From a virus, in IMG/VR virus record IMGVR_UViG_3300049846_001694, positions 1 through 26,945 of that record: DNA of 26,945 bases, one strand, 5' to 3'. This document shows, in pieces, positions 1 to 26,945 of the stretch (the first letter of the stretch is position 1; each line of letters opens with the position of its first letter). Below the pieces are notes generated by a model. That model made no database searches, was not told the origin of the DNA, and saw only the letters and a list, made by a program, of their open reading frames with translations. The translations under genes were made by a program, and so were the position numbers.

Positions 1-2
1 TT

Positions 3-1328
3 AAAGCAAAACCAGGATCTAATATTGATGTCAAGTCTACCTTAATTATAACAATAAACGGTGTATTACAAGTACCCGGAGAATCTTTTATTTTTGATGG
101 AGGCAGTACTATTAGATTTACCGAGGCCCCTAAGGCTGGGGATACTTCAACACTTATGTTCTATCGTGGCACTTCAGAAGTTGATACTAAACCTACTGAT
201 ATTTTAGAATCAGTTAAAGTCGGGGATAAGTTAACAATAGATTCTGATGATCCAATTTATGAACAAAATTCAAGAACTGTTGTTGATATAACAGCCACTG
301 ATTTGACTGAAACCAATCTCTATCCGGGTCCAGGAATTTCGTTGGTCGCAGATTTAGCCAGACCAGTTACCTTGTGTTATCAGCTTTCTGATACAACGAT
401 CAATGGAGAATCAGTAACTAAAGATAGAGAGATTTATGACTTTAATGTTATTAATCCAGCTACACTGATAAAGAAAATTAATAGCCAATCAACAGAAATT
501 TTTGTTGATAATGGTAGACCTTATCTCAGTAGTGTACCAACGGCAAAAAATGTGATCTCATTCATCTCCAATACTGCCTGGACCCCCGCCCTGGCAACAG
601 CAATTGTATCAACGGCTGGGACAATTTCTTCAATTCCTATTGCCGATGGCGGTTCTGGTTATACTACGACACCTTCCGTAACAATTTCCTATCCAATTGG
701 ATTTGGAACAACATTGGCAGCATCTGCGGTAGCTGGAATTACAAGTGGTATTGTTACATCAATTACGGTTGTTAATCCCGGAATTGGATACTCTACTATC
801 AACCCACCGCAAGTTTTAATTGAACCTCCAATTAAAACGGTACAAAAAATTGATGGATTTACATATCAAGGGGATTTTGGTTATATTACAGGAATCGCCG
901 CAACTTCAATTGTTGGTATTGCAACAACAGGATTGGCATTTGATTTCCATATACCTTTAACATCATATCTAAGGGATCCAAATAAAGTTGGTACTGCCAT
1001 TACTATTAGTGGCATTCAAACTGGATATTACTTTATGGTTAAAAATTCCAATGTTGGAAATGCCTCAACTAGCTATGATGAAAATAATCAGATAATTGGT
1101 ATTGGAACAACTTATCTTGATAATGTATACAGAGTTGCCAAGGTTTCTATAGCATCAAGTACAATAGCTGGTGTTGGGGCTACATTCGTAGCTAGGGTAG
1201 TTGTATCTGTGTCTAATAATCAGTTCTCTGGAATACAGACAAATTACTATGGAGATTATACTTGGGGAAGAATTTCTGGGTTTAATGAAGTAATCTCAAA
1301 CGAATTACTCCCTTTCTATAATCAATAA
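3..1328 (+). CDS. Virion structural protein, 5'-truncated by the window edge
   Basis: The frame is open from base 3. The ATG at 156 is internal, because in-frame coding sequence (ending INGVLQVPGESFIFDGG and on through FTEAP) precedes it, so the gene starts before the window. The visible 441 codons are rich in Gly, Ser, Thr, Ile and Val with no catalytic motif, as expected of a beta-structured tail or baseplate protein. Two GxGY modules lie near the middle (GSGYTTTPSV with Tyr at nt 660, GIGYSTINPP with Tyr at nt 789, 43 residues apart). The C-terminus has a hydrophobic stretch followed by NYYGDYTWGRI, a pattern I associate with marine T4-like phage structural proteins. It lies 32 bases upstream of gp8, where T4 has gp7, but I see no gp7 signature and do not assign it. 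The structural role is well supported by context; the specific component is unknown. Confidence 0.7.
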   Translation, partial: KAKPGSNIDVKSTLIITINGVLQVPGESFIFDGGSTIRFTEAPKAGDTSTLMFYRGTSEVDTKPTDILESVKVGDKLTIDSDDPIYEQNSRTVVDITATDLTETNLYPGPGISLVADLARPVTLCYQLSDTTINGESVTKDREIYDFNVINPATLIKKINSQSTEIFVDNGRPYLSSVPTAKNVISFISNTAWTPALATAIVSTAGTISSIPIADGGSGYTTTPSVTISYPIGFGTTLAASAVAGITSGIVTSITVVNPGIGYSTINPPQVLIEPPIKTVQKIDGFTYQGDFGYITGIAATSIVGIATTGLAFDFHIPLTSYLRDPNKVGTAITISGIQTGYYFMVKNSNVGNASTSYDENNQIIGIGTTYLDNVYRVAKVSIASSTIAGVGATFVARVVVSVSNNQFSGIQTNYYGDYTWGRISGFNEVISNELLPFYNQ

Positions 1329-1336
1329 ATTTTAAC

Positions 1337-1344
1337 GATAAATA
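1337..1344 (+). promoter_or_regulatory. Candidate T4-type late promoter before gp8
   Basis: GATAAATA fits the NATAAATA late-promoter box of T4-like phages and lies in the 32-base gap between the upstream structural gene and gp8. No Shine-Dalgarno sequence is visible before the gp8 ATG. The assignment rests on a short AT-rich match and its intergenic position only. Confidence 0.4.
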
Positions 1345-1360
1345 CCTAAAAACTATACAA

Positions 1361-2914
1361 ATGGCCGCAATTATAACTGACCAACTTAGAATTTTTAATG
1401 CTAGTAAGTTTGTTAGTGGAATCACTTCTTCTAATGATACAATTTATTCCTTTGTTGGTCTAACTAATCCTAATGATATTTCAAGCACTTGGAATATCTC
1501 CCCTGTTGCCCCGAGAGATAGTTTTAGCGATGAAAATAATACTTGGGACACTATTGTTGCCCTTAAAAAAATCAATGCCGAGGATATAAATCAGGTAGTA
1601 AGAAAAATTACATGGGAATCAGGTATAACTTATGACATGTATAGGCATGATATAAGTCGGGATAATATTGCCCTTCCTTCAAGAGCAACTAGCCTATATT
1701 CATCTAATTATTATGTTGTTAATAGTGATTATAAAGTATACATCTGTCTTCAGAATGGTACAGATCCTGAGAATCCTCAGGGCAGACCGTCCTTAGATGA
1801 ACCTAATTTTACTGATCTTGAACCTAGGGCCGCCGGGGATAGTGGGGATGGTTATATCTGGAAATATCTTTACACGATCAAACCAAGTGAAATCATCAAG
1901 TTTGACAATACCAATTTTATTCCAGTTCCTAAAAATTGGTTCACTGGAGCGGACAATGCTGCAGTTAGAAATAATGCCGTAACAAGTGGGCAAATTAAAG
2001 TTGTCACTATTGGTAACAGAGGGGTAGGCGTAGGTACTGCAAATAGAGAATATAGAAATGTTCCTATCAAAGGAGATGGTACCGGGGCCGAGGTTACTAT
2101 TGTTGTTAACGGAGATTCTAAAGTAGAAAGTGTTACCGTCTCCAAAGGGGGTAGTGGCTATACTTATGGTAGTGTAGATCTAGTTGCTGGTGGTGCCCCA
2201 GTTGGTACAGTTAGGCCAGTATTTAATGTTATTATTCCGCCTCAGGGTGGTCATGGGGCTGATATCTATAGAGAGCTTGGAGCAACAAACGTGATGCTCT
2301 ATTCTAGAATTGAAAATGATCAGCAAAATCCTGACTTTATAACTGGCAATCAAATTGCAAGAGTTGGTCTTATTCATAATCCACTAAGTTATGATTCAAA
2401 CGAGCTTTTGAGTTCCGATAAGGCTAGTTCCCTTTATGCATTAAAACTAACCGGCACTAATTTTAATGCGGCTTCCTTCCCAGCCAACACGACAATTACT
2501 CAAACCGTAGGAACAGGAATTACTGCTGTTGGTAGAGTTGTTTCTTATAATTCGGTAACTGGGGTTCTCAAATATTGGCAAGATCGTTCAACCGCAGGTT
2601 TTACTACCCTAGGAGCGCAAAATCCTAATCCAATTTACGGATTTAATAAAAATATGTTCACTTCTTCTCCAGCTTCAGGAGGAAGTCTAACTATTCAAGG
2701 TACAGTATCTTCTTTAGGTATAGATACTACATTTACGGGTATAACTACCACAATAAATAATAGAACTTACTATCTCGGACAACAATTTAACAAGGGACTC
2801 TCTACCCCGGAAGTGAAAAAATACTCTGGTAGTATTATTCATGTTGACAATAGACAGGCCATTTCTAGGTCTGAAAATCAAAGAGAAGATATTAAAGTAG
2901 TAATTCAGTTCTGA
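1361..2914 (+). CDS. gp8: Baseplate wedge subunit gp8
   Basis: This is the homologue of T4 gp8, a wedge component of the contractile-tail baseplate. Three places match T4 gp8 as I remember it: GDGYIWKYLYTIKP (residues 162-175; T4 has GDGYVWEYLFEIPP), a segment around ARVGLIHNPL (T4 ISIITNPL), and the C-terminus VDNRQAISRSENQREDIKVV (T4 has MENRPPI...TEEINIL). The protein is 517 residues against 334 in T4. Part of the extra length is a central insertion that includes one GxGY module (GGSGYTYGS, Tyr267). The start MAAIITDQ resembles gp8-type proteins of marine T4-like phages. The gene ends five bases before the giant structural gene, so the two are probably co-transcribed. No Shine-Dalgarno sequence precedes the ATG. 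Confidence 0.85.
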   Translation: MAAIITDQLRIFNASKFVSGITSSNDTIYSFVGLTNPNDISSTWNISPVAPRDSFSDENNTWDTIVALKKINAEDINQVVRKITWESGITYDMYRHDISRDNIALPSRATSLYSSNYYVVNSDYKVYICLQNGTDPENPQGRPSLDEPNFTDLEPRAAGDSGDGYIWKYLYTIKPSEIIKFDNTNFIPVPKNWFTGADNAAVRNNAVTSGQIKVVTIGNRGVGVGTANREYRNVPIKGDGTGAEVTIVVNGDSKVESVTVSKGGSGYTYGSVDLVAGGAPVGTVRPVFNVIIPPQGGHGADIYRELGATNVMLYSRIENDQQNPDFITGNQIARVGLIHNPLSYDSNELLSSDKASSLYALKLTGTNFNAASFPANTTITQTVGTGITAVGRVVSYNSVTGVLKYWQDRSTAGFTTLGAQNPNPIYGFNKNMFTSSPASGGSLTIQGTVSSLGIDTTFTGITTTINNRTYYLGQQFNKGLSTPEVKKYSGSIIHVDNRQAISRSENQREDIKVVIQF

Positions 2915-2919
2915 TAATC

Positions 2920-5900
2920 ATGCCCCAAGAAACAAATCTCAATACTACACCATATAATGATGATTTTGATGTAAACAAGGGGTTTTATAAGGTACTATTC
3001 AATCCTAGTAGACCAGTCCAAGCAAGGGAACTTACTACTTTACAGTCTATTTTACAAAATCAGGTAGAGCAGTTTGGTAAGCATATTTTTAAAGAAGGTA
3101 GCGTTGTCATACCCGGTAATGTAAGATATGAGGCTCCAGTATCTGCAGTTGAAATTGAGTCCGACTATAATGGTATTCCCATTTCTCTTTATTTTAACCA
3201 ATTAATTGGTAAAAAAATTCAAGGCCAGACTAGTGGAGTTTCTGCGGAAATTTTTTACCTATTAGACAAAAAAGATTCTGAAAGAAATAATTATACGCTA
3301 TACATAAAATATTTGCAGAGTGGATCGGATTTTCAAGCTTCTACTTTCTCTGATGGTGAAACACTAATTCTACAAGATATTGTTAATTATTCTAATACTA
3401 GTATTCAGCCTGGTCAAGGCTTTTGTAATACAATCTCCACAAATTGTAATTCAAATGGATCTTCCGTATCCGTAGCAGAAGGTGTATACTTTGTTCGTGG
3501 CTATTTTGCCAGAGTATTACCTCAGACTATTCTTCTTGACCAGTACAATATTTTTCCATCTTATAAAATTGGTTTTAATGTAATTGAAACCATCGTAACG
3601 GCAGATGAAGATAGTTCTTTATACGATAACGCCCAAGGTTTCTTTAATTACGCTGCTCCTGGGGCAGATCGCTTTAAGCTTGAGCTAGAATTAGATAAAA
3701 AAAGTATAGAAGATGCTAGTACCGATAATTTCGTTGAGATCTTAAGAGTAGAAAACGGAACTCCACAATTTTTTGATAAAAATACACAATATAATTTGAT
3801 CCGGGATGAACTTGCCAGGAGAACTTATGATGAATCTGGTGATTATTTTGTCATTCCTTTCCCATTATATGTCAGGGATAGTCTTAACGACAGAATTTTG
3901 AATACTGGTATTTACTATGAAAATCAATTTACTGCTCAGGGCAATATACCATCAGAAGATAAAATGGTATATCAAATTGGCCCTGGTAAAGCCTATGTTG
4001 GTGGATATGACGTAGAGACTATTTCATCTAAATTTTTAGATGTACCTAAGGCCAGAGAAACAAATACTGTTCAGAATCAAGTTCTACCTTTCAATGCTGG
4101 ATCTACCTTAATTATCAACAATGTAATTGGTGCTCCTTCTGTTGGTCTTGGGACAACTGGTTATGTTAGTTTGATGGACTCTAGACTTGGCACAAATAAG
4201 ATGGTGGCCGCAGGATCAACCATCGGATTTGCTAGAGTTTATGACTTTATCCCCGAAAGTAACTATGTTGATAATACCAGTAGATTAGTATTAAGACTTT
4301 TTGATATTCAAACTTACACCACATTAACCCTAAATTCCAATATCACTATATCTACTCCTGCCTATATTGAAGGTAAGTCTAGTGATGCCAGCGGATTCTT
4401 GGTGGATAGTGTAACCAATAATAATCAATTAAAGCTAATTCAGGTTTCTGGTAAATTCTTAGAGAATGAGCAAATTTTAGTAAACGGTATTCAAAATAAT
4501 AGACTGATTACTAGTATTACAGATAACTCAATTAAAGACGTAAAATCAATTTATTCCAGCGTTGGTATTTCAACTTTCAATGCTGATGTTGAGCTAAACA
4601 AAAAGTCATATATTGCTCCTCCTGGAACCGTTTTCAAAATTACTCCTAATTTCTCGGGCATTAGTACAGTATCTTCCGGCCTTAATAATAATTTCAACAC
4701 TTTAGTTAAGCCTGGGGACATTATTTCATATAATAATCCAAATTTTAGTGGAGATGTAATTTACAATAAAGTATCTGCTGTTAGTGCTGGTGGTACTTTC
4801 TTTAACATAGTTGGGATTACTACCGTATCCGGCGTATGCTCCGGGGCATTACCATTAACAAATACTGAAGTCTCCAACATTATTAAAATTGAGTCTTATT
4901 TGGATTCATACAATGATTCCTTAATGACTCCCCTAGGTAAAAACAATGTAGCAAATATTGATCTAGTAAGTACCGAAATTACACAAAGAAGAACCTTTGA
5001 CAACGTTTCATTCTCAGCATCTTCATTAACTATTACAATTAATCCAACAGATGTAGATGTTTATTTTGATTCATTTGATGAAGATAAATTTGTAATTGTT
5101 TACTCTGATGGCACCTTTGAGCCAATGCGGAGTGATAAGTATTCTCTTGATGGTACTGGTAAAATCCTTACTTTTAACGGCCTAACAAAATCAAGTGGAA
5201 CTGCCAAGGTTATCGCTACCGTAAAAAATCTAAAGCCATCACATAAAAATAAGATCTTCAATCCAGTAAAAACATTAGTTGTAAATAAATCCAATCTTAC
5301 TTCTTCTGGCATTGGTACAACCACCCTAAATGATGGCTTAACATACAGTAACATTTATGGGCTAAGAGTGCAAGATAGAGAGATTTGTTTAAATGTTCCT
5401 GATGTAGTGAGAGTTATCGGCATTTACGAGTCTACTACTAATAGCGAGCCATCATTACCAAAACTCCAACTTAATTCTTTTAGTGGAGTAACTAATAGCA
5501 ACCAAGATCTACTTGTTGGGGAGACTTTTATTGGTACCGATTCTGGCGCTGCAGCTATTATTGTAAGGCTAGTAGATTCCGATAAAGTTGAGTATGTTTA
5601 TCTAAACACATTCCAATTCCTAGAAGGCGAGCAAATCAAGACTAAGCAATCAGAAATCACTGCAAATATTACCAAAAACATCTTTGGAGATAAAAATATA
5701 ACTCAAAATTATTCTCTAGATGATGGGCAAACCCAATCAATTTATGATTATTCAAAAATAGTAAGAAAAAATAATAATACCATTCCTACTAAGGCATTAA
5801 AGATTGTATTCCAGTCCTATACCATAGACTCTAATGATACTGGAGAAATTATTAGTGCAAATAGTTATTCTGTTGATAGATTCAAGCATGATGTTCCTTC

Positions 5901-8900
5901 TCTGGTGAATAGAAGGCTATCAGATTTTATTGATATCAGACCAAGAGTAGCGGAATACTCCACATCACAATATTCTCCATTTGATTTTAGAGCTAGAAAT
6001 TTTGCTGCAGACGGACAATATTCAAAGTATGTACTGGCCCCTAATGAGAATATCATTCTTTCTTTCTCATATTATCTTCCAAGAGTAGATAAGGTTCTTC
6101 TCAGCCCTAATGGTACCTTTGAATTGGCCATGGGTCTACCTAGTGAGAATCCAACTGCACCAGAAACAAAAGCTGGAACTTTGGATATTGCAACTATTCA
6201 TGTTCCTCCTTATGTTTATAATGTAAAAAATGTTAACGTGAAAATTCAAGAGCATAAGAGATATCGTATGCAAGATATCTCTTTGCTAGAGAATAGAATT
6301 GAAAGGGTTGAAAAGTATACAACTCTTTCAATGCTTGAAAGTAAGGCAGAAAACTTCACAATAAAAGACGCTGAAACTGGATTAGATAGGTTTAAGTGCG
6401 GATTCTTTGTTGATAATTTCTCCACTCATGATTATCATGATTTAAGCAATCCTATTTTCAATAGTGCTATTGATTCCGCTAATAAAACTTTAAGGCCAAA
6501 ACATTATACTACCTCATTAGATCTACAATTAGGTTCTGAAGCAATTTCAGGAGTAGGGCAAACGTTCTCTCCAACTGTAGATCAAAGTTATGTTAATGAT
6601 TTGGGATCTCCTGGAATCAAAAAAACTGGGGATCTAATTACATTAAATTATCAAGAAAAAGTTTATATTCAGCAATCTGTTGCCACTAGAACTGAAAATG
6701 TTACTCCATTTATTGTTTTCTATTGGCAGGGTTCTATTGAACTTCATCCTCCAATGGATTCTTGGATTGAAGAATCTTTTGTAACAACTACAACCGCAAA
6801 TACCGTTACTACAAATGTCCCCCCACAAGATGTTCCTGCTCTAGGTGGCGGTGCAATAGTTTCTTCAAGCAGCAGAGGAAGTGCATCAATACAGACAGAA
6901 AGACAAGCAAAAGAATCGCAAAATTCCCCAGTCTTTACTCCGCCATCTACGGTCAATCTTGGAGTCCAAGCAACACAATGGCTAACAAATGCCCAGCAAC
7001 TTTTAACCCAAATTGCCGTTGGTGGACCTAGAGCCAGTGATGGATTTTATACATTTACAACAACCCCGTCCATTACTAGCTCAAATCAACTGAGTACTTG
7101 GACTGGTAATAGCTTTATTTGGGGAGACACCTTACATTTAGAATATGATACGTATTCTGGCTCCCTAACCCAAGCTGATAAAGATTATATTAATCAATTA
7201 CTTCCTCCTGACGTAGCTAGTGCTTATATTACTGAAATCCAAGCACGAAAAGATCATGCTGCCGTATTAAATTTTAGTGCCTCAGCCTATTTTGATGGGG
7301 CAACTACTGGTTCTACAGTGACCCAACAAACACAAACAATAACTAGAAATATTCTAATACCACAGCAAGTACAAGAAACTATTACTAGTAGAACAAACAC
7401 CTCAAATTATACTGAAGCCGTAACTTATCTAAGAAGTAGGAATATTGAATTTGATGTTAAGGGGTTGAAGCCCGTTACCAGTTTTAATGCCTTCTTTGAG
7501 GGGATTGATGTTTCTTCCTATGTTTTCCCCAAACTTCTTGAAATTAGAATGATTTCTGGTAAATTCCAGATTGGTGAAACTGTTGAAAGTGATCCGCATT
7601 TTATTAGAGGTCAAATTAAATTTAGGGTTTGTTCTCCTAATCATAAAACTGGGCCATTCAATGCACCACAAGAAACATTTGCATTAATTCCATATACTCA
7701 AACTCTGCCTCCATCCAATTATTCTGAATCTTCTACATTTATTAACGTAGATACTAGGGCTCTACAACTTCCATCTGAAGTTGATTACTATGGAATCGCT
7801 CTCAAGGATATGACCATAATTGGTAAAACTTCTGGGGCGGTTGCTAAAATAACGAATATACGGTTGATCTCCGATTCTCAAGGAAGGTTAATTGGATCCT
7901 TGTTTGTACCTAATCCCAAAACTGTGGGTAATCCAAATTGGATTAACGGTAAAAATACCTTTTTAGTTTCTGATTCTAAAACTTTAGATAATACTAAGCT
8001 AGATTTGATCATAGCAAACCAAAGAACAAGCCAAAGTAGTGCCCAGGCAGACTTTACTTCAAACGCCACTAGAAATGTAACCGAAACCAATATCATAACA
8101 ACTAGAAATGTAACAATTATTCCAGCAAGAACCGTAACAGAACAAATTACGCAAGTTGTTGATGTTGTTGTTCCTGGTGTCAATAGGCCCGCAGTTGATA
8201 TCTTCTCTTCCGCAGATCCACTGGCGCAATCATTCTATGTGACCCCGCCTAATGGTATTTTCGTTACAAGTATAGATGTGTTTTTTGAAACCAAAGATAA
8301 TGATATCCCAGTAACACTCCAACTTCGGCCCATGATCGCGGGTGTACCTAGTACGGTCGTGGTTCCATTCGGTGAAGTCACTTTGACACCAGATCAGGTT
8401 AATCTATCTCTTGATGGTACTGTAGCAACCAGATTCACTTTCCCTTCTCCAGTTTATCTAAAGGGTCCACAATCACAGGAGATTCGCAAGTCTCCTGTTG
8501 GAAGTAACCAGACTTCAGAATACTGCATCGTACTGTTATCCAATAGCTCTAATTATAGAGTGTTTATCTCACAATTAGGCGAAAATGACATTCTAACAGG
8601 CGCTAGAGTATCACAACAACCAACTATTGGAAGCTTGTTTAAGTCTCAAAATGGTTCTGTTTGGTCTCCTTCCCAGCTAGAAGATCTTAAGTATACCATC
8701 TATAGAGCCGATTTTGAACCTAGTGGTCTTGTTAGATTCTATAATCCCAAGCTAGGGCCGAAGAATAATAAGACAACCATAACCGGAGCTAATCAGTTCT
8801 TATCCCTTTCAAGAAGGGCTGTGGTTGGACTTGCTTCAACAGGATATAATTCTAGCGTAATAGTTCCTGGTGTGACCATTAAGCAAAATAGTGCTTCTGC

Positions 8901-10698
8901 CAAACTTTTCAGTATTGCTGGAGATATTTTGGTTGGTGCGGGTGTGACTGTATCTGATGCTGGTATTGGCTACACTAATGGAACTTTTAATAATGTTTCT
9001 CTGGTAACAGAAACAGGCTATGGTAAAGGAGCAACTGCCAATATTACCATCTCTGGAAATGTTGTCAATACCGTTACTATCGTCAATGGTGGTATTGGAT
9101 ATTCCGTTGGTGATAGCCTATTGGTTCCTGAACTAGGACAAAATGTTGGCTTTGGCGGAAAAGTAACTGTAACTAATGTAAACTCCTTGAACACCTTTGT
9201 ACTTTCAGACATTCAAGGAACATTTACTCCAGGAATTTCAACCGTTAGTTATGTTAATTCATCGGGAATAACAACAACAATTGGAGTAGGTGTTACCCTT
9301 TCAAGCGTTGAGCCTGATAATTATTATGATGGTAGACACTTAAAGGTGTATCATTTAAATCATGGAATGCATTCTAGTGAGAATTATGTGAAAATTAGTG
9401 ATTTTAGACCTCTAAACACATCTACTAATTCTAATCTTTCCGTTCAGTTAACTGCAACTGAAACAAATACTATTTCACTAAATTCCTCTTCTGGATTTGA
9501 ATTATTTGAAGGGCTTGCCGTTAGTCCCTCAAACCCAGGTTATGTAATAATTGGTAAAGAGGTTATTACCTACACTACAGTAACCGGAAATGTTCTTTCC
9601 GGTTTAACCCGTGGCGTAGATGGAACACAGGCCCAACCTTATGCTGTTGGTATTCCAGTTTACAAGTATGAATTTAATGGTATATCATTGAGAAGAATCA
9701 ATAAGGTCCATAATTTTGCTGAGGTAGATATTGATAATCATCCTATTGAATTGAATAGCTATTTCATTAAATTAGAAACTTCTAATACTGATTTTGATGG
9801 TAATGTTATTGGAACAAATAGGCCGGATCTTTACTTCAATACCACAGTTCAATCTGGTGAGGCTGGTACCAACTTAAGTAATAACATTCAATTTGAAGTC
9901 ATTACGCCAAATATTGCAAATATTGTTCCTTCAAGAACTAGTCTAACATCAAGAATTAGAACTTACACTGGAACTAGCATAAGTGGCAATGAAAAATCAT
10001 TCATAGATTCAGGTTTTTCTCCAATCGCATTAAACTCCATTACTTACCTAAGTTCCCCTAGGTTGATTTGCTCTACTGTAAATGAAGAAAGATTCATTAA
10101 TGACTCTCCTGGTAACAGGTCATTTACAATGGAATTCCTGATGAATACAGAAGATTCTTTTGTATCTCCGGTAATTGACACTATTAATACCTCCGTTATT
10201 TTGACAACTAATCTTGTTAATTCTCCCGTTAATGGATCATATGCAGATGATGATAGCGTAAGGTCACTTTATGCAGACAAACATGCTGCAATTTATGTCT
10301 CTAAACCAATAAGGCTGGAAATACCAGCAAACTCTTTGAAGGTCATTCTATCCGCTAATAGAACTAGTTTTAATGACGTGAGAGTTTTGTATCAACTGTA
10401 TAGAGATGATACACCGGATAGCTCTAAGAATTTTGAATTATTCCCTGGTTATTCTAATTATCAAATTGATGGGCAGGGAATTAAGAGAGTTATAGACCCT
10501 TCCAAGAATGATGGCTCCTCAGATACGTTTGTTCAAGAGGGTACTATAACAGGATTTAAAGATTATCAATACTCTGTGGATGATTTGCCTGATTTTAATG
10601 CTTTTGCTATCAAAATAGTCATGGCATCTACTAGTCAGACTAATCCACCTTTAATCAAAGACCTAAGAGCCTTTGCCACCATAAAACCTAGAGTATAA
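2920..10698 (+). CDS. Giant baseplate/tail-fibre structural protein (DUF4815-like N-terminus)
   Basis: A 2,592-residue virion protein of the large family found in marine T4-like phages. The N-terminus (NPSRPVQARELTTLQSILQN) is the hallmark of the DUF4815-type baseplate/fibre protein. Around residues 1114-1160 a helical segment (YRMQDISLLENRIERVEKYT), followed by GLDRFKCGFFVDNFS, is also typical. Thr-rich stretches lie near residues 1466-1490 and 1717-1755. A beta-sandwich-like segment DPLAQSFYV...DVFFETKDNDIPVTLQLR covers about 1765-1805. Two GxGY modules have Tyr2018 and Tyr2061, and an RGVDGT module covers about 2213-2251. The C-terminal region (KPIRLEI...NSLKVILSANR...VRVLYQLYRDD) resembles ends of other baseplate-attached proteins. 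No enzyme motif was recognised. It occupies the position of T4 gp9-gp12 and wac, so it may take over fibre attachment or fibre duties; that is inference. Its stop overlaps the next ATG (TAATG). Confidence 0.8.
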   Translation: MPQETNLNTTPYNDDFDVNKGFYKVLFNPSRPVQARELTTLQSILQNQVEQFGKHIFKEGSVVIPGNVRYEAPVSAVEIESDYNGIPISLYFNQLIGKKIQGQTSGVSAEIFYLLDKKDSERNNYTLYIKYLQSGSDFQASTFSDGETLILQDIVNYSNTSIQPGQGFCNTISTNCNSNGSSVSVAEGVYFVRGYFARVLPQTILLDQYNIFPSYKIGFNVIETIVTADEDSSLYDNAQGFFNYAAPGADRFKLELELDKKSIEDASTDNFVEILRVENGTPQFFDKNTQYNLIRDELARRTYDESGDYFVIPFPLYVRDSLNDRILNTGIYYENQFTAQGNIPSEDKMVYQIGPGKAYVGGYDVETISSKFLDVPKARETNTVQNQVLPFNAGSTLIINNVIGAPSVGLGTTGYVSLMDSRLGTNKMVAAGSTIGFARVYDFIPESNYVDNTSRLVLRLFDIQTYTTLTLNSNITISTPAYIEGKSSDASGFLVDSVTNNNQLKLIQVSGKFLENEQILVNGIQNNRLITSITDNSIKDVKSIYSSVGISTFNADVELNKKSYIAPPGTVFKITPNFSGISTVSSGLNNNFNTLVKPGDIISYNNPNFSGDVIYNKVSAVSAGGTFFNIVGITTVSGVCSGALPLTNTEVSNIIKIESYLDSYNDSLMTPLGKNNVANIDLVSTEITQRRTFDNVSFSASSLTITINPTDVDVYFDSFDEDKFVIVYSDGTFEPMRSDKYSLDGTGKILTFNGLTKSSGTAKVIATVKNLKPSHKNKIFNPVKTLVVNKSNLTSSGIGTTTLNDGLTYSNIYGLRVQDREICLNVPDVVRVIGIYESTTNSEPSLPKLQLNSFSGVTNSNQDLLVGETFIGTDSGAAAIIVRLVDSDKVEYVYLNTFQFLEGEQIKTKQSEITANITKNIFGDKNITQNYSLDDGQTQSIYDYSKIVRKNNNTIPTKALKIVFQSYTIDSNDTGEIISANSYSVDRFKHDVPSLVNRRLSDFIDIRPRVAEYSTSQYSPFDFRARNFAADGQYSKYVLAPNENIILSFSYYLPRVDKVLLSPNGTFELAMGLPSENPTAPETKAGTLDIATIHVPPYVYNVKNVNVKIQEHKRYRMQDISLLENRIERVEKYTTLSMLESKAENFTIKDAETGLDRFKCGFFVDNFSTHDYHDLSNPIFNSAIDSANKTLRPKHYTTSLDLQLGSEAISGVGQTFSPTVDQSYVNDLGSPGIKKTGDLITLNYQEKVYIQQSVATRTENVTPFIVFYWQGSIELHPPMDSWIEESFVTTTTANTVTTNVPPQDVPALGGGAIVSSSSRGSASIQTERQAKESQNSPVFTPPSTVNLGVQATQWLTNAQQLLTQIAVGGPRASDGFYTFTTTPSITSSNQLSTWTGNSFIWGDTLHLEYDTYSGSLTQADKDYINQLLPPDVASAYITEIQARKDHAAVLNFSASAYFDGATTGSTVTQQTQTITRNILIPQQVQETITSRTNTSNYTEAVTYLRSRNIEFDVKGLKPVTSFNAFFEGIDVSSYVFPKLLEIRMISGKFQIGETVESDPHFIRGQIKFRVCSPNHKTGPFNAPQETFALIPYTQTLPPSNYSESSTFINVDTRALQLPSEVDYYGIALKDMTIIGKTSGAVAKITNIRLISDSQGRLIGSLFVPNPKTVGNPNWINGKNTFLVSDSKTLDNTKLDLIIANQRTSQSSAQADFTSNATRNVTETNIITTRNVTIIPARTVTEQITQVVDVVVPGVNRPAVDIFSSADPLAQSFYVTPPNGIFVTSIDVFFETKDNDIPVTLQLRPMIAGVPSTVVVPFGEVTLTPDQVNLSLDGTVATRFTFPSPVYLKGPQSQEIRKSPVGSNQTSEYCIVLLSNSSNYRVFISQLGENDILTGARVSQQPTIGSLFKSQNGSVWSPSQLEDLKYTIYRADFEPSGLVRFYNPKLGPKNNKTTITGANQFLSLSRRAVVGLASTGYNSSVIVPGVTIKQNSASAKLFSIAGDILVGAGVTVSDAGIGYTNGTFNNVSLVTETGYGKGATANITISGNVVNTVTIVNGGIGYSVGDSLLVPELGQNVGFGGKVTVTNVNSLNTFVLSDIQGTFTPGISTVSYVNSSGITTTIGVGVTLSSVEPDNYYDGRHLKVYHLNHGMHSSENYVKISDFRPLNTSTNSNLSVQLTATETNTISLNSSSGFELFEGLAVSPSNPGYVIIGKEVITYTTVTGNVLSGLTRGVDGTQAQPYAVGIPVYKYEFNGISLRRINKVHNFAEVDIDNHPIELNSYFIKLETSNTDFDGNVIGTNRPDLYFNTTVQSGEAGTNLSNNIQFEVITPNIANIVPSRTSLTSRIRTYTGTSISGNEKSFIDSGFSPIALNSITYLSSPRLICSTVNEERFINDSPGNRSFTMEFLMNTEDSFVSPVIDTINTSVILTTNLVNSPVNGSYADDDSVRSLYADKHAAIYVSKPIRLEIPANSLKVILSANRTSFNDVRVLYQLYRDDTPDSSKNFELFPGYSNYQIDGQGIKRVIDPSKNDGSSDTFVQEGTITGFKDYQYSVDDLPDFNAFAIKIVMASTSQTNPPLIKDLRAFATIKPRV

Positions 10699-10925
10699 TG
10701 AATTACATTCCAGTTCAAGATAAGAATCACCTAAAAAGGGATTTAACTACTAATGCCATAATTAATACTGATCATGAGAGTTATGCTTCTTATGTTGAAA
10801 CATATAAACAAAAATACAATGAGAAGCAGAGAATTCAGCATTTAGAATCTGAAATGGAAACCATAAAGGGAGACCTCTCAGAAATTAAGTCACTCATTTT
10901 ATCCCTGGTAAAACATGAATCCTAA
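10698..10925 (+). CDS. Small charged coiled-coil-like protein
   Basis: A 75-residue protein of unknown function. The first half (NAIINTDHESYASYVETYKQ) resembles short proteins found among tail genes of marine T4-like phages. The second half (KQRIQHLESEMETIKGDLSE) has heptad-like spacing of Leu, Ile and Met and probably forms a coiled coil. There is no signal peptide, membrane segment or cysteine. The start overlaps the stop of the giant structural gene as TAATG, indicating translational coupling, so a structural or assembly role beside the giant protein is plausible but unproven. Confidence 0.65.
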   Translation: MNYIPVQDKNHLKRDLTTNAIINTDHESYASYVETYKQKYNEKQRIQHLESEMETIKGDLSEIKSLILSLVKHES

Positions 10926-11079
10926 TGATATTAAATTAGAGTCAATGAATCGGGCTTTTGAATATGAAAAATTATCCCGAGATATTGACACAATAGATAA
11001 TATAGATGATCTTAGAAATTTTTCTAAGTACTTTTTAAAATTGTATCTTAAACAACAAGAAGTTATTAGTACTCTATAA
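10915..11079 (+). CDS. 54-residue small protein upstream of gp13
   Basis: The frame starts with ATG at 10915, 11 bases inside the end of the previous gene, and ends in TAA at 11077-11079, which overlaps the ATG of gp13 as TAATG. The protein begins MNPNDIKLESMNRAFEYEKL and ends KLYLKQQEVISTL. It is charged, mostly helical by composition and has no cysteine. Short proteins of this kind (FEYEK...SREID...LYLKQQE pattern) are familiar from marine T4-like phage genomes, but their function is not known to me. Tight overlap on both sides, and the fact that it fills the only gap between the neighbouring genes, argue that it is real. Confidence 0.65.
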   Translation: MNPNDIKLESMNRAFEYEKLSRDIDTIDNIDDLRNFSKYFLKLYLKQQEVISTL

Positions 11080-11897
11080 TGGCCAAACCATCATCAAGAC
11101 AACAACTTATTGATTATTGCCTAAGAAAATTGGGTGCTCCTGTTCTTGAAATTAACGTATCACAAGAACAAATTGAAGATCTTGTTGATGATGCAGTACA
11201 GCTATTTCAAGAAAGACATTTTGATGGTGTTACCCAGACGTATTTAAAGTATAAAATTACACAGCAAGATATTGATCAGGCTCGGGGTAAGGCTAATGTT
11301 GGCATTACTACTGTTACCGGGGCATATAAAAATTTTCAGTTTGAAGAAAACGGAAGTTATTTACAGATTCCCGATTCTGTGCTTGGCATTAATCGCGTTT
11401 TTAAATTTAGTGGGGTTAATAATATATCAAATAGCATGTTTAGTATTAAGTATCAATTATTCCTTAATGATATCTATTATTGGGGATCAATGGAATTACT
11501 TACTTACACTATGACCATGCGTTATTTGGAAGATATTGATTGGATTCTTAATACAGAAAAACAAATAAGATTCAATAAAAGAGACGATAAATTATATCTT
11601 GATGTTGATTGGAGTTATGTTGATGTTGATTCTTACATTATTATTGATTGTTATAGGGCTCTTGATCCAACACAATCAACAAAGGTTTGGAACGATTCTT
11701 TCCTTAAGAGATATTTGACTGCTCTAATTAAAAGGCAATGGGGACAGAACCTTCTAAAGTTTAGAGGAATGAAGATGCCCGGCGGCATTGAATTAAACGG
11801 TAGAGAACTTTATGATGATGCCCAGAGAGAACTTGATATCATTCAAGAAAGAATGAGTATGGATAACGAGCTTCCGCCCTTAGATTTGATTGGGTAA
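11079..11897 (+). CDS. gp13: Neck protein gp13
   Basis: The homologue of T4 gp13, which with gp14 forms the neck connecting the DNA-filled head to the tail. The 272-residue length is near that of T4 gp13 (about 309). The N-terminal block DYCLRKLGAPVLEINVSQEQ, followed by IEDLVDDAVQLFQERHFDGV (about residues 13-52), is the conserved signature of gp13 in marine T4-like phages. The C-terminal part (LKRYLTALIKRQWGQNLLKF, then GGIELNGRELYDDAQREL) is a conserved helical end. The order gp13-gp14-gp15 supports the call. Translation is probably coupled to the preceding small gene through TAATG. Confidence 0.87.
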   Translation: MAKPSSRQQLIDYCLRKLGAPVLEINVSQEQIEDLVDDAVQLFQERHFDGVTQTYLKYKITQQDIDQARGKANVGITTVTGAYKNFQFEENGSYLQIPDSVLGINRVFKFSGVNNISNSMFSIKYQLFLNDIYYWGSMELLTYTMTMRYLEDIDWILNTEKQIRFNKRDDKLYLDVDWSYVDVDSYIIIDCYRALDPTQSTKVWNDSFLKRYLTALIKRQWGQNLLKFRGMKMPGGIELNGRELYDDAQRELDIIQERMSMDNELPPLDLIG

Positions 11898-11903
11898 AAA
11901 TAA

Positions 11904-13319
11904 ATGTTAAATCCTTTCTTTCTTAATGGTTCACAAACCGAACAAGATTTGCTTCAAAGTTTGATTAATGAATCTATCGGCATACATGGAATTGATGTAT
12001 ATTATATTCCTAGAGAGTACATCACAAAAAGAACGGTAATAAGAGAGGTTATTGAATCAAAGTTCTCCGTTGCTCTACCAATTGAGGCTTATGTTGATAC
12101 CTATGAGGGGTATGAAGGTGCTGGCACTCTTCTTTCTAAATTCGGAATACAGCAAATTAATGATTTAACTATTACCATATCAAAAGAAAGATATTTAAAT
12201 TATATTGCGCCATTAATTGAAAACATACCAAAGATTGAATTATCTGCAAGACCTAAAGAGGGAGATTTAATTTATTTTCCTTTAGGGGATAGATTGTTTG
12301 AAATAAAATATGTTGAGCATGAAAATCCTTTTTACCAGTTAAGGAAAACTTATGTTTACACCTTGAGATGTGAGCTATTTCGTTATCAAGATGAGATCAT
12401 TGACACTGGAATTGATTTTATTGACGATAATACTCAAAATCAAGGATTTGTGCAAATTTATAAAATGGTTGGTATTGGCGTAACAGCTACCGCAACTGCT
12501 ACTATTGTGAATGGGGGTGTACGTAGTGTTACGATTACCAATCGTGGTGACGGATATAATTCGGCCCCTACAGTAGGATTTACAACTGCCCCCCTAGGCG
12601 GAAAAACTGCAACTGGAATTGCAAGCATGATCGGCGGTATTGTTGATCTTTGCGAACCAGATGCCACTCTATTCAGGGTTCAGGCAGTTAATTTAACTAA
12701 TGCTGGATTTGGATATACAACACCCCCAACAGTTGCTTTCTACGGTGGTGGGGGCGCGGGAGCGGTTGGCATAGCAAGCATTGGGGATGGGATCGTTGGT
12801 ATAGTTACTCTTACAAATCAGGGTAGTGGATATGCAGAACCTCCCACCATTACCTTTACTGGAGTATCTACTGTTGGAGCCGCAGCGACCGCAATCATAC
12901 AAAACGGTAAGATCGTCCAAATTCTACTTTCTAATACCGGCCTTGGTTATACCGTTGCGCCAACAGTTACAATTTCTTCTCCTTATATGGTTGGATTCGG
13001 AACATTCTTGGTGAATGAAGAAGTTGTTGGTAGTATTTCAAGTATAACGGCTAGGGTCAAGAATTGGGATGCAGTAAATAATATATTAGAAGTTTCAAAT
13101 TCAACAGGACCATTTGCTCCAGGAGAAGTTGTATTGGGATCAAATTCTGGGGCAACCTATAAAATCCTCGGTGATTTTAATGAATTAACTGAAGAACAGT
13201 TAGACGAAGAGAATGTTGATACTACAGAACTTCCATATCATTATCAAAACAATATCATTCAATCTGAAGCAAATAAACTATTGGATTTCACAGAGTCCAA
13301 TCCATTCGGTAATCCATAA
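11904..13319 (+). CDS. gp14: Neck protein gp14 with four GxGY repeat modules
   Basis: The homologue of T4 gp14, partner of gp13 in the head-tail neck. The N-terminus (NPFFLNGSQTEQDLLQSLIN, then GIDVYYIPREY) and the following VDTYEGYEGAGTLLSKFG are the conserved gp14 block, covering roughly residues 1-165. The protein is 471 residues against 256 in T4. Much of the extra length is four beta-rich GxGY modules with Tyr at residues 218, 271, 310 and 349 (NRGDGYNSAPTVGF, NAGFGYTTPPTVAF, NQGSGYAEPPTITF, NTGLGYTVAPTVTI), spaced 53, 39 and 39 residues apart. The acidic C-terminus (EELTEEQLDEEN-type, then PYHYQNNIIQSEAN) returns to the gp14 pattern, so the repeats are an internal insertion. The stop overlaps the gp15 ATG as TAATG. 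Confidence 0.87.
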   Translation: MLNPFFLNGSQTEQDLLQSLINESIGIHGIDVYYIPREYITKRTVIREVIESKFSVALPIEAYVDTYEGYEGAGTLLSKFGIQQINDLTITISKERYLNYIAPLIENIPKIELSARPKEGDLIYFPLGDRLFEIKYVEHENPFYQLRKTYVYTLRCELFRYQDEIIDTGIDFIDDNTQNQGFVQIYKMVGIGVTATATATIVNGGVRSVTITNRGDGYNSAPTVGFTTAPLGGKTATGIASMIGGIVDLCEPDATLFRVQAVNLTNAGFGYTTPPTVAFYGGGGAGAVGIASIGDGIVGIVTLTNQGSGYAEPPTITFTGVSTVGAAATAIIQNGKIVQILLSNTGLGYTVAPTVTISSPYMVGFGTFLVNEEVVGSISSITARVKNWDAVNNILEVSNSTGPFAPGEVVLGSNSGATYKILGDFNELTEEQLDEENVDTTELPYHYQNNIIQSEANKLLDFTESNPFGNP

Positions 13320-14326
13320 TGTTTGAGCATTTTTACTACGAAACTATCAGAAATACCATAACTGCTTTCGGTAGTTTGTTTAACAACATTTACATTAAGC
13401 ATAAAGATGCCGAAGGTGAGGTAAAATCCACACTCAAAGTTCCTATTGCCTATGGACCAACACAGAAGTTTCTGGCCCGATTAAAAGAGTCTCCTGATCT
13501 TAATAAACCTATTCAGGTAACAACTCCTAGAATGTCAATGGAGATGATCGCCCTGACATACGATGCATCCAATAAAGGAGTTCAGACCCAAACATTTATT
13601 GCCAGGGATCAAAATAATAAACCAAGAAAGTCATATCTTCCCGTTCCTTATGTACTAAACCTTGAGTTAAGTATTTTTACTAAACTAGAGGATGATATGC
13701 TCCAAATAGTGGAGCAGATACTTCCATATTTTCAACCTTCATATACTGTTACTGTTAAAGTTCTTAGTGAAATAAACGAAAAAAGGGATATTCCCTTTAC
13801 TCTAGACAATATCTCAATGGCAGATAATTATGAGGGTAATTTTGATGAAAGAAGAGCCCTTATTTGGACATTAAAATTTAACGCAAAAATTCATTTGTTT
13901 GTTCCTATTTCTTCTGCCACAGCTACATCAAAAGAAATTATCAATAAGGTCAATATTGGTTTTGTTGCTGGTGACACCAATGCGAGTTCTCCATTTAAAG
14001 ATGCGGATATTTCCATTACACCGACAGCGACAAAGAATTATACTGGCACTGTAGTTACCACATTATCCCAAGAATCAAATAGCACAACAAAGTCTCTATT
14101 TGTAGTAGATCCTACAAATATAAATGAAAAGACATTTATCAGTATTAATGATGAAACCATTTATGTTGAAAGGAAAATTGGCAATGAATTAAGGGTAATT
14201 AGAGGAGTTTACGGTACAACTCCAAAGTTACAGATTGCAGGCAGCAATGTATTGAACATAACTACCATAGATAATACATTAATTGTTTATGGCGATACTT
14301 TTGGTCTTTCAAGCACTATTACCTAA
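13319..14326 (+). CDS. gp15: Tail sheath stabiliser and completion protein gp15
   Basis: The homologue of T4 gp15, the hexameric terminator that caps the tail tube and sheath before head joining. The N-terminus FEHFYYETIRNTITAFGSLF and the following FNNIYIKHKD, KVPIAYGPTQKFLARL, and a segment around TPRMSMEMIALTYD are the conserved signature of the family. At 335 residues it is longer than T4 gp15 (272). The excess is a C-terminal extension with ETIYVERKIGNELRVIRGVY about residues 279-298, which resembles a segment of the giant structural protein upstream. Coupled by TAATG overlaps on both sides. Confident by similarity and gene order. Confidence 0.87.
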   Translation: MFEHFYYETIRNTITAFGSLFNNIYIKHKDAEGEVKSTLKVPIAYGPTQKFLARLKESPDLNKPIQVTTPRMSMEMIALTYDASNKGVQTQTFIARDQNNKPRKSYLPVPYVLNLELSIFTKLEDDMLQIVEQILPYFQPSYTVTVKVLSEINEKRDIPFTLDNISMADNYEGNFDERRALIWTLKFNAKIHLFVPISSATATSKEIINKVNIGFVAGDTNASSPFKDADISITPTATKNYTGTVVTTLSQESNSTTKSLFVVDPTNINEKTFISINDETIYVERKIGNELRVIRGVYGTTPKLQIAGSNVLNITTIDNTLIVYGDTFGLSSTIT

Positions 14327-14784
14327 TGGCAAATAAGAAATTTACGGAATTAAATAATACCTTTAACATTGAGGCAGAACCTTTGTCCAGTCAGATTGAA
14401 AAGGTAGAAGAATCGCCCATACAAAAAGTGGATCAATCCTTGGCCGATCTTGAAAAGGATTATGTTCTTGTTCGCTCCACAATGACAAACATTATTGATA
14501 AAGGCAGAGAAGCTCTTGATAGTGTATTAGAACTTGCCCAAGAAACTGATTCACCTAGAGCATATGAGGTGGTAGGGCAACTTATTGATAAAATGACAAC
14601 AAGTACTGAAAAGTTACTTGATATCCATAAAAAAATGAGAGACATTAAGGAGGGAGGTAATAGTAACTCTTCTCCCACTAATGTTACTAATAATGCGGTT
14701 TTTATTGGCAGTACTACGGAAGCAATAAAAATGATTAAAGAGCAGCTAAAGAATGTTAACCTAGAAGAAAATTCCGATAAATAA
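14326..14784 (+). CDS. gp16: Small terminase subunit gp16
   Basis: The DNA-recognition and regulatory partner of the large terminase gp17 in head-full packaging. The 152-residue length is close to that of T4 gp16 (164). The central region (about residues 43-110), DLEKDYVLVRSTMTNIIDKG through EVVGQLIDKMTTSTEKLLDI, is a long helical hairpin that matches the gp16 core. The N-terminus and the Asn/Ser-rich linker after KKMRDIKEGG look disordered. The gene overlaps gp15 by TAATG. In T4, gp17 follows directly; here a separate gene of 333 codons intervenes. Confidence 0.82.
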   Translation: MANKKFTELNNTFNIEAEPLSSQIEKVEESPIQKVDQSLADLEKDYVLVRSTMTNIIDKGREALDSVLELAQETDSPRAYEVVGQLIDKMTTSTEKLLDIHKKMRDIKEGGNSNSSPTNVTNNAVFIGSTTEAIKMIKEQLKNVNLEENSDK

Positions 14785-14806
14785 TTATTACAAACAGAGT
14801 AAAGTA

Positions 14807-15808
14807 ATGCCTAGTTTTGAAATTGGAAGAAAAAAAGGGGTTGATAAGTTAACACCAGAGCAATTTAAAAAACCGCGTGAGCTTGCACCTGAAAATTCAC
14901 AAGTCAAAAAAAGAGCACAGAGGGCGGATGTAAAATTGCCTAAAATACAAAAAGAAGAATTGACTCTTGTACAAAAAATCCTACAAGAAATGGGATGTGG
15001 CTGTGGAATGAAAAAGCACAAGACACCCGAAGAAATCGCAGAAAAGCATGGTAAATCTGTTGACTATATCAATAAACAATTAAAAAGTGGAATTAAAGTA
15101 GAACATGAACACACAACTGATGAACATGAAGCGGAAACAATCGCTCTTCAACACCTTTCTGAACGTCCTGATTATTATGAGCGGTTGAAGAAAGTAGAAA
15201 AAGTTGACGAGGCAAATAAAGAAGATCCTTGTTGGGATGGATATGAGCAAGTAGGCATGAAAAAGAAAGGCAAGAAAAAGGTTCCAAATTGTGTTCCAGT
15301 TAAAGAATCTTTTAGACTTCCTGCCCAGAATGGACAACTTTTACATATTTTACATTCTTGGCGGGGTAAAACTTTGGCAACCCAACTATTTTTCCCAGCA
15401 GGAAAAGTGCCAAATCGCCGTGAAGTAGCCGATGCCATCAATAAAGTTTATCCAGATAGCAAGTTATTGTCTTATAGAGTTGGTAATTTTGCTCCTGATC
15501 AACCTTTAATTCAAGTGGCTAATACTGGATCTAAAAATTATCTATTGAACAACGGTACTATTGGTGAAAGCGCAGCCTGGACACGTAAAGAAGGACAAAA
15601 CAAAGAAGGTGGGCTAAATGAAAAGGGAAGAAAATCTTATGAAAAAGAAAATCCCGGAAGTGATTTAAAGCCTCCTCAACCTGAAGGTGGTCCAAGAAAG
15701 GATTCATATTGTGCTCGGAGTAAAGGACAACAACAAATGCACAATATTGACTGTAGCAAAACTCCAGAAAAGCGCATTTGCCTTGCCCGTAAGAAGTGGA
15801 ATTGTTAA
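14807..15808 (+). CDS. Composite basic protein with DUF5661-like domain, between gp16 and gp17
   Basis: A 333-residue protein of unknown function built from recognisable blocks. Residues 1-60 are basic and probably disordered. There is a Cys pair, GCGCG, at 63-67. Residues 71-133 (KTPEEIAEKHGKSVDYINKQ...VEHEHTTDEHEAETIAL...PDYYERL) resemble the phage domain DUF5661. Residues 139-164 carry the motif EDPCWDGYEQVGMKKKG...VPNCVP, which I associate with marine phage head or scaffold proteins. Residues 169-236 form an unassigned module around SWRGKTLATQLFFPAGKVP. Residues 258-333 (WTRKEGQNKEGGLNEKGRKS, ENPGSDLKPP, LARKKWNC) form a conserved phage C-terminal block, possibly DUF6321. Four cysteines (302, 316, 325, 333) in that end could bind metal. 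Its place between the two terminase genes suggests a packaging or head role; that is inference. A weak Shine-Dalgarno-like GAGTAAAG precedes the ATG. Confidence 0.7.
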   Translation: MPSFEIGRKKGVDKLTPEQFKKPRELAPENSQVKKRAQRADVKLPKIQKEELTLVQKILQEMGCGCGMKKHKTPEEIAEKHGKSVDYINKQLKSGIKVEHEHTTDEHEAETIALQHLSERPDYYERLKKVEKVDEANKEDPCWDGYEQVGMKKKGKKKVPNCVPVKESFRLPAQNGQLLHILHSWRGKTLATQLFFPAGKVPNRREVADAINKVYPDSKLLSYRVGNFAPDQPLIQVANTGSKNYLLNNGTIGESAAWTRKEGQNKEGGLNEKGRKSYEKENPGSDLKPPQPEGGPRKDSYCARSKGQQQMHNIDCSKTPEKRICLARKKWNC

Positions 15809-15834
15809 TATTGAATCAATAGGCAGTATTTTTT

Positions 15835-18800
15835 GTGGGAAAAACTAACGATGTATATTTGGGTAATCCGCTATTAAAGCGAGCCCATACTGAAACCGAG
15901 TTAACTTATGAGCAGATTATTGAGTTAGCTAGATGTGAGCAAGATCCTTTGTATTTTGCTAGTAACTATATTCAAATTGTAACGCTAGATCATGGCCTGC
16001 AGCCATTTTCTCTTTATAAATTTCAAGAGAAAATGTTGCGAACATTCCATGATAATCGTTTCATTATCTGTAAACTGCCGAGACAACCACTATCATTAGA
16101 TACACCCGTACCAACTCCAAGGGGGTGGTCTACGATAGGAAAATTGAAAATAGGAGATAAAGTATTTTCATCGGCAGGACAACCAACAAAGATTGTTGCT
16201 AAGTCAGAAGTTTATATTGATGCAGACTGTTATAAAATTAATCTTGATTGTGGTGAGAGTATTATTGCAGAATCTGATCATTTGTGGGAAGTCTTTGAGT
16301 CAGGTGATCGCACGGTACTTCCGACTAAAATTTTATTTGAACATAAGGATAAAAACTACTATTTAAAGCGTGCTCAATTAAAAGGAAAGGATAAAAGGTT
16401 TCCTGACGATTGGGATAAAGAGATTAAAATAGTATCAATAGAAAAAACCGATACTGTTCCAGTTGCATGTATTGAAGTGGAAGATACTACCCACATGTTC
16501 TTATGTGGTAAAAACTTCATTCCGCAAAAAAATTGTGGAAAATCAACAACTGTAGTTTCTTATCTTATACATTCTTTAATTTTTAATGAAAAGTTTTCTA
16601 TAGCTATTCTTGCAAACAAAGCAAGTACAGCAAAAGATTTGCTCGCTCGTCTAGCAGTGAGCTATGAAAATCTTCCAAAATGGATTCAAGCTGGCGTTAA
16701 ATCTTGGAATAAGACTTCAGTAGAGCTTGAAAATGGGTCAAAAGTAATGGCAGCCTCTACTTCAGCATCTGCGGTAAGAGGAGGTTCCTATAATATTATT
16801 TTCCTTGATGAGTTCGCATTCGTTCCTAACCAAATTGCATCAAACTTTATGAATTCGGTTTATCCTACTATTACCTCAGGAGATAATTCCAAAGTTATTA
16901 TAGTATCTTGTGTCACCAAAGATACTTATTTATTAACTCCAGATGGTTATCGTAAAATGGAGACCCTTATTGATGAAGATAAAGATGGTGCTTATTTTAC
17001 TGAAGGATATACAGTAAGGGGTAAAGATAAGTTCTATAAGGGAGAGATTGTTGTTAATAGCGGCAAGGCTCCCACAAACATCATTAAGACTCGTTTGGGG
17101 ACTCTTGAGTGTTCAGAGAAGCATAAACTATGGGCATACAAAGACGGGAAATATGACTATTTTAAGAGTTCTGAACTTTCAGTAGGTGATTACGTCTCAT
17201 TGAGATATAATGAACAAATCTATGGTAATCAAGATTATGTAGGTTTTTATCCAGACAAAAATAAAAACAAAAATGTATTTTCTTGTGACTATATTACTCC
17301 TGATGTGGCATATTTTGTCGGTCTTTATGTTTCCGAGGGGTATGCTAGAAAGATTTTTAAGTCAGATGGTGTCAGTGAAAGGGGTGGTCAAATTGTAATC
17401 AGTTGTGGGGATGACGTTTCGGAGGTCTTAACTAGACTTGATATTAAGTACACAAAAAAGGACGAAGTACATTATTCAATTAATTCACTTCATTTAGTTA
17501 AATTTTTAGAATTTCTTGGATTTGACATTACAAAGAAAGCTCCACGGAAAATCTTGCCTAACAAGGTATTAAGTTGGTCTAAAGAAAATCTCATTGCCTT
17601 ACTTCAAGGTATGTTTGATGGAGATGGTTGTGCTACAAAAATAGGGTCTGTTTCTTATACGTCAACTTCATATGAATTGGTGCGTCAAGTTCAACTTCTC
17701 TTGGCTAATATGGGCATTTTAACTTCCTACTATGAGAGAACTTCTCCACCATCTGAAAGAGTTAAAGTTTCGTCTACAAATCATAATGTTGAAGCTACTG
17801 GATTATTTGCCAAAAAGTTTTTTGAGGAAATTGGATTTAGATTTGAAAGGAAACAAAACAGGCTTAGTTTATTAAAAGTGTCCAAAAGGGAAGGCAATCA
17901 GCAGGACGTGATTAATGATTCTATTCGTGTTATAAGAGAAAATATTATTATTAAGACTCCAAGAATAAAGTGGTTAGTTAACAGATGTAAAAAATTCAAG
18001 CATCTGTCAAGAAGAGCCATTTTAACAAGTAAAAATGAAATCCAAGAAAATGGCAATCAATACTTAAAGGATTTCATTGAAGATAATGTTCATGAGAACT
18101 TAGTATGGGTAAAAATAAAAGAAATAGATAAGTCGGAAAACGAGGTTTTTGACGTATCGCTTCCAGATATTGAGGGTGATAAGTGGTGTCATTCTGTTCT
18201 TTATAATAATTTCTTGGGCCATCAAACCCCTAACGGTATGAATTTGTACTATAAAATGTGGGATGATGCGATCAATAAACGTAATGAATATGTACCAATT
18301 GAAATTAATTGGTACGATGTTCCTGGTAGAGATGAAGAATGGAGAAGATCAGTAATATCTAACATTGGTGAATTGGCTTTTGAGCAGGAATTTGTTTGTT
18401 CGTTCCTAGGATCATCCAATACACTGATTTCGGGAAGTAAATTAGGTGCATTAAAATTTAATAGTCCATTGAGATCAAAAAATAAATTAGATATCTACGA
18501 AGAACCAATAAAGGACCATGTTTATGCCATTACTGTTGACGTTGCTCGCGGCGTAAATAAAGACTATTCTGCATTTTCTGTTATTGACATTACAGAAATG
18601 CCATATAAACAGGTAGCAAAATTTAAAGATAATCAAATAAAGCCATTATTATTTCCTTATGTTATAAAAGATGTAGCTGAAACTTACAACAAGGCATATA
18701 TTCTTTGTGAAGTAAATGACGTTGGTGATCAAGTTGCCACTGGATTACATGATGAACTTGAGTATGACAACATGTTAATGTGTAGCGTTAGTAGCAGAAA

Positions 18801-19263
18801 GGGTCAGATTGTCGGACAAAACTTCTCAGAAAAAGCTGCCTGGGGAGTAAAGATGCAAAAGAATGTAAAACGCATTGGTTGTTTAAATCTAAAGGCTCTT
18901 ATTGAAGAGGATAAATTACTCATTAATGATCTTGATACCATTAATGAGTTATCTACTTTCATTGCTAAAAATGGATCATGGGAAGCTGATGATGGAAAAA
19001 ACGATGATTTAGTACTCACTTTGGTTATTTTTGCCTGGCTATGTACTAATCAATACTTTAAAGATCTTCAGGACCAAGATCTAAGAAAAAAATTATATGA
19101 AGAGAAAATGGCACAAGAAGATGATAGTGTATTGCCATTTGGTTTTGTTAACTTGGGTCTTGATAATGCAGTTGAACAGAGCGATGATGGTACTATATGG
19201 ATGGCAGCAAATCCAGAGAAAGAAATAGAAGATCTAGCCAATTTGTGGAATTATTTCTATTAA
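15835..19263 (+). CDS. gp17: Large terminase subunit gp17 containing two inteins
   Basis: The ATPase-nuclease motor that drives DNA through the portal and cuts concatemers. The precursor is 1,142 residues; removing inteins at 85-233 and 359-797 leaves 554, near the normal size for marine T4-like gp17 (T4: 610). Extein motifs: Walker A LPRQ/CGKSTT (slash marks intein 1); Walker B IIFLDEFAF with Asp325 and Glu326; coupling motif VIIVS/TPNGMN (slash marks intein 2). The RNase H-like nuclease has VDVARG with Asp902, CEVND with Glu959, and KNDDLVL with Asp1057/1058, matching T4 Asp401, Glu458 and Asp542. The start is GTG: an in-frame TAG lies at 15820 with no ATG between, and a weak AGG lies 11 bases upstream. 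The terminase call is certain; splicing is inferred from motifs. Confidence 0.95.
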   Translation: MGKTNDVYLGNPLLKRAHTETELTYEQIIELARCEQDPLYFASNYIQIVTLDHGLQPFSLYKFQEKMLRTFHDNRFIICKLPRQPLSLDTPVPTPRGWSTIGKLKIGDKVFSSAGQPTKIVAKSEVYIDADCYKINLDCGESIIAESDHLWEVFESGDRTVLPTKILFEHKDKNYYLKRAQLKGKDKRFPDDWDKEIKIVSIEKTDTVPVACIEVEDTTHMFLCGKNFIPQKNCGKSTTVVSYLIHSLIFNEKFSIAILANKASTAKDLLARLAVSYENLPKWIQAGVKSWNKTSVELENGSKVMAASTSASAVRGGSYNIIFLDEFAFVPNQIASNFMNSVYPTITSGDNSKVIIVSCVTKDTYLLTPDGYRKMETLIDEDKDGAYFTEGYTVRGKDKFYKGEIVVNSGKAPTNIIKTRLGTLECSEKHKLWAYKDGKYDYFKSSELSVGDYVSLRYNEQIYGNQDYVGFYPDKNKNKNVFSCDYITPDVAYFVGLYVSEGYARKIFKSDGVSERGGQIVISCGDDVSEVLTRLDIKYTKKDEVHYSINSLHLVKFLEFLGFDITKKAPRKILPNKVLSWSKENLIALLQGMFDGDGCATKIGSVSYTSTSYELVRQVQLLLANMGILTSYYERTSPPSERVKVSSTNHNVEATGLFAKKFFEEIGFRFERKQNRLSLLKVSKREGNQQDVINDSIRVIRENIIIKTPRIKWLVNRCKKFKHLSRRAILTSKNEIQENGNQYLKDFIEDNVHENLVWVKIKEIDKSENEVFDVSLPDIEGDKWCHSVLYNNFLGHQTPNGMNLYYKMWDDAINKRNEYVPIEINWYDVPGRDEEWRRSVISNIGELAFEQEFVCSFLGSSNTLISGSKLGALKFNSPLRSKNKLDIYEEPIKDHVYAITVDVARGVNKDYSAFSVIDITEMPYKQVAKFKDNQIKPLLFPYVIKDVAETYNKAYILCEVNDVGDQVATGLHDELEYDNMLMCSVSSRKGQIVGQNFSEKAAWGVKMQKNVKRIGCLNLKALIEEDKLLINDLDTINELSTFIAKNGSWEADDGKNDDLVLTLVIFAWLCTNQYFKDLQDQDLRKKLYEEKMAQEDDSVLPFGFVNLGLDNAVEQSDDGTIWMAANPEKEIEDLANLWNYFY
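16087..16533 (+). other. Intein 1 of gp17: 149-residue mini-intein, proline at position 1
   Basis: An in-frame insertion at precursor residues 85-233 that splits the Walker A motif between Gln84 and Cys234. It has the intein Hint-fold blocks. Block A is PLSLDTPVPTPRGW then KIGDKVF, block B is ESDHLWEV (His149, Trp151), block F is VACIEVEDTTHMF (Cys212, His220), and the C-terminal splice site is FIPQKN followed by Cys234. It has no room for an endonuclease. Residue 1 is Pro (CCA), so the usual Cys1/Ser1 nucleophile is absent. Trp in block B and Cys in block F match the class 3 signature (WCT), but the expected Thr before His-Asn is Gln231, His is Lys232, and the +1 residue is Cys rather than Ser/Thr. 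It may be a divergent class 3 intein or one that splices poorly. Confidence 0.88.
16909..18225 (+). other. Intein 2 of gp17: 439-residue intein with LAGLIDADG endonuclease
   Basis: An in-frame insertion at precursor residues 359-797, between Ser358 and Thr798 of the ATPase coupling motif. The N-terminal splice block starts with Cys359 (CVTKDTYLLTPDGYRKMETL); block B is LGTLECSEKHKLWA. A two-motif LAGLIDADG homing endonuclease follows: FVGLYVSEGYA at about 494-504 with Glu501, and LLQGMFDGDGCA at about 589-600 with Asp597. The C-terminal blocks are VFDVSLPD, HSVLYNNFLGHQ, ending in Gln797 instead of the usual Asn, with Thr798 as +1. It therefore looks like a class 1 intein with a terminal Gln, a known but uncommon variant. 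The endonuclease motifs keep acidic residues, so homing activity is possible. Confidence 0.93.
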
Positions 19264-19287
19264 ATATATAATCAAAAACCCCAAAAA

Positions 19288-19306
19288 ATCTAAATAATCT
19301 TTAGAT
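19288..19306 (+). promoter_or_regulatory. AT-rich hairpin and possible late-promoter box before gp18
   Basis: ATCTAAA and TTTAGAT are perfect 7-base inverted repeats around a 5-base loop, in the 65-base gap between gp17 and gp18. The segment also contains TCTAAATA (19289-19296), one mismatch from a NATAAATA late box. There is no U-run after the hairpin, so it is a poor terminator. The role is not certain. Confidence 0.3.
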
Positions 19307-19328
19307 AAACGATTTATTGGGAGAAAAG

Positions 19329-21473
19329 ATGGCAACGCCACAATTATCACCAGGAGTACTAATAAGGGAAGTTGATTTAACTGTTGGTCGCCCGGCTAAC
19401 ATTAATGATAATATCGGAGCCATTGTAGGCCCTTTCTCTATTGGTCCTGTTTCTGAGCCTGTAGATATTCCCTCAGAACAAGATCTTATCAATGTATTTG
19501 GTAAGCCACTTAGTACAGATGCCCAATATGAGTATTGGATGAGTGCAAGCTCATTCCTTTCTTATGGTGGTGTTCTTAAGGTAGTCAGAGCCGATGGTGC
19601 CAATTTAGTCAATGCTAATGCTGCCCGCAACATCTCTGGTGTTTCTACTGTAGGCGATGTTTCACTAAAGATCAAAAACTATGATCAATATGAAGCTGAG
19701 ATTGCAGATGATGATTCTGTAAATTATGTTTTTGCAGCTAAAACTCCAGGTAGCTGGGCTAATGATCTTAAGGTTGCATTTATTGATGATAAGGCCGATC
19801 AAATTATCACCATCGGAACAACCTCATCTAATCAGATAACTGTAGGTGCTGCCGTTACTTCATCTGTAACTAGTGTTGCTATTGGTGTTGGTACTACCTC
19901 AGTCTTTACTGGTTATGTAAAAGCTGTTGTTACTGGTATCAATACTGCTCTTGGTACCGCCGATGTAAAAATCGTAGCTAAGGTAGAGTCTGGAACTAAT
20001 ATTGAAACTCCTATTGTTTACTCTCAGAGAGATCCGCTTGCATCTTTCCGCACTAGCACTACTGTTGGATTTGGTTCAACTACTGCTAGCGTAAGCCAGA
20101 TCGCGGATTGGTACGATGAGCAAACTATTAATCTAACGAATACCACTATTTACTGGAAGTCCATTGCGCCCAAGCCAACTACCACTCAGTATGCTCTTGA
20201 AAGAGATAGCCTGAATGATGGTATCAATATTGCTGTATTTGATGATACTGGGGCAATTACTGGAATTCGTGGTAATTTGATTGAAAAGCATATCGGTCTA
20301 TCTAAGGCTTCAGATGCAGTTTCTGCTGTAAATTCCCCTCAGAAAATCTTCTGGAAGAACTATCTTGCTCAATTCTCCAATTACATCTATGCTGGCGACA
20401 ACCCTTCTGATGCTGGAAATAATGAGAAAGTTTATCAGACTAACGTTGGGTTGACTACTGCTCAGGGGCTATGGAATCTTCCTGCCCAAAGTAAAACTTT
20501 CTCTGCTCTAGGTAATGTCACCTACACTCTAAGTGGCGGTAAGGATTACGGAGCAAATGGTGGTCATTCTGCTACTCTTGGAGATTTGGTTAATGGCTAT
20601 CGCCTATTCACCAATAAAGAAGAAATTGCTGTTGATTATCTAATTAACGGTCCTGGTCTAACCAGCAAGTTTGAATCACAAGCTAAGGCACAAGAACTTA
20701 TTGCCATTGCCAATCAACGTAAAGATTGCATTGCGGTAATTTCTCCACACAGAGCCGATGTGGTTGATTTGACTAATACTGATGTTCAGACTGATAATGT
20801 AATTGAATTCTTCTCTCCACTAGCATCAAGTAGCTATGCCATTTTTGATAGTGGCTATAAGTATACTTACGACCGCTTTAATAACAAATTCCGTTATATC
20901 CCAACTAATGCTGATATTGCTGGACTTTGTGTTAGAACTGGTATTAATGCCTATCCTTGGTTCTCTCCTGCTGGACAACAGCGTGGTGTTCTTAACAATG
21001 CCATCAAACTTGCCTATTCTCCAAATAAGGCACAGAGAGATCAGCTTTATCCTCTAAGAATTAATGCCGTAATCAATCAGCCTGGCGTTGGTATTATTCT
21101 ATTTGGTGATAAGACTGCTCTTGGTTATGCTTCTGCCTTTGACCGCATTAACGTCCGTAGACTGTTCTTAACTGTAGAACAGGCCCTAGAAAACGTAGCC
21201 ACTGCTCAACTGTTTGAACTAAACGATCAAATTACTCGGGCAAACTTCGTTAATAGCGTAGAGCCTTATCTTCGTGATGTTCAGGCAAAACGTGGTGTTT
21301 ACGACTTCAGAGTAATTTGTGATGAGACTAATAACACCCCTGACGTTATTGATAACAATGAATTCCGTGCTGACATTTTCCTGAAGCCAACTAAATCTAT
21401 TAACTATGTGACTCTTACCTTCGTTGCTACCCGTACTGGCGTCAGCTTTGAAGAAGTTATTGGTCGGGTTTGA
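19329..21473 (+). CDS. gp18: Contractile tail sheath protein gp18
   Basis: The subunit that polymerises around the tail tube and contracts during injection. The N-terminus ATPQLSPGVLIREVDLT, then a segment around GAIVGPFSIGPVSEPV, is the classic sheath-protein start. The C-terminal domain (PLRINAVINQPGVGIILFGD, then INVRRLFLTVEQALENVATA and GVYDFRVICDETNN) is the conserved sheath core. At 714 residues it is slightly longer than T4 gp18 (659). I chose ATG at 19329 over the in-frame TTG at 19317 because GGGAG (19319-19323) then serves as a Shine-Dalgarno sequence five bases before the ATG; sheath proteins commonly start with MA. gp19 follows after 29 bases. Confidence 0.96.
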   Translation: MATPQLSPGVLIREVDLTVGRPANINDNIGAIVGPFSIGPVSEPVDIPSEQDLINVFGKPLSTDAQYEYWMSASSFLSYGGVLKVVRADGANLVNANAARNISGVSTVGDVSLKIKNYDQYEAEIADDDSVNYVFAAKTPGSWANDLKVAFIDDKADQIITIGTTSSNQITVGAAVTSSVTSVAIGVGTTSVFTGYVKAVVTGINTALGTADVKIVAKVESGTNIETPIVYSQRDPLASFRTSTTVGFGSTTASVSQIADWYDEQTINLTNTTIYWKSIAPKPTTTQYALERDSLNDGINIAVFDDTGAITGIRGNLIEKHIGLSKASDAVSAVNSPQKIFWKNYLAQFSNYIYAGDNPSDAGNNEKVYQTNVGLTTAQGLWNLPAQSKTFSALGNVTYTLSGGKDYGANGGHSATLGDLVNGYRLFTNKEEIAVDYLINGPGLTSKFESQAKAQELIAIANQRKDCIAVISPHRADVVDLTNTDVQTDNVIEFFSPLASSSYAIFDSGYKYTYDRFNNKFRYIPTNADIAGLCVRTGINAYPWFSPAGQQRGVLNNAIKLAYSPNKAQRDQLYPLRINAVINQPGVGIILFGDKTALGYASAFDRINVRRLFLTVEQALENVATAQLFELNDQITRANFVNSVEPYLRDVQAKRGVYDFRVICDETNNTPDVIDNNEFRADIFLKPTKSINYVTLTFVATRTGVSFEEVIGRV

Positions 21474-21486
21474 TTTTAAATAAACT

Positions 21487-21493
21487 AAGGAGG
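21487..21493 (+). promoter_or_regulatory. Strong Shine-Dalgarno sequence of gp19
   Basis: AAGGAGG lies nine bases before the gp19 ATG. It is the strongest ribosome-binding site in the window; most other genes here have none or a weak one. It fits the need for many copies of tail tube protein. Confidence 0.85.
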
Positions 21494-21502
21494 AAATTCT
21501 AA

Positions 21503-22132
21503 ATGTCAACTTTACGCACTATTACTGGTTTCAAAGAGCGCCTCGCTGGTGGTGGTGCTCGCAATAATCTCTTTGAGGTAGATATTCCTGCCTTCCCTGC
21601 TTCTTTAGGGATCACTTGGGACTCTGAAACAATCAAAACTTTCAAGTTTCTTTGTAAGGCAGCCACTTTACCTCAGTCTCAGATTAATCCTATTGAGGTT
21701 CCATTCCGGGGTCGTAGTTTGAAAGTTTCTGGTGATCGTATTATTGATCCATGGACCGTTACTATCATCAACGACGAAGATTTCAGACTTCGTACTGCTT
21801 TTGAGCAATGGGCTAACGGTATTAACAAGTTGGATAACGCTACTGGTGCTACTAATCCAGCATCCTATATGGTTGATGCCTACGTGTATCAACTCGGTCG
21901 TGGTGCAGACTTGGGTAAATTCTCTAAGAATCACTCTCAGATTTTCCCCGAGGGCCAAATTCCTCCACTTCGCACATATAAGTTCTATGATATCTGGCCT
22001 TCTAATGTTGGTCCTATTGACGTTTCCTATGAATCTGCTGATCAAATTGAGGAATTTACTGTAGAATTCCAAGTTCAGTGGTATTCTGCTGGCGAAGGTA
22101 CTCCTGACCAGACTGGAACTGTTATCCGCTAA
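21503..22132 (+). CDS. gp19: Tail tube protein gp19
   Basis: The subunit of the inner tail tube, built in stacked hexamers inside the sheath. The N-terminus LRTITGFKERLAGGGARNNL followed by FEVDIP, and the central CKAATLPQSQINPIEVPFRG and WTVTIINDEDFRLRTAFEQW, are the conserved T4 tail-tube signature. The end (DQIEEFTVEFQVQWYSAG) is the usual beta-strand C-terminus. At 209 residues it is longer than T4 gp19 (163). Position directly after gp18, with a strong ribosome-binding site, supports the assignment and high expression. Confidence 0.96.
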   Translation: MSTLRTITGFKERLAGGGARNNLFEVDIPAFPASLGITWDSETIKTFKFLCKAATLPQSQINPIEVPFRGRSLKVSGDRIIDPWTVTIINDEDFRLRTAFEQWANGINKLDNATGATNPASYMVDAYVYQLGRGADLGKFSKNHSQIFPEGQIPPLRTYKFYDIWPSNVGPIDVSYESADQIEEFTVEFQVQWYSAGEGTPDQTGTVIR

Positions 22133-22140
22133 GATAAATA
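22133..22140 (+). promoter_or_regulatory. Candidate T4-type late promoter before gp20
   Basis: GATAAATA fits the NATAAATA late box and starts at the gp19 stop. It is the same 8-mer as the box upstream of gp8 at 1337. If used, transcription would start near 22147, inside the hairpin that follows. Confidence 0.4.
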
Positions 22141-22164
22141 GTTCTACTAAAAATGTAGAACTAT
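22138..22164 (+). terminator. Perfect 10-base-pair hairpin between gp19 and gp20
   Basis: ATAGTTCTAC and GTAGAACTAT are exact inverted repeats around the loop TAAAAAT, followed by ATTTTTC. This is the shape of an intrinsic terminator after gp19, although only three of ten pairs are G-C. It ends seven bases before the gp20 ATG, so it could also affect gp20 translation. Confidence 0.5.
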
Positions 22165-22171
22165 ATTTTTC

Positions 22172-23866
22172 ATGGCTAAATTATTTGGTTTTTCAATTGA
22201 TGATAAGGAAAAACTAACTCCATCTACATTGTCCCCCGTTCCTCCTAATAATGAGGACGGGGTTGATCATTATATTACTTCTGGTTTTTTTGGTTCTCAC
22301 ATAGACATTGAAGGTGTTTATAGAACTGAATTTGATCTTATTAGGCGATATCGTGAAATGTCATTGCACCATGAGGTGTCAAATGCTATTGAAGATATCG
22401 TAAATGAAGCTATTGTATCAGACACTAATGATTCTCCTGTTAAGATTGAACTATCCAATCTTAATGCAAGTGATGAACTAAAGGAGATTATTAGAACAGA
22501 ATTTAAGACTGTTTTGGAGCTTTTAGATTTTGATAAAAAGGCCCACGAAATTTATCGTAACTGGTATATTGACGGCAGACTTTACTATCATAAAGTTATT
22601 GATTTAAAAAAACCCACTGATGGCATTCAGGAATTGCGTTATATTGATGCAATGAAAATGCGGTATGTTCGTAGAGCAAAGGGGGAAGATAAGAGCAAAC
22701 AAAACCTTAAAACTAACGTTCGCGGTGAAGTTAATCCCATGGATTTAGCTTTCCCAGAAATTGAAGAATATTTTGTTTATCACCCAAGAGCAGAAAATCC
22801 TATTGGAACACCGTCAACAGGACAAACTGCAGGGTCTGATGCCGGAATAAAATTTGCAAAAGATGCAATTACCTATTGTACCTCTGGTCTGGTAGATCGC
22901 AATAAAGGAACTACATTATCTTATTTAAATATTGCAATTAAGCCTCTTAATCAACTAAGAATGATTGAGGATGCAATCGTAATTTATCGGTTGACCCGTA
23001 GTGTTGAGCGTAGAATTTTTTACATTGATGTAGGGAATCTACCTAAGGCCAAGGCAGAACAGTTTTTGCGGGAAACCATGCTCCGGTATCGCAATAAACT
23101 TAATTATAATTCTACCACTGGTGAAATTACTGATGGTAGGAAGTTTATGTCTATGATGGAAGATTTCTTCCTTCCTAGACGTGAAGGCGGAAGAGGTACT
23201 GAGATTACTACCCTTCCTCCCGGACAAAATCTCGGAGAATTAACCGATTTAAATTACTTCAAAAAAGAACTATACAAAGCACTTGAGATTCCTAGCTCTC
23301 GTATTGATGGTGATGGTGGATTTAACCTTGGTAGATCATCTGAGATCCTCAGAGATGAAGTGAAATTTTCTAAATTTGTTGGTCGTTTAAGAAAAAGATT
23401 CTCTACCTTATTTGTGGATCTTCTAAAAACCCAATTGATTTTGAAGAATATTGTTACACCAGAAGATTGGAATCGGATGGTGGAGCATATTCAATTTGAT
23501 TTTCTTTATGATAATCATTTTGCTGAACTTAAAGAAGCTGAATTGCTATCTGAAAGATTGAATATGGTTTCTCTTGCCGAACCTTATGTTGGTAAATATT
23601 TTTCACAAGATTATTTACGTCGTAATATTCTTAAGCAAACTGACGAAGAAATTGTTGAGCAAGATAAGATTATCCAAAAAGAGATTGAAGAAGGAATCAT
23701 CCCTGATCCCGCAACTATTGATCCTACTACTGGTTTACCTTTCGCTGAAGTCCCCCCAGAAGGTGCTGGTAATAATATCCAAGGGGATAGTGGGAAAATT
23801 CCAGTAGATCCGCAAATTAACGCTTCTTCGGTAGAACCCCCTAAGATTAAAGGAGCTGAGATCTAA
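22172..23866 (+). CDS. gp20: Portal vertex protein gp20
   Basis: Twelve copies form the portal ring through which DNA enters and leaves the head; it is the docking site for gp17. At 564 residues it is close to T4 gp20 (524). Conserved segments include FDLIRRYREMSLHHEVSNAI followed by EDIVNEAIV (about residues 55-84), HKVIDLKKPTDGIQELRYID then AMKMRYVRR (138-168), YRLTRSVERRIFYIDVGNLP with KAKAEQFLRE (274-302), a loop around FFLPRREGGRGTEITTLPPG, and the segment EIPSSRIDGDGGFNLGRSSE (about 373-392). The C-terminus is Pro/Gly-rich and probably flexible. No Shine-Dalgarno sequence is visible. In T4-like genomes the prohead core and protease genes usually follow; here sugar genes follow instead. 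Confidence 0.96.
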   Translation: MAKLFGFSIDDKEKLTPSTLSPVPPNNEDGVDHYITSGFFGSHIDIEGVYRTEFDLIRRYREMSLHHEVSNAIEDIVNEAIVSDTNDSPVKIELSNLNASDELKEIIRTEFKTVLELLDFDKKAHEIYRNWYIDGRLYYHKVIDLKKPTDGIQELRYIDAMKMRYVRRAKGEDKSKQNLKTNVRGEVNPMDLAFPEIEEYFVYHPRAENPIGTPSTGQTAGSDAGIKFAKDAITYCTSGLVDRNKGTTLSYLNIAIKPLNQLRMIEDAIVIYRLTRSVERRIFYIDVGNLPKAKAEQFLRETMLRYRNKLNYNSTTGEITDGRKFMSMMEDFFLPRREGGRGTEITTLPPGQNLGELTDLNYFKKELYKALEIPSSRIDGDGGFNLGRSSEILRDEVKFSKFVGRLRKRFSTLFVDLLKTQLILKNIVTPEDWNRMVEHIQFDFLYDNHFAELKEAELLSERLNMVSLAEPYVGKYFSQDYLRRNILKQTDEEIVEQDKIIQKEIEEGIIPDPATIDPTTGLPFAEVPPEGAGNNIQGDSGKIPVDPQINASSVEPPKIKGAEI

Positions 23867-23868
23867 AT

Positions 23869-23889
23869 AAAAAACCAACTTGGTCTTTT
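23869..23889 (+). terminator. Possible weak terminator after gp20
   Basis: ACCA and TGGT can pair around a three-base loop, flanked by AAAA and TTTT with one mismatch. It lies between the gp20 stop and the sugar-gene start and would separate the morphogenesis genes from the sugar cassette. The stem is short. Confidence 0.28.
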
Positions 23890-23894
23890 AGATT

Positions 23895-24830
23895 ATGGAC
23901 AATAAAAGAATTTTTATCACTGGTGGAACAGGTTTTCTTGGCAGAGCAGTAATAAGAAAGTATTATAACAACAATCAAATAACTGTCTATTCTAGGGACG
24001 AGGCTAAGCAATATTATCTACAAAAACAGTTTCCAAATATCTCTTGTATTTGTGGGGATATAAGGAATTATGACTTAATGCTCAGGTCAAGTAGATCTCA
24101 TGATATTGGTATTTTTGCCGCATCTTTTAAACAGATTCAAGCTTGTCATGATAATTATGAAGAGGCAAATCAGGTAATAGTTCAAGGTGCGTTTAATAGT
24201 CGGAGATGTGCCGAAGAAAATCAATTTGAATCGGCATGTTTTATCTCTAGTGATAAGAGCAGATCGGCAACAACAATTTACGGTGCAATGAAATATGTTG
24301 CCGGGGAGTCTTTCATATCTAATCATAAAAAAACAAATGTGCGACTAACTACCGCTCTTTATGGTAATGTTCTAAACAGCACTGGAAGCATTATTCCTTT
24401 AATATGGAAAAGTATCCAAGATGACTTCCCCTTGTCTCTTTATGGTGAGGAGATGACTAGATTTTTTATTGACGTTGAAGATGCCGTAGATATGATTGAA
24501 TTCTCTCTATTTAATCTACATGGATATAATGTAATCCCAATTCTTCAGAGTATGAGGATAGCGGATTTATTTCAAATTTTTAGCGAAGAATTTGGTCTTA
24601 AATATTCAATATCCCAACCTAGACCGTGTGAAAAGATCCATGAAATAATGGCATCCCAAGATGAAGTTCCTAGGATAAGAAAGGAACATAATTTTTATCT
24701 TATGCATCAAAAAGAAATATACAATGAAGTAAAATTTCCTAATAATCAATATTCGTCCCAAGACTCTGTAATTGGTAAAGACCAATTATATCAATTTCTA
24801 CAATCAAAGAATTTTTACAAACCTCAATGA
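23895..24830 (+). CDS. NAD(P)-dependent nucleotide-sugar 4,6-dehydratase/epimerase-like protein
   Basis: An extended short-chain dehydrogenase of the polysaccharide-biosynthesis group (FlaA1/PseB/WbjB/CapD type), which acts on UDP-N-acetylglucosamine-like sugars in the cytoplasm. The Rossmann motif GGTGFLG is at residues 10-16. The catalytic segment SSDKSRSATTIYGAMK contains Ser119-Asp120-Lys121, the SDK seen in 4,6-dehydratases, and Tyr129/Lys133 of the YxxxK motif. The C-terminus (IMASQDEVPRI, NNQYSSQDSV, DQLYQFL) has the MxSxxE...YSS pattern of this subfamily rather than of UDP-glucose 4-epimerases. The 311-residue length is normal. It overlaps the next gene by ATGA. The exact substrate and product are not determined; a role in making a deoxy-amino sugar for surface glycan is inferred from family and neighbour. 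Confidence 0.85.
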   Translation: MDNKRIFITGGTGFLGRAVIRKYYNNNQITVYSRDEAKQYYLQKQFPNISCICGDIRNYDLMLRSSRSHDIGIFAASFKQIQACHDNYEEANQVIVQGAFNSRRCAEENQFESACFISSDKSRSATTIYGAMKYVAGESFISNHKKTNVRLTTALYGNVLNSTGSIIPLIWKSIQDDFPLSLYGEEMTRFFIDVEDAVDMIEFSLFNLHGYNVIPILQSMRIADLFQIFSEEFGLKYSISQPRPCEKIHEIMASQDEVPRIRKEHNFYLMHQKEIYNEVKFPNNQYSSQDSVIGKDQLYQFLQSKNFYKPQ

Positions 24831-26945
24831 AAGTATTTGTATTTGGTGCAAGTGGGATGTTAGGTCAATACCTAACAAAATATCTTTCCTACTATTTTGA
24901 AGTAGTTCCTATTACTCGCAATGAAATAGATCTGACTAAAGAGATTTCATTGATTACACAAAAATATACCTTTGATAGCTCTGACCTAATTATTAATGCG
25001 TCCGGTATCATTAAGCAAAGAGACTATTCTTCTGAGGAATTAATCCGAGTTAATAGTCTATTTCCACATTTCCTAGCTAGGCTCGGGTGTAATGTTATTC
25101 ATATTACGACTGATTGTGTTTTCAGTGGTAATACAGGTCATTATGACGAGGATTCCCCTCATGACTGTTTAGATGATTATGGTAAGAGCAAATCTTTAGG
25201 TGAATGCAAAGATTTAACTATAATTCGCACATCAATAATCGGAGAAGAATTGTACAATAAACGATCTTTACTTGAAGTGATCAGAGCAAGTAAAAATTCT
25301 ACCATTAATGGATTTATTAATCATTTTTGGAATGGGATTACATGCCTAGAGCTATCAAAGCAGATTCGCAATATAATTGAAACAAACTCCTATTGGAAAG
25401 GGGTAAGGCATTTTCATTCTCCAGATACAGTGAGTAAATTTCAGTTAGTATCTTATATTAACGAAATTTACAAATTGGGCAATACGGTTAATCCTATGAT
25501 GGTAAATTACTGCAATAGAAGTTTATCCACGAAATACGATAATCCAGTAAAAACCAATATAAGGGATCAAATTATTGAATTGAGGGAATTTGGGAGTAAC
25601 CCATTTAAAGCTAAAGAAAGCAAGTTAGAAGGATTTCCCCCAGTAAATTTTATTAGCATACCTGAATCTCACGAAAGAAGAGAAAAACTTATTAATACTT
25701 TAAAAAAATATAATGTCAAAACGGTACGACCTTATATTTACGAAAGGTATAAAAGTGGTGATCATAAAATTGTTTTTCCTGATCCAAATGAATTGCCTGA
25801 TTATAAATTTTCCTTTCCCGATGCTTGCCTAGGAGCTTTTACTTCACATTTTAAGGCTATTAAGGATTGGTATGAAAATACAGATGAAGAATACGCAATA
25901 TTTTGTGAAGATGATATAAGTTTTGAAACCGTTGAATATTGGAATTTTACGTGGAAAGAATTTTTTGATAATCTTCCTGTAGACTGGGAATGCGTTCAAC
26001 TTTCATTAGTGAGGGCTGAGCCTACCATTTTTATTTTTTATGGTGATGGGATACAACTTAGACACAGATGTTGGTGTGATTGGTCGGCCTGTGCTTATCT
26101 GATAAACAGAGATCGGGCAAGGAAGATGCTAGACACCTATTATGACGGTGAAACTTTTGTTTGGGACTACAGGGGATCCGATAAGCAAGTTAGAAAAGAG
26201 CAACATTACCAGACATGGCCTTATGAGCCTGGAATTGAGACTATAATCTTCAGTATCTTAGATAATAAGCCGGTTTATACTTTCCCTCTTTTGGTATTTG
26301 ATAACACTGCCGAAACTACAGTTTGGGGCGAAGACGGAAATCAGAAAAATATGTTTGGATATTCTTATTCTGCTATTACTAATTGGTGGAAAACCGAAGG
26401 TAAAAATTTGAGCATAAAAGATCTAATAAAGATAAAAAGCTGTAACGACAGTAAATTAACGGCGAAAGAAAAATTAAAAAACTTTCCTTCCGTTAATTTC
26501 ATCAACACTTTTGATTTAAAAGATAGGAGAGAGTATCTGTTTAATGCATTTAAGGAATGTGGGTTAACTAACATTACACCGCATATTTTCAAAAGGTATG
26601 AAGAAGGAGATTGTAAAATTGTTTTCCCACCTAACCATCAGCATAATTTTCCCAATTCATATTTTGGTGCATTTACATCACACTTGAAGGCAATTAAAAA
26701 ATGGTATGAAACCACTAATGAAGAATACGCTTTCTTTTGTGAAGATGACATAAGTTTTGAAACTGTTGAGTATTGGAATTTTACTTGGGAAGAGTTTTTT
26801 AATTCGTTACCATCTAATTGGAATTGTGTGCAGCTAGGTTTAACTAGGTATACAGACACTATGTTTTTATATTTTGATTCTGGGGTTAAGCTCCGAGCTA
26901 GATGTTGGTGTGATTGGGGTGCATTTGCCTATCTAATTAGCAGGA
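24827..26945 (+). CDS. RmlD-like reductase fused to tandem GT25-like glycosyltransferase domains (3'-truncated)
   Basis: ATG at 24827 overlaps the preceding stop (ATGA). The frame then stays open for 706 codons to the window end. Residues 1 to about 255 form a short-chain dehydrogenase of the dTDP-4-dehydrorhamnose reductase (RmlD) type: GASGMLG at 7-13, TTDCVFSG near 94-101, and YGKSK with Tyr118/Lys122; RTSIIGEEL and NGFINHFWNGITCLEL also fit that family. Residues about 270-545 form a domain resembling family 25 (LPS-type) glycosyltransferases, starting PPVNFISIPESHERREKL with EDD at 361-363 in FCEDDISFETVEYWNFTW. Residues from about 553 repeat it, starting PSVNFINTFDLKDRREYL, with EDD at 639-641. 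The reductase probably completes the sugar begun by the upstream dehydratase, and the transferases attach a sugar. Acceptor and sugar are unknown; the end of the protein is missing. Confidence 0.82.
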   Translation, partial: MKVFVFGASGMLGQYLTKYLSYYFEVVPITRNEIDLTKEISLITQKYTFDSSDLIINASGIIKQRDYSSEELIRVNSLFPHFLARLGCNVIHITTDCVFSGNTGHYDEDSPHDCLDDYGKSKSLGECKDLTIIRTSIIGEELYNKRSLLEVIRASKNSTINGFINHFWNGITCLELSKQIRNIIETNSYWKGVRHFHSPDTVSKFQLVSYINEIYKLGNTVNPMMVNYCNRSLSTKYDNPVKTNIRDQIIELREFGSNPFKAKESKLEGFPPVNFISIPESHERREKLINTLKKYNVKTVRPYIYERYKSGDHKIVFPDPNELPDYKFSFPDACLGAFTSHFKAIKDWYENTDEEYAIFCEDDISFETVEYWNFTWKEFFDNLPVDWECVQLSLVRAEPTIFIFYGDGIQLRHRCWCDWSACAYLINRDRARKMLDTYYDGETFVWDYRGSDKQVRKEQHYQTWPYEPGIETIIFSILDNKPVYTFPLLVFDNTAETTVWGEDGNQKNMFGYSYSAITNWWKTEGKNLSIKDLIKIKSCNDSKLTAKEKLKNFPSVNFINTFDLKDRREYLFNAFKECGLTNITPHIFKRYEEGDCKIVFPPNHQHNFPNSYFGAFTSHLKAIKKWYETTNEEYAFFCEDDISFETVEYWNFTWEEFFNSLPSNWNCVQLGLTRYTDTMFLYFDSGVKLRARCWCDWGAFAYLISR

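Follow-up and report, generated by a model that had tools for sequence, protein, structure and literature searches.

A proline-1 class 3-type mini-intein that divides the terminase P-loop of a T4-like virus and lies outside the strict WCT signature

Results and discussion

The DNA analysed here (the window) is a 26,945-nucleotide stretch of the IMG/VR virus record IMGVR_UViG_3300049846_001694, in which a gene for a gp17-type large terminase, TerL, is surrounded by T4-like structural genes coding for baseplate, connectors, sheath stabiliser, TerS and portal. The nearest TerL was that of Synechococcus phage B23 (57%). Over 17380–22428 the window is matched at 99.9% by two further contigs, which stop short of the mini-intein described below, and a search for psbA as a host marker in the related, partial contigs found none. 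A 333-aa gene (14807–15808) lies between those for TerS and TerL; a gene occupies the corresponding position in phage B23 as well, and the C-terminal module of the 333-aa product is common to many PHROG families of unknown function. The portal gene is adjoined by a nucleotide-sugar epimerase gene (23895–24830), and a long open frame (24827–26944) has a dTDP-sugar reductase-like start and then, by eye, repeated glycosyltransferase-like segments.

The TerL precursor is encoded on the plus strand by an open frame of 1142 aa (15835–19263, GTG start) containing two inteins, with Pfam matches to Terminase_6N (9.4e-17), Terminase_6C (3.9e-15) and LAGLIDADG_3 (1.9e-15). Its N-extein (15835–16086) ends in ...IICKLPRQ and is followed by a mini-intein of 149 in-frame codons (16087–16533; precursor residues 85–233), which splits the T4-type P-loop at LPRQ|CGKSTT. 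The mini-intein starts with Pro1, ends in QKN|C ahead of CGKSTTVVSY... and is devoid of an endonuclease domain. A middle extein (16534–16908, from CGKSTT... to ...KVIIVS) holds the rest of Walker A together with Walker B, and leads into a second, 439-aa intein of class 1 type (16909–18225; Cys1, LAGLIDADG domain detected by Pfam) and a C-extein with the nuclease domain (18226–19263; TPNG...). The second intein ends in Gln (LGHQ|TPNG), not Asn, and is missing from the related contig L003, which has a clean empty site instead.

An earlier note, made from the letters of this DNA, had proposed an insertion of 149 codons between LPRQ and CGKSTT, and this is borne out by the open frame across the insert and by the junctions of relatives. 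Excision of the mini-intein gives LPRQ+CGKSTT, which matches the uninterrupted relatives (LPRQxGKST; RQ-x-GK[ST]) and restores an intact host motif, as exact insertion of an intein demands. A junction at GK|S, as in phage B23, was rejected because CGK lies 3' of the insert here and 5' of it there, and because both inserts occur together in one gene of some phages.

In precursor and intein numbering respectively, the key residues are His149/His65 (B:10), Trp151/Trp67 (B:12), Cys212/Cys128 (F:4), His220/His136 (F:13), Gln231/Gln147 (G:5), Lys232/Lys148 (G:6) and Asn233/Asn149 (G:7), followed by Cys234 as the +1 residue. The block B core His65-Leu66-Trp67 (B:10 to B:12) is encoded at 16279–16287, Cys128 at 16468–16470, His136 at 16492–16494 and Gln147-Lys148-Asn149 at 16525–16533, where the class 3 consensus is Thr-His-Asn; Cys+1, the first C-extein residue and the first variable residue of the P-loop xGKST, is encoded at 16534–16536. 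The mini-intein thus has His65, Asn149 and Cys+1, as inteins in general do, and lacks the penultimate His at G:6 (Lys148), a residue that is usual in inteins, not universal. All residues named earlier (Pro1 as CCA, Trp151, Cys212, Gln231, Lys232 and Cys+1) were confirmed; the block F His at F:13, also present, had gone unmentioned. CCA had been placed two base changes from a Cys codon, which is wrong, as all three positions differ from either Cys codon. The accompanying view that Pro1 is not a sequencing error holds: Pro codons CCA, CCT, CCC and CCG all occur in complete members of the clade described below, and the sequence of a relative was recovered twice, on contigs of two samples.

The hallmark by which class 3 inteins are recognised is the Trp-Cys-Thr (WCT) triplet. 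The window mini-intein has no Cys, Ser or Thr at position 1 (Pro1) and possesses both Cys F:4 (Cys128) and Trp B:12 (Trp67), but the third WCT member, Thr G:5, is Gln147, leaving two of the three signature positions occupied as expected. The description of a Pro-1 mini-intein with an incomplete class 3 signature (Trp and Cys present, Thr replaced by Gln and His by Lys) was therefore accurate. Comparison with the PDB by phmmer returned the class 3 inteins Msm DnaBi1 (6bs8, E 2e-22) and Mch DnaB1 (6rix, 1.4e-21), a similarity far above chance. The profile alignment with class 3 inteins that the earlier note had suggested agrees with this, as the best solved relatives found with a profile of the mini-intein family were class 3 DnaB inteins, at 1e-25. 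An AlphaFold2 model computed from the family alignment (pLDDT 89.7) came nearest to the same class 3 DnaB inteins, with TM-scores by target length reaching 0.89, and the catalytic residues of class 3 inteins line up with His65, Trp67, Cys128 and Asn149; specifically, His65 and Trp67 align with Msm DnaBi1 and Cys128 with the class 3 DnaB Cys. The Pfam and NCBIfam intein models gave no match to the mini-intein above cut-off, and its PHROG matches were mainly to TerL families. Sequence, fold and tree all place it among class 3 inteins. It does not belong with class 2 KlbA, given that Cys128 is present and the best relatives are class 3. Hoffmann et al. collected class 3 inteins by the absence of Cys1 and the presence of Cys F:4, and found 4.6% of 1701 to deviate at Thr G:5 (PMC7891396), so the window intein falls within this operational definition and outside the strict signature. 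Judged by its sequence, it is best classified as class 3 by homology and putative nucleophile, outside strict WCT. Pro1 is not unusual for class 3 inteins, as it is also found in others of our sample (PLALDTP or PLALNTP in L142, L154 and L161).

Msm DnaBi1 and Mch DnaB1 share with the window intein its mini size, the lack of a position-1 nucleophile, the same predicted fold and the residues His65, Trp67, Cys F:4 and terminal Asn; they end, however, in THN|S within DnaB, whereas the window intein ends in QKN|C within TerL, and identity is about 30%. The nearest homologues in named phages are the TerL inteins of Synechococcus phage B23 and Klebsiella phage RaK2, which have a FLCGK-FIP block in common with it. 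These, like those of L050 and L062, are class 3 inteins in the same P-loop, but they sit at GK|S/T, three residues downstream (after CGK), measure about 330 aa with an endonuclease and, in our sample, always end in THN with Ser or Thr at +1. Four GK|S-site class 3 TerL homing inteins (L206, L211, L213 and L214) have Pro as their first residue, not Ala. The AceL NrdHF intein, for which fast class 3 splicing has been demonstrated, also has no penultimate His and deviates from WCT (PMC7891396). It is split, with Met B:12, Thr G:5, Gly G:6 and Arg B:11 and no F:13 His (PMC7891396), while the window intein keeps Trp B:12 and the F:13 His and loses Thr G:5. Bvi IcmO, described in 2016 as the sole class 3 intein then known to have Cys+1, shares that residue with the window intein, but was reported to have the class 3 signature motif and resides in another host gene (PMC5222942). 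Replacement of the penultimate His, by Lys among others, has likewise been reported in phages, in mycobacteriophage class 1 inteins; their chemistry is, however, that of class 1, and conservation of the class 3 WCT triplet was high in that survey (PMC5050341).

Relatives, gathered by searches of viral contigs, came from metagenomic T4-like phages. Several distinct lineages of T4-like TerL have Pro1 mini-inteins of 144–153 residues inserted exactly at LPRQ|[CS]GK, and every relative with an intein at this site has Cys or Ser as its +1 residue. Another virus, represented by two contigs from two samples (L002/L003), has the same insert at the same site, 70% identical and likewise ending in QKN|C. 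The others end in THN|S (L177, L181 and, as a partial further case, L219), TQN|S (L174), TEN|C (L010), TMN|C (L009, L098, L100, L101, L176 and L180) or TIN|S (L108, L110 and near-copies). Aligned members are 35–70% identical to the window intein, and Pro1, His65, Trp67, Cys128, His136, Cys140 and Asn149 are invariant in all twelve sequences. Cys140 (16504–16506) and Cys48 (16228–16230) are two more clade-invariant cysteines, possibly redox partners of Cys128.

Of 13 distinct mini-inteins, two have the usual His at G:6; the other 11 have Lys, Met, Ile, Glu or Gln instead. At G:5, only the window lineage and its 70%-identical relative (alignment row L012) have Gln, the other 10 rows having Thr. 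At B:11 the clade has Leu (as in the window), Phe, Gly, Val or Gln; compensation by Arg B:11 in the style of AceL NrdHF was ruled out, as no member has Arg there. We extracted 71 distinct class 3 inteins, a sample drawn by similarity to the mini-intein family and so no census, and all 57 at other sites end in THN; the 14 at the mini-intein site comprise the 13 minis and a full-length THN intein in L236. In a tree with G:5–G:7 masked, the minis form one clade (support 96/94), and at least three changes in His G:6 status are required, in keeping with repeated loss of this residue. The missing penultimate His is a trait of the clade, not a defect of one sequence, and only the window lineage has lost the G:5 Thr. 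Intein and extein identities are strongly correlated across the clade (Mantel r 0.91, p 1e-4), which indicates that the intein is inherited with TerL.

The L236 intein, which occupies the same PRQ|SGK site (TerL ORF on the minus strand), is an Ala1 LAGLIDADG class 3 intein ending in THN|S. It falls outside the mini-intein clade, and a single group for all Q|C/S-site inteins was rejected (AU p 0.045); the site has therefore probably been invaded twice. The C-terminal part of the L236 TerL has an apparent further mini-intein ending in VVSHN|C. A pattern scan for Thr+1 inteins at the mini-intein site produced chance matches only, and a pattern search of bacterial genomes confirmed no relative.

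In L098, L100/L180, L101 and L102, only the extein residues CGK separate the mini-intein from a second class 3 insert downstream, a canonical LAGLIDADG intein ending in THN|S. The presence of both class 3 inserts in one TerL shows that their P-loop sites are separate alleles. L176 (the same contig as L101) and L180 have a third intein at motif III, equivalent to the window's own class 1 intein, and thus three inteins per TerL. In the limited range of literature searched, no mention of a three-residue extein between inteins was found.

Overall, we consider the insert likely to be a functional class 3-type mini-intein, passed on vertically, whose removal from TerL, by a path via Cys128, is required before the packaging ATPase can form. 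The window intein and its relatives appear, from their sequences, to splice by the class 3 route; we infer the order of steps and the roles of His136, Gln147 and Lys148 as follows. His65 would strain the Gln(-1)-Pro1 bond, which Cys128 would attack, taking the N-extein as a thioester (the block F branched intermediate) before it is passed to Cys+1 (the block G branched intermediate). Asn149 would then cyclise with the help of the invariant His136 in place of the penultimate His, and an S-N shift would give native LPRQ-CGKSTT. The F:13 His is the natural remaining candidate for helper of the C-terminal step. Since the G:5 Thr completes the Cys-His-Thr triad in MchDnaB1 (PMC7664689), Gln147 is proposed to take its place, probably by hydrogen bonding to His65. 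Lys148 is probably tolerated and not catalytic, as related inteins have Met, Ile, Glu or Gln at G:6, of which Met and Ile are incapable of acid-base work, making a specific catalytic role unlikely.

The best reading is that C-terminal cleavage would proceed without need for a penultimate His. This chemistry is plausible in the light of two precedents: AceL NrdHF, without His C2:13 and His C1:6, has a half-time near 4 minutes, and still splices, about tenfold more slowly, when Thr C1:5 is changed to Ala (PMC7891396); among mycobacteriophage class 1 inteins, some of which have Gly, Lys or Ser at G:6, one with a penultimate Gly became slower once His was restored (PMC5050341). Counting against it, the two usual helpers, Thr G:5 and His G:6, are missing together, and the AceL-type Arg B:11 is absent.

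Loss of the penultimate His could instead tune splicing to be slow or conditional on redox, zinc or temperature. Mycobacterial DnaB inteins have been described as stress sensors (PMC6195587), Cys140 and Cys48 are invariant beside Cys128, and within the sample His is lost only in the vertically inherited, endonuclease-free clade. The His-less precedents, however, are fast (PMC7891396, PMC5050341) and some clade members retain THN, and we regard such tuning as improbable. A class 2-like path, with direct attack of Cys+1 on the N-terminal junction and no nucleophilic role for Cys128, is less probable still. KlbA inteins do combine Ala1 and Cys+1 with Ser G:6 (PMC4031507), and the window intein similarly has no position-1 nucleophile, Cys+1 and a non-His G:6; but Cys F:4 and Trp B:12 are invariant across the clade, sequence and fold match class 3 and not KlbA, L108, L174, L177 and L181 have Ser+1 with the same architecture, and in Bvi IcmO, class 3 with Cys+1, Cys F:4 could not be replaced by Cys+1 (PMC5222942). 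The class 3 path via Cys128 is the best reading because Cys128, the B:10 His and Trp are invariant and the Ser+1 members disfavour class 2 attack.

The earlier note had left open either a new variant of class 3 chemistry or a decaying intein. The clade and its invariant catalytic residues favour the former. Against the latter, the intein dN/dS (Nei-Gojobori) between window and L012 was 0.141 (bootstrap 0.05–0.26), with 0.10–0.24 over pairs with usable dS (all intervals below 1) and 0.005–0.06 for the exteins, absolute values being rough because dS is near saturation and exceeds 1 in some pairs. The 70% identity to the L003 intein equals the level seen in the genes nearby, at 70% for TerS and 75% for the tail sheath stabiliser. 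Within this pair Lys148 is encoded by AAA and AAG and Pro1 by CCA and CCC, the residues being kept while codons change; Gln147 is CAA in both. TerL is otherwise intact in clade members with the whole gene. The mini-intein is, on these comparisons, under purifying selection and maintained in working order rather than decaying. A decaying, non-splicing or cleavage-only intein in this essential gene is very doubtful: two conserved helpers are replaced and there is a precedent for a class 3 pseudogene intein (Arsp-FB24, PMC3196547), but that intein lacks the essential B:10 and F:4 residues and its exteins are gone, while the window intein retains both within an intact TerL, purifying selection is strong, a diverged relative still has QKN|C, and an unremoved insert would split the packaging ATPase P-loop.

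Conclusions

Returning to a working class 3-type mini-intein, we offer as a tentative, minority possibility that a clade fixed in the TerL P-loop has rebuilt its C-terminal chemistry, with G:6 nearly free, the G:5 Thr dispensable in the window lineage and the block F His as sole helper, and that it is kept for tuning TerL maturation or for shielding the homing site three residues away. One site in one host protein offers a natural series of THN, TQN, TEN, TMN, TIN and QKN endings, by which the requirement for a penultimate His and for Thr at G:5 becomes directly testable; L174 (TQN) and L177 (THN) form a near-matched sister pair. Tandem class 3 inteins with a three-residue extein pose a clean question of folding and splicing order. 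Inteins of this kind would be overlooked wherever signature-based annotation requires WCT or a penultimate His, and the clade may yield small Cys+1 class 3 tools.
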